From positions 930,001 through 994,000 of the forward strand of contig NZ_AP026910.1 of the NCBI RefSeq assembly GCF_026000575.1: a stretch of DNA of 64,000 nt, given 5' to 3'. The stretch comes from Rhodoluna sp. KAS3. GTDB taxonomy: Bacteria > Actinomycetota > Actinomycetes > Actinomycetales > Microbacteriaceae. The translations under genes were made by a program, and so were the position numbers. The notes beneath the pieces were generated by a model that was given only the letters and a program-made list of their open reading frames with translations, had not been told where the DNA came from and searched no databases. This document shows, in pieces, positions 1 to 64,000 of the stretch (positions within the stretch are counted from its first letter, which is position 1; each line of letters opens with the position of its first letter).

Positions 1-2
1 TC

Positions 3-212
3 TGGAGCTACATGCTGCTAGCTGAAGGCGCCCTTGAAATCGTTGCCGAGCACGACCTGAAGATTTACGACATTGCCGCCTTAGTGCCAATCGTGGAGCT
101 AGCTGGCGGCCAATTCAGCGACTTGGATGGTTCGCTGAACGCAGCATCATCCAGCGTGCTGGCAACCAATGGAAAACTCCACTTTGCAACCGCCGAGGCG
201 CTCCGAGCCTAA
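3..212 (+). CDS. Inositol monophosphatase family / histidinol-phosphatase, C-terminal part
   Basis: The reading frame is open from the window edge, so this is the last 69 residues of a longer protein. The visible part starts WSYMLLAEGALEIVAE and contains the family's C-terminal metal-site region, where an Asp (in KIYDIAALVPIVELAGG) precedes a helix ending in AGG. Proteins of this family are Mg-dependent phosphatases acting on inositol phosphates or, as HisN, on histidinol phosphate in histidine synthesis. The WSYMLLAEGA pattern resembles HisN-type members, but the substrate cannot be fixed from the tail. It is co-directional with the following GntR gene but separated by about 70 bases holding candidate operators, so the two are probably separate units. 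Confidence 0.75.
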   Translation, partial: WSYMLLAEGALEIVAEHDLKIYDIAALVPIVELAGGQFSDLDGSLNAASSSVLATNGKLHFATAEALRA

Positions 213-239
213 CCAACTTAGGCTGATAATGTATTAACA

Positions 240-260
240 ACTTGTCAAAGTTTGACGAGT
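240..260. promoter_or_regulatory. Inverted repeat upstream of gntR (candidate operator)
   Basis: ACTTGTCAAA (240-249) and TTTGACGAGT (251-260) form an inverted repeat with ten-base arms, nine of ten positions complementary, around one central base. It lies 25 bases before the chosen GntR start. Palindromes of this kind are typical autoregulatory operators of GntR/HutC regulators. Just upstream, TGTATTAACA (230-239) differs at one position from the TGTCCTAACA box seen before iolC. Binding by this regulator is inferred. Confidence 0.5.
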
Positions 261-285
261 GTAAACATCGGCGTTGAGGATGGCA

Positions 286-1047
286 ATGAACCAGCAGGAG
301 AATATTCTTCCCCTATCCGTATTCATGGATCTTGACCGTTCGGGACCGATTCCTCTCTACTTCCAGGTAGCTCAAAAAATCGAAGATGCCATCATGAGTG
401 GCCAGCTAGCGGCTGGTTCACGTCTTGAAAACGAGGTATCCCTTGGTGAGCGACTGGGGCTTAGCCGCCCTACTGTTCGCCGCGCGATTCAGGACCTAGT
501 CGATAAGGGACTTTTGGTTCGCCGTCGTGGAATCGGAACCCAGGTGGTTCACGGTCAGGTAACACGTGGCGTTGAGCTTACTTCCCTCTACGAGGACTTG
601 AGCCGAAGTGGGCAGAAGCCTTCGACCAAAATTCTTGACTACAAACTCACCAAGGCCGATGCCAAAATTGCCGAGAAACTAAACGTTGCCGTAGGCTCAC
701 CGGTGCTTTACGTCAAGCGTCTACGCTCAGCAGATAAAGTTGCGGTGTCAATTCTCGAAAACTGGCTGCCAGCCGAATTCACCGACATAACCGAGGCGGA
801 TTTGAACGAACACGGCCTTTACCAAATCCTTCGACTACGCGGCGTAACCATCCGGGTTGCTAAACAGCGAATTGGTGCGCGCAAGGCAAACCAGGCTGAG
901 GCAACCGCACTCGACATTGAAAAGAACGCTGCGTTGCTAACCATGGACCGCACCGCCTATGACAACTCTGGCCACGCGGTTGAATTTGGCCACCACTGCT
1001 ACCGCCCAGATCTTTACTCATTCGAAGTAACCCTGGTTGAAAAATAG
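286..1047 (+). CDS. iolR: GntR/HutC-family transcriptional regulator, probable inositol regulator (IolR-like)
   Basis: A GntR-type winged helix fills about residues 15-85 (PIPLYFQVAQKIEDAIMSGQ, then the recognition helix LGLSRPTVRRAIQDLVDKG). It is followed by a UTRA effector domain to the end (residues 90-250), the HutC subfamily layout. ATG at 286 is preferred because GAGG (276-279) sits six bases before it. In-frame TTG 274 and ATG 280 are alternatives adding two to four residues. The gene converges with the inositol block, which is the arrangement expected of a local repressor. In Corynebacterium glutamicum a GntR regulator, IolR, controls a similarly ordered cluster. The symbol rests on family and context, not on binding data. 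Confidence 0.72.
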   Translation: MNQQENILPLSVFMDLDRSGPIPLYFQVAQKIEDAIMSGQLAAGSRLENEVSLGERLGLSRPTVRRAIQDLVDKGLLVRRRGIGTQVVHGQVTRGVELTSLYEDLSRSGQKPSTKILDYKLTKADAKIAEKLNVAVGSPVLYVKRLRSADKVAVSILENWLPAEFTDITEADLNEHGLYQILRLRGVTIRVAKQRIGARKANQAEATALDIEKNAALLTMDRTAYDNSGHAVEFGHHCYRPDLYSFEVTLVEK

Positions 1048-1072
1048 AATCCAGGCACATACCTGTTAAATG

Positions 1073-1116
1073 AGAAATCGGGCCAATCCCCTTCGGCCCG
1101 ATTTCTTCTTTTTGGC
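1073..1116. terminator. Bidirectional intrinsic terminator between gntR and tautomerase
   Basis: AGAAATCGGGCC (1073-1084) and GGCCCGATTTCT (1095-1106) form a perfect 12-bp stem with a ten-base loop. On the plus strand it is followed by a T-rich run (TTCTTTTTGG), and the arms carry an A-rich run on the other side. It lies between two convergent genes and can serve both. Confidence 0.85.
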
Positions 1117-1128
1117 GTAACTCACCGA

Positions 1129-1527
1129 CTATGCAGACGGAACAGCCAACTCCCCAGTTTGATACTGTGCGACGCCAAACCCAAACGACCAATCCTGTGG
1201 GCCGTTTTCGACATATCCGATGAAAACATCTTCGCCAGCGATCTCAACCTCGGCTAGCTTCTCGGAAATGCGTGCATACAAAGCCTGCTTTGTTTCATCG
1301 CTTCGCCCACGTTGGGTGAAGATCTGGATCATCACAACACCGTCGGTCCGATCGAAGCCCAGCCCGGCGTCCTCAGCAATAATCAGCGTTGGCTGATTGA
1401 TTATCTGAAAACGATCACGGATAGGAATGCCGTAAACCTCGACAATCGCGGTGTGAATTCCATCGGCAATTGCCCTTACCTGCTCGGCACTGTATCGCGG
1501 ATTCAGGTCAATACGGACCAGCGGCAT
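1129..1527 (-). CDS. Tautomerase-superfamily protein (4-oxalocrotonate tautomerase-like), next to the inositol genes
   Basis: The 132-residue product starts MPLVRIDLNPRYSAEQVRAI. After removal of Met the N-terminal proline is the general base of the 4-OT/MIF tautomerase superfamily, and the beta-alpha-beta opening (PLVRIDL then a helix) is visible. It is about twice the length of a 4-OT monomer, so it probably holds two fused beta-alpha-beta units. ATG has a purine-rich SD (GAAGGGAAG) upstream. The gene has its own promoter, overlapped by a box shared with iolC, so it probably belongs to the inositol regulon. Keto-enol conversion of an inositol-derived diketone is a plausible but untested role. 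Confidence 0.7.
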   Translation of the reverse strand: MPLVRIDLNPRYSAEQVRAIADGIHTAIVEVYGIPIRDRFQIINQPTLIIAEDAGLGFDRTDGVVMIQIFTQRGRSDETKQALYARISEKLAEVEIAGEDVFIGYVENGPQDWSFGFGVAQYQTGELAVPSA

Positions 1528-1555
1528 GTGGCTTCCCTTCGATAGAAATTTACTT

Positions 1556-1593
1556 TGTTAGGACATTCTTACATATATCGAAGAGTAAGGCAA
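1556..1593 (-). promoter_or_regulatory. Promoter of the tautomerase gene with IolR-type box
   Basis: Minus strand: TTGCCT (plus 1588-1593), 16 bases, then TAAGAA (about 1566-1571). Overlapping the -10 is TGTCCTAACA (plus 1556-1565), identical to the box before iolC. The box is one half of an imperfect dyad, TGTAAGAA-tg-TCCTAACA (1556-1573). From memory, TGTCCTAACA fits the C. glutamicum IolR consensus KGWCHTRACA; that consensus should be checked. Confidence 0.55.
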
Positions 1594-1619
1594 TAGCCCC
1601 GAACTTAGGGATTGTTTTT

Positions 1620-2399
1620 CTACTGAGGAGTCAGTAATCGCCTAAATTCAGCCAAGGCGTGGCTTGAATCACCTTTCGCCCACCCCTCAAGTGCAACCAC
1701 TCCGCCGTATCCAATGCTCTCCAGCTCGGCTGCAATGCGCGGGTAATAGATTTCCCCAGTGCCTGGCTCACATCGGCCCGGGACATCAGCTACTTGAATT
1801 TCACCGATATACGGAAGCGCTTCTCTTACCAACTCAACGAGATTGCCCTCGCCAATTTGAGCATGGTAGAGATCTAGATTCATTTTTAGGTGTTCACTGT
1901 CAACCCGGCGGACGAGTTCCATAGTGTCGGCGGCACGAGCAAAAGGCGTTCCAGGGTGGTCCACTGCCAAGTTCAAATTCTCGAGAGTAAACACTCTCCC
2001 AGCTGCCTCGCCAAGCTCCGCGATTCGCTTGAGTGTATCTACGGCCTTGGCCCAGTCATCGGGGGTGACTTCGGTTCCCTGACGGATTGCCTGACCATTT
2101 TCATCGAGACCGGTTCCATGCAGGTTGAGCCTCGGTGAATCGATTACCTCCGCTGCCTGCAAGGAGAGCTTTGCCGTTCTAATAAGTTCTGCGGCACCGT
2201 CATCGGTAATTAGGTCACCGGTTAAATATCCGGTCATCGATGAAAAAGTGGCGCCAGTCTTTGCCAGTGCTTCGAGATCCTTATTGGCCCAATTCCAAAT
2301 CTCAACCAAAAAGCCTTCGTCTTTGATGCGATTCACGCGCTCAACAAAAGGTAGATCTAGAAATAGCATCTCCGCGGATGCGCCCAACTGATACTTCAT
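1620..2399 (-). CDS. Hydroxypyruvate isomerase-like TIM-barrel sugar isomerase
   Basis: The 259-residue product belongs to the xylose-isomerase-like TIM-barrel superfamily. It carries the hydroxypyruvate isomerase (Hyi) signature QVADVPGRCEPGTGEIYY near residues 202-219. Metal-site segments LENLN and MNLDLYHAQ lie earlier in the barrel. ATG at 2399 is chosen because GGAG lies six bases upstream; an in-frame GTG at 2411 would put the SD inside the gene. It follows the iolG terminator, so it is a separate unit within the inositol island. Hyi-type proteins recur in inositol clusters, where they may act on inosose or a hydroxypyruvate-like compound. The substrate here is unknown. Confidence 0.72.
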   Translation of the reverse strand: MKYQLGASAEMLFLDLPFVERVNRIKDEGFLVEIWNWANKDLEALAKTGATFSSMTGYLTGDLITDDGAAELIRTAKLSLQAAEVIDSPRLNLHGTGLDENGQAIRQGTEVTPDDWAKAVDTLKRIAELGEAAGRVFTLENLNLAVDHPGTPFARAADTMELVRRVDSEHLKMNLDLYHAQIGEGNLVELVREALPYIGEIQVADVPGRCEPGTGEIYYPRIAAELESIGYGGVVALEGWAKGDSSHALAEFRRLLTPQ

Positions 2400-2447
2400 G
2401 TATTTCTCCACAAATCAAGGCTTCGTCGCCTACGAGTAAGTCTAGTT

Positions 2448-2459
2448 TGGACCGGTCCA
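2448..2459. promoter_or_regulatory. Perfect 12-bp palindrome TGGACCGGTCCA, candidate operator
   Basis: TGGACCGGTCCA is fully self-complementary. It lies about 50 bases upstream of the Hyi-like gene start, between that gene and the iolG terminator. It differs from both the LacI-type and the IolR-type boxes nearby. A regulator site is possible but only the palindrome is seen. Confidence 0.3.
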
Positions 2460-2489
2460 TCTATTTTCACCATTTTGGATTCAAACACA

Positions 2490-2521
2490 GAAAACCCCCG
2501 AGATTTTTCTCATCCCGGGGG
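2490..2521 (-). terminator. Intrinsic terminator after iolG
   Basis: Minus strand: CCCCCG (plus 2516-2521) pairs with CGGGGG (plus 2495-2500). An inner AGA/TCT pairing closes an A-rich loop, and the stem is followed by TTTTCTGTG. It lies about 15 bases after the iolG stop and ends the iolE-iolG transcript. Confidence 0.7.
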
Positions 2522-2535
2522 CCTCCAATCAACTT

Positions 2536-3546
2536 CTAGTTATAGAACGTCGGCTTGTTCGCGTATTTTGCATCAACGCACCCTCCGGTGTGTAGAGCCT
2601 CAAGCCCTGCCTCAACAGCAGCTGCCGCCAGATAGCCATCCCAGGCGCTTGGGCCATCGATTTCGCCACGCTTAGTTGCATTGACCCAGCGTTGAATCTG
2701 AGAGTCGTAAGCCGCAGCAAAACGGGTTTTGAATGACATGTGCTCTGCAGTGCCAATTTGGCCATCGAACCAGGTATTCATGCCACTGGTACGCCCAATC
2801 TCGGCGATGCCGTTCTCAAAAACGGCCTCGGTCTTAACTTGGTAACCGAACTTCACTGAAACGTTCATTTCCACGGTCGCCAATACATCTGATTCCGTGG
2901 TCAACAGAACCAAAATCGGGTCATTGAAACCATCATGATTGTTTGAATTTCGCTTCATTGCTTTGACTTCAACACTTTTAATCGGTGAATCAGTTAGGAA
3001 GCGCACGATGTCAATCTCGTGGACTACCGAGTCAAAGATCAACATGTCGTTGTGATACGACTCTGGGACCTCAGGGTTCCGGTGGGCGCAGTGCAATCCG
3101 AGAAGTTCACCCTGTCCTTTGGAGCTGATCAGTTCTTTTAGATTTTGGTAACCTGCGTCGAATCGGCGCATGAAGCCCACCTGAATGAGCTGCTTTCCGG
3201 TTGCCACCTCTGCCTCGACCATTCGCATTGAAGACGCTGAGTCAGGGGTGAGAGGTTTCTCGCAAAGTATTGGAAGACCTGCAGCTAGTGCCGGCAAAAG
3301 CACAGGCTCGTGGAATTGACCCGGGGTTGCAATCAGCACCGCATCGATGCCTCCGGCTGCGATTGCCGCCTCAATGTTTGGGAACCACACTGCTGCTGGG
3401 GCTTCAGCCAAGGCGGCCCTTGCCCGACCTTCGTCAGGTTCAACGACTGCCGCCACCGAAGCTCCAACAATTCGATTTTCAATTCGAATAATGTGATCGG
3501 CTCCCATTAGGCCCGCGCCGACTACGGCGATTCTTAGTTCAGACAA
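2536..3546 (-). CDS. iolG: Inositol 2-dehydrogenase (Gfo/Idh/MocA family)
   Basis: IolG oxidises myo-inositol to 2-keto-myo-inositol (scyllo-inosose) with NAD, the first step of the pathway. The 336-residue protein has an N-terminal Rossmann fold (IAVVGAGLMGADHI, residues 6-19) and the EKP motif of the family (96-98). The catalytic segment FDSVVHEIDIVRF supplies Asp172 and His176. The C-terminal half is the usual Gfo/Idh alpha/beta domain. It follows the iolE-like gene after 15 bases and ends at a terminator, so it is the last gene of the second inositol operon. Related dehydrogenases act on other cyclitols, but the context favours inositol. Confidence 0.88.
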   Translation of the reverse strand: MSELRIAVVGAGLMGADHIIRIENRIVGASVAAVVEPDEGRARAALAEAPAAVWFPNIEAAIAAGGIDAVLIATPGQFHEPVLLPALAAGLPILCEKPLTPDSASSMRMVEAEVATGKQLIQVGFMRRFDAGYQNLKELISSKGQGELLGLHCAHRNPEVPESYHNDMLIFDSVVHEIDIVRFLTDSPIKSVEVKAMKRNSNNHDGFNDPILVLLTTESDVLATVEMNVSVKFGYQVKTEAVFENGIAEIGRTSGMNTWFDGQIGTAEHMSFKTRFAAAYDSQIQRWVNATKRGEIDGPSAWDGYLAAAAVEAGLEALHTGGCVDAKYANKPTFYN

Positions 3547-3561
3547 TTTTCTCTCTCTGGT

Positions 3562-4473
3562 TTAGATGAATCGGGCCGCGTGCGTGCATGAACCAATATG
3601 TTCGCGAGTGCGCTTGGCGATTGGGAATGGAAAATCTACTTCACAGCCGTACATGTCCTGCTCAACGATTGCGAACATCTCCGGGTTGATTTCGGCTGCC
3701 TTTTCAAGAATCGGAGCGAACTCTGGAACGCCCTCGAATCCCGGCTCTGTCATAACGCCCTTTGCGACTGCGTCCACAAACGGCATGTCATTCTTGAGCG
3801 CTTCAGCCAAAATGTCAGGGTGAACCTGCTTCAGGTGGAGATATCCGATTCGGTCCGGGTAGGCGTTCATGAGCTTGACGTTGTCGCCGAGGTAGTAGGC
3901 AAAGTGACCAGTATCCAGGCAAAGGTTAGTGAACTCTTTGTTCGTCTCCTGCAAGAATCTCTCCACCTCGGCATAAGTGCCGATGTGACTGTCCGCGTGC
4001 GAGTGGAATTGTTGCTTGATGCCGTATTCCTCTAGAAGCGCCTTGCCCAGTTTGTCGTGACCCGCTGCCAACTTCTTCCATTGATCATTGTCCAAAGTTC
4101 TCGACTCCAGGACTTCTGCGGTTGCGTCAGAGCGCCACAAATCCGGAATCACTACCAGGTGTTCAACACCCAACTTTGAAACCAGTCCAGCTACATCGAG
4201 CGCTTGGTCCCACGCGCGCTTCCACTGGTCATCACCCTTGTGGAAGCCGGTGAACACCGTTCCTGCCGACAACTTTAGGTCGTGCTCGGCAAGAACGTCA
4301 GCAAGCTGATTTGGATCCGTTGGCAAATAACCAAAAGGCCCTAACTCGATCCAGTGGTAGCCAGCAGCTTGCACCTCGTCTAGGAATCGCTCCCACGGAA
4401 CCTGCTTTGGGTCATTTGGAAACCAGACACCCCACGAATCAGGGGCAGTTCCAACGCGAATTTGATTAGTCAT
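3562..4473 (-). CDS. IolE/IolI-like inosose dehydratase or isomerase (TIM barrel)
   Basis: The 303-residue product is an xylose-isomerase-like TIM barrel that starts VGTAPDSWGVWFPNDPKQVP and continues WIELGPFGYLPTDP, the pattern of actinobacterial proteins annotated as inosose dehydratase. Metal-site segments include LCLDTGHFAYY and YLHLKQVHPD. IolE removes water from 2-keto-myo-inositol to form the cyclic dione used by IolD. No other gene here is a better candidate for that step; IolI-type inosose isomerase is the alternative. It starts three bases after the transporter-remnant ORF and precedes iolG by 15 bases, so all three were one transcript. Confidence 0.72.
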   Translation of the reverse strand: MTNQIRVGTAPDSWGVWFPNDPKQVPWERFLDEVQAAGYHWIELGPFGYLPTDPNQLADVLAEHDLKLSAGTVFTGFHKGDDQWKRAWDQALDVAGLVSKLGVEHLVVIPDLWRSDATAEVLESRTLDNDQWKKLAAGHDKLGKALLEEYGIKQQFHSHADSHIGTYAEVERFLQETNKEFTNLCLDTGHFAYYLGDNVKLMNAYPDRIGYLHLKQVHPDILAEALKNDMPFVDAVAKGVMTEPGFEGVPEFAPILEKAAEINPEMFAIVEQDMYGCEVDFPFPIAKRTREHIGSCTHAARFI

Positions 4474-4475
4474 AG

Positions 4476-4766
4476 TTAGTTTCCCTGCAAACTTTCACGA
4501 TATTTGCGAATGCCCTCTGCGCCGCCAACCACCGCAGCGGTCAACTCCTCGACAGTCGTGCCCTCCCGGCGCACATCAAGGATTTTGCGGCCATGATTCA
4601 TGACGATGTGCCGATCGCAAACTTGGTAGGCATGGTGAAGGTTGTGAGTAACCAGCACCGAACTAACACCCTCGGTTTTCAATTGACGGAGGTAATCGAG
4701 CAATGCCTCGGTGGCACCAAGAATTGCTAGTGCGGCGATGCTTTTCTTTCTGATAGATAGCTTCAC
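4476..4766 (-). pseudogene. Collapsed sugar ABC transporter: signal peptide of a binding protein fused to an ATPase C-terminus
   Basis: From GTG 4766 (AAAGGA upstream) the first residues, VKLSIRKKSIAALAILGA, are the basic n-region and hydrophobic core of a secreted sugar-binding protein. The frame then passes without interruption into the end of a sugar-transport ATPase: a helix, SSVLVTHNLHHAYQVCDRHI with the H-loop His, then MNHGRKI. There is no Walker A, Q-loop, signature or Walker B, and no permease. The shared residues ILGA/ALGA mark the junction. The simplest reading is one in-frame deletion that removed most of a binding protein, the permease and the front of the ATPase. The original operon probably continued into iolE and iolG. 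A working transporter is excluded; assembly error is possible. Confidence 0.75.
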
Positions 4767-4836
4767 TTCATTGTGTCCTTTGTTAGTTGGATGTGGAGAT
4801 TGACTTCTAGTAAGTAATCGAACCCACATCGAACTT

Positions 4837-4865
4837 AGCGTTAAGAAAAACGCTATGTAAGGACA
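4837..4865 (-). promoter_or_regulatory. Leader hairpin and near-match IolR-type box upstream of the transporter remnant
   Basis: AGCGTT (4837-4842) and AACGCT (4849-4854) make a six-base stem with a six-base loop. It abuts TGTAAGGACA (4856-4865), whose reverse complement TGTCCTTACA differs at one position from the TGTCCTAACA box before iolC. The element lies about 90 bases before the GTG of the remnant, downstream of its promoter. Confidence 0.4.
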
Positions 4866-4887
4866 AAGCGCATTTATTTGATAACGA

Positions 4888-4916
4888 ATTAGTAAAGTTA
4901 TACTAGCACGTGCCAA
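4888..4916 (-). promoter_or_regulatory. Promoter of the remnant-iolE-iolG operon with overlapping LacI operator O1
   Basis: Minus strand: TTGGCA (plus 4911-4916), 16 bases, TACTAA (about 4889-4894). The palindromic core GCACGTGC lies in TAGCACGTGCCA (plus 4904-4915) and overlaps the -35, the usual position for repression by a LacI-family protein. The lacI gene ends 34 bases upstream. Confidence 0.55.
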
Positions 4917-4949
4917 TTGAGATAGGCCAGTATCTAGAGCTTTTTTCGG

Positions 4950-5984
4950 CTAATCCGTTAGATTGTTTGGCTGGCACGTGCTAGATCTAACGACCAGAGT
5001 TGAGCTGGTGAGAGACGTTTCCGATAGGTACTTGTCGCCCCGAATACGGGCAGCCAAGTCCTCAACGCTAGCCTTGGCAAGCTCAGTCGGATCCTGACGC
5101 ACCGTAGTCATGTCTAGGTAGGACTCTTTGGCGATCGTGTCATCGTAGCCAACGACAGAGACGTCCTCTGGAACCTTTAGGCCTGCCTTTTGAAGGCAGT
5201 GAATGAGGCCAAATGCGCTTTGATCGTTATTGCAGACCACGGCGGTTGGTAATTTCTCCATCGCCAGTAGTCGTTCGGCAGCTAGAGCACCCCCGGCCTC
5301 AGCGAAGTCACCCGAAATCCCAATAATGGTTTTCTTTAGGTGGTGCTTATCCATCGCTGATTCATAGCCCTCAAGTCGATATTCGATGTCGAGCATATCC
5401 TTGGCATTCACGTAGGCAATCGACTTATGCCCAAGACCGATCAAATACTCAACCGCGTCGAAAACTCCCGATTCGCCGCGCGATGAGACCACTCCGCACC
5501 TGACGCCCGTGAGTCTTCTACCTAGACTTACCAACGGAATTGTTCTCGCCAACTTTTGCAACCTGGTCAGACTTAGCGTCGAGGCTATAAGTATTAGACC
5601 GTCGCATCGATGGCCAATTACCTCGTCAATGGCCTCCAAATCGGTTCGATCACTTGAAATGGCGCTCAAGACCAGCTGAAAGCCCTGTTCCGCAGCCTGC
5701 TTATAGATTGCCGGAATGATGTCGTAGGTTGAGCTTTCAGAAGCGTGAAATACCAGGCCTATGTACTTAGAACCCTCGCGTCTAAGTGACTGCGCCGCCA
5801 GATTCGGTCGGTAGCCCAATTCCTTTGCAGCTGCGCGAATTTTGGCCTCAGTGTCAGCGCTCACTCCCGGTGCATCTCGAAACACCAAGCCCACCAATTG
5901 ACGCGATACGCCCACTCGCTCAGCCACATCGGCCATAGTTGGCGGACGCTGGTCATAGCGTTCCTTGTTTTCCTTCTTAGCCAT
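4950..5984 (-). CDS. LacI-family transcriptional regulator
   Basis: The 344-residue protein has an N-terminal LacI helix-turn-helix (residues 16-40, PTMADVAERVGVSRQLVGLVF) with the hinge region near LAAQSLRR. A periplasmic-binding-like effector domain follows to the C-terminus (YIGLVFHAS, RCDGLILIAS, VCNNDQSAFGL, DVSVVGYDD). ATG 5984 has AGGA seven bases upstream. It sits between the two inositol operons with a terminator on its upstream side. Two copies of TAGCACGTGCCA, one in its own last codons and one at the next promoter, are its probable operators. Control of the lost transporter operon, and now iolE-iolG, is the likely role. The effector is unknown. Confidence 0.85.
   Translation of the reverse strand: MAKKENKERYDQRPPTMADVAERVGVSRQLVGLVFRDAPGVSADTEAKIRAAAKELGYRPNLAAQSLRREGSKYIGLVFHASESSTYDIIPAIYKQAAEQGFQLVLSAISSDRTDLEAIDEVIGHRCDGLILIASTLSLTRLQKLARTIPLVSLGRRLTGVRCGVVSSRGESGVFDAVEYLIGLGHKSIAYVNAKDMLDIEYRLEGYESAMDKHHLKKTIIGISGDFAEAGGALAAERLLAMEKLPTAVVCNNDQSAFGLIHCLQKAGLKVPEDVSVVGYDDTIAKESYLDMTTVRQDPTELAKASVEDLAARIRGDKYLSETSLTSSTLVVRSSTCQPNNLTD
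4972..4983. promoter_or_regulatory. Second LacI-type operator (O2) inside the 3' end of lacI
   Basis: TGGCACGTGCTA is the exact reverse complement of O1 (TAGCACGTGCCA, 4904-4915), 68 bases away. It falls in the last codons of lacI. Two identical operators at this spacing would suit looping by a tetramer or cooperative binding. Confidence 0.5.
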
Positions 5985-5995
5985 GCTCTAATCCT

Positions 5996-6030
5996 AAAAA
6001 CAGAGATGGGTCACCCGTAAAGGTAACCCA
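5996..6030 (-). terminator. Intrinsic terminator after iolH
   Basis: On the minus strand TGGGTTACC (plus 6022-6030) pairs with GGTGACCCA (plus 6007-6015), nine pairs including one G-U. TCTCTGTTTTT follows. It separates the main iol operon from lacI, and its T-run overlaps the lacI leader. Confidence 0.65.
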
Positions 6031-6045
6031 CTTTTCCTAATTCGC

Positions 6046-6921
6046 TTACTTCAAGGCCGCGATGCGCTTTTCCATCTCTTCACGCTGGTAAATCGCCACT
6101 GCGCGAGCATTTTCATTCTCAGCAAAGACGCTTGAGCACATAATGCTGTTCGGATTATCCAAGAACCCAATGCTCTTGAGGCCGCCGAAGAATTCATCGA
6201 AGTTCACATCTCCATCACCCATCTTGAGGTGCTGGTGAACACGAACTGCGTTGCCAGGAGGGTTTGTGATGTAGCGCAGACCGTGAGAAGCGGTGTGGTC
6301 CATGGTGTCTGACACGTGAACAATTCCAAGTCGATCGCCGGCCGCCTGCATAATTTCGAGCGGCTGGTTACCCATGTGGAAGGTGTGCGAAGCCACATAA
6401 ACCATGCCGAAATTCTTTGAATTGATTCCACGGATAACGCGCCAGGCAGCTAATCCATTTTCAACAAAGTCATCTGGGTGCGGGTCAATGAATACCTTGA
6501 TGCCCTCTTTTTCAATGATAGGAACCAGCTCTTCCATCGAACGGTAGAAAGCGCGTTCCGACTCCTCGGCGCGCTCTGGGCGCCCGTTGAACTCGGTTCC
6601 AATCGTGTCAACACCAAGTTCGGCGGTAATCCGAATTACGCGCTTCCAGTAACGCACCGCGGCTTCGCGGGCGTCTTCATCTGGGCCTGACCAACGAAGC
6701 ACCGGCAAGGTTGATGCAATCTCGACACCGGCATCCTGACAAGCCTTCTTCATCTTCTTGACTAGGTCATCATCGGCCTTCGGGTGATTGAAGAACGGAA
6801 TCATGTCGGCATGCGGAGTCATCTGCAGGTATTTGTAACCGAGGTCTGCGGCGAGCGCCGGAAACTCAAGCAGTGAGTGAGTGCTGTGGAACGGGGTTGG
6901 GTCTAGTGCAATCTTGACCAT
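6046..6921 (-). CDS. iolH: IolH-like TIM-barrel protein of inositol catabolism
   Basis: The 291-residue product starts MVKIALDPTPFHSTHSLLEF and matches the IolH pattern: an early KIALDP strand, then LRWSGPDEDAREAAVRYWKR, RSMEELVPIIEKEGIK and IDPHPDDFVENG. It is an xylose-isomerase-like barrel whose exact reaction in inositol breakdown is unsettled. ATG 6921 is chosen because AAGGAG lies seven to eight bases upstream and the IolH fold begins there. The open frame runs about 40 codons further back into iolD and is not used. It is the last gene of the main operon, 28 bases after iolD and just before a terminator. Confidence 0.8.
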   Translation of the reverse strand: MVKIALDPTPFHSTHSLLEFPALAADLGYKYLQMTPHADMIPFFNHPKADDDLVKKMKKACQDAGVEIASTLPVLRWSGPDEDAREAAVRYWKRVIRITAELGVDTIGTEFNGRPERAEESERAFYRSMEELVPIIEKEGIKVFIDPHPDDFVENGLAAWRVIRGINSKNFGMVYVASHTFHMGNQPLEIMQAAGDRLGIVHVSDTMDHTASHGLRYITNPPGNAVRVHQHLKMGDGDVNFDEFFGGLKSIGFLDNPNSIMCSSVFAENENARAVAIYQREEMEKRIAALK

Positions 6922-6949
6922 TGACTTCTCCTTCGAAGCAGTTTTGAAC

Positions 6950-8875
6950 TTAGTTATTTCTTTCGACTGCGCCTTTGCCCAGCAAGAGCTTCTGCGACTT
7001 CTTGACCTCGGCGTATCCGATGTATGCCTGCTGAGTACTCTCAAGCTCTGAAACAGGCATTACCGGAACATCCCACCAGCCCTCGCCGTCAGGTGCGTAA
7101 ATCAGTGGGTCGTTGTTGATGTGAATCAGCACTGGCCCACCCTGGTGCGCCTTGGCCGCCTTTACGGCCGCCTTTAGATCGGTGATTGAGTCAGGGCCCG
7201 GCTCAACGCGAATTACCTTGACGCCATAGCTCTCGGCATTGGCCGCAAGATCGATTGGCAGGACATCGCCGGTCTCGTGGTTGTTGCCAGACTCGTCGCG
7301 GTAGCGGTACTTGGTTCCGTAGCGCTGTGACCCAACATCCTCAGACAGGTGGCCGATAGAAGCGTATCCGTGGTTCTGAATCAAGACTGTGATGAACTTC
7401 AGGCGCTCAGCTACGGCAGTTACTAGCTCGGTGTGCATCATCAGATATGAGCCATCACCCACCATCACGATGGCATCGCGGGTCTTGTCGGCGCGAGCAA
7501 CACCAAGACCGGCTGCAATCTCGTAACCCATGCAAGAGAAGGCGTACTCAACGTGGTAACCCAGGTCGTCGCGCACTCGCCATAGCTTGTGTAGGTCGCC
7601 AGGCAGTGAACCCGCGGCACAGATAACCACGTCGCGCGGGTCAGAAGACTCTTGAACGGCACCGATAATTTCAGGCTGGCCTGGCAACTCACGTCGCTGA
7701 TCTACGAATGAAGCATCAACTGCGGCATCCCAGATGGCCTTCTGCTGGCCGTAGTGCTTGCGGAACTCCTCAGCAACCGCGTAGCCAGAAAGCTCCTCTG
7801 AAAGCTCTGTGATTGACTCACGCGCATCTGCAACAACCGGGATGGCCGATCCGTGCTTGAAAGCATCGAAAGAAGCCACGTTGATGTTGATGAACTTAAC
7901 TTCTGGGTTTTGGAAGGCAGTGCGGCTGGCAGTTGTGAAGTCACTGTATCGAGTACCAATACCGATAATCACGTCGGCCTCAGCTGCAATTCGGTTTGCG
8001 GCAGTGGTTCCGGTTGCACCAACGGCACCTAGGTTCTGGTCGTGGTCCCAAACCAACGAACCGACTCCAGCCTGAGACATACCTACTGGAATTCCAGTCT
8101 GCTCAACAAAGCGGCGAAGTTCTTGGTTTGCGTCAGAGTAGATCACTCCACCACCGGCAATAATCATTGGGCGCTTTGCACCTCGAATTGCCTTGGCAAC
8201 CTCGGCCATCAGACCTCGGTCTGGGCGTGGGCGGCGAATGTGCCACTCGCGGTCAGCCAAGAATTCTTCTGGAACGTCAATTTCCTCTGCCTGAACATCC
8301 TCTGGCAGGGCGATGGTTACGGCGCCAGTCTCAACCGGGTCGGTCAAAACTCGCATGGCTCCGAGCAAGGCCGAGAAGATCTGCTCTGGGCGGGTAACGC
8401 GGTCAAAGAAACGAGACAGCGGACGGAATGCGTCATTCACAGTCATTACCGCGTCGTAAGGCTGCTCAAGCTGCTGAAGCACTGGGTCGGCCACTCGGTT
8501 TGCGAAGGTGTCCGAAGGCAGCAATAGGACCGGCAAGCGGTTGGTAGTTGCCACCGCTGCGGCGGTCAGCAAATTGGCAGCACCTGGGCCAACTGAGGCA
8601 GCGCACGCATAGGTTGAACGGCGGCGAGTCATGCGAGAGAAGGCAATCGACTCATGCCCCATCGCCTGCTCGTTGCGCGCCTGGTGATAAGGCATGGCTT
8701 TTGGATCGGTCACAGATAACTGCTTGAGCGCCTGACCGATTCCGGCAACGTTACCGTGACCAAAGATTCCGTAAACACCTTCGATGGTGCGTACACGGAT
8801 GTCTCCGTCGACGGTGTACTGGTGAGCCAGGAATTCAACGATTGCCTGACTTACTGACATTCTGCGAGTAGCCAT
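6950..8875 (-). CDS. iolD: 3D-(3,5/4)-trihydroxycyclohexane-1,2-dione acylhydrolase (ThDP-dependent)
   Basis: IolD opens the six-membered ring of the cyclic dione to give 5-deoxyglucuronate. The 641-residue protein has the three-domain layout of ThDP enzymes. The N-terminal pyrimidine-binding domain holds the catalytic Glu region (NEQAMGHESIAFSRM, about 65-80). A middle Rossmann-like domain follows (PMIIAGGGVIYSDA). The C-terminal domain has the ThDP-Mg motif VMVGDGSYLMMHTEL with Asn in IQNHGYAS. Full length matches IolD rather than acetolactate synthase. It lies 17 bases after iolB and 28 before iolH in the operon. Confidence 0.93.
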   Translation of the reverse strand: MATRRMSVSQAIVEFLAHQYTVDGDIRVRTIEGVYGIFGHGNVAGIGQALKQLSVTDPKAMPYHQARNEQAMGHESIAFSRMTRRRSTYACAASVGPGAANLLTAAAVATTNRLPVLLLPSDTFANRVADPVLQQLEQPYDAVMTVNDAFRPLSRFFDRVTRPEQIFSALLGAMRVLTDPVETGAVTIALPEDVQAEEIDVPEEFLADREWHIRRPRPDRGLMAEVAKAIRGAKRPMIIAGGGVIYSDANQELRRFVEQTGIPVGMSQAGVGSLVWDHDQNLGAVGATGTTAANRIAAEADVIIGIGTRYSDFTTASRTAFQNPEVKFININVASFDAFKHGSAIPVVADARESITELSEELSGYAVAEEFRKHYGQQKAIWDAAVDASFVDQRRELPGQPEIIGAVQESSDPRDVVICAAGSLPGDLHKLWRVRDDLGYHVEYAFSCMGYEIAAGLGVARADKTRDAIVMVGDGSYLMMHTELVTAVAERLKFITVLIQNHGYASIGHLSEDVGSQRYGTKYRYRDESGNNHETGDVLPIDLAANAESYGVKVIRVEPGPDSITDLKAAVKAAKAHQGGPVLIHINNDPLIYAPDGEGWWDVPVMPVSELESTQQAYIGYAEVKKSQKLLLGKGAVERNN

Positions 8876-8892
8876 TTTGATACTTTCTCTGT

Positions 8893-9786
8893 TTACGCGG
8901 TGTATGGGAGTCTTGGGTCTGGATCTTGGTGGTGCCAGGTTTCGCGAATCCAGGCGTGGTTTGGGTCGTCGGTGATGTTCCAGCTGCGATCTGGGTCTGG
9001 GCCAGCCATGACGTTGAAGAAATAGAGGTCATAACCCGGCGAAGCCATGGCCGGACCGTGCCATCCGTGTGGCACTAGGCCGACGTCGCCCGAGCGAACC
9101 TCTTCGAGCAAGTCGTACTCGCGCTCATCTGAGGCATAGCCGCGAAGGTAGCCGATTGCATCAGAGGCTGCCGGCGGTGTTACTCCCCTAGTAACGGCAG
9201 TCTCGAAGTAGTAGATCTCTTCAAGGTTTGATTCAACGCCAGGAATGTAGGTGTCGTGCTTGTGAGCCGGGATTCCCGACCAGTTGCCAGCCGGAACGAT
9301 GACCTCGACCACAATGAAGCGGTCAGCATCAAGGTGCTCTGGCACACCAAAGTTGTGAACCTGTCGGCTTTCACGACCGGCACCGCGCACAAATACCGGA
9401 ACCTCCTCGGCGGCGATAAATTTGACCGCCTTAGAGTTCTTTGCAGGCGCTTCACCGATGCAAACTCGGCCTTCTCCGTGGATCTTAATTTCGGTATCCA
9501 CCGGCAGGTAAATCAGATCTGAGGTGCCGTGGAACACTGACTTTCGTCCACGCAGGAACTGCGTTTGAAACGCGGTTTCACCAGCCAGGCGGTACTCAAC
9601 AGTCAGGCCGACGCCCTCGAGCGGGAAGATTAACCTCTCGAGGCCGTCAGCGATGATGTGGAACTGCCTACCTGCACCAAGGGTGCCCACTCGAAGGCCG
9701 GTGTGCTGCCAGCCTTTGATTGAGCCGTCGACCAAGACATCCCAGTTGTCTTTGGCTAACTCACCCTTTTTGAAAAACCACGTCAT
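8893..9786 (-). CDS. iolB: 5-deoxy-glucuronate isomerase
   Basis: IolB converts 5-deoxyglucuronate to 2-deoxy-5-keto-gluconate. The 297-residue protein is a double cupin. Metal-ligand patterns are visible as PAHKHDTYIPGVESNLEEIYYF (about residues 174-195) and VPHGWHGPAMASPGYDLYF near the C-terminus, both typical of IolB. It sits between iolA and iolD with gaps of 21 and 17 bases, the same order as in the corynebacterial inositol cluster. Nothing is missing or odd. Confidence 0.92.
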   Translation of the reverse strand: MTWFFKKGELAKDNWDVLVDGSIKGWQHTGLRVGTLGAGRQFHIIADGLERLIFPLEGVGLTVEYRLAGETAFQTQFLRGRKSVFHGTSDLIYLPVDTEIKIHGEGRVCIGEAPAKNSKAVKFIAAEEVPVFVRGAGRESRQVHNFGVPEHLDADRFIVVEVIVPAGNWSGIPAHKHDTYIPGVESNLEEIYYFETAVTRGVTPPAASDAIGYLRGYASDEREYDLLEEVRSGDVGLVPHGWHGPAMASPGYDLYFFNVMAGPDPDRSWNITDDPNHAWIRETWHHQDPDPRLPYTA

Positions 9787-9807
9787 TGGAGTCTCTAACT
9801 AATTTGA

Positions 9808-11304
9808 CTAGTTCTGAGGGAAACCGAGGTTGATGCCACCGTGTGATGGGTCAAGCCAGCGGCTGGTGATTGCCTTGCCTCGGGTGAAGAAGTGAACACC
9901 CTCAACGCCGTGAGCTTTGGTGTCACCGAATAGAGAGCTCTTCCAGCCACCGAACGAGTAGTAGGCAACGGGCACAGGAATTGGAACGTTGATACCGATC
10001 ATTCCAACTTCGATTTCGTTCTGGAAACGACGAGCCGCTCCACCATCGTTGGTGAAAATTGCGGTTCCGTTACCGAACGCACCGTTGTTGATCAGTTCAA
10101 CACCCTCTTCGTAGGTGTGGACACGAACGATCGAAAGCACAGGGCCAAAGATCTCTTCGGTGTAAACCTTTGATGAGGTTGGAACCTTGTCAATCAGGGT
10201 TGGGCCAAGCCAGAAACCGTTCTCGGCACCGTCAAACTTGTCGTTGCGACCATCGACAACAACGGTTGCACCGTCTTCGGTAGCGATATCGATGTACGAA
10301 GCAACCTTGTCACGGTGGACCTTGGTAACCAATGGGCCCATGTCGCAACCACGACGACCGTCACCGGTGCGAAGCTTGCTCATGCGCTCCTTGATCTTTT
10401 CGATCAGGTCGTCTGCAACAGGCTCAACCGCTACGACCACAGAGATCGCCATGCAGCGCTCACCGGCAGAACCAAAGCCCGCGTTGATAGCTGAATCGGC
10501 AACTAGGTCCAGGTCAGCGTCAGGCAGAACCAACATGTGGTTCTTTGCTCCACCAAGAGCTTGAACGCGCTTGCCGTGGCGTGATCCGGTCTCGTAAACA
10601 TACTGAGCAATCGGGGTTGAGCCAACGAATGAGATGGCCTTGACATCAGGGTGGGTCAAAAGACCATCTACTGATTCTTTGTCACCGTTTAGAACGTTGA
10701 AAACACCATCTGGCAAGCCTGCCTCTTTGAGTAGCTTGGCCATCCAAATTGCCGCTGATGGGTCTTTCTCAGATGGCTTCAAGATGACGGTGTTACCTGC
10801 GGCGAGCGCAATCGGGAAGAACCACATCGGCACCATTGCCGGGAAGTTGAACGGGCTGATGATTCCGACTACGCCAAGAGCCTGACGGGTTGAGTAAACA
10901 TCAACACCAGTAGATACGTTCTCTGAATAGAAACCCTTTAGAAGGTGAGGCATACCGGTTGCAAATTCAACTACTTCCTGACCGCGGGTGATCTCTCCCA
11001 GCGCGTCCGACAGCACCTTGCCGTGCTCTGAAGTGATGATTTCGGCAAGTTCTGGCTTCTTGCGGTTTAGCAACTCGCGGAAGTTAAACATGATGGCCTG
11101 GCGGCGTGCCAATGACAGGTTGCTCCAAGCTGGGAATGCTGCCTTGGCTGAGGCAATCGCAGCCTCAATTTCAGATGCGTTAGCTAGGGCAACGTGCTTG
11201 GTGACTTCACCAAGAGCTGGATCGAATACTTCAGCGGTACGGCCTGAAGTGCTTGGTCGCTCAGCGCCATCAATCCAGTGTGGAACTACAGGTAGGTTGC
11301 TCAT
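9808..11304 (-). CDS. iolA: Methylmalonate/malonate-semialdehyde dehydrogenase (CoA-acylating)
   Basis: This enzyme oxidises malonic semialdehyde, the end product of the inositol route, to acetyl-CoA with NAD and CoA. The 498-residue protein has the aldehyde dehydrogenase fold. The NAD-binding segment is VVGIISPFNFPAMVPMWF (about 145-162), and the catalytic Cys is at about 284 in FGSAGERCMAIS. The Glu of ordinary hydrolytic ALDHs is replaced in LGGAKNHM, as in MMSDH enzymes. AAAGGA precedes the ATG. It is third in the operon, 24 bases after the Cgl0158-like gene. Confidence 0.92.
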   Translation of the reverse strand: MSNLPVVPHWIDGAERPSTSGRTAEVFDPALGEVTKHVALANASEIEAAIASAKAAFPAWSNLSLARRQAIMFNFRELLNRKKPELAEIITSEHGKVLSDALGEITRGQEVVEFATGMPHLLKGFYSENVSTGVDVYSTRQALGVVGIISPFNFPAMVPMWFFPIALAAGNTVILKPSEKDPSAAIWMAKLLKEAGLPDGVFNVLNGDKESVDGLLTHPDVKAISFVGSTPIAQYVYETGSRHGKRVQALGGAKNHMLVLPDADLDLVADSAINAGFGSAGERCMAISVVVAVEPVADDLIEKIKERMSKLRTGDGRRGCDMGPLVTKVHRDKVASYIDIATEDGATVVVDGRNDKFDGAENGFWLGPTLIDKVPTSSKVYTEEIFGPVLSIVRVHTYEEGVELINNGAFGNGTAIFTNDGGAARRFQNEIEVGMIGINVPIPVPVAYYSFGGWKSSLFGDTKAHGVEGVHFFTRGKAITSRWLDPSHGGINLGFPQN

Positions 11305-11328
11305 TTTTTATCCTTTTCTGAAACTAAA

Positions 11329-12204
11329 TTATCCGTGGACAAGCTTGACTGCGGTGTCAATAGCGGCGACTACGTTGCCGTCTTGCGGGTAAAGCAGGCT
11401 TCGACCAACTACAAGGCCTCGAACGCCCGGCAACTCTAGGGCCTTGCCCCATGAGTCGTAGATGTCCTTAGGGTCACCGACTGGGTCGCCACCAAGTAGG
11501 AGGGTCGGAAGAGTGGTTGACTCCATCACGCGAGCCATGTTTTCAACTACTGGCAACTTCATCCAGGTGTAAGCAGATGAGTTACCGAGGCCGCTGGCAA
11601 TGCTGATTGAGTCGATCACGGCATCGGTTGAAAGGTCATTGCGGATTTTGCCGTCAACCCATTCGCTCATGAACGGCTCCAGCATGATCGGCAACTTGGC
11701 TGCGGCGGCCGCGTTTACGGCGTGGTGTGAGTACTCAAGCATGTTTGCGGTGCCGGCATCGCCAAGGTTTACGCGGTTTAGCATTTTGGCAAAATCTAGC
11801 TGGTCACGAACAATTCCATCGATGTTATAACCGGTAATTCGGTCGTCCATCTCAAAGCTTGCCCCACGAAGACCACCGCGGTTTAGTGAACCCACGACCA
11901 GTTTGTCGTCAAGGCAACCAAGCAACGCCAAGTCATCGATGATGTCTGGGGTTCCGAGCACGCCGTCTACCCCTGGTCGAGAAAGCGCTGTTGCCAGACG
12001 CTCAATCAGGTCGTAGCGGTTCTCCATGGCACGCGGGTTGTTGCGAACCGAGAGGGCATTTCTGGCCGGGTGATCAGCAGCGATGATGAATAGACGACCA
12101 TCGCCCTGAACGACATCGCGACGCTTTCTTGCTGAATAAATCTCGGCTAGTTTGCCCGGGTTAGCGGCACGGATGTTGCGAAGTGATTCGAAGTCCAATG
12201 ACAT
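11329..12204 (-). CDS. Cgl0158-type (beta/alpha)8-barrel protein, probable 2-deoxy-5-keto-gluconate-6-phosphate aldolase
   Basis: The 291-residue product resembles the corynebacterial Cgl0158 family of barrels, related to class I aldolases. Lys216 in AYTWMKLPVV occupies a position like that of a Schiff-base lysine. Other landmarks are FIIAADHPARNALSV, GVLGTPDIIDDL and LLLGGDPVGDP. Its ATG shares one base with the iolC stop (TAATG), so the two are translationally coupled. No IolJ-like class II aldolase is found in the window, so this protein probably cleaves the IolC product into malonic semialdehyde and dihydroxyacetone phosphate. Family assignment is fairly firm; the activity is inferred from context. 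Confidence 0.78.
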   Translation of the reverse strand: MSLDFESLRNIRAANPGKLAEIYSARKRRDVVQGDGRLFIIAADHPARNALSVRNNPRAMENRYDLIERLATALSRPGVDGVLGTPDIIDDLALLGCLDDKLVVGSLNRGGLRGASFEMDDRITGYNIDGIVRDQLDFAKMLNRVNLGDAGTANMLEYSHHAVNAAAAAKLPIMLEPFMSEWVDGKIRNDLSTDAVIDSISIASGLGNSSAYTWMKLPVVENMARVMESTTLPTLLLGGDPVGDPKDIYDSWGKALELPGVRGLVVGRSLLYPQDGNVVAAIDTAVKLVHG

Positions 12205-13160
12205 TAGTTCATTCCCTTCAGAATCTCTTCAACTTCTTCGAAGCTTGGCATGGCGGTTGAGCACTCTAGGCGGCTTGCCACAATTGCACCGGCAACGTTG
12301 GCAAACTGAAGAATTCGCTTTAGTTCCCAGCCCTGAAGCAGTCCGTAGCAGAATGCTCCACCAAAGCTGTCACCGGCACCAAGACCGTTAACCACGTCAA
12401 CAAAGTAAGGCGGCACCTCAACGGTTTCGCTGCGGGTCTTGGCCAATACACCTTTAGGGCCCTGCTTAACCACTGCAATTTCGAGTCCACGCTCAAGTAG
12501 TGCATCTGCCGCACGCATTGGCTCGGTCTCACCTACGGCAACCTGACATTCCTCTTTATTGCCGATTGCGATGGTTACCTTGTCAAGTGCACGGGAAACC
12601 TGCTCGCTGGCAAGTTCTGGTGAAGACCAGAACATTGGGCGGTAGTCCAAGTCCAGGATGGTGTGCTCCTTGCGACCACGGGCATCCCAGGCCACGTGGT
12701 GTGCGGTGCGGCTTGGCTCTTGACTCAATCCGGTCACGGTTGACCAGTAAATCTTTGCGTGAGAGATGGCGTCGAGATCCAGCTCGTTCTGGTTGATAAC
12801 TAGATCTGGGGCCTTTGGCTCACGGTAGAAGTAGAGCGGAAAGTCATCTGGCGGAAAAATCTCGCAGAACACGACCGGAGTAGGCAACCCCTCAACGCCA
12901 GAGACAAACTGGTCGCTAACGCCAAGGCGCTGAAGCTCGGTGTGAATGTACTTACCAAAAGGGTCATTACCGGTGCGGGTGATGACTGCCGACTTGAGTC
13001 CGTATTTCGCCGCCGCTACTGCAACGTTTGTGGCGCTTCCGCCAAGAAACTTGCCAAAGGTTGATACCTCGTCGAGACCCACACCGGTCTGCAGCGGGTA
13101 GATGTCTACTCCAACGCGACCAATAGTGATCACGTCAAATGGTTGATTGCGCTCGGTCAT
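12204..13160 (-). CDS. iolC: 5-dehydro-2-deoxygluconokinase (PfkB family)
   Basis: IolC phosphorylates 2-deoxy-5-keto-gluconate at C6 using ATP. The 318-residue PfkB protein begins FDVITIGRVGVDIYPLQTG and has the first family signature near residues 33-50 (GKFLGGSATNVAVAAAKYGL). The second signature with the catalytic Asp is VNGLGAGDSFGGAFCYG (about 260-276). The IolC-type opening separates it from ribokinase or fructokinase. It is the first gene of the main operon. The start lies 43 bases downstream of an IolR-type box, and the stop overlaps the next start by one base. Confidence 0.92.
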   Translation of the reverse strand: MTERNQPFDVITIGRVGVDIYPLQTGVGLDEVSTFGKFLGGSATNVAVAAAKYGLKSAVITRTGNDPFGKYIHTELQRLGVSDQFVSGVEGLPTPVVFCEIFPPDDFPLYFYREPKAPDLVINQNELDLDAISHAKIYWSTVTGLSQEPSRTAHHVAWDARGRKEHTILDLDYRPMFWSSPELASEQVSRALDKVTIAIGNKEECQVAVGETEPMRAADALLERGLEIAVVKQGPKGVLAKTRSETVEVPPYFVDVVNGLGAGDSFGGAFCYGLLQGWELKRILQFANVAGAIVASRLECSTAMPSFEEVEEILKGMN

Positions 13161-13192
13161 ACTGCGTCGTACAACTTTCTTCTAGGTAGGCC

Positions 13193-13248
13193 GTTAGGTG
13201 TTTGTCCTAACATACTGACATTAAACAACAGTATAGGCACATAAGCAA
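13193..13248 (-). promoter_or_regulatory. Promoter and IolR-type operator of the main iol operon
   Basis: Minus strand: TTGCTT (plus 13243-13248), 17 bases, TTTAAT (plus 13220-13225). Downstream lies the box TGTCCTAACA (plus 13203-13212), inside the dyad GTTAGG-N7-CCTAAC (13193-13211). The same ten bases occur before the tautomerase gene. A repressor here would block elongation or promoter clearance. Regulator identity is inferred. Confidence 0.6.
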
Positions 13249-13252
13249 CACG

Positions 13253-13444
13253 CTATTCAGTAAAGAAATGCCAACCTAGCCACCACCAGACCACAACCAG
13301 AGCCAATCTGGTGTTCCGATGGTGCATTATTCGCGCAATTAGAGCGCCGAACGGTGAAACCAGGTCAGGCCTCAGCCTTCCTAACAGCCACATAACGATT
13401 CCGGCAACAATCACTAAAAGGTATTCAAAAAGAGGAATTGTCAT
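13253..13444 (-). CDS. Small membrane protein, DUF6186-like
   Basis: The 63-residue protein has two predicted membrane segments. The first is residues 5-22 (LFEYLLVIVAGIVMWLLG); the second is near the end (LALVVVWWWLGWHFF). The WWWLGWHFF ending is characteristic of a small actinobacterial family I associate with DUF6186, whose function is unknown. Its start overlaps the stop of the upstream 189-residue membrane gene by four bases (ATGA), so the two are coupled. They are transcribed away from cysK and toward the iol promoter region. Confidence 0.65.
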   Translation of the reverse strand: MTIPLFEYLLVIVAGIVMWLLGRLRPDLVSPFGALIARIMHHRNTRLALVVVWWWLGWHFFTE

Positions 13445-14010
13445 CGCCGACGCCCCTTTCTGATCTGGAGCAGACCCACACCAATAGCCATCCAGACAAT
13501 CAAAAAGATGGCTCGTCCGTATGGCGAATCAAGGATTGGATTCACCAAAATCGAAATTGTCGGATAGGTCAGGTCATCCTGAAAAACCTCGGCGAATATG
13601 TAAGCAAAAAGCTCGGACACCGCCATCACTAAAGCCAGAGTTACCCAAATCCACTTCGTGCGGGCCATGACTTTATTTGAGGAAGGTTTTGGTCCGTGAT
13701 CGCGGTAGTAAACCAAGACCACTGCGATAGGCGCTAGGGCAAGAAGCAGCACTTTGTCTTGCCAGCTATTGCGTTCTGAAAAGAACAGCACGGCACTGCT
13801 GATTGCCATCACGAACAAAAGTGCTTGAACACTTATCTGTGGCCGCTCTGGCATGTGAAACTTCACGAGCTTCTTCCAGTCTGCAATTAGCAAGATGGTG
13901 CCAGTGCCAAAAATGATGGCGTCCACTACCGATCCGCGCTGCAGGTGAAACATTGTCACGAACGCGAAAACAGGCAACCAGGGGTTGATTCCACGCAGCA
14001 ATTGCTTCAC
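13441..14010 (-). CDS. Uncharacterised multi-pass membrane protein
   Basis: I do not recognise this 189-residue protein beyond its topology. Hydrophobic segments lie at about residues 10-45, 63-78, 86-100, 120-140 and 165-182. A basic cytoplasmic-type tail (QIRKGRRR) ends it. It heads a two-gene unit with the DUF6186-like gene. The start lies 99 bases from cysK on the opposite strand, so the two units share a divergent promoter region. No catalytic motif is visible. Confidence 0.6.
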
Positions 14011-14109
14011 AGGACGAGGCTATCGCTAAACCGTAACAGTCTGAAACATCAAAAATACTCTCGCTATATTTATCCCAAGAGCACCAACTTGTCCTATCTG
14101 AAGGAAATC

Positions 14110-15042
14110 ATGGCGATTTACAACAACATCACCGAGGTAGTCGGAAACACCCCACTAGTTCGCATCAACCGCATTATTGAAGGCCCTGCCGAAGTTCTAG
14201 CCAAGCTAGAGTTCTACAACCCATCAGCAACGGTTAAGGACCGCATCGGTATCGCCATGGTTGATGCCGCAGAAAAGTCAGGTGCACTAAAGCCTGGTGG
14301 CTCAATCGTTGAGGCAACCTCTGGAAACACCGGAATTGCCCTGGCCATGGTTGGTGCTGCGCGCGGCTACAAGGTAATCCTGACCATGCCTGACTCAATG
14401 AGCAAGGAGCGCCGCACTCTATTGCGTGCCTATGGCGCAGAGCTAGTTCTTACCCCAGCCGCTGAGGGTATGCGCGGTGCCGTTGCTAAGGCAGAGGAAA
14501 TCGGTAACACCCAGGGTGCAGTTCAGGTTCGCCAGTTTGCTAACCCAGCAAACCCAGAGATCCACCGCAACACCACCGCTCAGGAAATCTGGCGCGACAC
14601 CGATGGCCAGGTTGCCGCAATTGTTGCCGGAATCGGAACCGGTGGAACCATTACCGGTGTTGGCCAGGCCCTAAAGGCGCTGAACCCAGACATCAAGATC
14701 TTTGCAGTTGAGCCAGAGGCTTCACCGATTCTTAACGGTGGAACCCCAGCAGGCCACCCAATCCAGGGAATCGGCGCCAACTTTATTCCAGAGATTCTCG
14801 ACACCACCATCTACGACGAAGTTCTTGATGCCCCTACCGAAGAGGCAATCAAGTGGTCACGCCGTTTGGGTGCCGAAGAGGGTATCCTCGGTGGAATCTC
14901 ATCTGGAGCAGCTATCTGGGGCGCATCAAAGATTGCGGCTCGTCCAGAATTTGCCGGCAAGAAGATTGTCGTAATCATCCCGTCATTCGGTGAGCGCTAC
15001 CTATCAACAGTTCTTTACAAGGACCTTCAGGACCTAGACTAA
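14110..15042 (+). CDS. cysK: Cysteine synthase A (O-acetylserine sulfhydrylase)
   Basis: CysK makes cysteine from O-acetylserine and sulfide. The 310-residue PLP enzyme has the Schiff-base Lys at about residue 43 ([15 protein letters not shown]), the substrate loop [14 protein letters not shown], and the phosphate-binding [15 protein letters not shown] 14110 follows AAGGA with correct spacing and matches the normal family start ([17 protein letters not shown]). The open frame extending upstream has no supported start. cysE follows after eight bases, so substrate supply and use are on one transcript. Confidence 0.95.
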
Positions 15043-15050
15043 AAGGTACT

Positions 15051-15557
15051 TTGATACGTTTTCGCGAAGACATTAGAACAGGCATCGAGCGCGACCCAGC
15101 AACTTATGGCGCGCTCGAGCTTGTTTTAACCTCACCCGGTCTCCACGCTCTTTGGCAGCACCGGATTAACCACGCTCTATACAAGAGTGGCTTTCGCGTA
15201 CTTTCAAGAGTCCTTGCTACCGGAACCAGATTCTGGACCGGAGTTGAGATTCACCCGGGCGCCACGGTTGGCCGCAGAGTCTTTATCGACCACGGTATGG
15301 GCGTTGTTATTGGTGAAACCGCGATTATTGGCGACGACGTACTGATTTACCACGGCGTGACCCTTGGTGGCCGTGAGAACATCACAGCAAAACGCCACCC
15401 GACCATTGGCAACAACGTTGTCATCGGAGCGGGTGCCATTGTTCTTGGCAACATCACCATCGGCGATGGCTCATCGATTGGTGCCGGAACCATCGTTACC
15501 AAGGACTTGCCGGCCAACTCGGTTGTAGTTGGTCCGCAAATGCGCACCATCAAGTAG
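15051..15557 (+). CDS. cysE: Serine O-acetyltransferase (short form)
   Basis: CysE acetylates serine with acetyl-CoA to give O-acetylserine for CysK. The 168-residue protein is a left-handed beta-helix acyltransferase. Hexapeptide repeats run from [20 protein letters not shown] to the end, with catalytic His in [14 protein letters not shown]. It lacks the long N-terminal helical domain of the E. coli enzyme, as many actinobacterial and Gram-positive versions do. Translation starts at TTG 15051, right after AAAGG; no better in-frame start is present. It is coupled to cysK with an eight-base gap. Confidence 0.92.
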
Positions 15558-15609
15558 CGCAAAACCTCCCCTCTCGTTCCGGCTTAACTTCAAGTTTGCT
15601 GTGAGTCCC

Positions 15610-15661
15610 TTGACTGAACCTCGGATAGAGGTACCCTTCTTACGTAACCCTAAGAAGGAGG
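15610..15661 (+). promoter_or_regulatory. Promoter and strong SD for the Cys-rich micropeptide
   Basis: TTGACT (15610-15615), 16 bases, TACCCT (15632-15637) form a sigma70-type promoter about 50 bases after cysE. AAGGAGG (15655-15661) is a near-perfect Shine-Dalgarno five bases before the ATG at 15667, stronger than most SD sites in this window. It indicates that the short ORF is translated. Confidence 0.6.
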
Positions 15662-15666
15662 AACGG

Positions 15667-15720
15667 ATGATTAATATTTCTGATGGCTGCTGTGGTGGCG
15701 GTTGCACCTGCAGCAAGTAA
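15667..15720 (+). CDS. 17-residue cysteine-rich micropeptide, function unknown
   Basis: The ORF encodes MINISDGCCGGGCTCSK: four cysteines in the last ten residues (CC-GGG-C-T-C) after a short acidic start. It has its own likely promoter, a near-perfect SD five bases before the ATG, and a perfect 13-bp hairpin ten bases after the stop. The three features make a compact transcript of about 120 bases. It lies just downstream of cysK-cysE on the same strand, with no gene on that strand after the hairpin, so it is not an attenuator leader for a downstream gene. A metal- or thiol-binding peptide, a peptide precursor, or a cysteine-sensing leader separated from its target are all possible. I know no described family that fits. 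Confidence 0.6.
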   Translation: MINISDGCCGGGCTCSK

Positions 15721-15729
15721 GCCAAACAA

Positions 15730-15763
15730 AGAAAATCCTCGACTGTAAAATCGAGGATTTTCT
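15730..15763. terminator. Perfect-stem bidirectional terminator after the micropeptide
   Basis: AGAAAATCCTCGA (15730-15742) and TCGAGGATTTTCT (15751-15763) form a perfect 13-bp stem with an eight-base loop. AT-rich outer arms supply the U-run in both directions. It serves the micropeptide on the plus strand and the DUF1761 unit on the minus strand. Confidence 0.85.
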
Positions 15764-15795
15764 GCTATCCGGCCTAAAAGACCTTGAATTGGACC

Positions 15796-16221
15796 CTAGA
15801 GCCAGGCGCCGATGATTAGGCCCATAACCGCGAGTGAAACGATGTCTTGGCCGACCTCAATGATCCAGACACCAAAACCGTGGCGGGCAAACAGTCGGTG
15901 TGAAAGAGATGATGCCGCGGCAATACCGGCACCCAAGAGAGCACCCGCAGCCAGACCCTGCCAAGCACCAAAGCTTGGGTCAGCCAAACTTCCAACCTCG
16001 ATGACAATTGCCACAGTTGCAGCCTGCGCGATGGTTGCCAAGTACGTCGAACCAAACAAGACAGCCACGCTGGTGCCACCCGGATCAGTTGTAGGCTCGT
16101 TGCCGTTTAGCTTCCACCAAATTGGATAAAAAGTCTTTGGGCCAAACCAAACACCGCCGACAACAAAACCGGCGATTGAAGCGACCAATACGGCCAACCA
16201 GTTAATCTGTGAAAAATCCAT
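15796..16221 (-). CDS. DUF1761-family membrane protein
   Basis: The 141-residue protein has four predicted membrane helices: residues 8-26, 50-75, 85-105 and 120-140. The opening NWLAVLVASIAGFVVGGVWFGP with the following FYPIWWKLNG is the DUF1761 pattern, a family without known function. It begins directly after the stop of the DUF1801 gene (coordinates abut at 16221/16222), so the two are coupled. The terminator at 15730-15763 ends the unit. Confidence 0.75.
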   Translation of the reverse strand: MDFSQINWLAVLVASIAGFVVGGVWFGPKTFYPIWWKLNGNEPTTDPGGTSVAVLFGSTYLATIAQAATVAIVIEVGSLADPSFGAWQGLAAGALLGAGIAAASSLSHRLFARHGFGVWIIEVGQDIVSLAVMGLIIGAWL

Positions 16222-16590
16222 CTATTTCTTCTTTCTGTGACCGTAGCCTTCTGCGCTTTCAACCTTACGAGCTGCAATCAACAGGGCGATTAATTCGGGT
16301 GTAAGTTTTTGAGTTTCTTTGACATGCAGAGAACCGCTGGTCTTATTGAAATCCCGAAGCTCATCGCTAAGCGTTACTAGGGTTTGCCCGCTGAACGGAA
16401 AATATGCGCAGTGATTCTTGTAGGCAGCGAAGCCGCCGATAGCTTGGCCGTCGACTTTGAAGCAGGGCACCCCGTAGTAAATGACCTGTTCAGAATCAGG
16501 CTCAATTTTTAGCATTTCAGCCTGCCACTCCAGCAACATATCTTGCTGCCAGCCAGCAACGGTAGCTAGGTACTCATCAATCGCGTTCAT
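16222..16590 (-). CDS. DUF1801 (YdhG-like) domain protein
   Basis: The 122-residue soluble protein matches the DUF1801 fold: MNAIDEYLATVAGWQQDML, then VIYYGVPCFKVDGQAIGGFAAYKNHCAYFPF and a C-terminal helix with a basic tail. Family members are small alpha/beta proteins related to frataxin-like folds with unclear roles. ATG 16590 is preferred over the 21-codon N-terminal extension because the family begins there and a G-rich site (GGTGG) lies just upstream. It sits between the desaturase and the DUF1761 gene, all on the minus strand. Confidence 0.75.
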   Translation of the reverse strand: MNAIDEYLATVAGWQQDMLLEWQAEMLKIEPDSEQVIYYGVPCFKVDGQAIGGFAAYKNHCAYFPFSGQTLVTLSDELRDFNKTSGSLHVKETQKLTPELIALLIAARKVESAEGYGHRKKK

Positions 16591-16612
16591 GCCACCAATT
16601 ATGGCCGCGCAA

Positions 16613-17701
16613 TTAACTGCGTGGGCGCAGGGTTGCAACCATAGGACACACAAACGGGTCGGCGTTGTTGCTCAGGCCAACCTTGCTTAGGTAGTCAATG
16701 ATCACTTTGTAGCTGGCCATCAAGTTCATTTCGACCAGGGTTACACCCTTTTCTTCGCAGAACTTTTTGACGATGACGTTTGCCTTAATCAAGTTAGGTC
16801 GAGGCATAGACGGGAATAGGTGATGCTCAACTTGGTAGTTCAGGCCACCCATTAGGTTGTCTTTCAACCAACTGCCCTTGATGTTGCGACTGGTCAAAAC
16901 CTGACGCTCAAAAAAGTCAATCTTGGAGTCCTTTGGCACCAGCGGCATGCCCTTGTGGTTCGGTGCAAAAGCAGCACCCATAAAGAAGCCAAAAACCATC
17001 ATCATGAAGACCCAAAGGGCAATCGCCCAGAGCCAGCCAAACATCCAGGTCATCAGCAGGTAAGGAGAGGTCTGACGAACAATCATCAGCGAAAATTCGA
17101 GAAGTCTTGTGCCGATTGGGCGGTCTTTGCGGCGAAGGTTTGCGATGCTGTCTAACAGCAGGTCAAAACCGGTTAGCAGCAACAAAAACGGAAAGAAGTA
17201 GCCCTGTCGTTCGCCGATCCAGCGCTCAATGCCGCGCTTTTGATCGCGTGATTCTGGTGTAAAACTCAGGATTCGAATTGCGATATCCGGGTCTTGACCA
17301 ATTTGGTTTGGGTGCTGGTGGTGCTTATTGTGCTTGCGCAACCAGAAACCGTAGCTAAGACCAGCAAATAGATTGGCTAGAACCAACCCAAGAGCATCGT
17401 TAGCTTTGTTGTTTTGAAAAATCTGACGGTGAGCTGCCTCGTGCGCGATGAAGCCATACTGAGCGCTCATGATTCCCAAAAGCCCCGCAATGCCAAAAGC
17501 CGCAAAGATCCAAGCCCAATGGGTTTGAACTGCTCCCCCGATAAAACCGCCGGCAACCCAAAGGCCAGTGGCAATTGCCGAAATTACAGATAAACGGATG
17601 ATGTAGAAACTTGGCTTCTTCTTTAGCAATCCCGCCGACTTAACCAAGTTAAGGACTTCGTGAAAATTAGTTGCCGCTCTAGTTGCGGTCGCGACGGTCA
17701 T
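16613..17701 (-). CDS. Membrane fatty acid desaturase (acyl-CoA/acyl-lipid type)
   Basis: This is an integral-membrane di-iron desaturase that introduces double bonds into acyl chains. Three histidine boxes are visible: HEAAH (87-91), HNKHH (124-128) and QVEHHLF near residue 310. Four to six hydrophobic segments flank them (about 35-80, 105-120, 170-190, 210-245). The QVEHH third box is typical of front-end or linoleoyl-type desaturases as well as actinobacterial DesA3-like enzymes, so regiospecificity is open. Its length (362) is normal. Membrane-fluidity adjustment in a cold-water organism would fit. Confidence 0.88.
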   Translation of the reverse strand: MTVATATRAATNFHEVLNLVKSAGLLKKKPSFYIIRLSVISAIATGLWVAGGFIGGAVQTHWAWIFAAFGIAGLLGIMSAQYGFIAHEAAHRQIFQNNKANDALGLVLANLFAGLSYGFWLRKHNKHHQHPNQIGQDPDIAIRILSFTPESRDQKRGIERWIGERQGYFFPFLLLLTGFDLLLDSIANLRRKDRPIGTRLLEFSLMIVRQTSPYLLMTWMFGWLWAIALWVFMMMVFGFFMGAAFAPNHKGMPLVPKDSKIDFFERQVLTSRNIKGSWLKDNLMGGLNYQVEHHLFPSMPRPNLIKANVIVKKFCEEKGVTLVEMNLMASYKVIIDYLSKVGLSNNADPFVCPMVATLRPRS

Positions 17702-17719
17702 AGACCGAGTCTAGGCGCT

Positions 17720-18196
17720 CTAACTGTTAATACCCTGAAGATACGCCTCGAGTGAATTGAAGTAGCTCTCCATGCCCTGACGAGTCAGTTCAACCTGCTC
17801 AGCTGGCATCTCGCCGAACTGCGAGAACCTAGCCCAGGTTCCTCCGTCACGCTCTTCGAAGTCAATTTCGATGCGGTGAGATGGGGTGTTCATGTCCTTC
17901 AACTCAAAATCGGCTGGATCCTGGCTGTAATGCATGGTGTGGACCAACTTTTTATTTGGAACCACACGCTGATATTCGCCCCAGAAATAGGCGTTGAAGC
18001 CGTGCGCAGAAACATCAACCCCGATAGCCCACAGGCCACCTTCACGTGTCTCTGATGAGGCAGAACCAGCAACAACCTTTAGCTCAGTTGGGCTGTACCA
18101 CTTTTCTAACTGTGCTGGTTCGGTCCAGGCCGCCCACATTTGCTCCATTGATACCGGGTACACCCGCTCAACTGAATACAGAAAAGATTGCTCCAT
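17720..18196 (-). CDS. SRPBCC/AHSA1-like domain protein
   Basis: The 158-residue product has the START-like fold of the AHSA1 group. It shows VERVYPVSMEQMWAAWTEPAQLEKWYSP at the N-terminus, central strands with GGLWAIGVDV, and the closing helix GMESYFNSLEAYLQG. Proteins of this type bind small hydrophobic ligands or act as co-chaperones; the ligand is unknown. ATG 18196 is used because AGGAG lies six bases upstream; GTG 18199 is adjacent. It lies between ychF and the desaturase on the same strand. Confidence 0.8.
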   Translation of the reverse strand: MEQSFLYSVERVYPVSMEQMWAAWTEPAQLEKWYSPTELKVVAGSASSETREGGLWAIGVDVSAHGFNAYFWGEYQRVVPNKKLVHTMHYSQDPADFELKDMNTPSHRIEIDFEERDGGTWARFSQFGEMPAEQVELTRQGMESYFNSLEAYLQGINS

Positions 18197-18225
18197 CACG
18201 GGCTCCTTTTACGCTTCTGAATGCA

Positions 18226-19299
18226 TTAAACGTTGAAACGGAATTCGACTACATCTCCATCTTTCATGATGTAGTCCTTTCCTTCCATACGAACCTTGCC
18301 AGCAGCCTTGGCATCTGCCATTGAACCTGCGGCCATTAGGTCCTCGTAAGACACAATTTCAGCCTTGATGAATCCACGCTGGAAATCCGTGTGAATTACA
18401 CCGGCAGCCTGCGGCGCGGTCCAACCCTTGCGAATAGTCCAGGCACGAGCTTCTTTAGGGCCCACAGTCAGGTAGGTCTGAAGACCAAGGGTGTCAAAAC
18501 CGATGCGAGCCAGCTGGTCTAGACCAGATTCATCCTGACCCAAAGAGGCTAGGAGCTCGTTGGCCTCTTCAACCGAGAGGTCGATAAGTTCAGACTCAAC
18601 CTTGGCATCGAGGAACACTGCCTCTGCCGGTGCAACCAAGTCGGCGAGCGCCTTCTTCTTGGCGGCGTCGGTCAAGATTCCCTCGTCTACGTTGAAGACG
18701 TAAATGATTGGCTTGGCGGTCAAAAGGCCTAGGTCTTTGATCGGGGTTAGGTCAACATCACTGGATGACAGCGGCTTACCTGCGTCGAGAACTGCCTTGG
18801 CCTCGTCAATTGCCTCTAGAGCGGCCGGCTCCATTTTCTTGCCCTTGACTTCTTTTTCAATTCTTGGGCGAGCCTTATCTAGGGTCTCCATGTCGGCCAA
18901 AATCAACTCGGTGTTGATGGTCTCAATGTCGCTGGCGGCGTCAACCTTGCCGTCCACGTGCACTACATCGCCGTCGACAAAACCACGAACCACCTGAGCA
19001 ATTGCGTCAGCCTCGCGGATGTTGGCTAGGAACTTGTTGCCCAGGCCTTCACCGACCGATGCGCCGCGAACGATGCCCGCAATGTCGACGAATGACACCG
19101 GCGCAGGCAGAATACGCTCTGAGCCATACATGTCAGCCAAGCCCTGAAGGCGAGGGTCTGGAAGGTTCACGACACCAACGTTTGGTTCGATAGTTGCAAA
19201 CGGATAGTTTGCCGCTAGAACGTTGTTTTTGGTGAGTGCATTAAAGAGGGTCGACTTGCCTACGTTAGGCAGTCCCACGATTCCGATTGTAAGAGCCAC
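18226..19299 (-). CDS. ychF: Ribosome-binding ATPase YchF
   Basis: YchF is an Obg-family P-loop ATPase that binds ribosomes and affects stress responses. The 357-residue protein has G1 GLPNVGKST near residue 9, G3 [10 protein letters not shown], and the altered G4 motif NVDE, which accounts for ATP rather than GTP preference. The C-terminal TGS domain ends [14 protein letters not shown] 19299 gives the usual family start ([13 protein letters not shown]); TTG 19308 is possible. No clear SD is present, so the transcript may be leaderless. It is divergent from the exonuclease gene. Confidence 0.94.
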
Positions 19300-19347
19300 G
19301 AGGGTCAAGTCTACTTTGCTGTTGGCGCCTACTGGCAGACTTAGCTT

Positions 19348-19911
19348 GTGCCTCTTAACTTCACTGCCATAGATTTCGAAACCGCGAACGGATCGCCGGC
19401 TAGCCCCTGCGCAGTTGGGTTGGTGAAGGTACGCGACGGAAAAATCGCAGACACGCTGGCATTTCTAATCCAACCCCCATCGCCAAACGATTGGTTCCAT
19501 GAGGGCAACATCCGTATTCATGGAATTAGACCGAGTGATGTTGACGGCGCTGCGACTGCTGCCGAGGCCCTGCAAATAATGCAGTCCTTCATCGGTGACG
19601 ACACACTGATTGCCCACAACGCACCGTTTGACATGGGGGTTTTGCGGGCTACTGCAGCGTTAGTTCAGCACGAGCTGCCAAAGCTTCAGTACAGCTGCTC
19701 ATTGGCGATTTCAAGAAAAACCTACAACCTTGAGTCCTACCGATTGAACGCCGTGGCTTACGCAATTGGCCATGAAGAGTTCAACCACCACGACGCACTT
19801 GCCGACAGCGATGCCTGTGCTCGCATCATCATTCATGCTGCGGATCGTCACGGTGTCGATGACTTAGCCGAACTCCTCAGTGCCACCAAACAGGTTTTCA
19901 AAGACCTTTAG
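19348..19911 (+). CDS. DnaQ-like 3'-5' exonuclease (DEDDh family)
   Basis: The 187-residue protein is a stand-alone exonuclease domain. Motif ExoI is FTAIDFETANG (residues 5-15, Asp9 and Glu11). ExoII is IAHNAPFDMGVL, and ExoIII has the HHDALADSDACA pattern with His and Asp. It resembles the small Exonuclease X/DNA polymerase III epsilon-like enzymes rather than the full epsilon subunit. GTG 19348 starts it, with little SD evidence. It is followed by rmuC after 34 bases, and both products act on DNA ends. Confidence 0.85.
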   Translation: MPLNFTAIDFETANGSPASPCAVGLVKVRDGKIADTLAFLIQPPSPNDWFHEGNIRIHGIRPSDVDGAATAAEALQIMQSFIGDDTLIAHNAPFDMGVLRATAALVQHELPKLQYSCSLAISRKTYNLESYRLNAVAYAIGHEEFNHHDALADSDACARIIIHAADRHGVDDLAELLSATKQVFKDL

Positions 19912-19945
19912 GCAATTTGTCACCCCATGGTGAAATACTCGGGGC

Positions 19946-21148
19946 ATGGAATCTTATATTTTTCTCGCAATCGGTTTAGCCGCAGGTGTGCTCCTGGGCT
20001 GGTTCATAGCCAAGGCAAAAAAGCCTGCTGATGCGGACCAAACTCAGGATCTCCTGATTCAAATTGCGGGCCTCGAAGCCAGCTCGGCCGGACTAAAGGC
20101 ACAACTTGAACAAGCGGCAGCCGAAAAACGCGAACGCGATGAACGCGATCGAGAAGAAAACAAAATGCTTCAGGCCCTGGCTCCGGTGCGCGTTCACCTG
20201 GAGCAAATGCAGTCTGTGGTGACCCGTCTCGAAAAAGAGCGCACCGAACAGTTCGGAACAATTCAAGAGCAACTCAAGAACGCCATTGACTCTGATGAAG
20301 CACTGCGCAAGCAGACGCAGCAACTTTCTCAAGCCCTTTCCTCAAACAGCATTCGCGGAGTTTGGGGAGAGACCCAGCTGCGTAAGTTGGTTGAACTTGC
20401 CGGCCTAATCAAGCACGCCGACTTTGATGAACAAGCCAGTTTTAGCACCGATACCGGTTCTGGGCGCGCCGACATGATTATCAACCTGCCAGGCGGCAAG
20501 TCATTGGCGATTGACTCTAAAGTGCCTTTCAACTCTTACCAAGAGGCCTCAACCATTTCCGAACTTGCATCTGGCGAAGAGTTGGCCCGGCGTAAAAGAC
20601 TGATTGACGAACACGTCAAGGCGGTCAAAGGCCATATCGATGCCCTGGCGTCTAAGGGTTATTGGAGCGGGTTGAATGCCAGCCCAGATTTTGTGATTGC
20701 CTTCGTGCCTAGCGAGTCACTGCTATCGGCAGCACTGGATGCCGATCCGGCACTGCTCGAATACGCCTTTAAAAAGAATGTGGCCTTGGCATCACCAGTC
20801 AGCCTCTTTTCGGTCCTCAAGACCATCAACTACATCTGGCGTCAAAATGCAGACGAAACTTCTGTAAAAACCATGATCAAGCTGGGCAAAGAGCTTTACG
20901 AGAGGGTCGGCAAGCTTGCTGAACACGCTGAAAAACTTGGGCGGTCAATCACAGCCTCGGTGCGCGACTACAACGGCTTCATCTCTAGCCTCGAAACTCG
21001 AGTGCTGGTAACGGCCCGCAAGCTAAACGACCTAGACGAAACGCAACTTGGCACTAACGAGATTCCAAGCCCACCGGAGCTTGATGCCACACCGCACACT
21101 ATGAGCGCCAGTGAGTTGACCGAAAACCCAAACATCTCAGAACGGTAA
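19946..21148 (+). CDS. rmuC: DNA recombination protein RmuC
   Basis: RmuC limits recombination at inverted repeats and is linked to nuclease-type domains. The 400-residue protein has an N-terminal membrane helix (residues 3-22), a charged coiled coil (about 45-135), and the RmuC core beginning SIRGVWGETQLRKLVELAG. Motifs include ADMIINLPGGKSLAIDSKVPF and FVIAFVPSESLL. The C-terminal 40 residues are low complexity. It follows the exonuclease gene on the same strand. Confidence 0.9.
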   Translation: MESYIFLAIGLAAGVLLGWFIAKAKKPADADQTQDLLIQIAGLEASSAGLKAQLEQAAAEKRERDERDREENKMLQALAPVRVHLEQMQSVVTRLEKERTEQFGTIQEQLKNAIDSDEALRKQTQQLSQALSSNSIRGVWGETQLRKLVELAGLIKHADFDEQASFSTDTGSGRADMIINLPGGKSLAIDSKVPFNSYQEASTISELASGEELARRKRLIDEHVKAVKGHIDALASKGYWSGLNASPDFVIAFVPSESLLSAALDADPALLEYAFKKNVALASPVSLFSVLKTINYIWRQNADETSVKTMIKLGKELYERVGKLAEHAEKLGRSITASVRDYNGFISSLETRVLVTARKLNDLDETQLGTNEIPSPPELDATPHTMSASELTENPNISER

Positions 21149-21289
21149 CAAAGCGCCAGTTTTGTAATTCCAAATCAAAGTTGCTGGCTCAGGTTTCGGT
21201 ATACTTTTTCGAAGCGCTCGACAATGAAGTTTGCAGCCCGATAAAACGCTGAAATCGGCGATTCACCACGCAACTCCAAGGAGTACTTC
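21149..21289 (+). promoter_or_regulatory. Leader region of the pfkB-type kinase gene
   Basis: This 141-base gap contains a good extended -10 (CGGTATACT, hexamer 21200-21205) without a clear -35, followed by an 85-base leader. AAGGAG lies shortly before the ATG at 21290. I see no strong hairpin or known riboswitch pattern. Confidence 0.35.
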
Positions 21290-22309
21290 ATGTCTGACAT
21301 CAAATCACCCGTTGTCACGCTTACACCTGCGCCAACTTTGGACCGCACCTATTACGTTCACGACCTAGTCGAAGGTGGAGTTAACCGCGCCGACGGTGTT
21401 GTAGAAGAGCTTGCCGGTAAGGGCATCAATGTCACTAAGGGCTTGAACCTAGTCGGTATGGCTGCCCCTGGAGTTGTGCCAATCGGTAACTCAGACCCAA
21501 GCGTTCTTGCTCGCACCGGCCACACCGAGTCACTCGTTCCACTTTGGGTTGACGGCACACTACGAGTTTCGACCACCATGGTCATTAAAGACGGCGCAAC
21601 CACCAAGGTAAACGAGGCACCGCGCCCATTGAGCTCAGAAGACTGGAAGTCAGTCGTTGACCTAACCATCGAAACCGTCCGCAAGGCCGGCGCAAAGTGG
21701 CTAGTTATCGCTGGTGCCCTGCCAAATGACCTATCGACTGGAACCTACGTTGACCTGCAGCCTATTTTTGATGCAATGAAAACCATGGGCGTTCGAGTTG
21801 CACTAGACACCTCAGGCGAGCCGCTACAGACTTGGGCACGCAAGGGTGCTGCCAGCGTTATGAAGCCAAACGCAGAGGAGCTTGCTTCAGCTGTTGGCCG
21901 CTCACTTCACACCAACGGTGACGTGATCGACGCTGCTCGTGAACTTTGCGCAGCCGGAGTCGAGTGCGTTCTTGCCAGCCTTGGCCCAGACGGAATGATT
22001 GCTGTCACCAAGGACCACTCATGGGCTGCTCGCACTCCGCCAATCAAGGTCATCAACACAGTTGGTGCCGGCGATTCAACTCTTGCCGGTTTCTTGTCAG
22101 CCGTGGCCGAGTCAACTACAGCAGAAGCTGATGAGCGCTACGGTGTAGGTTTTGATGTACCAAAGGGTGTAACCACGGCGGTTCAGTGGGGTGCAGTTGC
22201 TGTTCAGCAGCCAACCTCTGGTCTCCAGAACCTAGATGGCATGCCTGAGGCATTCTTGACTGTTGAGCCAAACCGAGAAGAACCTCTCGGCGAGCCAGCA
22301 ATCATCTAG
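21290..22309 (+). CDS. 1-phosphofructokinase-type hexose phosphate kinase (PfkB family)
   Basis: The 339-residue PfkB protein opens with VVTLTPAPTLDRTYYV and has the first signature GKGINVTKGLNLVG, both marks of the 1-phosphofructokinase/tagatose-6-phosphate kinase branch. The catalytic motif NTVGAGDSTLAGFLSA is intact. It would make a fructose (or tagatose) bisphosphate feeding the aldolase 1 kb away. No PTS permease is nearby, so the source of its substrate is not shown. It converges on glpX and the two stops share the four bases CTAG (22306-22309). Confidence 0.8.
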   Translation: MSDIKSPVVTLTPAPTLDRTYYVHDLVEGGVNRADGVVEELAGKGINVTKGLNLVGMAAPGVVPIGNSDPSVLARTGHTESLVPLWVDGTLRVSTTMVIKDGATTKVNEAPRPLSSEDWKSVVDLTIETVRKAGAKWLVIAGALPNDLSTGTYVDLQPIFDAMKTMGVRVALDTSGEPLQTWARKGAASVMKPNAEELASAVGRSLHTNGDVIDAARELCAAGVECVLASLGPDGMIAVTKDHSWAARTPPIKVINTVGAGDSTLAGFLSAVAESTTAEADERYGVGFDVPKGVTTAVQWGAVAVQQPTSGLQNLDGMPEAFLTVEPNREEPLGEPAII

Positions 22310-23259
22310 TTCTTCGGAACCCTTACTTCGAGCACTCTGGCATCGCCCAACTGGCTGTCGAGCACAAAACTCTGAATCTCTAGAAACTCCTCGGTTTCGC
22401 GCACACCGCGGGCCAGCGGACCATCGGTGATTGCCGTGCAAACGAAAATGAACTGGTCACCCGAAACCAACTCATCCAGCTCAAATTTTCGTTCAAGGTC
22501 ATAATTAGCGCCTAAAGCCCGAGAGATTTCATCTGGAGTTTCCGGCGCAAATCGGGTTTGCATAAAACCGCCCAGAATCTGAACGGCACAGGCAGTGACC
22601 ACACCCTCGGGAGCCCCACCGATTCCTAGCAGGAGGTCAACTCCGCTGTCTGGAGTTGCCGCCGCCACAGCCATGGTGATGTCACCCTCATCAAACCTGA
22701 CCCAATGTGCCCCGGAGGCTTTTACCTCGGCGATTAGGTCGTAGTTTCGAGGTTTATTGATCACAGCCACCCGAATCTCAGAAACATCTTTGTTCAAGGC
22801 CGCCGCCAATCGGTTAATGTTCTCGGTAGCTGCAACATCTAGGTCCAGTACTCCCCTGGCAGCAGGTCCGCTAACAATTTTCTGCATGTAGTAAACCTCT
22901 GAAGAAGCCAGCATGGCACCGCGCTGAGCAGCAGCCATGACGGACACAGCACCGTCTAGTCCGCCAGCCGCCAGAGCAGTACCGTCAACCGGATCCACCG
23001 CGATGTCCCACTCGACAGGCTGCCCGCCACCGATGATCTCGCCGTTGAAAAGCATCGGGGCCTCGTCTTTCTCACCCTCACCGATAACGACCACGCCACC
23101 AAAGTTTGCCCCGCGAAGAGAGTCACGCATGGCATCAACCGCAGCACCGTCGACGGCATTCTTATCGCCCGAGCCAACCAAGTGCCAGCATTCGGCCGTG
23201 GCCGCGACTGTTGCCTTGAAGATATCGATAGTTGGACCGTTCGCATTGTGAAGACTCAT
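22306..23259 (-). CDS. glpX: Class II fructose-1,6-bisphosphatase
   Basis: GlpX dephosphorylates fructose-1,6-bisphosphate in gluconeogenesis. The 317-residue protein has the family's metal-binding segments GVVVIGEGEKDEAPML, IAVDPVDGTALAAGG and LLLGIGGAPEGVV. In many actinobacteria it is the only FBPase. It is divergent from the fructose-bisphosphate aldolase gene (97-base gap) and convergent with the pfkB-type kinase, with overlapping stops. Kinase, phosphatase and aldolase therefore cluster around one metabolite. Confidence 0.93.
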   Translation of the reverse strand: MSLHNANGPTIDIFKATVAATAECWHLVGSGDKNAVDGAAVDAMRDSLRGANFGGVVVIGEGEKDEAPMLFNGEIIGGGQPVEWDIAVDPVDGTALAAGGLDGAVSVMAAAQRGAMLASSEVYYMQKIVSGPAARGVLDLDVAATENINRLAAALNKDVSEIRVAVINKPRNYDLIAEVKASGAHWVRFDEGDITMAVAAATPDSGVDLLLGIGGAPEGVVTACAVQILGGFMQTRFAPETPDEISRALGANYDLERKFELDELVSGDQFIFVCTAITDGPLARGVRETEEFLEIQSFVLDSQLGDARVLEVRVPKN

Positions 23260-23355
23260 GGTGCCTTTCTTGAAGCGGACAAACCCGCATCCTTGCTAAC
23301 ATCTTATTAAGCCGCCGATGACGTCGTTTCCCACGTAGAACTTAGGAGTTCAGCA

Positions 23356-24381
23356 ATGCCAGTTGCATCACCAGACCAATACCTAGAAATGCTTGACCGC
23401 GCAAAAAACGGCGGCTTTGCTTACCCAGCAATCAACGTTTCAAGCTCACAGACTTTGAACGCGGCACTTGCCGGTTTGGCAGAAGCTGGCTCTGACGGCA
23501 TCATTCAGGTAACCACCGGTGGTGGCGACTACTGGTCTGGTCCGACCATTAAGAAAATGGCATCTGGCGCAGCAGCTATGGCTGCATTTGCTCGCGAAGC
23601 AGCAAAGAACTACGGCATCACCATCGCCCTGCACACCGACCACTGCGCCAAGCACCAGCTTGACGACTTTGTAATGCCTCTAATCGCAATTTCAGAGGAC
23701 CGCGTAAAGCACGGCCAGGACCCACTTTTCAACTCACACATGTGGGACGGTTCAGCAGTGCCAATGGCCGAGAACCTTGAGATTGCCAAGAAGATGCTTG
23801 CACTCACCAAGAACATCGGTGCTGTTCTAGAAATCGAAGTTGGCGTTGTTGGCGGCGAGGAAGACGGCGTTGAGGGCGGTATGGGTGAGCACCTTTACAC
23901 TACCCCTGAAGACGGTCTTGCAACTGCCGAGGCACTTGGTCTTGGCGAGAACGGCCGCTACATGGTCGCGCTAACCTTCGGAAACGTTCACGGTGTCTAC
24001 AAGCCAGGAAACGTAAAGCTTCGCCCAGAGTTGCTCGGTGAGATCCAGGCAGCAGTCGGCGCCAAGTACGGCAAGTTGATGCCGTTTGACCTTGTCTTCC
24101 ACGGTGGTTCAGGCTCAACCCCAGAGGAAATCGCAGAGGCAGTTTCACACGGTGTTATCAAGATGAACATCGACACCGACCTTCAGTACGCGTTCACCCG
24201 CCCAATTGCTGGTCACATGCTTTCTAACTACGATGGCGTGCTAAAGGTTGACGGCGAAGTCGGCAACAAGAAGCACTACGACCCACGCGCATGGGGCAAG
24301 TTGGCTGAAGCCGGCATGGCTTCTCGTGTTGTCGAGGCTGCAGCTGAACTTGGTTCAGCAGGTAAGTCAATGAGCCTCTAA
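23356..24381 (+). CDS. fbaA: Class II fructose-bisphosphate aldolase
   Basis: This zinc aldolase interconverts fructose-1,6-bisphosphate and triose phosphates. The 341-residue protein has ALHTDHCAKHQLDDF with zinc-ligand His and catalytic Asp, the Glu-rich VLEIEVGVVGGEEDGVEGG, the His of LTFGNVHGVYKPG, and FHGGSGSTPEEIAEAV. AGGAG lies upstream of the ATG. A strong terminator follows the stop. Strong codon bias (many GGC, AAG, CTT) suggests high expression. Confidence 0.95.
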   Translation: MPVASPDQYLEMLDRAKNGGFAYPAINVSSSQTLNAALAGLAEAGSDGIIQVTTGGGDYWSGPTIKKMASGAAAMAAFAREAAKNYGITIALHTDHCAKHQLDDFVMPLIAISEDRVKHGQDPLFNSHMWDGSAVPMAENLEIAKKMLALTKNIGAVLEIEVGVVGGEEDGVEGGMGEHLYTTPEDGLATAEALGLGENGRYMVALTFGNVHGVYKPGNVKLRPELLGEIQAAVGAKYGKLMPFDLVFHGGSGSTPEEIAEAVSHGVIKMNIDTDLQYAFTRPIAGHMLSNYDGVLKVDGEVGNKKHYDPRAWGKLAEAGMASRVVEAAAELGSAGKSMSL

Positions 24382-24394
24382 ATTTAGACTCAAT

Positions 24395-24429
24395 CAAAAG
24401 AGCCCGTCCAATTTGGACGGGCTCTTTTG
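24395..24429. terminator. Strong bidirectional terminator after fbaA
   Basis: CAAAAGAGCCCGTCCAA (24395-24411) pairs perfectly with TTGGACGGGCTCTTTTG (24413-24429). The stem has a GC-rich core and A/T arms. It separates fbaA from the convergent ispH. Confidence 0.9.
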
Positions 24430-24464
24430 TGTTTGCGCTCATTATTGGCGCAGAAAAACTGGGC

Positions 24465-25487
24465 TTAGCTGCGCTTGACCTTGTTGTTCAGATCGGTGCC
24501 AGCTGCCTTCAGTTCTTTGCGAAGCTCGGCAGGGAGCGAGAACTGAACATCTTCTTCAGCGGTCTGGACGGTTCGAACATCGCCAAAACCTCGCTTAGCT
24601 AGGTTCACCAGCACCTCATCAACCAACTCCTCTGGAACAGAAGCACCAGAAGAGACACCTACGGTCTCGACGCCTTCAAACCAGGCATCCTCAATCTCGC
24701 TGGCAAAGTCAACGCGGTACGACGCCTTGGCGCCGGCTTCGAGTGCCACCTCAACCAGTCGAACTGTGTTTGATGAGTTAGCTGATCCAACCACGATTAC
24801 CAAATCGGACACAGCGCCAACCTTCTTGATAGCCACCTGGCGATTTTGAGTTGCATAGCAAATGTCGTCGCTCGGTGGGTTCTGCAAAGTTGGGTACTTT
24901 TCACGCAGCTTGACCACGGTTTCCATGGTTTCATCCACAGAGAGGGTGGTTTGCGAAAGCCAAATCAACTTCTTTGGGTCTCTGACCTTAGAGGCCGCGA
25001 TGCTGTCATCCTTGTCGATGATCTGTACGACATCGGGTGCTTCACCGGCGGTACCCTCAACTTCTTCGTGTCCTTCGTGGCCAATCAAAAGGATGTCGTA
25101 ATTTTCGGAGGCAAATCTTTGAACTTCACGGTGAACCTTGGTTACCAGAGGGCAGGTGGCATCGATGGTGTTCAAGCCACGCTCGGCAGCGGCGGCCACG
25201 ACTGCCGGAGAGACACCGTGGGCTGAGAAAACCAGCACGGAGCCGGTTGGAACCTCGTCAACCTCTTCAACGAAAATGGCACCGCGCTTTTCGAGTGAAG
25301 AGACAACGTGCTTATTGTGCACAATTTGCTTACGCACGTAGACCGGTGACCCGTAGTGGTCCAGTGCTTTTTCGACTGCTATAACGGCACGGTCAACACC
25401 CGCGCAATAACCTCTTGGGGCTGCCAACAGTACCTTCTTTGAGGTCGGTTGCTGTCGCAGGTCAACGGTATTCTTGATTTCAGTCAC
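24465..25487 (-). CDS. ispH: 4-hydroxy-3-methylbut-2-enyl diphosphate reductase
   Basis: IspH is the last enzyme of the MEP isoprenoid pathway, reducing HMBPP to IPP and DMAPP with a [4Fe-4S] cluster. The three cluster cysteines are seen in [26 protein letters not shown] and [11 protein letters not shown]. The Glu/His motif VHNKHVV is also present. Length 340 includes short N- and C-terminal extensions. It is divergent from xseA, the usual actinobacterial arrangement. ispE (58071) is the other MEP gene in the window. Confidence 0.94.
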
Positions 25488-25543
25488 CCCTCAATGATAA
25501 ACCGCGTCAGTTGATGGATTGTGGTGACGATTTGGAGGGACGA

Positions 25544-26761
25544 ATGAGCGAAGACGACGTCGCCGCAGCCTCCAAAGTCAGTTCAGAATCCTCTCCGTGG
25601 CCGGTGTCGCGGCTTTCTGCCACGCTCAAAGACTGGATTGAGCGCCTAGGAATGCTCTGGATTGAGGGCGAGCTCGCCTCGATCAAAATCGGTCCCAGCA
25701 ATATGTTCGGCGAACTGCGTGACCTTCAACTAGAGAACAGTGTGTCAATCCACTCTTGGAACACCGCCAAGATTCCCAAGGACCTAAAACAGGGCGACCG
25801 CGTATTGGCGCTGATCAAACCTGCCTTTTGGCCAAAGGGCGGCAAGCTCACCATGCAGGTTTTCGAAATGCGCAAGGTTGGCCTGGGTGAACTTCTCGAG
25901 CGGATCGAGAGGCTACGAACTCAACTGACTGCTGAGGGCCTGACCTCTCCGGAGCGCAAAAAGCCACTGCCGTTTCTTCCAAACAAAATTGGCCTGATTA
26001 CTGGCAAAGATTCAGATGCCGAAAAAGACGTCCTGCAGAATGCTCGATTGCGCTGGCCTGATGTCGACTTTCGAGTGATTCACACCTTGGTTCAAGGAGA
26101 TAAAGCGGCGCCAGAGGTCATCGCAGCTATCAAAGAACTGGATTCAGACCCCGAGATTGATGTGATCATCATCGCTCGCGGCGGCGGGTCTTTTCTGGAT
26201 CTCATTGTGTTTAGCGATGAAGGCTTGGTTCGCGCTGCAGCCGCTGCACAGACCCCGATAGTCTCGGCCATCGGCCACGAGAATGACCGACCAGTACTCG
26301 ACGACGTTGCCGATTTACGAGCATCTACCCCGACCGACGCTGCTAAACGAGTGGTCCCCGATGTCGCTGATGAACTTCACAAGGTGAGCCAATACCGTCA
26401 GAGAAACTACCTCCGAATCGACTCGATAATTACCGGTCAAGAGGCGTTCCTAGAACAAATCCGATCCCGGCCAATTATGGCGAATCCGCACCTACTGATT
26501 GACGATAAGTCCCTCGAAATTGAGCGCTGGGTAAGCCAAATTTGGAATCAAGTTGACCAGTACTTGGTTCGAGAGAGTATGCACATTAGCCACCTTTCAC
26601 AGCAGGTTCGGTCGCTCTCTCCGCAATCCACCCTTGACCGCGGCTACTCGGTGATCCGCGATGCCAATGGCCACGTGATTTCCGATTCAAGCTCAATCAC
26701 CTCCGGGCAAAAACTCCAGGTTCGCCTGGCTAAGGGCCAAATCGGCGTTACCGCCGACTAA
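25544..26761 (+). CDS. xseA: Exonuclease VII large subunit
   Basis: With XseB this forms exonuclease VII, which degrades single-stranded DNA from both ends. The 405-residue protein has an N-terminal OB fold (IEGELASIKIGPSNMFGELR) and the catalytic core (KIGLITGKDSDAEKDVLQNA, IIIARGGGSFLDL, PIVSAIGHENDRPVLDDVAD). A C-terminal helical part ends LDRGYSVIRDANG. ATG 25544 is preferred because GGAGGG lies upstream; the 11 codons before it contain that SD. xseB follows after 20 bases. Confidence 0.93.
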   Translation: MSEDDVAAASKVSSESSPWPVSRLSATLKDWIERLGMLWIEGELASIKIGPSNMFGELRDLQLENSVSIHSWNTAKIPKDLKQGDRVLALIKPAFWPKGGKLTMQVFEMRKVGLGELLERIERLRTQLTAEGLTSPERKKPLPFLPNKIGLITGKDSDAEKDVLQNARLRWPDVDFRVIHTLVQGDKAAPEVIAAIKELDSDPEIDVIIIARGGGSFLDLIVFSDEGLVRAAAAAQTPIVSAIGHENDRPVLDDVADLRASTPTDAAKRVVPDVADELHKVSQYRQRNYLRIDSIITGQEAFLEQIRSRPIMANPHLLIDDKSLEIERWVSQIWNQVDQYLVRESMHISHLSQQVRSLSPQSTLDRGYSVIRDANGHVISDSSSITSGQKLQVRLAKGQIGVTAD

Positions 26762-26781
26762 GAAATAGACTGGATACCAAG

Positions 26782-27024
26782 ATGACTGCAGAAAAAGCCA
26801 CCGCCAAAGACAAGGCAAATGCCGACGTAGCCTCAATGAGCTACGAACAGGCTCGCGATGAGTTGGTAAAAGTGGTATCTGAACTTGAGCAGGGTTCAGC
26901 AACCTTGGAAGCATCGCTAAAACTCTGGGAGCGTGGCGAGGCTCTGGCTGCACAATGCGACAGCTGGCTTACCGGCGCCCGCAAGAAACTTGATGACACA
27001 CTTGCCGCAAAGAAAGCCAAGTAA
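26782..27024 (+). CDS. xseB: Exonuclease VII small subunit
   Basis: The 80-residue helical protein matches XseB: MSYEQARDELVKVVSELEQG, SATLEASLKLWERGEALA, and a basic end. It multimerises around XseA. The first 19 residues are an extra Lys/Ala-rich segment. It lies 20 bases after xseA and one base before the DUF4245 gene, so the run through carbonic anhydrase is one operon. Confidence 0.92.
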   Translation: MTAEKATAKDKANADVASMSYEQARDELVKVVSELEQGSATLEASLKLWERGEALAAQCDSWLTGARKKLDDTLAAKKAK

Positions 27025-27025
27025 C

Positions 27026-27580
27026 GTGAGCGAAGATTCAGCAGCCAAGCACCGCGCAAAACAGACCGTCATCAATCTGTTGCTGTCGCTGGCTGCTTCT
27101 CTTGGAGTAATGCTGGCGATCATTCTCATTGTTCCTAGGGATGACAGCAATCGAATTAAACCGGTTGACCACATCGCACTCGCTGAGGGCGCATCGGCTG
27201 CCGCTGGCCGTCCAGTCCTTGGCCTTCCTTTGCCAGAAGGTTGGTGGGCAAACCACGCCACTTGGGTAGCCACTGCCGCTGATGGCGTTGACTACTGGGA
27301 GGTTGGCTTCGTTGGGCCAAAAAATCAGTACATCGGCCTAACCCAAGCTTTCGAGGTGAACCCAACCTGGGTTGCGCTGCGCAGTGCGGGTTTCATTCCC
27401 GATTCATCGACAACCGGTAGCGCAAACTGGCTGAAACTTACTCCCGGACCAAACGTAGATGCCGATCCAATCCTCTGGACTCTTGAGACTAACGGAGACT
27501 TTGTCTCGCTCGAGGGCAATGCCACAGCCGAGGAGTTTTCGGAATTTGCTGAACTTGTCGAGAAGGAGTTATCCGAATGA
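27026..27580 (+). CDS. DUF4245 membrane-anchored protein
   Basis: The 184-residue protein has a basic N-terminus, one membrane helix (about residues 15-36) and an extracytoplasmic domain with LGLPLPEGWWANHATW and WEVGFVGPKNQYIGL, the DUF4245 pattern. The family is restricted to actinobacteria and has no known function. GTG 27026 begins one base after the xseB stop; the open frame upstream overlaps xseB and is not used. It usually sits beside xseAB, as here. The stop overlaps the carbonic anhydrase start by four bases. Confidence 0.8.
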   Translation: MSEDSAAKHRAKQTVINLLLSLAASLGVMLAIILIVPRDDSNRIKPVDHIALAEGASAAAGRPVLGLPLPEGWWANHATWVATAADGVDYWEVGFVGPKNQYIGLTQAFEVNPTWVALRSAGFIPDSSTTGSANWLKLTPGPNVDADPILWTLETNGDFVSLEGNATAEEFSEFAELVEKELSE

Positions 27581-28206
27581 GTGAATCTCAGCGGCCACAG
27601 ACACCTGCCGAAGCCTGGCGTGCTATGGCAGATGGTAACCGCCGATTCGTTTCGGGAGCCCCGGCCCACCCTCGCCAAGACATCGATCGTAGAGAGCAAC
27701 TCGCTGGACAGCAGAAACCATTCGCCGCACTATTTGGCTGCTCAGACTCTCGCCTATCGGCAGAAATCATTTTTGATGTTGGCCTAGGTGACCTATTTGT
27801 AGTTCGTAATGCCGGTCAGATTATTGCCGAAACTATTCTTGGCTCACTTGAATACTCGGTTGAGGTTCTCGGCGTTCCGCTGATTCTGGTTCTTGGCCAC
27901 GATGAATGTGGTGCAATTCGGGCCACGATCGATGCCACTGAGGGCAAGTTGCAGGCCAAGGGAGACTTCATTCACAACCTGGTCGAGCGCATTCGCCCGA
28001 CCGTTGAGGCTGCCAACCAGCAGGGTTTGCACCACATCGACGCTGTCACCGACCTACACATCAAAGACACCATCAACGAACTTCTAACTCGGAGCAAATT
28101 GATTGCAGAAGCAGTCAAATCGGGCAAGGTGGCCATCGTAGGCGCCAACTACACCCTTGCTCGAGGCGAGATTTCACCGATTATTACCATCGGCGAACTG
28201 AACTAA
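27577..28206 (+). CDS. Beta-class carbonic anhydrase
   Basis: It interconverts CO2 and bicarbonate. The zinc ligands and catalytic dyad are visible: Cys55-x-Asp57-x-Arg59 in LFGCSDSRL and His108-x2-Cys111 in LGHDECGAI. The length of 209 is normal for this cytoplasmic class, and no signal peptide is seen. Its ATG overlaps the DUF4245 stop (ATGA). fumC starts 28 bases later, so it may share transcription with the fumarase. Confidence 0.93.
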
Positions 28207-28234
28207 TACCAAACGGCAACGAAAGGCCAAGCAA

Positions 28235-29623
28235 GTGGAATACCGCATTGAACACGACACCATGGGTGAAGTCAAAGTTCCTGTAAACGCTCTTTACCGC
28301 GCACAAACTCAGCGCGCGGTCGAGAATTTTCCGATCTCAGGTACCACTCTGGAGCGTGCACACATCGCGGCTCTTGCACAGATCAAAAAAGCAGCTGCTT
28401 TGGCAAACGCCAAGTTGGGCGTTCTTGACGAGGCACTCGCAAAAGCAATTGCAGATGCGGCCGATCAGGTAATTGCTGGGCAGCACGATGCCGAGTTCCC
28501 GGTAGATATTTTCCAAACCGGTTCGGGAACCTCTTCAAACATGAACATGAACGAGGTTTTGGCTACCCTGGCCACCCAGGGTCTGGGCACCAATGTGCAC
28601 CCGAACGACCACGTGAACGCATCACAGTCGTCAAACGATGTTTTCCCTACCTCGGTTCACGTTGCAGTCACCGCTGCGCTGATCAACGACCTATTGCCAG
28701 CGTTGGACTACCTAGCAACCTCACTCGAGAAGAAGCGTGACCTTTGGAAGACCGTGGTCAAGGCAGGCCGTACCCACTTGATGGATGCCACCCCGGTAAC
28801 CCTTGGTCAAGAATTTGGCGGTTATGCAGCTCAAATTCGCTACGCAATCGAACGAGTCCAATCAACTATTGGCCGCACCGCCGAAGTTCCACTCGGCGGC
28901 ACAGCTGTAGGAACAGGAATCAACACCCCTAAGGGTTTCCCTCAAGAAGTTATTCGCCTCTTGGCCGCCGAAACTGGACTTCCGATCACCGAGGCTCGCG
29001 ACCACTTTGAGGCTCAGGGCGCTCGTGACGCACTAGTCGAGGCATCTGGTGCCCTTCGCGTGCTGGCCGTATCGCTGACCAAGATCAACAATGACCTTCG
29101 CTGGATGGGCTCTGGCCCAAACGCGGGTATTGCCGAGTTGCACATTCCAGACCTTCAGCCTGGTTCGTCAATCATGCCTGGCAAGGTCAACCCAGTGGTT
29201 CCAGAAGCCGTAATGATGGTTTGCGCTCGCGTGATCGGTAACGACGCAACCGTTGCCTGGGCCGGTGCCACCGGAAACTTTGAGCTAAACGTTGCCATTC
29301 CAGTAATGGGCAACTCGTTGCTTGAATCGATCCGACTGCTGGCAAACTCAATGCGATTGCTTGCCGACAAGACCATCGATGGCCTTGAGGCCAACGTTGA
29401 GCGTGCTCGTGCCCTGGCTGAGTCAAGCCCATCAATCGTGACCCCACTAAACAAGTACATTGGCTACGAGGCTGCGGCCAAGATTGCCAAGCACTCAGTT
29501 GCCAAGGGGCTAACCGTGCGTGAAGCCACCATTGAATTGGGCTACGTCGACGGCGAAAAACTCACCATGGAACAGCTTGACAAGGCACTCGACGTTCTAT
29601 CGATGACCAGCCCTGGCCTCTAG
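28235..29623 (+). CDS. fumC: Class II fumarate hydratase
   Basis: FumC hydrates fumarate to malate in the citric acid cycle without an iron-sulfur cluster. The 462-residue protein shows [18 protein letters not shown], the catalytic-region [16 protein letters not shown], and the superfamily signature [12 protein letters not shown]. The start is GTG 28235. Aspartase and argininosuccinate lyase share the fold, but the residues fit FumC. The ZIP gene follows. Confidence 0.95.
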
Positions 29624-29643
29624 GACTAATCATCGAAGGTTCA

Positions 29644-30339
29644 ATTGATCTTGGTTTCACCATCGCAGCGATTGCTGCTTTGGCAACCTTGCTCGGTTAC
29701 CCGCTGGCAGGACACAAAAAACACTCGACTCGGTTCAACGCCATAGTTCTACTACTGGCAGCGGCGGCCATGATTGCAGCCAGCGTGATCGAGCTAATCC
29801 CGGCAGCATTGACGATTGACTCAGGATGGGCCGACTCGGCGTTATGGCTGTTCGTCGGCTTCGGCGTGTTTGCTGTGATCAAGTTGGTCTCAAGCCTGCT
29901 TCAAAAACACGCTGCCGGACTTATCGGTTCAACTACCGTGGTTACTATCGCGCTGACGCTTCACAACATCCCAGAGGGCACCGCGGCCGTAGCAGCGGCC
30001 AGCACCGACCTAACCACCGGAATTCACACCGGTATTGCGATTGCCCTGCAAAACATTCCAGAGGGCCTGTCTATCGCAGCCTTGGCCTTTGCTGCCGGTT
30101 CAAGCCGCCGCTGGACTTTCGGCCTGGTTGCTGTTTCGGCGATTGCCGAGGTCCTCGGCGCGGCCGGTGTTTGGGTGAACCGCGAGGTGCTTAGCCCTGA
30201 AATCAACTCGCACATGCTGTTGGCGGTAGCCGCAATTATGTTGGCCATCAGCTTCATCGAACTCATCCCAGATGGCATTCGTTTGCTTCAGCTAAACGGT
30301 AAAACGCCAAAAACTCCGATAATTCCGACTAATAAGTAG
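29644..30339 (+). CDS. ZIP-family metal transporter, probable ATT start
   Basis: A multi-pass transporter with the two ZIP metal-site helices TLHNIPEGTAAVAAAS and ALQNIPEGLSIAALAFAAG. Helices run from LGFTIAAIAALATLLG to the C-terminal MLLAVAAIMLAISFIELIP. The only standard in-frame start is TTG 29680, which would cut the first membrane helix in half and has no SD. ATT 29644 lies four bases after GAAGG (29635-29639) and restores the full helix (DLGFTIAAIAALATLLGYPLAG). The frame is open further upstream with no ATG/GTG/TTG. ATT initiation is therefore proposed, with sequencing error as the alternative. Zinc or iron uptake is likely. Confidence 0.7.
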   Translation: MDLGFTIAAIAALATLLGYPLAGHKKHSTRFNAIVLLLAAAAMIAASVIELIPAALTIDSGWADSALWLFVGFGVFAVIKLVSSLLQKHAAGLIGSTTVVTIALTLHNIPEGTAAVAAASTDLTTGIHTGIAIALQNIPEGLSIAALAFAAGSSRRWTFGLVAVSAIAEVLGAAGVWVNREVLSPEINSHMLLAVAAIMLAISFIELIPDGIRLLQLNGKTPKTPIIPTNK

Positions 30340-30761
30340 GGCCCTAGCGCCATGCTTTGTTTGAGGCTTAGGCGGCGCATGAGCACCTTTGGCAAAACAA
30401 TCAGGCTCGCCAGCGTAAAGGCAAGGCAAACGGCCACAAGCGGCCACAGCGGGCCGAACCAGCCCAGCATCAGGCTGGCTGCCGCAATCAACTTGACGTC
30501 TCCCATGCCCAATGAGGCAAACCGGTTCAGAAGCACCCCGATAGCAAACGCCAACGTCATGGCCAGCAAAGCCTGGCCAAATCGAATCCACTCTCCCGTA
30601 ATCATTGCGGACAGGCTCTGCCCCAGGATAGTAATCGGCACTGCCGGCAAAACCAGCCGGTTGGGTAACCGGTGTTGTTTGAGGTCTATTCGAGCAAGCG
30701 GTACTGCGACCGCAACTAAATACGCCGGCCCGAGAAAGGCAAACCACTCACCAAATTCCAT
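30288..30761 (-). CDS. A24-family prepilin peptidase-like protein, short form
   Basis: The 157-residue membrane protein has the two catalytic aspartate sites of type IV prepilin peptidases: ARIDLKQHRLPNRLVLP (Asp near residue 25) and SLGMGDVKLIAAASLMLGW (the GxGD motif). It lacks the N-terminal methyltransferase part, like TadV/CpaA and orphan actinobacterial A24 proteins. ATG 30761 is chosen over a TTG 48 bases upstream. No pilin or secretion genes are in the window, so the substrate is unknown. Its 3' end overlaps the convergent ZIP gene by 52 bases. Confidence 0.75.
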   Translation of the reverse strand: MEFGEWFAFLGPAYLVAVAVPLARIDLKQHRLPNRLVLPAVPITILGQSLSAMITGEWIRFGQALLAMTLAFAIGVLLNRFASLGMGDVKLIAAASLMLGWFGPLWPLVAVCLAFTLASLIVLPKVLMRRLSLKQSMALGPYLLVGIIGVFGVLPFS

Positions 30762-30813
30762 GCGGCAAAGATAATTTCTCGGCGATTTAATTGCCGAGGT
30801 TATCCCCAACTAG

Positions 30814-32142
30814 CTAATGGTCGAGCAAATCGGTGACCAGAGCGGCAATCGCTGAACGCTCAGATCGAGTGAGAGTGATGTGGGCGAAGAGATCCTGTCC
30901 CTTCAGCGCCTCAATAACCGCAGCGATACCGTCGTGGCGACCAACTCGCAGGTTATCGCGTTGGGCAATGTCGTGAGTAAGCACCACCTTGGCGTTTTGG
31001 CCAATTCGTGAAAGCACAGTGAGTAGCACATTTCGCTCGAGCGACTGAGCCTCATCGACAATTACGAATGCATCGTGAAGGGAACGGCCGCGAATGTGAG
31101 TTAGCGGCAAAATTTCTAGAATGCCTCGGTCAACAATGTGATCGATAACCTCTTTTGAAACTAGGGCACCAAGCGTGTCGAAGATTGCCTGGCCCCAAGG
31201 GTTCATCTTTTCGTTTTCGCCACCAGGTAGGTAACCCAGCTCTTGGCCACCAACCGCAAAAATTGGCCGAAACACAATGATTTTCTTGTGCTGGCGGCGT
31301 TCAAGCACAGCCTCGAGAGCTGCCAGCAGGGCCATGGCAGATTTACCGGTACCGGCTCGTCCGCCCAGTGACACAATCCCGATTTCTGGGTCAAGAAGCA
31401 CATCAATCGCAAGCCGCTGTTCAGCCGAGCGGCCGTGGACACCAAAGACATCGCGGTCCCCGCGCACAAGTTTGATCTTGGAACCCTTGTCGACCCGACC
31501 AAGTGCATGACCGCGCTCGGATGAAATTACCAAACCGGTGTTTATCGGTAGCTCAGCAACCGCCTTGTGCTTAATTACCTCAGTGTCGTAAAGGTCAGCC
31601 ATCTCGTCGGCCGAGAGCGCAACTTCAGCCAAACCAGTCCAGCCTGAGTCAACGGCATTGTCATTTCGGTACTCCTCAGCTGCCATACCCAACGCTGAGG
31701 CCTTTACGCGCATCGGTAGGTCCTTTGAGACCACGGTCACATTTGCGCCCTCGCTCGAGAGGTTGAAGGCACAGGCCAAAATCCGGCTGTCGTTATCTCC
31801 AAGCTGAAATCCCGCCGGCAACACCGATTGGTCGATGTGATTTAACTCGACACGAAGAATTCCGCCGTCACCAACCTGAATTGGAAAATCAAGGCGTTCA
31901 TGCTCTTCACGAAGGTCATCGAGTAGCCGAAGAGCCTGGCGAGCGTAATAGCCGATTTCTGGGTCGTGGCGTTTCTTTTCTAGCTCGTTGATCACGATGA
32001 TCGGAATCACGACTTCTTGTTCTTTGAATTTGAAAAGCGCCCGTGGGTCTGAGAGCAAAACCGAGGTGTCTAAGACATATGTCTTGGTTGCCTGATTGGT
32101 TAGATTGGACTGCTTTTTAGTTGTTGCCGCTGCTTTACCCAC
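30814..32142 (-). CDS. PhoH2-type PIN-PhoH ATPase
   Basis: This 442-residue protein fuses an N-terminal PIN ribonuclease domain to a C-terminal PhoH helicase-like ATPase. The PIN domain opens [18 protein letters not shown] and has acidic residues in [13 protein letters not shown]. The PhoH part has Walker A GRAGTGKS (261-268) and the Walker B region [14 protein letters not shown]. PhoH2 proteins are sequence-specific RNA-unwinding ribonucleases described in mycobacteria. GTG 32142 has AAGGAG six bases upstream. Confidence 0.88.
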
Positions 32143-32203
32143 CCAAGCTCCTTTGAATCAACTTGAGGTGAGATTACGCCTGTGGGTTTGATTAAAGTCG
32201 GCA

Positions 32204-32225
32204 AGACACGCCCGAATCGGGGTGT
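32204..32225 (-). terminator. Hairpin after uppS
   Basis: GACACGCCC and GGGGTGTC pair with one bulge around GAATC. On the minus strand it follows the uppS stop closely and is succeeded by a modest T-rich stretch. It is a weak terminator candidate. Confidence 0.4.
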
Positions 32226-32242
32226 CGTTACCCAGCGTTAAT

Positions 32243-33010
32243 TTAGGCGCCGAACCGACGGTGCCGCGACTCGAAAGCTCGAATGGCACGCAAGAAATCG
32301 ACGCGTCGAAAATCTGGCCACAGGGCTTCTTCAAAATAAAACTCAGATTGGGCAGACTGCCACAGCAAAAATCCTGAGAGGCGCTGTTCTCCCGAAGTTC
32401 GAATCACGAGGTCTGGGTCAGGTTGCCCCGAGGTATACAGGTGCTGCGTAATCAAATCAGGGTCAAGCAGCTCAGCCAATTCATCAATCGTGGTTCCCTC
32501 TTGGGCGTGCTGTCTAAGGATTGAACGCATTGCGTCGGCAATTTCTTTGCGACCACCGTAGCCAACTGCCAGGTTCACGTGCAGCCCATCAATTTTGCCG
32601 GTCGACTTCTCGGCCTTGGCAATTGAACTTTCAAGGCCTGCCGGCAGTGACGCGCGGTCCCCCACCAATTGCAGGCGCCAGCGCTTGGTGGCGGCAAGAT
32701 CGGTAGCCAATTGACCAATGATGTCCTGCAGTTCCTCCAACTCGGCCTCAGCACGGCCCTTGAGGTTATCTGTTGAGAGCAGATACAGAGTCACAACTTT
32801 GATGCCCAAGTCGTCACACCAGCCCAAGAATTCAATGGTCTTCTTGGCCCCAACTTCGTGCCCGTGGCTCGCCGAGGCGCTGCCCTGCCGCTCGGCCCAG
32901 CGCCGGTTACCGTCCAAAATAACACCGATGTGCCGAGGTAAATCCTCAGGCCTTAGGCCGCGCTCGAGCGACCTCTCGTAAAGCTTGTAAATCAAGTTGC
33001 GCACAGTCAT
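32243..33010 (-). CDS. uppS: Isoprenyl transferase (cis-prenyltransferase, undecaprenyl diphosphate synthase type)
   Basis: It elongates isoprenyl diphosphates with IPP to make the lipid carrier for cell-wall synthesis. The 255-residue protein shows HIGVILDGNRRWAERQG with the catalytic Asp, VTLYLLSTDNLKG, and DLVIRTSGEQRLSGFLLWQSAQSEFYF. ATG 33010 gives the usual actinobacterial start (RNLIYKLYERSLERGL) and leaves room for divergent promoters. Starts at 33046-33058 would overlap the opposite gene. Actinobacteria often have two paralogues, so the chain length is uncertain. Confidence 0.9.
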   Translation of the reverse strand: MTVRNLIYKLYERSLERGLRPEDLPRHIGVILDGNRRWAERQGSASASHGHEVGAKKTIEFLGWCDDLGIKVVTLYLLSTDNLKGRAEAELEELQDIIGQLATDLAATKRWRLQLVGDRASLPAGLESSIAKAEKSTGKIDGLHVNLAVGYGGRKEIADAMRSILRQHAQEGTTIDELAELLDPDLITQHLYTSGQPDPDLVIRTSGEQRLSGFLLWQSAQSEFYFEEALWPDFRRVDFLRAIRAFESRHRRFGA

Positions 33011-33044
33011 AACGCTACTTGAAACTCGGGCGTAGAGTTGCCTC

Positions 33045-33734
33045 ATGAGCATGCCCATTTCCGAAGGCTTTAGAGAGACCCCTGCCGATGAAAAACCAAC
33101 CTGGCGGGGTTGGATTCACGCCGGAGTGCTGCCAATTGTCATCGCCGGCGGCATAGTTTTGGTCGCACTGGCCGACGGAATGGCTGCAAAAATCACCACC
33201 GCAATTTTCTTTGCCAGCTCGGTGCTCCTGTTCGGTAATTCAGCGCTGTATCACCGATTCAACTGGAGCCCAAGGGTAAAAGTTGCCCTCAAGAGAATTG
33301 ACCACGCCAACATCTTTCTGCTGATTGCCGGCAGCTACACACCAATCACATGGTTGGCACTACCCCAAGAAAAAGCCGTCGTGCTAATGAGCATTATTTG
33401 GGGCACGGCTCTACTCGGCATCGGATTTCGAGTCTTCTGGATTTCTGCGCCGCGATGGCTATACGTGCCGATCTACATCGGCATGGGTTGGGGCGCAATG
33501 GCCTACGTCGTTGACTTTATGAATGCCAATGCACCCATGATGATTCTTATTCTGGCCGGCGGTCTTTGCTACACGCTTGGCGCGGCAGCCTATGGCTTCA
33601 AGCGCCCAAACCCGTTTCCGGGGCATTTTGGGTTTCATGAGATTTTTCACTCATTCACGGTTTTGGCATTTATGTGCCACTGGACCGGAATCCTGCTTAT
33701 TGCACTTGAGCCAGCGGCCGGAAGCTTCGGCTAA
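33045..33734 (+). CDS. Hemolysin III / TrhA-family membrane protein
   Basis: The 229-residue protein has seven predicted helices and the conserved histidines and Ser of the PAQR-like TrhA/YqfA family: SALYHRFNWSP, RIDHANIFLLIAGSYTP, and C-terminal FHEIFHSFTVLAFMCHW. Related proteins affect membrane energetics or act as hydrolases; the name hemolysin is historical. Its start is 34 bases from the divergent uppS. Confidence 0.87.
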   Translation: MSMPISEGFRETPADEKPTWRGWIHAGVLPIVIAGGIVLVALADGMAAKITTAIFFASSVLLFGNSALYHRFNWSPRVKVALKRIDHANIFLLIAGSYTPITWLALPQEKAVVLMSIIWGTALLGIGFRVFWISAPRWLYVPIYIGMGWGAMAYVVDFMNANAPMMILILAGGLCYTLGAAAYGFKRPNPFPGHFGFHEIFHSFTVLAFMCHWTGILLIALEPAAGSFG

Positions 33735-33757
33735 ATTCAGCCGCAATCGGGCAAAAG

Positions 33758-34066
33758 TTAGTCGCGCTTTGGCTTAGCCGGAGGCGCTGGTCTTGCTGGC
33801 TTGCTCGGCGCCGATGGCTTTTTAGCGGGTGTCTTTATGGCAACCGGCGTAGCCTGGGCATCCTCAGCATCAAGTCGAGACTCAATTTCAGCGCGGTATC
33901 TGACTCGACGGACTCGTCGAACCATGTCAAAAATTAGGCCAATCGCTCCGGCAGCCATTGCAAAAACCGCAAGGAATCCGATGGTGCCCGGGCTGTAAAA
34001 AGTATTTGCCGGATCAACTGATGGTGACGGAGTCGCTGCGAGAAGAGCCGAAAACAAAATGTCCAT
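33758..34066 (-). CDS. Small membrane protein with Pro/Ala/Lys-rich tail, unknown
   Basis: The 102-residue product has a short N-terminal region, one membrane helix (about residues 29-49, IGFLAVFAMAAGAIGLIFDMV), a basic patch RRVRRVRYR, and a C-terminal 30-residue tail rich in Pro, Ala and Lys. I do not recognise a named family. Similar one-helix proteins lie beside DUF4307-greA in related genomes. It is divergent from the DUF4307 gene with a 26-base gap. Confidence 0.6.
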   Translation of the reverse strand: MDILFSALLAATPSPSVDPANTFYSPGTIGFLAVFAMAAGAIGLIFDMVRRVRRVRYRAEIESRLDAEDAQATPVAIKTPAKKPSAPSKPARPAPPAKPKRD

Positions 34067-34092
34067 GCTTTAAGTATGTAGCCTTAAACGTG

Positions 34093-34494
34093 ATGAGCTC
34101 TCAAACTGACCTTTTGAACGAACGTTATGGCCGCAAACCGGTCAACGCGTCAAAATCGCGGGCCCGGATAATTATTGCGGCGGCCTCGTTACTCACACTT
34201 TTTCTGGGTTGGGCCATCTGGGTCAGCATCGACACCGCCAACCAAATCAAGCACCAGGACCAGGCCTTCGAGATCATCGACGCAACCCAGGCCTCCGTCA
34301 CTTTTGAAATAACCAGACCAAATGGCAATGCCGTCGTTTGTGCTGTACAGGTTCTGAACCAGTCCTACGCGGTAGTCGGATACAAGGAAGTTGTAATTCC
34401 CGCCTCCGACCAGAAAATTGTGGCTACCGAGACCAAACTAAACACCACCGAAAAAGGCGTCACCGGCTTAGTCGATAAATGCTGGTTCCAATAA
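34093..34494 (+). CDS. DUF4307-family membrane protein
   Basis: The 133-residue protein has a charged N-terminus (LLNERYGRK), one membrane helix (about residues 28-48), and an external beta-rich domain ending LVDKCWFQ. It contains one Cys in VCAVQVLNQSYAVVGYKEV. This is the DUF4307 layout, an actinobacterial family of unknown function commonly next to greA. ATG 34093 is chosen; GTG 34090 is adjacent. It is 12 bases before greA, so they are co-transcribed. Confidence 0.78.
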   Translation: MSSQTDLLNERYGRKPVNASKSRARIIIAAASLLTLFLGWAIWVSIDTANQIKHQDQAFEIIDATQASVTFEITRPNGNAVVCAVQVLNQSYAVVGYKEVVIPASDQKIVATETKLNTTEKGVTGLVDKCWFQ

Positions 34495-34506
34495 ACTAGA
34501 AAAACT

Positions 34507-34995
34507 ATGTCTGAAACCCACGAACCAACCTGGCTAACCCAGGCTGCCTATGACCGACTCGCCGCTGAGCTTGAATACCTTCTCACCGTCGCACGTCAGG
34601 ACATCGCCAAAAAGATTCAAGAGGCCCGCGAAGAAGGCGACTTGAAAGAGAACGGCGGTTACCACGCAGCCAAGGAGGAGCAGGGCAAAATCGAAGCCCG
34701 CGCGGCACGCCTTGAAAACATTCTGGCCAACGCCGTTGTTGGCGAAGCACGTGAGTCTCACGGCGTCGTTGAACAGGGCACCGTGGTTCGTCTGACGATG
34801 AACGGCAGCGAGCTAGAGTTTTTGCTCGGCAGCGCTGAAATCGCCGAGGGCACCGACATCGATGTTTACAGCCCAGACAGCCCAATTGGAACAGCAATTA
34901 TGGGAGCCAAAGTCGGCGAGACCGTGAGCTTTTTTGCCCCAAACGGCAAGGAGCGCACCATTGAGATTCTAGAAGTAAAAAACTTCGAGGGCTAA
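34507..34995 (+). CDS. greA: Transcription elongation factor GreA
   Basis: GreA stimulates transcript cleavage in backtracked RNA polymerase. The 162-residue protein has the N-terminal coiled coil with the acidic tip segment AREEGDLKENGGYHAAKEEQGK and the C-terminal FKBP-like domain (GTVVRLTMNG, IMGAKVGETVSFFAPNG). It ends at a strong terminator. The length is standard for the family. Confidence 0.94.
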   Translation: MSETHEPTWLTQAAYDRLAAELEYLLTVARQDIAKKIQEAREEGDLKENGGYHAAKEEQGKIEARAARLENILANAVVGEARESHGVVEQGTVVRLTMNGSELEFLLGSAEIAEGTDIDVYSPDSPIGTAIMGAKVGETVSFFAPNGKERTIEILEVKNFEG

Positions 34996-35007
34996 AGCCA
35001 AAAAAAG

Positions 35008-35040
35008 AAAAATCCCGGCCTATACAGACCGGGATTTTTT
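35008..35040. terminator. Bidirectional terminator between greA and ilvA
   Basis: AAAAATCCCGG (35008-35018) and CCGGGATTTTT (35029-35039) form an 11-bp stem with a ten-base loop, with a T-run on one side and an A-run on the other. It ends one to two bases before the ilvA stop. Confidence 0.88.
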
Positions 35041-35041
35041 G

Positions 35042-36286
35042 CTAATCAGCTTCGATGCGCGCCTTTAGGCCGGCAGCCTGCAGAGCCTTCAAGACCCGCT
35101 GGCGGTGTTCGTGGCCAGTTGTTTCAACGCTCATACGAAGCTCAACTTCGCTGATCTCAAGACCCTTACCGTGCCTAGTGTGCAGCACTTCAACCACGTT
35201 TCCGTGCGCGGCTGCAATTGCCTCGGCAGTTTTTACCAACTGACCTGGGCGATCCGGAAGCATGACCGAAATTGTCGTGTATCGCTCCGAGGCAGCGAGA
35301 CCGTGCCCAATTACCTTTTGCATTAGGAGTGGGTCGATGTTGCCGCCCGAAAGTACTGCCACGGTCTTACCCTTTGGCTTGAATGCGCCAGACATCAGCG
35401 CAGCTACTGCAACAGCACCGGCAGGCTCAACCACCTGCTTTGAACGTTCCATCAAAACCACAATCGCCTTGGCAATTTCATCATCACTTACCGTGACCAC
35501 TTTGTCTACGTGCTGCTTGATTAGCTCAAATGGAATGCGTCCTGGCTTACCAACAGCAATTCCATCAGCAATGGTTCGACTAATCGTGATTTCGGTCAGC
35601 TCGCCCGACTTTAGCGAAGGCACGTACGGTGCAGCGTGTTCTGACTGAACACCGATGACTTTGATCTTTCGGCCTGACTCGGCCGCAGTAAGTTTGGCTG
35701 CCACAGCAAGGCCAGCTGCAAGGCCACCTCCACCGATAGCAACCACGATGTTCTCTACATCTGGAACCTGCTCCATGATTTCAAGACCAACGGTTCCCTG
35801 ACCCATAACCACATCGATGTGGTCATAAGGCGGAATAAAGATTGCCCCCTGCTTGGCTGCATACTCTTGCGCAGCCTTGAGGGTCTCGTTGAAAACCGCG
35901 CCGGTCAGTACAACCTCGGCGCCGTAGTTTTCAGTTGCCTGGAGTTTTGGCAGTGATGCACCAATTGGCATAAAGATGGTTGCCTTGATACCCAACTTTT
36001 TTGCGGCCAAAGCCACACCCTGTGCGTGGTTACCCGCGCTGGCTGCCACTACGCCAAGTTTGCGTTCATCCGCGGTCAATTTGGTCATGCGGTTGTAGGC
36101 ACCGCGAATCTTGTAGGCACCAGTGCGCTGAAGGTTCTCGGCCTTCAAATAGACCTCTTGGCCGGTTAGGTCAGTCAAGTAGTTTGAGTGCAGAACCGGG
36201 GTCACAATGGCAACCTGAGACACAATCTCGCGAGCAGCTTCAAACTCATCGAGAGTTGGCGCAACTACTGGACTGGTCTTTGGCAT
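35042..36286 (-). CDS. ilvA: Threonine ammonia-lyase with C-terminal ACT domain
   Basis: It deaminates threonine to 2-oxobutanoate for isoleucine synthesis. The PLP lysine is about residue 59 (LQRTGAYKIRGAYNRM), the phosphate loop is AIGGGGLAAGLAVAAK, and a single ACT domain (ISVMLPDRPGQLVKTAEAI onward) occupies the last 80 residues. At 414 residues it is the shorter one-ACT form, between catabolic TdcB and two-ACT biosynthetic IlvA. GAGG precedes the ATG. Confidence 0.9.
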   Translation of the reverse strand: MPKTSPVVAPTLDEFEAAREIVSQVAIVTPVLHSNYLTDLTGQEVYLKAENLQRTGAYKIRGAYNRMTKLTADERKLGVVAASAGNHAQGVALAAKKLGIKATIFMPIGASLPKLQATENYGAEVVLTGAVFNETLKAAQEYAAKQGAIFIPPYDHIDVVMGQGTVGLEIMEQVPDVENIVVAIGGGGLAAGLAVAAKLTAAESGRKIKVIGVQSEHAAPYVPSLKSGELTEITISRTIADGIAVGKPGRIPFELIKQHVDKVVTVSDDEIAKAIVVLMERSKQVVEPAGAVAVAALMSGAFKPKGKTVAVLSGGNIDPLLMQKVIGHGLAASERYTTISVMLPDRPGQLVKTAEAIAAAHGNVVEVLHTRHGKGLEISEVELRMSVETTGHEHRQRVLKALQAAGLKARIEAD

Positions 36287-36340
36287 GGGGTTACCTCACT
36301 AGATTCAATGCTTCTAGCAGTCTAGTTTGATTGTTGGTTT

Positions 36341-37234
36341 TTAGAACTTAGTGCCAATTTCACGAAGGCGCGCGATTCGCTTAGGAATGGGTGGGTGGGT
36401 CGAGAACAAACGTTCAACCATGCCCGGCTTGACTGGGTCGTTTATGTACATGTGGGCCATCGATGAGCTGGCTCGGCGCATTGGTCGCCCATAGGTACCC
36501 AATTTCTCAAGCGCACTGGCTAGGCCTTCTGGGTAGCGAGTTGTGTGAGCGCCGGTGGCATCTGCCAAATACTCGCGCTGACGCGATACCGCGGCAGAAA
36601 CCAACGGGCCAATAAACCAAGCAATGATGCTTCCGATGATTCCGATCACGATCAGTGCCAAACCAAAGCCATTGTCGTTCGAATTGCGGTTATTTCCGTG
36701 GTTCGCGAAGAAAGCCATGCGTATAGCAAAGTCAGCCAACACTGCCACTGCGCTAACAAGGCCAAAGACGATCGTTGAAACCCGGATGTCGTAATTTTTA
36801 ACGTGCCCAAGCTCGTGTGCCATGACACCCTCGAGCTCCTTGTCATCCATGATTGCTAGCAAACCAGTGGTTGCGGCCACAACGGCATGTTTTGGGTCGC
36901 GACCAGTCGCAAAAGCGTTGGGGGCCTCATCGGGAATTACATAAACCTTCGGCATCGGCATGCCCTCGGTGATTGAAAGGTTTTCGACGATTCGCCAAAG
37001 CCTTGGGTTATCTGACTTTTCAATCGGTACCGCGCCACTCATGGCAATCGCAATCGAGCTGGCCATGTAGTACTGGAAAAGGGCGTAAACCGCGATAAAG
37101 CCGATGATCAGAAATGAGCTCGAGCCGTTTCCGCTGGCCAGACCCCACCAATATGCCAGCCCGCCGAGTAGCAAAACAAAGCCCGCAACGATGAAAACCG
37201 TGTTGCGTTTATTAGCCGCGATGGCTGAATACAT
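36341..37234 (-). CDS. htpX: Membrane zinc metalloprotease HtpX
   Basis: HtpX is an M48 peptidase for quality control of membrane proteins. The 297-residue protein has two N-terminal helices (residues 12-30 and 40-65), the zinc motif HELGH (140-144), further helices, and the third-ligand region SRQREYLADATGAHTTRYPEGL. The C-terminus includes LFSTHPPIPKRIARL. It is transcribed after lemA with a 48-base gap, the common LemA-HtpX pairing. Confidence 0.92.
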   Translation of the reverse strand: MYSAIAANKRNTVFIVAGFVLLLGGLAYWWGLASGNGSSSFLIIGFIAVYALFQYYMASSIAIAMSGAVPIEKSDNPRLWRIVENLSITEGMPMPKVYVIPDEAPNAFATGRDPKHAVVAATTGLLAIMDDKELEGVMAHELGHVKNYDIRVSTIVFGLVSAVAVLADFAIRMAFFANHGNNRNSNDNGFGLALIVIGIIGSIIAWFIGPLVSAAVSRQREYLADATGAHTTRYPEGLASALEKLGTYGRPMRRASSSMAHMYINDPVKPGMVERLFSTHPPIPKRIARLREIGTKF

Positions 37235-37282
37235 CTTGCCCCTGTGTGACTAGGTGGTGTGCTGGTGGATCGCTAAGCGAGC

Positions 37283-37852
37283 TTAGAACTTTACGGTTGG
37301 CGGCTCTTGAATTGCTGCAGCGTCAGCCACCTCAAAGAACGCGCGTTCCTTGAAGCCAAGGCTGCGCACAAAAAGAGTCTGCGGGAACTGCTTGATCTTG
37401 GTGTTTAGTTCACGAACGCCACCGTTGTAGAAGCGGCGTGCAGCCATTACCTTGTCTTCGGTGTCGGTTAGTTCTTGCTGAAGGCTCAAGAAGTTTTGGT
37501 TGGCCTGAAGCTGAGGGTATGCCTCAGCAACCGCAAACAAGCTCTTCATCGCGGCGTGGAAGCCGTCTTCGGCAACCGCTGCGGCAGCTGGGTCGGCCAT
37601 CACGGCCGGAGAAATTGTTTCGGCTCGCGCCTTGGTCACGTTCTCAAACACTTCACGTTCGTGAGTCGCGTAACCCTTGACGGTTTCGATGAGGTTTGGA
37701 ATCAAGTCGGCACGGCGCTTGAGCTGAACTGTGATGTCACTCCAGGCCTCATCAACACGAACGTTTAGCGTGACCAAGCCGTTGTATGTTGACCATAGAA
37801 AAATACCGATAACAGCAATAACTGCAATGATTACGATCCAAGTGAATTCCAT
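37283..37852 (-). CDS. lemA: LemA-family protein
   Basis: The 189-residue protein has an N-terminal membrane helix (residues 5-22), then the LemA helical bundle: STYNGLVTLNVRVDEAWSDI, QLKRRADLIPNLIETVKGYA, and the C-terminal FNGGVREL-like segment YNGGVRELNTKIKQFP. LemA proteins are often coupled to M48 peptidases, here HtpX downstream. The role is thought to be membrane-associated but is not defined. Confidence 0.9.
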   Translation of the reverse strand: MEFTWIVIIAVIAVIGIFLWSTYNGLVTLNVRVDEAWSDITVQLKRRADLIPNLIETVKGYATHEREVFENVTKARAETISPAVMADPAAAAVAEDGFHAAMKSLFAVAEAYPQLQANQNFLSLQQELTDTEDKVMAARRFYNGGVRELNTKIKQFPQTLFVRSLGFKERAFFEVADAAAIQEPPTVKF

Positions 37853-37938
37853 GTCTCAATCGTATGGGAATAAGATTTGTCTAGTGGGGCTTTACTTAGG
37901 TACTCTAGGTAAGTTCCCAGATATTAGGAGATGGCAAA

Positions 37939-38925
37939 ATGCCAGCAGTTACAGCGGACACACTCACACTTCCAAGACTCGAACCGGCAACCGGTCGAGC
38001 CAGAACCGTGAAATCAGTTACCCGAGGCCCGCAGGGCCACGAGGGCGAAGGTTTTCCTGTAACTCGCGCATTTGCAGGCGTGCCATACCAGGACCTAGAC
38101 CCGTTCATCCACATGGACCAGATGGGCGAGGTTGAATACGCGCCATACGAGCCACGCGGTACCGCATGGCACCCACATCGCGGTTTTGAAACCTTTACCT
38201 ACATGATTGACGGCACTTTTCAGCACCAAGACAGCCACGGAGGCGGCGGCATCATCGAAAACGGCGCCACGCAGTACATGACTGCCGGTGCTGGTGTTTT
38301 GCACATCGAAACCCCACCTGAGGCATTGGTTATGTCAGGCGGAATATTCCATGGCATTCAGCTGTGGATTAATTTGCCGGCCAGCAAAAAGATGATCAAT
38401 CCGGCCTACCAGGGCATTCAGGGTGGTGACGTCGAGTTGGTCTCTAGCCAAGATGGCGGTGCGCTAATCCGTGTTCTTGCTGGTCAAATTGGCCCATTCA
38501 CCGGTCCTGGTAAATCTCAAACACCGATGGCGATTGCGCACATTACCCTGGCACCCGGAGCTTCAGTATCAGTGCCTTGGAACCCTGAATTCAATGCCTT
38601 GGCCTACACCTTGGCGGGGCAAGGAACCGTTGGAGAAGACGGGCCGGGCACCAACTCAGCCCCGATCTCAACTGGCGCGCTTGCCGTGTTTGGCGAGGGA
38701 GACCGAGTGGTATTTACCGCGGCCGAGACTCAGGAGTCGCGACACAATGCCCTCGAGATATTCTTGATCGGCGGACAGCCAATTAGAGAACCGGTCGTGG
38801 CCTACGGCCCATTCGTAATGAATGACAAGGCCGGAGTCTTGAAGGCTATGGAAGACTACCAATACGGTCGTTTTGGGCAGATTCCTGACGACGCAATTCA
38901 GCCTTTTCACCACAGAGGACACTAA
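37939..38925 (+). CDS. Pirin-family bicupin protein (first of two)
   Basis: The 328-residue protein has two cupin domains. The N-terminal one carries the pirin metal-binding His/Glu pattern: WHPHRGFETFTYMIDGTFQH, then LHIETPPE in the place of the usual HSE. It ends GPFVMNDKAGVLKAMEDYQYGRFGQIP, the typical pirin C-terminus. Some pirins oxidise quercetin or act as redox-sensing cofactors; the role here is unknown. It is followed after four bases by a second pirin gene on the same strand. Confidence 0.88.
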   Translation: MPAVTADTLTLPRLEPATGRARTVKSVTRGPQGHEGEGFPVTRAFAGVPYQDLDPFIHMDQMGEVEYAPYEPRGTAWHPHRGFETFTYMIDGTFQHQDSHGGGGIIENGATQYMTAGAGVLHIETPPEALVMSGGIFHGIQLWINLPASKKMINPAYQGIQGGDVELVSSQDGGALIRVLAGQIGPFTGPGKSQTPMAIAHITLAPGASVSVPWNPEFNALAYTLAGQGTVGEDGPGTNSAPISTGALAVFGEGDRVVFTAAETQESRHNALEIFLIGGQPIREPVVAYGPFVMNDKAGVLKAMEDYQYGRFGQIPDDAIQPFHHRGH

Positions 38926-38929
38926 TTCG

Positions 38930-39814
38930 ATGATTTTGGAGCCACGCCTGGTGAAACTCACTACCCGAACAGGTATTGAGATTCGCCGGACGCTGCCCAA
39001 TGCACGAAAGCGGATGATTGGCGCATGGGCATTTGTGGACCACTTTGGCCCAACCCAGCAGACAGACGGCATGGTTGTTGCCGCTCACCCGCACACCGGA
39101 CTCCAAACCGCCACTTGGCTATTTGAAGGTCGCATCGAACATCGCGACAGCATTGGCACGATTCAGCACATCGAGCCTGGGCAACTGAACCTGATGACCG
39201 CTGGGCACGGAATTTCGCACAGCGAGCTCTCTGAAGCGGGTCCGCAATCGCTGCACGCCGTTCAATTGTGGATTGCCCTCCCGGATTCTGTTCGCGAAGT
39301 CAGCCCCGCATTCGAGCACATCAGCGAATTACCCGAGGTTGTTCTGGGCCAGTCGACCATCAAAGTTTTTGCTGGAGAATTGCTGGGCGTTACGGCACCG
39401 ACAAAGCTCTACAGCAAACTCGTTGGTGCAGAACTGAGGATTCCAGCCGAAACCTCGTTGACGTTACCGGTGAACTCATCTTTTGAACACGGAGTCATGC
39501 CGGTGCAGGGTGACGTAACCGTTAACAGCACCGTGGTAGCCCAAGAGCTAACCGAGTACCTATCCCCCGGCACTGAGCGGCTTGAAATAACTGCCGGCAA
39601 AGATGACGTGATTGCCGTTTTACTCGGCGGCGAACCATTTTCTGAGCCGATTGTAATGTGGTGGAACTTTATTGCACGAACTCACGACGAGATAGTTGAG
39701 CAGCGCGAGCAATGGAATGCTCGTGACTCAAGATTTGGCGAATTTCAAGACCGAATTGGTGGATGGATTCCCGCTCCGGACCTACCAAACGTGACCCTGA
39801 GATCACGCAACTAG
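38930..39814 (+). CDS. Pirin-family bicupin protein (second of two)
   Basis: The 294-residue product has the full pirin metal site: HPHTGLQTATWLFEGRIEHRD and GHGISHSELSE, with His residues and Glu. It also shows WAFVDHFGPTQQTDG and the C-terminal WWNFIARTHDEIVEQREQW. It is only distantly similar to the preceding pirin, so an old duplication or separate acquisition is likely. ATG 38930 begins four bases after the upstream stop. The next feature is a repeat and terminator. Confidence 0.88.
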   Translation: MILEPRLVKLTTRTGIEIRRTLPNARKRMIGAWAFVDHFGPTQQTDGMVVAAHPHTGLQTATWLFEGRIEHRDSIGTIQHIEPGQLNLMTAGHGISHSELSEAGPQSLHAVQLWIALPDSVREVSPAFEHISELPEVVLGQSTIKVFAGELLGVTAPTKLYSKLVGAELRIPAETSLTLPVNSSFEHGVMPVQGDVTVNSTVVAQELTEYLSPGTERLEITAGKDDVIAVLLGGEPFSEPIVMWWNFIARTHDEIVEQREQWNARDSRFGEFQDRIGGWIPAPDLPNVTLRSRN

Positions 39815-39816
39815 GG

Positions 39817-39878
39817 CTCTCCCCGCCCCAATAAATTTGGAGACCGACGGACTCTCACCCCGCCCCAATAAATTGGGG
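39817..39878 (+). repeat. Two-copy direct repeat with hairpin, 35-bp period
   Basis: CTCTCCCCGCCCCAATAAATT (39817-39837) recurs with one inserted A at 39852-39874. The second copy extends to the hairpin CCCCAA-TAAA-TTGGGG; the first makes a weaker version (CCAA/TTGG). They lie between the second pirin gene and a proper terminator. They have no T-run, so they may be decayed terminators. Confidence 0.6.
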
Positions 39879-39907
39879 CCCCGGTATGTTTCTCGCCCTA
39901 CACACCC

Positions 39908-39950
39908 AAAAAATAAACGACTTGTCGAGATGACAAGTCGTTTATTTTTA
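39908..39950. terminator. Bidirectional terminator between pirin and tRNA
   Basis: AAATAAACGACTTGTC (39911-39926) and GACAAGTCGTTTATTT (39932-39947) form a perfect 16-bp stem with a five-base loop. A- and T-runs lie on either side. It serves the plus-strand pirins and the minus-strand tRNA. Confidence 0.88.
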
Positions 39951-39951
39951 G

Positions 39952-40024
39952 TGCCCCTAGTGGGACTCGAACCCACACTGTGTCGATTTTAAGTCGACTG
40001 CCTCTGCCATTGGGCTATAGGGGC
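39952..40024 (-). tRNA. tRNA with UAA anticodon (assigned Leu), class I shape
   Basis: A complete 73-base cloverleaf. The acceptor stem is GCCCCTA/TAGGGGC with discriminator A, the D stem GCC/GGC, and the anticodon stem GTCGA/TCGAC with loop CTTAAAA (anticodon TAA). The variable loop is only five bases (ACAGT), and the T arm is GTGGG-TTCGAGT-CCCAC. UAA reads the leucine codon UUA, but bacterial tRNA-Leu normally has a long variable arm and about 85 bases. I have an uncertain memory of short UAA tRNAs in other actinobacteria. CCA is not encoded. Confidence 0.85.
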
Positions 40025-40030
40025 GGAAAA

Positions 40031-40060
40031 GAAAAGGGATGCCGGAGGGCATCCCTTTTC
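40031..40060 (-). terminator. Intrinsic terminator after ndh
   Basis: GAAAAGGGATGCC (40031-40043) pairs perfectly with GGCATCCCTTTTC (40048-40060) over a four-base loop. On the minus strand it follows the ndh stop and leads into CTTTTC just before the tRNA. Confidence 0.85.
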
Positions 40061-40071
40061 AACTTCAGAAC

Positions 40072-41418
40072 TTACTTCTTTGGTCGAGATGCAAAAGTCT
40101 CGAACGCTAAGCGCGGGTCCTTGGTAGCTGAGATCGCAACGATGTCGCGACGTAGCAAGAAGTTCCAGATCCAGCCAGAGAATACGCGAATCTTGCGCTC
40201 CCACATAGGCATTGCCAGACCGTGGTAACCACGGTGCATGAACCATGCGATTAGACCCTTGACAGCAAACTTCTTGTACTGGAACACACCAACACCGATA
40301 CCTAGGCCTGCAACTGCACCCTTGTTCTTGTGGAAGTACTCCTGGATGCCCTCGTTACGCAACGAAGCAACGATGTTCTTGGCAAGCAACTTGGCCTGGC
40401 GAACAGCGTGCTGAGCGTTTGGAACACAGAAGCCACCAACGCCGCCACCTGAAAGGTCTGGGACAGCTGAAACGTCACCCGCAGTCCAAGCGTCTGCGAT
40501 CACGTTCTCGCCATCGACAACCTGAAGGGTTGCCTTTGCGGTGATGCGGCCACGCTCGTCTAGCGGAAGGTCTGTGTTGCGAACAAATGGGTGCGCCATA
40601 ACACCAGCGGTCCAGACGATTACATCTGACTCGAAGCTTTCGCCGGTTGACAGCTCAATCTTGCCCTTTTCGGCTGACTGAAGCTGGGTGTTCAAGTGAA
40701 TCTTGGCACCGCGCTGGTCAAGGTTGGCAATAACCCACTGGCTGGTCTCTAGTGAAACCTCAGGCATGATGCGACCCATTGCCTCGATTAGGTGGAAGTG
40801 GGTGTCTTCAAAAGTGATGTTTGGGTAGTAGCGAAGCAAGTAGCTGACTAGCGAACGCATCTCAGCAAAAGTCTCGATACCGGCAAAACCGCCACCAACA
40901 ACCACGAAGGTCAAAAGACGGTCGCGAGCTGCACCTGCAGGCAGGTTGGCTGCCTTGTCTAGGTTGGTGATGATGCGGTTGCGAATCTCAACAGCTTCTT
41001 CGATGGTCTTCAGGCCGATTGCGTTGTCTGCAACACCCGGAATCGGGAAGGTTCGAGAAACGGCACCAGCGGTCACGACGATCTGGTCGTACTGCTGCTT
41101 ATAAGGCTTTAGACCTGCAACTTCGATGGTCGCAGTCTTCTTCTTGTGATCAACGTTGGTCACCTTACCGGCAACGATGTTGGTCTTGCGAAGGTGGCGA
41201 CGGTGTGAAGTCACAACGTGGCGCGCCTCGATTGAACCGGCCACAACCTCTGGAAGGAATGGCTGGTAAGTCAGGTATGGAAGTGGATCAACTAGGGTCA
41301 CTTCAGCTTCGTTCTTACCTAGAAGTTTTTCTAGTTTGAAAGCAGTGTAGAAACCGGCGTAGCCGCCACCGACGATAAGGATCTTTGGCGCAGTGGCGCC
41401 ACTCTTGTTTGCAGGCAT
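40072..41418 (-). CDS. ndh: Type II NADH dehydrogenase (NDH-2)
   Basis: This membrane-bound flavoenzyme passes electrons from NADH to quinone without pumping protons. The 448-residue protein has the FAD-binding ILIVGGGYAGFYTAFKLEKLL (residues 12-32), a central NADH-binding Rossmann (FVVVGGGFAGIETFAEMRS), and TAGDVSAVPDL for flavin contact. A C-terminal amphipathic region with W and R residues suits membrane attachment. It ends at a strong terminator before the tRNA gene. Confidence 0.92.
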   Translation of the reverse strand: MPANKSGATAPKILIVGGGYAGFYTAFKLEKLLGKNEAEVTLVDPLPYLTYQPFLPEVVAGSIEARHVVTSHRRHLRKTNIVAGKVTNVDHKKKTATIEVAGLKPYKQQYDQIVVTAGAVSRTFPIPGVADNAIGLKTIEEAVEIRNRIITNLDKAANLPAGAARDRLLTFVVVGGGFAGIETFAEMRSLVSYLLRYYPNITFEDTHFHLIEAMGRIMPEVSLETSQWVIANLDQRGAKIHLNTQLQSAEKGKIELSTGESFESDVIVWTAGVMAHPFVRNTDLPLDERGRITAKATLQVVDGENVIADAWTAGDVSAVPDLSGGGVGGFCVPNAQHAVRQAKLLAKNIVASLRNEGIQEYFHKNKGAVAGLGIGVGVFQYKKFAVKGLIAWFMHRGYHGLAMPMWERKIRVFSGWIWNFLLRRDIVAISATKDPRLAFETFASRPKK

Positions 41419-41445
41419 TGTTCTAATTTACTACCTTCCGGCTGC

Positions 41446-42633
41446 TTATTTGTTACGTCTAAGTCTGCGAGCCACAGAAATCACGGCAGCCGTAAAAATA
41501 AGACCGTAAATCAAGGTCGGAAGGACGTTCGAATAATCCTTGGGTGTGGCCGGAATGGTCTCTGAAACCTGTTCGCTGGGCACCGGTTCTGAGATGCCTC
41601 CATCGATGATTTCTGAATCAACATCGCGGTAGAGCTCGATCCACTCAGCCAGCGATCCGAGCGGGTTTTCAGACACGGGTTCGACGGTTGCCGTAAGCGC
41701 ACGAAGCGGATCGATAAGCCCATAACCGTACTTAGGTGAATAGCTTTCTTCGGTGACTTTCTTAGCTGTTTTGATCACACGATTTATGACATTTGCAGCA
41801 TCCAAATCGGGGTAATAAGACCTGACCAACGCGACCAAACCGCTCACGATAGGCGCTGCCCCGCTGGTGCCACTCCAGACCTTGTACTCTCCGTTCGGTC
41901 CCGCACCAACCAAATCGGTGGCCGGCGCGCTCACGCCAATAGTTAATCCATCTACAGATGCTTCTTCGCTGGCTTTTCCATTTCGATCAACGCCAGCAAC
42001 TGCCAGGACCCCCGGGATGGTGGCCGGGGCACTAGCAAACTCGGCCCCAGACGCGCGATTTCCGGCGGCAGCGACAACCACCACATCGTGCTCGAAGGCA
42101 TAGGTGAAGGCATCATCCCAAGACTCGGGCCAACCAGCGTTATTGCGAGAAAGCGACAAATTAATGACGTCAGCGCCGTGATCGACAGCCCACCGGATTC
42201 CTTCAGCCACTTGGTCGTCGGTACTCAAGCCCGCTACACCAAAGGCCATCGAAGCGCTCAAAAGATCAGCCTCGGGTGCGGTTCCCAGAACCCCATTGCC
42301 ACCGCCGTGCCCACGACCGGCAATCAGACTGGCCACCATAGTGCCATGAAAACTGCTGGCCCCAACTGGAATGCGGCCATTGAAAGACCCCAAGCCAGAT
42401 AGATCGGTACCGCCAACTAAGACGTTTTGAAGGTCAGGATGACTGCCGTCGACGCCGGTGTCAATGACGGCAACGGTGACTCCGGCGCCTTTGGTGAGGT
42501 TCCAAGCTTTTTGAAATGAGTAATCGGTGAGCCAATACTCACGATCACGAATGATGTCAGCTCGAGCGGGTTGCGAAACCAACAAAACACTGGCCGCAGC
42601 CAGCGTTATTGCTAGTAGCTTTCGCAGACGCAC
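41446..42633 (-). CDS. Secreted, membrane-anchored S8 subtilisin-like protease (mycosin-like)
   Basis: From GTG 42633 the product has a signal peptide (RLRKLLAITLAAASVLLVSQPARA). A subtilase domain follows with Asp58 (VAVIDTGVDG), His96 (SSFHGTMVASLIAG), oxyanion Asn192 (VVAAAGNRAS) and Ser257 (WSGTSGAAPIVSG). A Pro/Glu-rich linker and a C-terminal helix with RRLRRNK tail complete it, the layout of mycosins. GGAG lies nine bases before the GTG. It overlaps the DUF501 gene by 22 bases. No ESX genes are in the window, so its substrate is unknown. Confidence 0.87.
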   Translation of the reverse strand: MRLRKLLAITLAAASVLLVSQPARADIIRDREYWLTDYSFQKAWNLTKGAGVTVAVIDTGVDGSHPDLQNVLVGGTDLSGLGSFNGRIPVGASSFHGTMVASLIAGRGHGGGNGVLGTAPEADLLSASMAFGVAGLSTDDQVAEGIRWAVDHGADVINLSLSRNNAGWPESWDDAFTYAFEHDVVVVAAAGNRASGAEFASAPATIPGVLAVAGVDRNGKASEEASVDGLTIGVSAPATDLVGAGPNGEYKVWSGTSGAAPIVSGLVALVRSYYPDLDAANVINRVIKTAKKVTEESYSPKYGYGLIDPLRALTATVEPVSENPLGSLAEWIELYRDVDSEIIDGGISEPVPSEQVSETIPATPKDYSNVLPTLIYGLIFTAAVISVARRLRRNK

Positions 42634-43124
42634 TTGTTTGGGCTCCAGGAGCAAGCCTCTAGAGCGATATCACCAATTGGGTTTACACCAGGACCGGCAG
42701 CGAGAGCGTGACCAATTAGCGCATGCAAACACTTGACGCGGGCAGGCATTCCACCGGCAGAAATACCGGCAATTTCAGGCACATCCAACCCCAAGTCTTT
42801 TGCAGTGCGGTCACGATCGGCAATGAATGCCTCGTGCGCTTTTTGGTAGGCGGCTGCCAATTCTGGCTCTTCGGCCAGCCTTGCCTGAAGCTCGGCCATC
42901 AAACCGCTTGCCTCGAGGGTCGAAACAGCTGCGGTCGCCCCGCGATGGGTTAGGTAGTAGGTAGTTGGGAACGGTGTTCCGTCAGACAGTCGCGGAGCGG
43001 TGTGGACAACGGTTGGCTTGCCGCAGACGCATCGAGCGGCAATGGCCACGATGTCTCGCGCTGGACGGCCGAGTTGGCGAGAAACTTCAGCAATGTCACT
43101 TTCAGTAACTGGGGTAAGTGGCAT
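42612..43124 (-). CDS. DUF501-family protein
   Basis: The 170-residue cytoplasmic protein matches DUF501: VSRQLGRPARDIVAIAARCVCGKP with paired Cys, LTHRGATAAVSTLEASGLM, and CLHALIGHALAAG near the end. A Cys-rich C-terminus (EACSWSPNKCVCESY) is present. The family is conserved beside ftsB and eno in actinobacteria; its function is unknown. ATG 43124 has AGGAG about ten bases upstream. The N-terminal 16 codons of the longer frame are not used. Confidence 0.85.
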   Translation of the reverse strand: MPLTPVTESDIAEVSRQLGRPARDIVAIAARCVCGKPTVVHTAPRLSDGTPFPTTYYLTHRGATAAVSTLEASGLMAELQARLAEEPELAAAYQKAHEAFIADRDRTAKDLGLDVPEIAGISAGGMPARVKCLHALIGHALAAGPGVNPIGDIALEACSWSPNKCVCESY

Positions 43125-43128
43125 GTGT

Positions 43129-43626
43129 TTATTCTCCTGCGGTTTCTTCGACCGGCTCTTCGATTCCGGCACGAATTACTGATTCAAGCACGGCGTCGAC
43201 CCAGTTGTTTGAAGTCTGTCGAATATCGGTTGAAATTTCATCGGTGTTGGCACGTTCAGCGAGCATGGCACCAACTGTTCCCGATGTGTCTGACATGTCA
43301 ACGCCATCGGCATCCATGACTAGGTATGAAACCTCACCCGGCATTACGTAATAAAGGCGGTCGCGCGCTTGAGCACGGATGTAAACCGGGTCTTCCCAGC
43401 GCTTGCGTTCTTCCTGCATGTCCAGGACATCCTGCTTGGCTTTATCAACCGCGGCCTGCGCCTCAGCAATTTGCTGTCGCTGGGTTACCCAGGTTTGAAC
43501 CCGGGGTGCCAGCGTGACAACTCCAAACACAATTACCGTCAGGAGCGTGAGTGTGTAGGTGTTTAAACGAAAACCCCGCAAAGCGGCCGATACGGATACC
43601 GGCGCGGCCTTTGCGGGGCGTTTCAT
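43129..43626 (-). CDS. ftsB: Septum formation initiator (FtsB/DivIC family)
   Basis: FtsB is a bitopic divisome protein that works with FtsL and FtsQ. The 165-residue product has a basic N-terminus, one membrane helix (about residues 24-42), a coiled coil (QQIAEAQAAVDKAKQDVLDMQEE), and the family motif WEDPVYIRAQARDRLYYVMPGE. The C-terminal 60 residues are acidic and variable. It starts ten bases after eno, without a clear SD. The enolase terminator hairpin lies inside its first 18 codons. A TTG inside that hairpin is an alternative start. Confidence 0.87.
   Translation of the reverse strand: MKRPAKAAPVSVSAALRGFRLNTYTLTLLTVIVFGVVTLAPRVQTWVTQRQQIAEAQAAVDKAKQDVLDMQEERKRWEDPVYIRAQARDRLYYVMPGEVSYLVMDADGVDMSDTSGTVGAMLAERANTDEISTDIRQTSNNWVDAVLESVIRAGIEEPVEETAGE
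43566..43618 (-). terminator. Enolase terminator embedded in the 5' coding part of ftsB
   Basis: On the minus strand CCCCGCAAAG (plus 43609-43618) pairs with CTTTGCGGGG (plus 43574-43583), and inner GGCC segments extend the pairing. The stem is followed directly by TTTTCGTTT. It is an intrinsic-terminator shape inside an open reading frame. Confidence 0.6.
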
Positions 43627-43636
43627 TTATCTGAAC

Positions 43637-44935
<1,299 letters not shown>

Positions 44936-44962
44936 TTATTTGGGCTGTTTTAAAACGCGCCA

Positions 44963-44983
44963 GATGACGCGAAAAACGTCATC
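44963..44983 (-). terminator. Hairpin between hisS and eno
   Basis: GATGACG (44963-44969) and CGTCATC (44977-44983) form a seven-base stem with a seven-base loop. On the minus strand a GC-rich stretch and TTTT follow some ten bases later. It is a plausible but imperfect hisS terminator. Confidence 0.45.
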
Positions 44984-45014
44984 GTAATGGTTATTAGTTT
45001 AGTGAAGAAAGCGT

Positions 45015-46250
45015 TTAGTTGCTGATTGGCTTGATGGTCAAAGCACCGATGTCTGATGAATCTTCGGTAACAATTGCAAAGTGGGTTAAGCCGTGCAGCG
45101 CGAGGTTTTCAAGCAGCTGATTGAGTTTCTTGGGGCGCTGCTCAAGGCGAACCGAATACCCCTGCTCGAAAAGAGCCGACTGAAGCTTGAGCGCATTACC
45201 AACAACCGTCGGAGCCGTGCTGTCTAGAACCAGCACGAGGTTGGATGCAGCACTCTGAACTTGCTGATCGCTGACTAGTTCAACCGCGCGCTCAAAGCCG
45301 ATCGAGATACCAACGGCCGGAACATCCTCGCCGGTCCAGCGGCCAACCATTCCGTCATAACGACCACCGCCGCCGATTGACGAACCAGATTCTGGGTGCT
45401 CAATCTCAAAGATCGTGCCGGTGTAGTAACCCATTCCACGAACCAGAGTTGGATCGAATCTGAGTCGACTAGACCCAAACCGCGCTTCGATAGCCTCAAA
45501 AATCGGTGCCAGTTCTGAAGGCACCGGAAGGTTTTCTGAAATGGCGTTTAGCCAGACAGCGGCTCGCTCAGCGACCGAGGCGTCAAACTTTTCGGCCAGC
45601 TCGGCTACCACTCCTTCGGCTGCAATTTTGTCGAGCTTATCGATGGTGATCATGGCCGAGCCTCGGCCAGCCTCTGGAACACCAAGCTGCTCGAGCAGGT
45701 TCGTAAGCAAAACCCTGTGGTTCACACGAATGGTTGCTGCCGACAGACCAATTCGCTCTAGCGCATCGAGTGACGAAACTAGAAGGTCAATTTCGGCCAG
45801 GATGCTGCTGTCACCGATGATGTCGATGTCACACTGCACAAACTGACGGTAACGGCCCTTCTGTGGGCGTTCCGCTCGCCAAACTGGCCCAGCTTGGATT
45901 GATTTGAAAACCTTAGGAAGTTTGGAACGATTGGTCGCGTAATAACGAGTCAAAGGAACTGTCAGGTCGTAGCGCAATCCCAAGTCAGCCAGATTGTCTT
46001 CACCTTCGCTGGCTGCCAGCGCTGCCTCGAGCTCGGCACCGCGCTTCATCACTCGGAACGCCAGCTTCTCGTTGTCGCCGCCTTGCCCAGAAGTGAGGCG
46101 AGCCAGATCTTCTAGTGCGGGGGTCTCGATTTCTTGAAACCCGTGAGCCATGTAGGTAGCGCGAATGCCATTCAAAACCTTAGTGCGCTTCAGGTGGTCT
46201 GCAGGTAGAAAATCGCGCATTCCGCGAGGTGGGTGCACGTCTTTAGCCAT
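45015..46250 (-). CDS. hisS: Histidine-tRNA ligase
   Basis: It charges tRNA-His. The 411-residue class II synthetase shows motif 1 (MAHGFQEIETPALEDLARLT), motif 2 (WRAERPQKGRYRQFVQCDID), the histidine-binding FDPTLVRGMGYYTG, motif 3 (VGISIGFERAVEL), and a C-terminal anticodon-binding domain. ATG 46250 is the family start (AKDVHPPRGMRDFLP); the eight-codon extension is not used. No SD is seen, so leaderless initiation is possible. Confidence 0.93.
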   Translation of the reverse strand: MAKDVHPPRGMRDFLPADHLKRTKVLNGIRATYMAHGFQEIETPALEDLARLTSGQGGDNEKLAFRVMKRGAELEAALAASEGEDNLADLGLRYDLTVPLTRYYATNRSKLPKVFKSIQAGPVWRAERPQKGRYRQFVQCDIDIIGDSSILAEIDLLVSSLDALERIGLSAATIRVNHRVLLTNLLEQLGVPEAGRGSAMITIDKLDKIAAEGVVAELAEKFDASVAERAAVWLNAISENLPVPSELAPIFEAIEARFGSSRLRFDPTLVRGMGYYTGTIFEIEHPESGSSIGGGGRYDGMVGRWTGEDVPAVGISIGFERAVELVSDQQVQSAASNLVLVLDSTAPTVVGNALKLQSALFEQGYSVRLEQRPKKLNQLLENLALHGLTHFAIVTEDSSDIGALTIKPISN

Positions 46251-46298
46251 GTAGCAAGTTTGCCACAGGCTCAACGGCTATGCCTTCAACGACAAGTA

Positions 46299-46823
46299 CT
46301 AGTCGTCATCCTCATCGTCATCCTCATCGTCATCCTCATCGTCATCATCGGCGTCGTCTTCGTCGTCGTCCGAATCTTCGGAATCGTCATCCTCATCATC
46401 ATCTTCATCTTCACCGTAGGCTCCCGCCGAAGGCGTAGCGCTCGAGGTGTTTCCAAAGTCAACTGCAAGTGGATCAATTAGTTCAACCGCGCTCGAAACA
46501 GCGGCAGCCGTGGCCGTGGATGAAGCTTCGAAGGAATTTAGACCAATTTCAAGAGTCTGAGCCGCCGACCCGGTGGCCGCTACGTCTGCAACTGAACCTG
46601 AAGTATCAGTCGATGTCGCCGGCGAGCTTTGGTTTAGTGAATTTTGCTCGGTGATTGGAAGAACTCCGTCGCCAGCAAAGGCCGGAGCCATCATGAACAA
46701 TGCGAACGCTGCACCTGCTGAAACGGCGGCACCCGACACAAATGACTTGCGCTTCTCGGTCGGTTCAACTTTTTCGTACTCGTATGGGGAATCTGAGTCT
46801 TGACGACCATCTTGATTTTGCAT
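46299..46823 (-). CDS. Secreted or surface protein with poly-Asp/Glu C-terminal tail
   Basis: I do not recognise this 174-residue protein. It has a charged N-terminus (residues 1-27), a hydrophobic export segment ending in an Ala-x-Ala-like site (SGAAVSAGAAFALFMMAPAFA, about 30-50), a Ser/Thr/Ala-rich spacer (60-135), and an acidic tail. The tail (138-174) is all Asp or Glu except two Ser and one Ala. GGAGGAA precedes the ATG. The tail could bind calcium or other cations, or keep the surface charged. It stands alone between hisS and mazG. Confidence 0.7.
   Translation of the reverse strand: MQNQDGRQDSDSPYEYEKVEPTEKRKSFVSGAAVSAGAAFALFMMAPAFAGDGVLPITEQNSLNQSSPATSTDTSGSVADVAATGSAAQTLEIGLNSFEASSTATAAAVSSAVELIDPLAVDFGNTSSATPSAGAYGEDEDDDEDDDSEDSDDDEDDADDDDEDDDEDDDEDDD
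46303..46350. repeat. 12-bp tandem repeat encoding the acidic tail
   Basis: The unit TCGTCATCCTCA occurs three times exactly (46303-46338) and a fourth time in part. Read on the minus strand each unit encodes four residues of the D/E tail. The whole-codon period lets copy number change without a frameshift. It is coding, not CRISPR. Confidence 0.85.
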
Positions 46824-46909
46824 TTCTTCCTCCGTGAGTAGCTTGGAACTTCTACTTCGAGGAAACCACCCAAGGCTGAGCAAAACCTGTGAGCCGCCTT
46901 TGAAACCGC

Positions 46910-47614
46910 CTAGAGTTCGGCTGGCAAACCAATTACGCCGGCATCGTTGGCATCGGCTAGTTCAACCTCACGAATCTCAACTTGAAGTTCTCGCACCGCA
47001 CCACGAAGCGCACGCTCAGAGTCAAACCCGGCGGACTTGCCAGACGAAACGATTGCCAACAGGATGGCGCCCAATTCAGCCTCGCTGGTAACTGAAAACG
47101 GTCCCGGCGCATCAGCATCAAGCAATCCAATTTTTTCGGCCTTGCCAATAACCTTGTCGGCCAAAGCCAGTGCTGGCAGGGCCTGAGGGATCCCGTCTAG
47201 AACCGATGAACGTTCTGGCTTCTCACGCTGCTTGTGGGCATCCCAGTTCAGCATCACGTCATCGCCAGTCTTCGCGGCGTACTTTTCAAGTTCTTCTTCT
47301 GAGCCAAATACGTGGGGGTGACGCCCAATCATTTTTTGCGCCGAAAGTTCGGCCACATCCTGGATGTCAAAAGGCTCGCCGAGGCTGCCGGATGCTGCGA
47401 GATCACTGTGGAAGACCACCTGGTACAGCACATCTCCAAGCTCCTCAAGGATGTCCTCGCGGTTTCCCGACTCGATGGCATCGATCAGTTCGTAAGCCTC
47501 TTCAAGCAAGTACTTGGTTAGCGAGTTGTGGTCCTGCTCGGCATCCCAAGGGCAACCACCCGGAGCACGCAGCTTATTAGCAACGGCAATCAAATCATCA
47601 AGTTTGGTCATCAT
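46910..47614 (-). CDS. mazG: Nucleoside triphosphate pyrophosphohydrolase MazG
   Basis: MazG hydrolyses (d)NTPs, including damaged ones, to monophosphates. The 234-residue protein has the all-alpha NTP-PPase core LRAPGGCPWDAEQDHNSL and YLLEEAYELIDAIESG, with the acidic EEAYE and EELGD motifs, plus RHPHVFG. The second domain is partial and divergent. Its start overlaps the mfd stop by four bases (ATGA), linking two genome-maintenance genes. Confidence 0.92.
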   Translation of the reverse strand: MMTKLDDLIAVANKLRAPGGCPWDAEQDHNSLTKYLLEEAYELIDAIESGNREDILEELGDVLYQVVFHSDLAASGSLGEPFDIQDVAELSAQKMIGRHPHVFGSEEELEKYAAKTGDDVMLNWDAHKQREKPERSSVLDGIPQALPALALADKVIGKAEKIGLLDADAPGPFSVTSEAELGAILLAIVSSGKSAGFDSERALRGAVRELQVEIREVELADANDAGVIGLPAEL

Positions 47615-50600
47615 TTGGCTTTCTGAGGATCAGATTCAGAATCTGGTTTTGGCGGAAACACTCTTGCCAAGAAAGCCCACACCCAGTCGATGATGGCTTG
47701 GTCTCGCAATGGTTCAAAGTTAGCGTCTCTTGGCGCCGGAACCATCAGGGTCTGGGCCGATTGGAGATATTTAATACCCGGGAACAAGTGAGTTAGGGCC
47801 ACCTGCTGGGCTTCATCGATAACCACCGGTTGGAGTTTGACCTGAAGACCCAGAACATTTAGGTCCTTGAGTCCCAATCGGTTGGCCTGCTGGCGAAGTT
47901 CTGTAACTTCAATCAAGTTCTTAACTGAATCCGGCGCCTTGCCGTAGCGGTCCTCAAGTTCAGCCAGAATAGCGTCAAGTTGCTTACGAGAACCCTTCTC
48001 GCCGCTCGCAGCGGATAACTTGTGATAGGCCTCTAGGCGCAAGCGCTCGCTATCGACATAGGTGTTTGGAATATGAGCATCGACCGGCAGTTCGAGCTTA
48101 AGTTCGGCTGGAGATTCAGTCTTCTCACCCTTGAAATCGGCAACAGCTTCACCGATCATGCGCAGATAAAGGTCAAATCCCACACCTGCGATGTGGCCGG
48201 ACTGCTCACCGCCCAGAAGGTTTCCCGCTCCTCGAATTTCAAGGTCCTTCATAGCAATCTGCATTCCGCCACCGAGTTCATTATTCAGTGCGATTGTTGC
48301 CAATCGGTCGTGCGCTGTTTCGCTAAGCGGCTTATCTGGCGAATAGAAGAAGTACGCATAGGCTCGCTCTCTGCTTCGACCAACTCGCCCTCGAATTTGG
48401 TGCAGCTGACTCAATCCAAAGTTCTCTGCTCGGTCAACGATCAGAGTGTTGGCATTCGGTATATCGATACCGGTTTCGATAATCGTGGTCGACACCAAAA
48501 CGTCAAACTTGCGCTCCCAGAAATCAACCACCACCTGCTCAAGTGCGGTCTCTGTCATCTGGCCGTGAGCAACGGCAATTCTCGCCTCGGGCACCAACTC
48601 GGCGAGTTGGTTGGCAACCGCCTCAATAGTGCTGACCCGGTTGTGCACGAAGAACACCTGACCTTCACGGATCAGTTCGCGCCTAATCGCCGCTGCAACT
48701 TGCTTTTCAGAGTAACCACCGATGTAGGTCAAAATCGGGTGACGTTCTTCGGGTGGCGTCGCCAACGTTGACATTTCTCGAATACCGGTAATCGCCATTT
48801 CCAAGGTTCGCGGAATCGGGGTTGCCGACATCGAAAGGATGTCGACGTTAGTTTTCATCTCTTTCAGCTTTTCCTTGTGCTCAACACCAAAGCGCTGTTC
48901 CTCATCGATGATGATCAAACCAAGCTGGCGGAACTTGACGCTTTCGCTCAAGAGTCGATGGGTTCCAATCACCATGTCGACTGAACCGTCGGCCAAACCG
49001 GCGATTGTCTCTTTTACTTCTTTGGCTGTTTGGAACCGAGATAGCGAACGGACGTTAACAGGGAAACCTGCAAAGCGCGACTCAAATGTATCGGTGTGCT
49101 GACGGACCAACAGGGTGGTGGGGACCAACATGGCAACCTGCTTGCCATCCTGAATGGCCTTGAACGCTGCTCGAACCGCGACTTCAGTTTTGCCGTAGCC
49201 AACATCGCCGGCCAACAGGCGGTCCATCGGAACCTCGCGCTCCATGTCGCGCTTGACCTCATCGATGGTGGTCAATTGATCTGGAGTCTCAACGAAGGCA
49301 AACGCCTCTTCAAGTTCATGTTGCCAAGGGGTATCTGGGCCAAAAGCATGACCCTTTGACTTCATGCGTGCGGAATAGAGCTTGACCAGGTCAATCGCAA
49401 TCTTGCGGATAGCCTTGCGGGCGTTGCCCTTGACTCGAGCCCAGTCGGTTCCACCCATTTTCGACAGAACCGGGGCTTCACCGCCGACATACCTGGTCAA
49501 AAGGTCCAATTGATCGGTCGGCACAAACAGAGTGTCACCCGGATACCCGCGCTTGGATGGCGCGTACTCGATTAGAAGATACTCGCGCTGGGATTGCATT
49601 TTTCCAACGCCACTGGCGCGCTGAACAAGTTCAACAAATCGGCCGATGCCGTGGGTCTCGTGAACGACGTAGTCCCCTGCTTTGAGCGTGAGTGGGTCGA
49701 CCGCCTGGCCGCGCTTGGTCGCAAGCTTGCGAACAGTTGGGCTCACGTAAACCGAACTCTTGCCGTAGAACTCAGCTTCGGTAATCACAATCAAATTGGA
49801 TTCAGGAGCGGTGAAGCCTTTGCGCAAACTGGCCTGCACCACATCCGCGGTAATTTTGGCAGCCACCATTTGCTCTTGCAGGCGCTCTACGGTTCCGTGC
49901 CCCTCAGCAACCAAGACCACGTGATTGCCGGCCTTGGCCTGGTCTTCCAACCATTCGATTGAGGTGGTTTCGAGCCCCTTGAAATTCGGTACTTCAAGCA
50001 GCCCCAAATTCACCAGAGTTTCGTCATCTGCGCCAAATTGAGACACTGTGAACATCGGGCGTCCATCCAATGCATCTTTGAACTGCGATAGTTCAACAAA
50101 CCCACCAGCACTGAGATCGATTGGCGCGTTGGCGCCCTCGGTTGCAGCATCCCACGCGGCATGCAAAAACTCTTCGTTGGTCTCGACCAAACTTGCGGCA
50201 CGCGCAGCCGACTTCTCGGGTGACAACAGGGTCACGAGGGTGTCACTCGGTAGGTAATCGCTAAGCGGAACCATACGATCGACTAGGACTGGCGCAAGCG
50301 ATTCCATGCCGTCCACAGGAATGCCCTCGGAGAGCTTTGCCAGCATCGAAGAAATATTGGGAAACTCGTGAAGCATCTCGCGTGCGCGACTTGCCACATT
50401 CGGCGTGATGATAATTTCTCGCGCTGGGTAGACCTGAATGGACTCGACTTTGCCTTCAATTGAGAGCTGGTCAGCTACCGAGAACTGACGAATCTCCTCG
50501 ATCTCATCGCCAAAAAATTCGAGACGCATCGCATGCTCAGCTGTGGTCGGAAAAATATCCAGAATTCCACCGCGAACCGCAAACTCACCGCGTCTGGTGA

Positions 50601-51147
50601 CCATGTCGACTCGGTGGTACGCGATTTCGACTAGCTTGAGTGGCAATTCGAAGAGCGGGTACTCTTGGCCAATCTCAAGGGTTAGTGGCGGATGAGCCGC
50701 CAACCCAGCGACCACCGGCTGCAGAACCGCGCGGACCGATGCAATCACGTAAACCTCGTGATCTGGAGCTTCAGCCTTTAGCGCATTCAAACGGTGCAAA
50801 ACCTGGAGTCTTCGGCCGACGGTTTCGGGACTCGGGCTTAGGCGCTCATGAGGCAGGGTCTCCCAAGAAGGAAACTCGAGAATCTCTGCGGTCGGATCAA
50901 GATCACGCAGAGCGGCTGCCACGTCTTCACCCTCGCGTCCAGTGGCAACCACAACAAGTTGGGTTCTCGACAGTTTGGCATCTGCCCTGAACTTTGAGAT
51001 GACATCCAAAATAACCGGATGAGCGCCCTGCGGAGCGATCAGATCTACGCGTGAATTTTTGATTTTTGCCTGCAGTGAGGCGAAGGGGTATCCCTCTGAA
51101 ACGAGTGCGCCAAGGCGCGAAAGGGCCTTGAGATTTTGCGTACTCAC
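47611..51147 (-). CDS. mfd: Transcription-repair coupling factor
   Basis: Mfd removes RNA polymerase stalled at lesions and recruits UvrA. The 1178-residue protein has a UvrB-like N-terminal region (EFPSWETLPHERLSPSPETVG), the RNA-polymerase-interacting domain (GDYVVHETHGIGRFV), and the RecG-like translocase with Walker A LLAGDVGYGKTEVAVRAAF and DEEQ box IIIDEEQRFGVEH. Helicase motif VI is LHQIRGRVGRSRERAYAY. The C-terminal TRCF domain is complete. The start is GTG 51147. Confidence 0.95.
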   Translation of the reverse strand: MSTQNLKALSRLGALVSEGYPFASLQAKIKNSRVDLIAPQGAHPVILDVISKFRADAKLSRTQLVVVATGREGEDVAAALRDLDPTAEILEFPSWETLPHERLSPSPETVGRRLQVLHRLNALKAEAPDHEVYVIASVRAVLQPVVAGLAAHPPLTLEIGQEYPLFELPLKLVEIAYHRVDMVTRRGEFAVRGGILDIFPTTAEHAMRLEFFGDEIEEIRQFSVADQLSIEGKVESIQVYPAREIIITPNVASRAREMLHEFPNISSMLAKLSEGIPVDGMESLAPVLVDRMVPLSDYLPSDTLVTLLSPEKSAARAASLVETNEEFLHAAWDAATEGANAPIDLSAGGFVELSQFKDALDGRPMFTVSQFGADDETLVNLGLLEVPNFKGLETTSIEWLEDQAKAGNHVVLVAEGHGTVERLQEQMVAAKITADVVQASLRKGFTAPESNLIVITEAEFYGKSSVYVSPTVRKLATKRGQAVDPLTLKAGDYVVHETHGIGRFVELVQRASGVGKMQSQREYLLIEYAPSKRGYPGDTLFVPTDQLDLLTRYVGGEAPVLSKMGGTDWARVKGNARKAIRKIAIDLVKLYSARMKSKGHAFGPDTPWQHELEEAFAFVETPDQLTTIDEVKRDMEREVPMDRLLAGDVGYGKTEVAVRAAFKAIQDGKQVAMLVPTTLLVRQHTDTFESRFAGFPVNVRSLSRFQTAKEVKETIAGLADGSVDMVIGTHRLLSESVKFRQLGLIIIDEEQRFGVEHKEKLKEMKTNVDILSMSATPIPRTLEMAITGIREMSTLATPPEERHPILTYIGGYSEKQVAAAIRRELIREGQVFFVHNRVSTIEAVANQLAELVPEARIAVAHGQMTETALEQVVVDFWERKFDVLVSTTIIETGIDIPNANTLIVDRAENFGLSQLHQIRGRVGRSRERAYAYFFYSPDKPLSETAHDRLATIALNNELGGGMQIAMKDLEIRGAGNLLGGEQSGHIAGVGFDLYLRMIGEAVADFKGEKTESPAELKLELPVDAHIPNTYVDSERLRLEAYHKLSAASGEKGSRKQLDAILAELEDRYGKAPDSVKNLIEVTELRQQANRLGLKDLNVLGLQVKLQPVVIDEAQQVALTHLFPGIKYLQSAQTLMVPAPRDANFEPLRDQAIIDWVWAFLARVFPPKPDSESDPQKAK

Positions 51148-51193
51148 AAGGTAAGTCTAAGTTGACCGGACCGCGGAGTATTCCGAGGAATTG

Positions 51194-51778
51194 TTATTCC
51201 GGTGAATGAAATTTTTGCTGTGCCGTCGTGATTCCGTCACGAACGATTGCCTCAACAGCATCAGCAGCAATCTCGAGGGTGACCGGTAAGTTTTTACGCT
51301 CAGCCGAGCCAAAATCCTTGAGAACAAAATCGGCGGTATCCATGCGGCCCGGCGGTCTGCCTATACCAACTCTCACCCGGGCAAAATCATTAGAACCGCA
51401 AGCTGCGATGATATCGCGAAGCCCGTTGTGACCGCCATGGCCACCACCCTGCTTGAGGCGAATCGTCTCGGCCGGGATGTCCAACTCATCGTGCAAAACA
51501 ATCAGGTTGGAAAGTGGAATGTCGTAAAACTTGAGCAGTGCAGAAACCGGCCCGCCACTGGTATTCATGTACGAACCAGGCTTGGCCAGAATTAATTTGG
51601 CCCCACCGGCCCCAAGCCTTGCCTCAGCAACGGCCGCGTGCGATTTGTGGCTCTTGAAGTTTGCCCCCAGCCGATCGGCTAAGACCGAGAGCACCATTTG
51701 ACCAACATTGTGCCGGTTAGCAGAATAGTCGGGCCCGGGGTTACCGAGCCCGACTACTAAGTAAGCCGAATTATTCAG
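51194..51778 (-). CDS. pth: Peptidyl-tRNA hydrolase, apparent CTG start
   Basis: Pth releases tRNA from prematurely dropped peptidyl-tRNA and is essential. The first standard in-frame start is ATG 51697, but the family N-terminus lies upstream in the same frame: [20 protein letters not shown], with Asn13 and catalytic His23. Reading back to the next stop gives only one plausible initiator, CTG 51778, four bases after the rplY stop. It yields 194 residues, the normal length. Asp97 (VLHDELD) and Asn118 (GHNGL) complete the active site. Coupling to rplY translation could support the weak start. Confidence 0.85.
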
Positions 51779-51782
51779 TTGA

Positions 51783-52352
51783 TTACTCTGCTGCTAGTTC
51801 TGCTGCGTGACCTGCTGCGGTTGCTACAACTGAAGCAACTAGCTCGTCATCAGCAAGCTCAAGCTTTGCACCTGCAGGAAGCTTGACGTCCTTAGCTAGA
51901 ACGTGGAAGCCTGCGCCCTCCTTGTTGAAGACAACCTCAACAAAGTCAGGGATGCTGGTTGCTGCAACTTCTAGCTTCACGGTCTTGTGCTCTAGGTCGA
52001 TAACGGTACCTGAAAGTGACTCGCCAACGATGTGAACTGGAACCTCAACGTGAACGCGCTCACCCTTGACTAGGGTCACTAGGTCAATGTGCTCGATGAT
52101 CTGAGTTACTGGGTCCTTTGAGGCGCTCTTTACAAGAACTGACTCTTCGACGCCGTTGATGGTTAGGTCGATAACTGCGTTCTTGTGACGCAGGATAAGT
52201 GCAACCTCGTGTGCAGGAACAACGATGTGGCGCGCTTCGGTGCCGTGACCGTAGATAACTGCTGGAGTCTTGCCTGCCGCACGGAACTTGCGTGCTGCAC
52301 CCTTACCGAAAGATTCGCGGACTTCGCCGACTAGCTTTGCTGCTGTGTTCAT
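51783..52352 (-). CDS. rplY: 50S ribosomal protein L25 (CTC type)
   Basis: L25 binds 5S rRNA. The 189-residue CTC form has the N-terminal 5S-binding domain ([27 protein letters not shown]) and the TL5-like C-terminal domain ([15 protein letters not shown]). It ends in an Ala/Glu-rich tail. ATG 52352 follows GGAAA; a longer frame adds four residues. Strong codon bias is in keeping with a ribosomal protein. pth begins four bases after its stop. Confidence 0.93.
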
Positions 52353-52442
52353 AATGGTTTCCAATCTGGTTTGTAATTCATCAACTCAAGCGTGGAACGC
52401 GAGGATACCTGCCGTGGAAACCGGCTAAATGCCCCGTCGATA

Positions 52443-52470
52443 ACGGCTCCGAATGGAGCCCTCGCCGTTG
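52443..52470. other. Hairpin between APC permease and rplY
   Basis: GGCTCC-GAAT-GGAGCC, with flanking AACGG/CCGTT, can fold into a nested hairpin in the 140-base gap between the permease stop and the rplY start. No T-run follows on the minus strand. It may be a weak terminator or an rplY leader structure. Confidence 0.35.
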
Positions 52471-52492
52471 TCTCCTCAAAGTCTACTTTGTT

Positions 52493-53665
52493 TTAGAGCC
52501 CACCGGCAAACAGGACACCGGCAGCTGAAGCCACAATCAAGCACATCAGCAGACCGAGCCAAGAAACTACCCGCGGGAATATGCGCTCAGTTACTGGTTG
52601 TGCCAAAGCGCTAAGGTGACCGATCGCGTAGTAAAACAAAACTCCCAGCGATGACAGCGAGATAACCCAGCTAATCGGACCGGCTAGAACCAACAGAGCG
52701 GCGAGGCCGGCAACCGCAAGTTCGGCGACCCAAGGTGATCCGAATTTGTTCCGGTTTGCGAGCGATGCAGGCAACGCTTCATCTGCACCCATCTCGGCAG
52801 CGGTTCGAGAAACCCCTGCCAAGAGAGCCAGCATTGATCCGGCTGAGGCTATCGCAGCCACCGCGACAGTGACACCTTCGAATGGCAACCCAATCTCAGA
52901 GAAGAAACTTAGAAATGGCAATTGGTTCGAAGCTACTGATGAGGCAAGCACCGGGCTAAGCACGACGGCAAGGCCCCCGTAAAGCGCCAACACCAAAAGC
53001 AGGCTGATTGCGATGGCGAGAGGGATGTTTACGCGTGCGTTACGCACTTCGTTTCCCAACGTTGCCACTCGCGCATAACCGGCGAAGGCAAAAAAGAAGA
53101 TTGCTGCGGCAGCAACAATTTGCGGTTCAAAATCTTTATCTGCAGAAACCGTCACCGGCGGCAATTCTTGACCGTGGATCAACCCGGCCCCAATAGTCAG
53201 CACTAGAAACAGAACGGTGATGCTGGCCAAAATCATCGCCACGGTGGCCGTGCGTTGAATTCCGAGAATGTTGATAAGTGCCAACACTGCAATCAGAGTG
53301 ATGGCTACCGCCTGCTGGTGACCAGGCAGGACATACGCTCCAAAAACCAAACCGATGGCCGCAATCGATGCGATTTTTCCAATCACAAAGGCAAAACCTG
53401 CGGTTTTGGCAACCTTGTCGTTTAGATAAACGCCAGCATAGGCATAGACCCCGCCGGGCCTATCTACCTGTCGAGCAAGTTGAAGAATCGAAGCCGAATT
53501 CAGCGCTGCCACAAGGCTGGCCAGGAGCAATGACACCCAAAGCCATTCACCCGCAAGGGCAAATGCTTCGCGGAAGACTATGAAGACTCCCGCTCCAAGC
53601 ATCGAAGCCAACCCGATTGCAACCGCGCCGATTAACGAGAGTTGCTGCCTAGGCAGATTCGACAA
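52493..53665 (-). CDS. APC-superfamily amino acid permease
   Basis: The 390-residue protein has 11-12 predicted helices. It opens with the APC signature IGAVAIGLASMLGAGVFIVF (unwound helix 1 with GxG) and AGEWLWVSLLLASLVAALNS, with a later FFFAFAGYARVATLGNEVRN. These fit amino acid/polyamine/organocation transporters. The substrate is not indicated. It is shorter than the 12-helix, 450-residue norm, mainly in loops. The start is TTG 53665, six bases after the prs stop, without an SD of its own. Confidence 0.85.
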   Translation of the reverse strand: MSNLPRQQLSLIGAVAIGLASMLGAGVFIVFREAFALAGEWLWVSLLLASLVAALNSASILQLARQVDRPGGVYAYAGVYLNDKVAKTAGFAFVIGKIASIAAIGLVFGAYVLPGHQQAVAITLIAVLALINILGIQRTATVAMILASITVLFLVLTIGAGLIHGQELPPVTVSADKDFEPQIVAAAAIFFFAFAGYARVATLGNEVRNARVNIPLAIAISLLLVLALYGGLAVVLSPVLASSVASNQLPFLSFFSEIGLPFEGVTVAVAAIASAGSMLALLAGVSRTAAEMGADEALPASLANRNKFGSPWVAELAVAGLAALLVLAGPISWVISLSSLGVLFYYAIGHLSALAQPVTERIFPRVVSWLGLLMCLIVASAAGVLFAGGL

Positions 53666-53671
53666 TTGGGG

Positions 53672-54646
53672 TTACGCGTGCCCAGGGAATAGCTTGTTGA
53701 CCGACTCATCGCCGAAGACTGCGCTGATTGCCGCAGCGATTAGCGGAGCAATCGAAAGCACAGTCAGGTTGTCAAACTGCTTCTCAGGAGTGATTGGCAA
53801 GGTGTTCGTGACAATTACCTCGTCGACCACACCGCTGGAAAGGCGCTCAACAGCTGGTTTTGAGAAGACAGCGTGGGTGGCAGCAACAATAACTCGGGCT
53901 GCGCCGTTGTCTTTCAAAGCCTTGGCGGCCGCAACAATTGTGCCCGCTGTGTCGATCATGTCGTCAACCAGCAAACAGGTACGGCCCTTTACGTCACCAA
54001 CAAGCTCGTGGGCCTCTACCTGGTTTGGGCGGTCCGGGTCGCGACGCTTGTGGATGATAGCCAGCGGTGCACCAAGGCGCTCGGCCCAGATGTCCGCCAC
54101 GCGCACGCGGCCTGAGTCCGGAGAAACCACGGTCAGGTTTTCGTTGCCGAAGCGCTCAGCAACGTGGTCTGCCAGCATTGGAAGCGCCCAAAGGTGATCA
54201 ACCGGGCCGTCGAAGAAACCCTGGATCTGAGGCGTGTGAAGGTCAACCGACATAATTCGGTTGGCGCCAGCGGCCTTGAACAAATCAGTCATTAGACGGG
54301 CAGAGATTGGCTCGCGCCCCTTGTGCTTTTTGTCTTGGCGAGCGTAAGGAAAGAATGGGGCGACAACTGTGATTCGCTTTGCCGATGAACGCTTCATAGC
54401 GTCAACCATGAGCAACTGCTCCATGATCCAGTTGTTGATGCCGGATGAGTGTGACTGAATCACGAATGCGTCGACACCGCGAACAGATTCTTCGTAGCGA
54501 ACGAAGGTTTCACCGTTAGCAAAGTCGTATGCCGTGGTCGGGACCAGTGAGGTGTTCAGCAGGGTGGCAACCTCTTCAGCAAGAGCTTGGTGTGCGCGCC
54601 CGCTAACGATGACTAGTCGTTTTGAATTGCTGGCTGTGATTTCCAA
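53672..54646 (-). CDS. prs: Ribose-phosphate pyrophosphokinase
   Basis: Prs makes PRPP from ribose-5-phosphate and ATP for nucleotides, His and Trp. The 324-residue protein has RITVVAPFFPYARQDKKHKG, the flexible loop after it, VSPDSGRVRVADIWAERLG, and the PRPP-binding CLLVDDMIDTAGTIVAAA. It follows glmU by 25 bases, the common glmU-prs pair of bacteria, with the permease gene after it. Confidence 0.95.
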   Translation of the reverse strand: MEITASNSKRLVIVSGRAHQALAEEVATLLNTSLVPTTAYDFANGETFVRYEESVRGVDAFVIQSHSSGINNWIMEQLLMVDAMKRSSAKRITVVAPFFPYARQDKKHKGREPISARLMTDLFKAAGANRIMSVDLHTPQIQGFFDGPVDHLWALPMLADHVAERFGNENLTVVSPDSGRVRVADIWAERLGAPLAIIHKRRDPDRPNQVEAHELVGDVKGRTCLLVDDMIDTAGTIVAAAKALKDNGAARVIVAATHAVFSKPAVERLSSGVVDEVIVTNTLPITPEKQFDNLTVLSIAPLIAAAISAVFGDESVNKLFPGHA

Positions 54647-54671
54647 GATGGGCTCCCGCTTTCTGAGTAAT

Positions 54672-56096
54672 TTAGTTTTTTGCCTTGTGGGCTGCTTCTG
54701 CTGCTTTAGTGCCAGGGCGCTTAGAGATTACCCAGTCGGCCAGGTTACGCTGCGGTGCAACGTTCATAGCCAAATCGCCAGCCTCTACATTGCGGCGAAC
54801 TACTGTTCCTGCCGCGGTGTAAGCCCCATCACCAATGGTAATTGGTGCAACAAAAACATTGTGTGAGCCGGTTCGAACGTGCGAACCAACTGTGCTCGAG
54901 TGCTTGGCTACGCCATCGTAGTTGGCAAAAATTGTGCCGGCACCGATGTTTGATTGTTCACCGATGGTCGCGTCACCCACGTAGCTCAGGTGCGGAACCT
55001 TTGATCCGGCACCGATTTTGGCATTCTTGGTTTCGACAAAAGTACCGATTTTGCCGTCGGCACCGAGTTCGGTTCCGGCTCGCAAGAACGAGAACGGGCC
55101 AACTGATGCTCCGGCGCCGATGATCGAGCCGGTTACGTGCGACTTAACGACAGTTGCACCCTCAGCAACCTGGGTGTCAACCATGTACACCTCTGGCCCA
55201 ACCGTGGCTCCGGCTGAAATATGGGTCAGCCCTTTGAGCTGGGTGCCGGCCAATAGGGTGACGTCCTCGCCGAGTTGCACGGTAACGTCAATCCAGGTCG
55301 AACCTGCGTCCTGAATGGTCACGCCGGCTCGTTGCCAGGCTTCGCAAATTCTGTAGTTCAATTCGGCCGCAACTTCGGCAAGCTGAACCCGATCGTTGAT
55401 GCCGGCCACCAACCAGTTATCAGCAACAGCCAATGCCTGGACTCGTTTTCCTTGGTGCAATAACTCGGCAGCTGCATCGGTCAGGTACTTTTCTCCCTGA
55501 GCGTTGTGCGAGCCAACTTTTGCCAAAGCAGAGCGCAGGTTAGCCGCATCAAAGACGTAAACGCCCGCGTTGACTTCTGCAATCTCCAACTGGTCGGCAT
55601 CAGCATCGCGGTGTTCAACAATTTGGATGAATTTGCCGTCATTGCTGCGGATAATTCGACCGTAGCCGGTTGGGTCCTCAACGACAGCCGTGAGAATGGA
55701 AGCTGCGTATCCACCTGCGAGGTGCTCGCCAAGAAGTGATTCAAGAGTCGGAACATCTAACAGCGGAACATCTCCGCTAGTGACGATTACCGCACCATCG
55801 AAATCGGCTGGCAGCGCCTCAAGGCCACATTCGACCGCGCGCCCAGTACCTGGCACATCATCTTGTTCGGCAATTACCGCAGTCGGAAAATAAGCGCTGA
55901 TGTACTTAGAGATTAATTCTTTTTGGTGGCGAACAACGGGCACCACGTGCGCGGCACCGAGAGAGGTGGCAGTGGCCAAAACGTGGCCAAGGAGCGGGAG
56001 TCCGGCAAGTTCATGCATAACTTTCGGTTTTGCCGAACGCATACGAGTTCCAGAACCGGCAGCCAAAACGATGACTGCTAGGCGCTGTTCGCTCAT
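54672..56096 (-). CDS. glmU: Bifunctional GlcNAc-1-phosphate uridyltransferase / GlcN-1-phosphate acetyltransferase
   Basis: GlmU makes UDP-GlcNAc for the cell wall. The N-terminal nucleotidyltransferase domain shows VIVLAAGSGTRMRSAKPKVM and VIVTSGDVPLLD. The C-terminal left-handed beta helix has TFVETKNAKIGAGSKVPHLS, YVGDATIGEQSNIGAGT, and NVFVAPITIGDGAYTAAGT. ATG 56096 (AGGAG five bases upstream) gives 474 residues. The tRNA-Gln gene lies 27 bases upstream. Confidence 0.94.
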   Translation of the reverse strand: MSEQRLAVIVLAAGSGTRMRSAKPKVMHELAGLPLLGHVLATATSLGAAHVVPVVRHQKELISKYISAYFPTAVIAEQDDVPGTGRAVECGLEALPADFDGAVIVTSGDVPLLDVPTLESLLGEHLAGGYAASILTAVVEDPTGYGRIIRSNDGKFIQIVEHRDADADQLEIAEVNAGVYVFDAANLRSALAKVGSHNAQGEKYLTDAAAELLHQGKRVQALAVADNWLVAGINDRVQLAEVAAELNYRICEAWQRAGVTIQDAGSTWIDVTVQLGEDVTLLAGTQLKGLTHISAGATVGPEVYMVDTQVAEGATVVKSHVTGSIIGAGASVGPFSFLRAGTELGADGKIGTFVETKNAKIGAGSKVPHLSYVGDATIGEQSNIGAGTIFANYDGVAKHSSTVGSHVRTGSHNVFVAPITIGDGAYTAAGTVVRRNVEAGDLAMNVAPQRNLADWVISKRPGTKAAEAAHKAKN

Positions 56097-56122
56097 TTTG
56101 CTCCTGTTCAAATGCTGATGCG

Positions 56123-56193
56123 CTCCCCCACCAGGACTCGAACCTAGAAAGCCGCCTCCAAAGGGCGGAGTGTTGCCATTACACCATGGGGGA
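56123..56193 (-). tRNA. tRNA-Gln (anticodon TTG)
   Basis: A 71-base cloverleaf: acceptor TCCCCCA/TGGGGGA with discriminator G, D stem GTGT/ACAC, anticodon stem CCGCC/GGCGG with loop CTTTGGA (anticodon TTG), and T arm CTAGG-TTCGAGT-CCTGG. CCA is not encoded. Confidence 0.95.
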
Positions 56194-56253
56194 TCCGCAG
56201 TATTTCGACTGCCCCTTAAGTCTGCCAGATAAGCAGGCCCGCTGGTGCGATTT

Positions 56254-58071
56254 CTATTGAAGTAACTCCGAAGTTTCTAGCCATTCGAGTTCTAATTCTT
56301 CGCGCTTGGCATTTAATTCGGTTTGCTTGCTCACGAATTTAGCCAAACCGGCATAGTCGCTCTGATCATGCTGGGCCATCTCGCCGTGGAGCTTGGTCTC
56401 GTCACTAGCAATTTTCTCGAGAGCACGCTCAATGCGCGCCAGATTCTTCTCAGCCTCACGAACTTGAGCACCGGAAAGCACCGGAGCGGATTTTTCGTCG
56501 GCAACAGACCCAGATGTTGACTCTGCGCGTCCGTTCGAAGCTGATCCTCCGCGAGAGTTGCCGAGAGAGTGGCGGCGAAGTTCGAGGTATTGGTCGACTC
56601 CACCGGTTAGGTGTCGAAGGTTTCCGTCACCGAGCAAAGCATATTGATGGTCTGTTACTCGCTCGAGCAGGTATCGGTCGTGACTAACCACAATGAGAGT
56701 GCCCGGCCAACCGTCAAGCAGGTCTTCCATTGCAGCAAGGATGTCGGTGTCGAGGTCGTTAGTTGGTTCATCGAGAATCAGAACGTTAGGCTCACCAAAA
56801 AGCAATCTCAAGAATTGAAGCCGGCGTCGCTGCCCGCCAGACAAATCTTCAATCGGTGTCTGCAATTGCGCCTGCGTAAAGCCAAGTTGCTCGACCAGCT
56901 GGCCGATGCCAACCTCTTTTTTGTCGACCACGAAGAAAGATTTTTCTCTGGCGATGAGGCTAAAGATTCGCTCACCGTGAAATTCATCCAGCTCTTTTAC
57001 ATCTTGGCTAAGGGTCGCGATTTTTACAGTTTTACCGCGTTTGATGCGGCCAGATGTTGGCTCAAGCAAGCCCTGCACTAACTTCAACAAGGTTGTCTTG
57101 CCAGCGCCATTGACGCCCACAAGCCCAACTCGATCCCCCGGACCTAGCCTCCAGGTGACGTCATGTAGCAACTCGCGACCATCGATCTCGTACGTGAGGT
57201 TTTCTACGTCCAACACGTCTTTACCCAAACGAGCCGTGGCCAATTTAGAGAGGGCAACGCGGTCGCGCGGCTCTGGCTCATTGGCAATAAGTTCTGCCGC
57301 TGCATCCATGCGGAATTTTGGCTTGGATGTTCGAGCTGGCGCACCGCGGCGCAACCAGGCCAGCTCTTTACGCATCAGATTCTGACGGCGTGATTCAGAG
57401 GCTGCGGCACTTCTATCGCGTTCATTGCGCTGCAGGATGTACGCGGCATACCCACCCTCAAACGGCTCAATCACACCGTCGTGGACCTCCCAGGTTAGGT
57501 TGCACACCTCATCAAGGAACCATCGGTCATGAGTAACCACGAGAAGACCGCCACCGTTGTTTGCCCATCGTGTCTTTAGGTGACTGGCTAGCCAAGCAAC
57601 ACCCTCGATGTCCAGGTGGTTGGTTGGTTCGTCCAGCATCACAATGTCTAGGTCCTGAACCAGCAATTTCGCCAACGCCACTCGACGTCGTTGACCACCG
57701 GACAGTTCGCCGACCTGCTTTTCCCAATCCAAATCATTTAGAAGGCCCGAGATGACATCGCGGATTTTGGCATCGCCAGCCCATTCGTGTTCCGGCATGT
57801 CACCGACCACAGCCTGCCCGATGGTTTGCCCTGGGTCAATAACGTCAGCTTGATCCAAAAGCCCGTAGGTCATGCCATTTCTGTGGGTTACGCGCCCACC
57901 ATCCGGCTGCATGCGCTTTGCCAACAGTTTTAGCAGCGTTGATTTTCCATCGCCGTTTCTACCGACAATTCCAATCCGGTCGCCTTCATTAACACCGATG
58001 GTGATCTCGTCGAAAACCTTCTTGGTGGGAAACTCCAATGACAACGCCTCTGCGCCGAGGAGGTGGGCCAT
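56254..58071 (-). CDS. ABC-F family ATP-binding protein
   Basis: A 605-residue soluble protein with two ABC domains and no membrane segments. The first has IGIVGRNGDGKSTLLKLLA and VGELSGGQRRRVALAKLL. The second has VGLVGVNGAGKTTLLKLVQG and IEDLSGGQRRRLQFLRLL, each with MLDEPTNHLD- or ILDEPTNDLD-type Walker B. The linker between them and a C-terminal coiled coil (EAEKNLARIERALEKIAS) mark an Uup/EttA-like ABC-F translation factor. Antibiotic protection is possible but not indicated. Its ATG shares one base with the ispE stop. Confidence 0.92.
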   Translation of the reverse strand: MAHLLGAEALSLEFPTKKVFDEITIGVNEGDRIGIVGRNGDGKSTLLKLLAKRMQPDGGRVTHRNGMTYGLLDQADVIDPGQTIGQAVVGDMPEHEWAGDAKIRDVISGLLNDLDWEKQVGELSGGQRRRVALAKLLVQDLDIVMLDEPTNHLDIEGVAWLASHLKTRWANNGGGLLVVTHDRWFLDEVCNLTWEVHDGVIEPFEGGYAAYILQRNERDRSAAASESRRQNLMRKELAWLRRGAPARTSKPKFRMDAAAELIANEPEPRDRVALSKLATARLGKDVLDVENLTYEIDGRELLHDVTWRLGPGDRVGLVGVNGAGKTTLLKLVQGLLEPTSGRIKRGKTVKIATLSQDVKELDEFHGERIFSLIAREKSFFVVDKKEVGIGQLVEQLGFTQAQLQTPIEDLSGGQRRRLQFLRLLFGEPNVLILDEPTNDLDTDILAAMEDLLDGWPGTLIVVSHDRYLLERVTDHQYALLGDGNLRHLTGGVDQYLELRRHSLGNSRGGSASNGRAESTSGSVADEKSAPVLSGAQVREAEKNLARIERALEKIASDETKLHGEMAQHDQSDYAGLAKFVSKQTELNAKREELELEWLETSELLQ

Positions 58072-59003
58072 TAGTTTTTCTCCAATTTCGCGCCTTCAGC
58101 TGGACCATAGGTCACTAGCGCTTCGTATCCAAGCACCGATAGGTTGTTGGCAATTACCTCAGCCATGTCTGCGCTTTCGGCCAAGAGCGCAACTGTCGGA
58201 CCAGAGCCTGAAACCATTCCGGCCAATGCCCCCGCTGCCACGCCGTCGCTAATTGTTTTGGCAAGCTCGGGAATGGCCTGGATCGAACACTCTTCCAAAT
58301 CGTTTCGGATGTGTTTGGCCAACTCATGGGCATCGCCGGACTGCAGAGCCTGGATTAGACCAGATGGAATGCTAGGCGCCGGCAGAGCGGCTGGGTCCAA
58401 CCCGCGTGACCCTCTAAGTGCGTCGAGCTTTTGATAAACACTCGGAGTACTAAGCCCGCCGTCGTGAGGCACCAAAACCCAATGAGTAGTTTTGACCTGT
58501 TCAATTGCTTCGAGTGCATCGCCTCGACCGGTTCCGACAGCCACTCCACCCATCAGAGCAAAAGGCACATCGGCTCCAAGTTCACCAGCCTGTTTCATGA
58601 GCTCTGATGTCGTGATTCCCGAGCAGTAGAGGTCATTTGCGGCCAAAAGTGCAGCGGCCGCATCGGCAGAACCGCCACCCATGCCGCCAGCGACCGGCAC
58701 CGATTTATCGATTTGAAAATGAACCGGATGTGCCGGCTGGGTTTCTGCTAGCGCAGAAACAAGTTTTGCTGCGCGGACCACCAAGTTGTCTTCTCCGGTC
58801 GGGACACCGACCAACTGGCTTGACGGAAGCGAACCTTCAACCGCAACTGACCAGGCATCGGCCGGGGTAAGGGTAACCCGCTCGCGAATCCCAAGCGCTA
58901 GGTAAACGCTGGCAACGTCGTGATAGCCATCGGGCTGAAGCGAACCGACTTCAAAGTAGAGATTTATTTTCCCCGGCGCATCGGCCGTCACGCTGTGATT
59001 CAA
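58071..59003 (-). CDS. ispE: 4-diphosphocytidyl-2-C-methyl-D-erythritol kinase
   Basis: IspE phosphorylates CDP-ME in the MEP isoprenoid pathway. This GHMP kinase has the opening DAPGKINLYFEVGSLQPDGYHDV, the ATP-binding VPVAGGMGGGSADAAAALL, and the C-terminal GMVSGSGPTVALLAES. Length 310 is typical. It starts at TTG 59003, overlapping the upstream small gene by four bases. The order ksgA-ispE-abcF is conserved in actinobacteria. ispH at 24465 belongs to the same pathway. Confidence 0.94.
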   Translation of the reverse strand: MNHSVTADAPGKINLYFEVGSLQPDGYHDVASVYLALGIRERVTLTPADAWSVAVEGSLPSSQLVGVPTGEDNLVVRAAKLVSALAETQPAHPVHFQIDKSVPVAGGMGGGSADAAAALLAANDLYCSGITTSELMKQAGELGADVPFALMGGVAVGTGRGDALEAIEQVKTTHWVLVPHDGGLSTPSVYQKLDALRGSRGLDPAALPAPSIPSGLIQALQSGDAHELAKHIRNDLEECSIQAIPELAKTISDGVAAGALAGMVSGSGPTVALLAESADMAEVIANNLSVLGYEALVTYGPAEGAKLEKN

Positions 59004-59305
59004 GCGATTTCCAGTCGACGGTGAACACCGGCAAAAACCTCACGCCAGTAAAGCTCGCGTGGTTTGATTCCATCCAGGTCGGGCACAAGCTCGTGAACGA
59101 CGCGAACATTTACTGATCCGTCGACCAACTCAAAACTAATAATCGCCCTGGTTCGGTCATCGAAGGCCAGGGTAATTTGCCCATTTTTAGTACCCAGAAC
59201 TCGTGGGCGATCAAAAACGACCCAAGAAGATACGTCATTCAAAACGGTGAACAGTCGCTGAAGTTCGACATTGAACATTTCTTCGACTTTGAAAGATAAA
59301 GCCAT
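59000..59305 (-). CDS. Short SRPBCC/AHSA1-like protein, possibly reduced
   Basis: The 101-residue product looks like part of a START/AHSA1 fold. The C-terminal half has strands ISFELVDGSVNVRVVHELVP and then the closing helix YWREVFAGVHRRLE, as in SRPBCC domains. The N-terminal half lacks the usual membrane-facing helix-grip start, so it is about 40 residues short of a full domain. It is tightly coupled on both sides (TGATG with ksgA, TTGA with ispE), which argues that it is translated rather than debris. The function is unknown. Confidence 0.6.
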   Translation of the reverse strand: MALSFKVEEMFNVELQRLFTVLNDVSSWVVFDRPRVLGTKNGQITLAFDDRTRAIISFELVDGSVNVRVVHELVPDLDGIKPRELYWREVFAGVHRRLEIA

Positions 59306-60141
59306 CACTGCCTCGCTTTCGCAATTGCCAAGAATTGGTGAACATCAAGTTCTTCACCTCGAGCCTGAGGGCTAACCCCAGCCTCAATCAAAATTCTCTC
59401 GGCCTCTGCCGCTGACCCAGCCCAAACGGACAGCGCCTGACGAAGGGTTTTGCGCCTCTGGCCAAAAGCTGCATCGGCAACCTCAAAGGTTGCCAGGCGC
59501 AGCTCTTCGGAACCTAGTGCAACCGCGCGTTTGGCAAAAAAGACGAGTGCCGAGTCAACATTCGGCACTGGCCAGAAGATGTTGCGGCCAACGTTCCCGG
59601 CCAGATACGAGTCTGCATACCAAGCCAATTTGACGCTTGGGACTCCGTAGATTTTTGATCCGGGCGTTGCTGCCAATCGATGCGCAACTTCAGCCTGGAC
59701 CAAAACCAAACCCTTTTGGATGGTCGGAAATTGCTCTAAGAAGTGCAATAGAACCGGCACCGAGATGTTGTAGGGCAGGTTCGCCACCAATGCGTCCGGC
59801 GCGGCTGGTAGCTCGGCAACTTTTAGCGCATCGTTTCGAACCAGGGTGAAGTCAGTCCCCGGAGCTCGATTAGAAATCGTAGTCTCAAGTTCGGCAGCCA
59901 TTTTTGGATCAATCTCAACGGCAATTACCTTCTGAGCAACCTCCAGAAGACCAAGAGTTAGCGAGCCAAGGCCCGGTCCAATTTCGACTACCACCTCTTG
60001 GCCGCTGAGCTTTGCTGCGGTCACAATTCGGCGAATGGTATTTGGGTCGGTCACGAAGTTTTGGCCCAATTTTTTAGTCGGTGTGACGTCAAGTTTGCTC
60101 GCTAGAGCACGGATGTCGACAGCACCCAAAAGATCAACCAT
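59305..60141 (-). CDS. ksgA: 16S rRNA (adenine(1518)-N6/adenine(1519)-N6)-dimethyltransferase
   Basis: KsgA/RsmA dimethylates two adenines near the 3' end of 16S rRNA late in 30S assembly. The 278-residue protein has KKLGQNFVTDPNTIRRIV, the SAM motif VVEIGPGLGSLTLGLLE, and the catalytic LVANLPYNISVPVLLHFL. ATG 60141 is used because GGAGGG lies six bases upstream, and it overlaps the tatD stop by one base. The six-residue longer start lies within that SD. Confidence 0.94.
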   Translation of the reverse strand: MVDLLGAVDIRALASKLDVTPTKKLGQNFVTDPNTIRRIVTAAKLSGQEVVVEIGPGLGSLTLGLLEVAQKVIAVEIDPKMAAELETTISNRAPGTDFTLVRNDALKVAELPAAPDALVANLPYNISVPVLLHFLEQFPTIQKGLVLVQAEVAHRLAATPGSKIYGVPSVKLAWYADSYLAGNVGRNIFWPVPNVDSALVFFAKRAVALGSEELRLATFEVADAAFGQRRKTLRQALSVWAGSAAEAERILIEAGVSPQARGEELDVHQFLAIAKARQ

Positions 60142-61064
60142 TAGAAACCCTCCGACCAAGAACCGTAAACGGCTTCAGTGTTCAAGGCTAACTGAGCGCA
60201 CAGCGCTTCTAGGTCTGCGCCTCGAACCTCGGCCATCTTTCGAACCGTGATTGGAACCAGATAAGGCGTGTTTGGACGGCCGCGATATGGCTCCGGCGCC
60301 AAGAAGGGAGCATCTGTTTCGACCAGGATTAGTTCGGCGGGTGCCATTGCGAGAGAATCACGCAGGTGCTGGTTGCGCTTGATCGTGATGTTGCCGGCAA
60401 ACGACATGTACCAGCCGTTCTCAATACAAATTTCAGCCAAGTCGGTATCACCGGAATAGCAGTGGAAAACCACTTTGTCCGGAGCACCCACCCGCTTCAG
60501 TGTCTCGACGACATCTTCGTGCGCGTCACGGTCATGAATCATGAGAGCAAGATTGTTTTCTTTGGCAATCCGAATGTGCTCTTCAAAACTGTGACGCTGC
60601 AGGAGAATTTCCTCCTGGCCTTCAGTCCTAAAGAAATCCAATCCGGTCTCGCCAATGGCACGCACCCGCGGCTGGGTAGCCAGTGCCGCAATTTCGGCAA
60701 TTGCCTGATCAAGTGCGGGCTTGGTTTTATAAAGCGGCGCCTCGTTTGGATGAAGGGCTACGGCAGCCAAAATTCTAGAGTCCTCTGTGGCAACCTGAGC
60801 ACACCATTTTGAACTCTCTAGGGTGACACCAACTTGAACAATTCCGCGCACTCCAACCGAGTTAGCGCGGTCGAGATTTTCACGCCAGGGCATAACACCG
60901 AGGTCGTCATCAAATTCAAACTCAAGGTGGCAGTGATTGTCGTAAACCGGAAGCGGCAATCGCTCTGGGTTCGGAGGAAAGGCCTTGGCTTTAGCCTTGC
61001 TACTTGAACCGGCTGCTTCAGGTTTTCCAGCTTTAGAGCTCCGAACAAATTGCTCTTCGGCCAC
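60141..61064 (-). CDS. tatD: TatD-family metal-dependent DNase
   Basis: TatD enzymes are TIM-barrel hydrolases with 3'-5' exonuclease activity. Metal ligands are seen in YDNHCHLEFEF (HxH), GETGLDFFRTEG with Glu, MIHDRDAHED and VVFHCYSG, and ILVETDAPFLAPEPYRGRPN. The first 38 residues are a Lys/Ser-rich extension not found in E. coli TatD. It starts at GTG 61064, two bases after metG stops, and is coupled to ksgA, an order common in Gram-positives. Confidence 0.92.
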   Translation of the reverse strand: MAEEQFVRSSKAGKPEAAGSSSKAKAKAFPPNPERLPLPVYDNHCHLEFEFDDDLGVMPWRENLDRANSVGVRGIVQVGVTLESSKWCAQVATEDSRILAAVALHPNEAPLYKTKPALDQAIAEIAALATQPRVRAIGETGLDFFRTEGQEEILLQRHSFEEHIRIAKENNLALMIHDRDAHEDVVETLKRVGAPDKVVFHCYSGDTDLAEICIENGWYMSFAGNITIKRNQHLRDSLAMAPAELILVETDAPFLAPEPYRGRPNTPYLVPITVRKMAEVRGADLEALCAQLALNTEAVYGSWSEGF

Positions 61065-61066
61065 GG

Positions 61067-62680
61067 CTACTTCGATTCTGCGGTCTGGTCTGACTCAATG
61101 CGCGGGAATAGCGGCTCAAGCGCGGTCAGCGCAGTTCCGCTAGGCAACTGAGACCAAGTGGCCGCCTCAGTCAAGATTTGGCTGTCGAGGTCTCCCAAAC
61201 CGGCGCCCAGAGCAGACCACAGCTTTGCGGTTGCCTTTGGTGTGATTGGGTTCAACAACACAGCAAGCACGCGAAGACCCTCAGCGGTGGTGTTCAGCAC
61301 AGTACCCAAACGCTCGCGGTTGGCCTCATCTTTGGCCAAAACCCAAGGCTCTTGAACCGTGATGTAGTTGTTCAGCTCATCAACCAGCGTCCAAATTGCT
61401 GCAATTGCATCCTGGATAGCAACTTCGTCAATTGCCTTGTCAGCCGCAAGGACCGCATCGGCGGCCACTTTTTGAACTGCAAGGTCGGCATCAGAGAATG
61501 CACCAGCGGCTGGCAGGACACCATCAAAGTATTTGTGAATCATGGCGATTGCACGAGAGGCCAGGTTACCGAACCCATTAGCCAATTCGGCTTGGTAGCG
61601 GGCTGATAGGTCTTCCCAAGAGAAGGAGCCATCCTGACCAAAGGCGATTGCCTTCATGAAGTAGTAACGGAATGCGTCCGATCCGAAGGTCTCGGTAATC
61701 TGGCTCGGTGCAATTCCGGTGAGCTTAGATTTGGACATCTTCTCGCCACCAACAAGTAGCCATCCGTGACCAAAAATCTGCTGCGAAGGCTCTAGCCCTG
61801 CTGCCATGAGCATTGCCGGCCAAATCACAGCGTGGAATCGCAGAATGTCCTTACCAACGACCTGAACCGAGGCTGGCCAAAGTGATTCGAAGTTGACCTT
61901 GGCCTCTGCGGAGTCATCTCCATAACCGATAGCGGTGATGTAGTTGAGGAGCGCATCGAACCAGACATAGGTGATGTGGCTGTCGTCCCAAGGAATGTCA
62001 ATTCCCCAGTCAAACTTTTCTTTTGAACGCGAGATTGACAGGTCTTCGAGTCCTCGGCGCACAAACGAGATAACTTCGTTTCGAGCTGAATCCGGCTGAA
62101 TGAATTTCGGGTTGGCTTCGAAGTGAGCCAATAGGCGGTCTTCGAATTCGCTGAGCTTGAAGAAGTAGTTGGTTTCTTGAAGTTTTTCTACCGGCTTTGA
62201 GTGAATAGCGCAGACAGCTTGCCCAGCAAAAGCACCCTCGCCCTCAAGCAGGTCAGCTTCGGTTTTGTACTCTTCGCAGCCAACACAGTAGTTACCTTCG
62301 TACGAACCCCGATAAATGAAACCGGTGTCGTAAAGGTGCTGCAAGAACTTCTGGACAGCCTTTTCGTGACGCGGTTCAGTTGTGCGAATGAAATCCTGGT
62401 TGCGAATATCGATGGTTTCAAGCAACGGCAACCATGCCTCGGCGACCAGTTTGTCAGCCCAGTCCTGCGGAGTGGTCTTGTTAGCCGCAGCAGTGCGCAA
62501 AATCTTCTCGCCGTGCTCGTCAGTGCCGGTCAGCAAGAATGAATTCTCGCCGCGCTGACGGTGCCAGCGTGCCAAAACGTCCGATGCAACCTCGGTGTAG
62601 GCGTGACCGATGTGGGGAGCATCGTTGACATAGAAGATCGGAGTCGTGACGTAGAACGACTTTCCGTTGATATTTGGCAT
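61067..62680 (-). CDS. metG: Methionine-tRNA ligase
   Basis: It charges tRNA-Met. The class I synthetase has HIGH as NDAPHIGHAYTEVASDVLA and KMSKS as GGEKMSKSKLTG. Zinc-type Cys residues lie in NYCVGCEEYKTEADLL and AVCAIHSKP. An alpha-helical anticodon domain follows. It ends without the dimerisation domain of E. coli MetG, as in other short-form enzymes. ATG 62680 gives 537 residues; ATG 62689 is an equally possible start three codons upstream. rsmI precedes it by 27 bases. Confidence 0.94.
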   Translation of the reverse strand: MPNINGKSFYVTTPIFYVNDAPHIGHAYTEVASDVLARWHRQRGENSFLLTGTDEHGEKILRTAAANKTTPQDWADKLVAEAWLPLLETIDIRNQDFIRTTEPRHEKAVQKFLQHLYDTGFIYRGSYEGNYCVGCEEYKTEADLLEGEGAFAGQAVCAIHSKPVEKLQETNYFFKLSEFEDRLLAHFEANPKFIQPDSARNEVISFVRRGLEDLSISRSKEKFDWGIDIPWDDSHITYVWFDALLNYITAIGYGDDSAEAKVNFESLWPASVQVVGKDILRFHAVIWPAMLMAAGLEPSQQIFGHGWLLVGGEKMSKSKLTGIAPSQITETFGSDAFRYYFMKAIAFGQDGSFSWEDLSARYQAELANGFGNLASRAIAMIHKYFDGVLPAAGAFSDADLAVQKVAADAVLAADKAIDEVAIQDAIAAIWTLVDELNNYITVQEPWVLAKDEANRERLGTVLNTTAEGLRVLAVLLNPITPKATAKLWSALGAGLGDLDSQILTEAATWSQLPSGTALTALEPLFPRIESDQTAESK

Positions 62681-62707
62681 GGTTTCCATCTTAACCGAGG
62701 TGTGGCA

Positions 62708-63538
62708 TCAGTTTTTCGATGCTTGACGCTGCTCAAGCACCAACTGGTAGAGCTCACTCTTGCTGGCGCCTGCAGCTGAAGCAATCTCAGCCACGGCCTC
62801 CTTGAGCCTCGCTCCGTCTTCGATTAGCGCCAGTACCTGCTGAATCAGGTCATCCGGCTTAGCTTCGATAACTTCTGCCCCGGCGATTACCAGAACCATT
62901 TCACCTCGAGGTTCGGTGTTCGCCCAAGTAGCTAGCTCGGCAAGTGTGCCTCGCTCGGTATGTTCGAACTTTTTTGTAAGTTCACGCGACACAGATGCTC
63001 TGCGATCAACTCCAAGCTCTGCGGCTGCATCCTGAAGCGATTCAAGGATGCGGTGAGGTGATTCAAAGAAAACCATGGTTCGGGATTCACGTGCCAGAGA
63101 TGCAAAAGTCTTGCGACGGTCGCCGCTCTTTCTTGGCAAAAACCCTTCAAAACTGAATCGGTCCGTTGGCAACCCAGATACGGCGAGCGCACTCAGCACA
63201 GCTGAAGGTCCAGGGATGACCGTTACTTCGATTCCAGCGGCAACGGCTGCGCGTACCAGCAGGAATCCCGGATCACTGACCGTAGGCATTCCAGCATCAC
63301 TAACCACCAAAACCGACTCTTCAGCGGCAATCTCAAGAATCGATTCAATCCGATCGCCTTCGTTGTGTTCGTGAAGGCTGAACAGTCTGGCGTTGAGTTT
63401 GATGCCCAACGAGTTTGCGAGCTTGAGTAGGCTGCGGGTGTCTTCAGCGGCGATAAAACGCGATTCGCGAAGGTGTTCCACCAGACGCGGAGAAGCATCG
63501 GACAGGTTACCAATGGGAGTCGCAGCAAGAATGAGCAC
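62708..63538 (-). CDS. rsmI: 16S rRNA (cytidine(1402)-2'-O)-methyltransferase
   Basis: RsmI methylates C1402 in the ribosomal decoding centre. The 276-residue tetrapyrrole-methylase-fold protein shows LAATPIGNLSDASPRLVEHL, FIAAEDTRSL, VVSDAGMPTVSDPGFLLV and FFESPHRILESL. It starts at GTG 63538. It is divergent from the PMT gene with a 24-base gap; this rsmI-pmt divergence is common in actinobacteria. Confidence 0.94.
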   Translation of the reverse strand: MLILAATPIGNLSDASPRLVEHLRESRFIAAEDTRSLLKLANSLGIKLNARLFSLHEHNEGDRIESILEIAAEESVLVVSDAGMPTVSDPGFLLVRAAVAAGIEVTVIPGPSAVLSALAVSGLPTDRFSFEGFLPRKSGDRRKTFASLARESRTMVFFESPHRILESLQDAAAELGVDRRASVSRELTKKFEHTERGTLAELATWANTEPRGEMVLVIAGAEVIEAKPDDLIQQVLALIEDGARLKEAVAEIASAAGASKSELYQLVLEQRQASKN

Positions 63539-63562
63539 GCTCTATTGTCTAGCATTGGGCAG

Positions 63563-64000
63563 GTGATTGCTTTACTAAACCGGATACGCCACAACACTCG
63601 GATTGTGTCCGCGTTCGAGCGCTGGGCGATGCTTGCCATCATGGGCCTAGCGGCGGTGCTCAGATTATGGAACCTGGGCTACCCAGCCAAACTTGTTTTC
63701 GACGAGACCTACTACGTCAAGGACGCTTGGTCACTCTGGAATACCGGTGCCGAGCGAAGCTGGCCGGAAAACGCCAATCCGGCTTTCGAAGCGGGGCAAG
63801 TCGACACCTATTTGACTGAGCCAAGTTTTGTCGTTCACCCGCCCCTCGGCAAGTGGATTATCGGATTTGGCATGTGGCTCTTCGGCCCAGAAAACCCTGC
63901 ATCTTGGAGGGCATCGGTCGCAATCATCGGCATCGCGATGGTTTACCTGATCTACCTAGTTGCCCGCATCCTGTTCCGATCCAAGTTTTGGGCTATTGCC
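63563..64000 (+). CDS. Dolichyl-phosphate-mannose-protein mannosyltransferase (PMT, GT39), N-terminal part
   Basis: The frame is open to the window edge, giving the first 146 residues. PMT enzymes O-mannosylate exported proteins from polyprenyl-phosphate mannose. The first membrane helix (about residues 22-36) leads into LWNLGYPAKLVFDETYYVKD, whose Asp-Glu pair is the catalytic hallmark. VHPPLGKWIIGFGMWLFG and a second helix follow. GTG 63563 is the likely start, with AGG just before it. The rest lies outside the window. Confidence 0.88.
   Translation, partial: MIALLNRIRHNTRIVSAFERWAMLAIMGLAAVLRLWNLGYPAKLVFDETYYVKDAWSLWNTGAERSWPENANPAFEAGQVDTYLTEPSFVVHPPLGKWIIGFGMWLFGPENPASWRASVAIIGIAMVYLIYLVARILFRSKFWAIA

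Follow-up and report, generated by a model that had tools for sequence, protein, structure and literature searches.

The window, i.e., the whole stretch of 64,000 nucleotides analyzed here, holds a genuine-looking small gene, whose product of 17 residues is probably a minimal metallothionein descended from a copper-related lineage. Its four cysteines, arranged as CC-GG-x-C-x-C, would make up a single metal-thiolate site or, if several peptides associate, a small cluster, and the peptide would act as a cytoplasmic buffer for a soft metal. Judging from its descent, this metal is most likely Cu(I), since relatives with 6 to 11 cysteines are located directly behind the gene of a CsoR-type repressor in 12 of the 38 carriers of the family and are followed in several of them by a gene for a DUF305 protein or a multicopper oxidase. 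In the window genome (1.34 Mb, one contig, in which the peptide had one match at E up to 10), where this repressor is absent, the peptide gene would operate independently, flanked by a promoter and a terminator of its own. From the sequence evidence, we infer that the gene is transcribed and translated and that its product binds metal, presumably copper, and buffers it; of the two arrangements, the operon seems to be the ancestral one, from which the stand-alone form arose.

Architecture of the peptide gene

The whole peptide gene is self-contained and occupies positions 15610–15763. On the plus strand, it begins with a promoter-like element (15610–15637; TTGACT at 15610–15615 and TACCCT at 15632–15637), the 16-bp spacer of which harbors the inverted repeat ACCTC-GGATA-GAGGT (15618–15632). 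A second inverted repeat, CCTTCTTA-N8-TAAGAAGG (15635–15658), overlaps the −10 hexamer and abuts the Shine–Dalgarno (SD) sequence AGGAGG (15656–15661). The ATG at 15667, 5 nt downstream of the latter, opens a metallothionein-like frame of 17 codons with four cysteines, MINISDGCCGGGCTCSK, which ends with TAA (15667–15720). The frame is followed by a hairpin of 13 pairs with a loop of 8 (15730–15763; arms 15730–15742 and 15751–15763). The promoter, SD, ORF and hairpin claimed in the preliminary description were all read directly; the promoter matches 8 of 12 consensus positions and is missing from the output of the promoter scan, with its cut at 9 of 12. The terminator scan called the hairpin on the minus strand only. 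In the plus-strand reading, the U-rich stretch falls inside the 3′ arm, so the hairpin is most plausibly a common terminator, probably serving both this gene and the DUF1761 gene that converges on it (15796–16221, minus strand), the marker of this neighborhood.

Upstream of the unit and outside of it, on the plus strand, reside cysK (PALP family, 14110–15042) and a gene of a cysE-like acyltransferase with hexapeptide repeats (15051–15557), both gene names being given by eye. Mycobacteria possess polycysteine leader ORFs for cysteine attenuation, which are, like the window ORF, very short and cysteine-rich. The four cysteine codons near cysK–cysE and the strong hairpin just past the stop codon are compatible with such a regulatory short ORF, on which ribosomes would stall at the cysteine codons under a shortage of cysteine, regulating the RNA or a downstream gene, and the folding of the RNA, which is better than that of shuffles (z −4.1, a value that includes the terminator hairpin), points the same way, as does the group of relatives with a same-strand, cdd-like gene next to the peptide. 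Still, a cysteine-responsive leader is improbable here: the window gene is SD-led, the hairpin follows it and the next gene, DUF1761, is convergent, in agreement with the earlier claim that the unit is not an attenuator leader. A close same-strand gene behind the peptide was encountered only in the cdd group (4 of 38 carriers), where the peptide gene continues directly into the next gene, and in the csoR/DUF305 operons; in the stand-alone groups located elsewhere, what comes after the peptide gene is a convergent gene or a hairpin. Moreover, 12 of the 38 carriers have the peptide behind csoR, and the positions and numbers of cysteines vary between the groups, while amino acids are conserved inside the groups. 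At the window gene, no Rfam family reached its gathering score.

One SD-led ORF of this kind (ATG start, 12–60 aa, four cysteines within 10 residues, SD of at least 5/6) was seen in the window, whereas 60 dinucleotide shuffles of it gave 0.067 on average; without the SD, the shuffle mean of the same criterion rose to 3.1. Chance is thus ruled out by the SD condition and, above all, by conservation in relatives. Between G000 and G009, the promoter, SD, ORF and hairpin are all kept. It is the peptide that is conserved, and the sequence after the stop codon varies between the groups, so the finding that would have spoken against the preliminary description, i.e., lack of conservation or conservation of the hairpin only, did not emerge.

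Distribution, genomic sites and cysteine content of the family

The family is carried by 36 of the 67 genomes of the genus and by two of the three genomes of a second genus (G260, G314). An ATG with an SD of at least 5/6 precedes the peptide in 37 of 37 tabulated carriers and also in the 38th (G012). With a threshold of E up to 10, the first search, in 198 relatives, yielded matches in 15 genomes; the genus accounts for ten of these, the window genome among them. At the same threshold, the 67 genus genomes were searched with three profiles, which matched 19 (4-Cys profile), 31 (two-row 6-Cys profile) and 32 (12-row profile) genomes; many weak profile matches at this level are chance. Membership was decided by reading the start, SD and cysteine core, not by E-value alone, and G015, G029 and G054 were kept despite their weak E-values. 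Reading the candidates (ATG, SD of at least 5/6, short cysteine-rich ORF) left 35 genus genomes; the version of G012, which is located behind csoR-A and comprises 62 aa with 11 cysteines, brings the genus total to 36.

In the family sample of 398 genomes, convincing matches were confined to the genus and to G260 and G314, and the order sample of 327 genomes gave a single match at E up to 0.01 (L296), judged to be chance and rejected as having no SD-led start of its own. A frame without a start codon (G003) was dropped. The strongest uncounted weak match, G527 (E 8.6e-4), has a frame of 53 residues that lacks an SD; L009, L010, L011, L012, L015 and L016 (of which L009 and L012 were read) and other weak matches were not counted either. 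Among the most complete genus genomes (at least 90% complete, at most 5% contaminated), members were found in 14 of 22. Profile searches together with a scan of the csoR-A loci revealed no member in 31 of the 67 genus genomes, including 8 of these 22, so the gene looks dispensable.

The carriers differ in the genomic place of the gene. It is located directly behind csoR-A in 12 of 38 (G012, G023, G024, G026, G040, G042, G044, G053, G058, G062, G260 and G314); in G035, a contig end cuts off the upstream side and a DUF305 gene is next. Other sites include those between cysE and DUF1761 (four carriers, the window included), beside a desaturase gene near cysE (four), before a cdd-like gene (four), beside an MFS-like gene (five), beside the gene of a 192-aa nitroreductase-like protein (three) and behind a ychF-like gene (two), with other places in three. 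Pfam was applied to the neighbors cysK (PALP), cysE (hexapeptide), DUF1761, DUF1801, desaturase, csoR-A, DUF305, one ATPase, cstR and one multicopper oxidase; all other neighbor names are by eye. The gene order in G026 (ychF, csoR-A, peptide, DUF305, AHSA1, DUF1761) and that at the window locus (peptide, DUF1761, DUF1801, desaturase, AHSA1, ychF) suggest that both loci stem from one ancestral neighborhood.

Genes of cysteine synthesis are not the usual neighbors, being near in 8 of the 38 carriers. Accordingly, the role proposed in the preliminary description stands in its thiol or metal part, but a functional link to cysteine synthesis is not supported, the cysE/DUF1761/desaturase neighborhood being confined to these eight; metal was the better half of the guess and cysteine synthesis the weaker. 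The shortness and cysteine richness of the peptide could also befit a secreted signal or a peptide that is modified after its synthesis. This is very improbable, given that the peptide has no leader region and that the stand-alone neighborhoods, with their genes named mostly by eye, have no modifying enzyme or exporter in common.

The peptides are 14–62 aa long and contain 4, 5, 6, 8, 9, 11 or 12 cysteines; among the 37 tabulated, 18 have four and 15 have six. The range extends from the shortest, MSDGCCGGSCNCKK (14 aa, four cysteines), via MTENSGCNCGGNCQCKAKSEGSSCNC (six cysteines) to versions of 44 aa with 12 cysteines and 62 aa with 11. The cysteines are spaced as CxC, CC and CxCGxxCxC, with linkers of Gly, Asn, Lys and Ser; the csoR-linked peptides, with 6 to 11 cysteines, mostly follow the metallothionein-like pattern CxCGxxCxC...CNC. 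Hence, the family has the small size and the clustered CxC and CC cysteines of the metallothionein class, but four is a small number of cysteines for a metallothionein cluster, which counts against such an assignment of the window peptide. Cysteine numbers also differ at one and the same site. Beside the desaturase gene, G030 has a 6-Cys peptide, MTEISMTDGCNCGGGCQCKGASNSGTCNC, whereas G028, G006 and G018 have 4-Cys ones (MTEISMTDGCCGGSCQCKK in G028), and the promoters of G030 and G028 are near-identical; at the site before the cdd-like gene, the 8-Cys peptide of G039 contrasts with the 4-Cys peptides of G019, G033 and G008. These same-site pairs tie the CC-GG-x-C-x-C form, that of the window, to the CxCGxxCxC form.

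Purifying selection was evident in eight groups of alignable length comprising 27 of the 38 carriers (pooled pN/pS 0.31, group dN/dS from 0.11 to 0.45), pairs inside one group being non-independent. Outside these groups were left G033 (with a peptide identical to that of G019), G046, G030, G039, G053, G058, G023, G012, G054, G029 and G015. In 222 within-group comparisons of cysteine codons, 144 were identical, 78 synonymous and none lost, a result valid within groups, from which the same-site versions with another cysteine number (G030, G039, G046) had been excluded beforehand, a choice that biases the count of lost cysteines downward. In the window’s own group (G000, G047, G009), selection is weaker than in the pooled data: its dN/dS is 0.43, and the differences, nearly all from G009, number 8 synonymous and 16 nonsynonymous. 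This weakness, the absence of the gene from many genus genomes, the place of the window peptide among the shortest versions and its lack of an operator are what one would expect of a chance ORF or a decaying remnant. Such an origin is nevertheless hardly probable in view of the shuffle control, the selection across the groups and the promoter, SD, ORF and hairpin retained from G000 to G009.

The repressor csoR-A and the regulation of stand-alone genes

The copper link of the family comes from its csoR-linked members. Next behind the peptide, five of these 12 carriers have the gene of a DUF305 protein of the CopM type and one has that of a multicopper oxidase; Pfam confirmed Trns_repr_metal, DUF305 and Cu-oxidase_3 in one example each. 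CopM, a protein with DUF305 domains, is described as copper-induced and copper-binding (PMC4335983). The repressor itself, csoR-A, belongs to the CsoR/RcnR family (PF02583, 73.1 bits vs. a cut-off of 22.8), with C33, H58 and H62 invariant in 11 of 11 aligned rows. In the copper sensor of M. tuberculosis, the ligands are given as Cys36, His61 and Cys65 (PMC4235346). The ligand spacing of csoR-A is the same, but its set is C-H-H and not the C-H-C of the CsoR copper sensor proper, so induction by nickel, cobalt or zinc is conceivable. The CsoR of Thermus has a ligand set similar to C-H-H.

A CCCC/GGGG inverted repeat is present near the start in 15 of 15 upstream regions of csoR-A; among those studied further, 9 of 10 contain TAC-X9-GTA and 8 of 10 have the −35 and −10 hexamers exactly 16 bp apart around the operator. 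The operator consensus of CsoR is reported to be TAC-X9-GTA, with G-tracts (PMC3902906). Of the peptide-linked csoR-A promoters read, eight of nine have TACCCCCTAGGGGTA or a close variant upstream and that of G023 has an altered left end; the promoters of G024, G058 and G314 fall outside this count. The −10 hexamer ends 6 nt before the start codon of csoR-A in L117, L133, L142, L148, L151, L152, L154 and L172, so the operon mRNA is probably leaderless.

The surroundings of csoR-A were surveyed in the best 80 of 191 candidate loci, in named genomes. Same-strand genes of P-type ATPases were of the CPH type, the motif of copper pumps, at 12 of these 80 loci and of the CPC type at one; DUF305 genes were found at five, and the peptide at 10 by the scan, or 11 including G023. 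At the other 62 of the 80, P-type ATPase genes on the same strand and DUF305 genes are both lacking (eight of them have an opposite-strand CPC-type ATPase), so csoR-A is not always part of a copper operon; at the six of these loci that were listed, the neighbors look unrelated. Outside the two genera, csoR-A commonly occurs without such a peptide. At L143, L149, L150 and L173, the P-type ATPase next to csoR-A has a cysteine-rich N-terminal stretch, CxCDHNPGGECHCPPNECKCD, which may represent a metal-binding domain fused to the pump.

Four cysteines suit one tetrahedral Zn(II). Together with the C-H-H ligands of csoR-A and the lack of a CsoR-type operator at the window gene, this lends some weight to a zinc buffer or a general soft-metal or thiol buffer not specific for copper, possibly serving zinc supply or redox protection. 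Such a role is a real but distinctly less likely possibility, since relatives of the peptide adjoin genes for DUF305 or a multicopper oxidase and csoR-A elsewhere accompanies same-strand CPH-type ATPases (12 of the best 80 loci).

No CsoR-type operator was found in the window with two mismatches allowed, and the window genome has no csoR-A: its sole PF02583 protein is CstR-like (Cys, Cys, no His) and is encoded beside rhodanese-like genes. In many genus genomes (L171:4763–5020 and relatives), cstR-like genes stand with rhodanese-like and CoA-disulfide-reductase-like genes and the operator-like TACCCCCTAGGGTA. Control of the stand-alone genes by CstR was rejected, since TACCCCCTAGGGTA, the element of the cstR-like promoters, is missing from the window gene; a MerR-type regulator was discounted on account of the 16-bp spacer. 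Near cstR, five loci (L156, L157, L161, L165, L167) contain a cysteine-rich ORF of 39 aa, MCxPAxCxxCxKxTWxGCGxHIEEALEGVP...C.

The copZ-like and CPC-type copA-like genes of the window genome, along with the cstR-like one, leave some room for a copper- or persulfide-related partner peptide, e.g., one delivering Cu(I) to CopA, instead of a store. This is rather unlikely: a CopZ-like chaperone is already there, and no partner is common to the stand-alone neighborhoods.

The −35 hexamer of the window gene with the upstream flank, TGTGAGTC[CG]C, is shared with the diverged relative G009 (TTGACA-16-TACTCT). The ACCTC-N5-GAGGT of the window promoter, which is not TAC-X9-GTA, occupies the place of the CsoR-type operator of the csoR-linked relatives. 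The aligned stand-alone promoters (13 sequences, picked by best score or by eye and non-independent) have 16-bp spacers as well. In the MFS group, the spacer contains TAC-X9-GTA in three genes and TAA-X9-GTA in two, a possible remnant of the operator. These spacer features fit, but do not prove, descent from a CsoR-controlled promoter. In G009 (L021), a repeat abuts the SD at the same place as in the window, with arms that differ and still pair; arm length of this upstream repeat exceeded that of shuffles (P at most 0.02) in 3 of 18 cases tested (G000, G009, G060), so no general claim is made for it.

Relation to described metallothioneins

As the preliminary description anticipated, no matching family turned up in the libraries searched. 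Nine of the 14 peptides scanned matched Pfam metallothionein models, all below the curated cut-offs (best E 0.015–0.45, 11–16 bits vs. cut-offs of 23–25); five gave no match, including both four-Cys peptides, and the 17-mer was too short to scan. None of 10 composition-preserving shuffles matched anything. The recurrent weak matches were to PF02067, PF05522 and PF00131, with PF01439 and PF02068 as second matches, and share with the family the CxCGxxCxC spacing. The present peptides are bacterial, 14–62 aa long and below every curated cut-off, so the likeness may be convergent; a prokaryotic metallothionein model was listed for none of the 14. Two unrelated weak matches, to a CD4 tail and a CXCXC repeat, also appeared among the family peptides. 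NCBIfam (0 of 7 peptides), PHROGs (0 of 4), PDB sequences (0 of 2) and plasmids (0 for the 44-mer) gave no matches. By its anatomy, then, the family would work like a metallothionein, with no model of a described family passed at its cut-off. A metallothionein-like tail, ...HGGCNCGGSCNCK, was also seen in an inorganic-pyrophosphatase-like protein (named by eye) of G027 (L075:1498–2037).

Among the described systems that come close is MymT of Mycobacterium, a small, cysteine-rich and originally unannotated copper metallothionein of the RicR regulon, which is under a CsoR paralogue and includes a multicopper oxidase and the cysteine synthase gene cysK2 (PMC10470581); its mass is given as 4.9 kDa (PMC7558416). 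The resemblance thus concerns a small cysteine-rich actinobacterial protein, a CsoR paralogue, a multicopper oxidase and a cysteine synthase; unlike MymT, the window gene has no CsoR-type operator. With SmtA, for which a zinc-finger fold is described (PMC7558416), the peptide would share the role of a bacterial metallothionein. A search of titles and abstracts, outside bioRxiv and most subscription papers, found no description of this family and nothing that pairs Rhodoluna with a metallothionein.

Taken as a whole, the findings may be read, tentatively and with somewhat less than even confidence, as a genus-wide, gene-encoded metallothionein family that has shrunk to a single four-Cys unit of 14–21 residues, lost its metal-sensing repressor on several occasions and changed its place as an independent mini-gene of approximately 155 bp (promoter, SD, peptide and terminator), occupying at least seven sites in streamlined actinobacteria of fresh water. 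If so, the gene encoding MSDGCCGGSCNCKK would rank with the smallest metallothionein genes that are functional. Bacterial metallothioneins are called rare in a review (PMC7558416); the present family is so short that routine annotation misses it, hence metal-buffering peptides may be overlooked. The versions with eight, six and four cysteines at the same sites would represent a natural experiment on the fewest cysteines that make a useful metal buffer, and the comparison of csoR-linked and stand-alone versions would offer a test of how a metal-controlled gene gains independence from its repressor.
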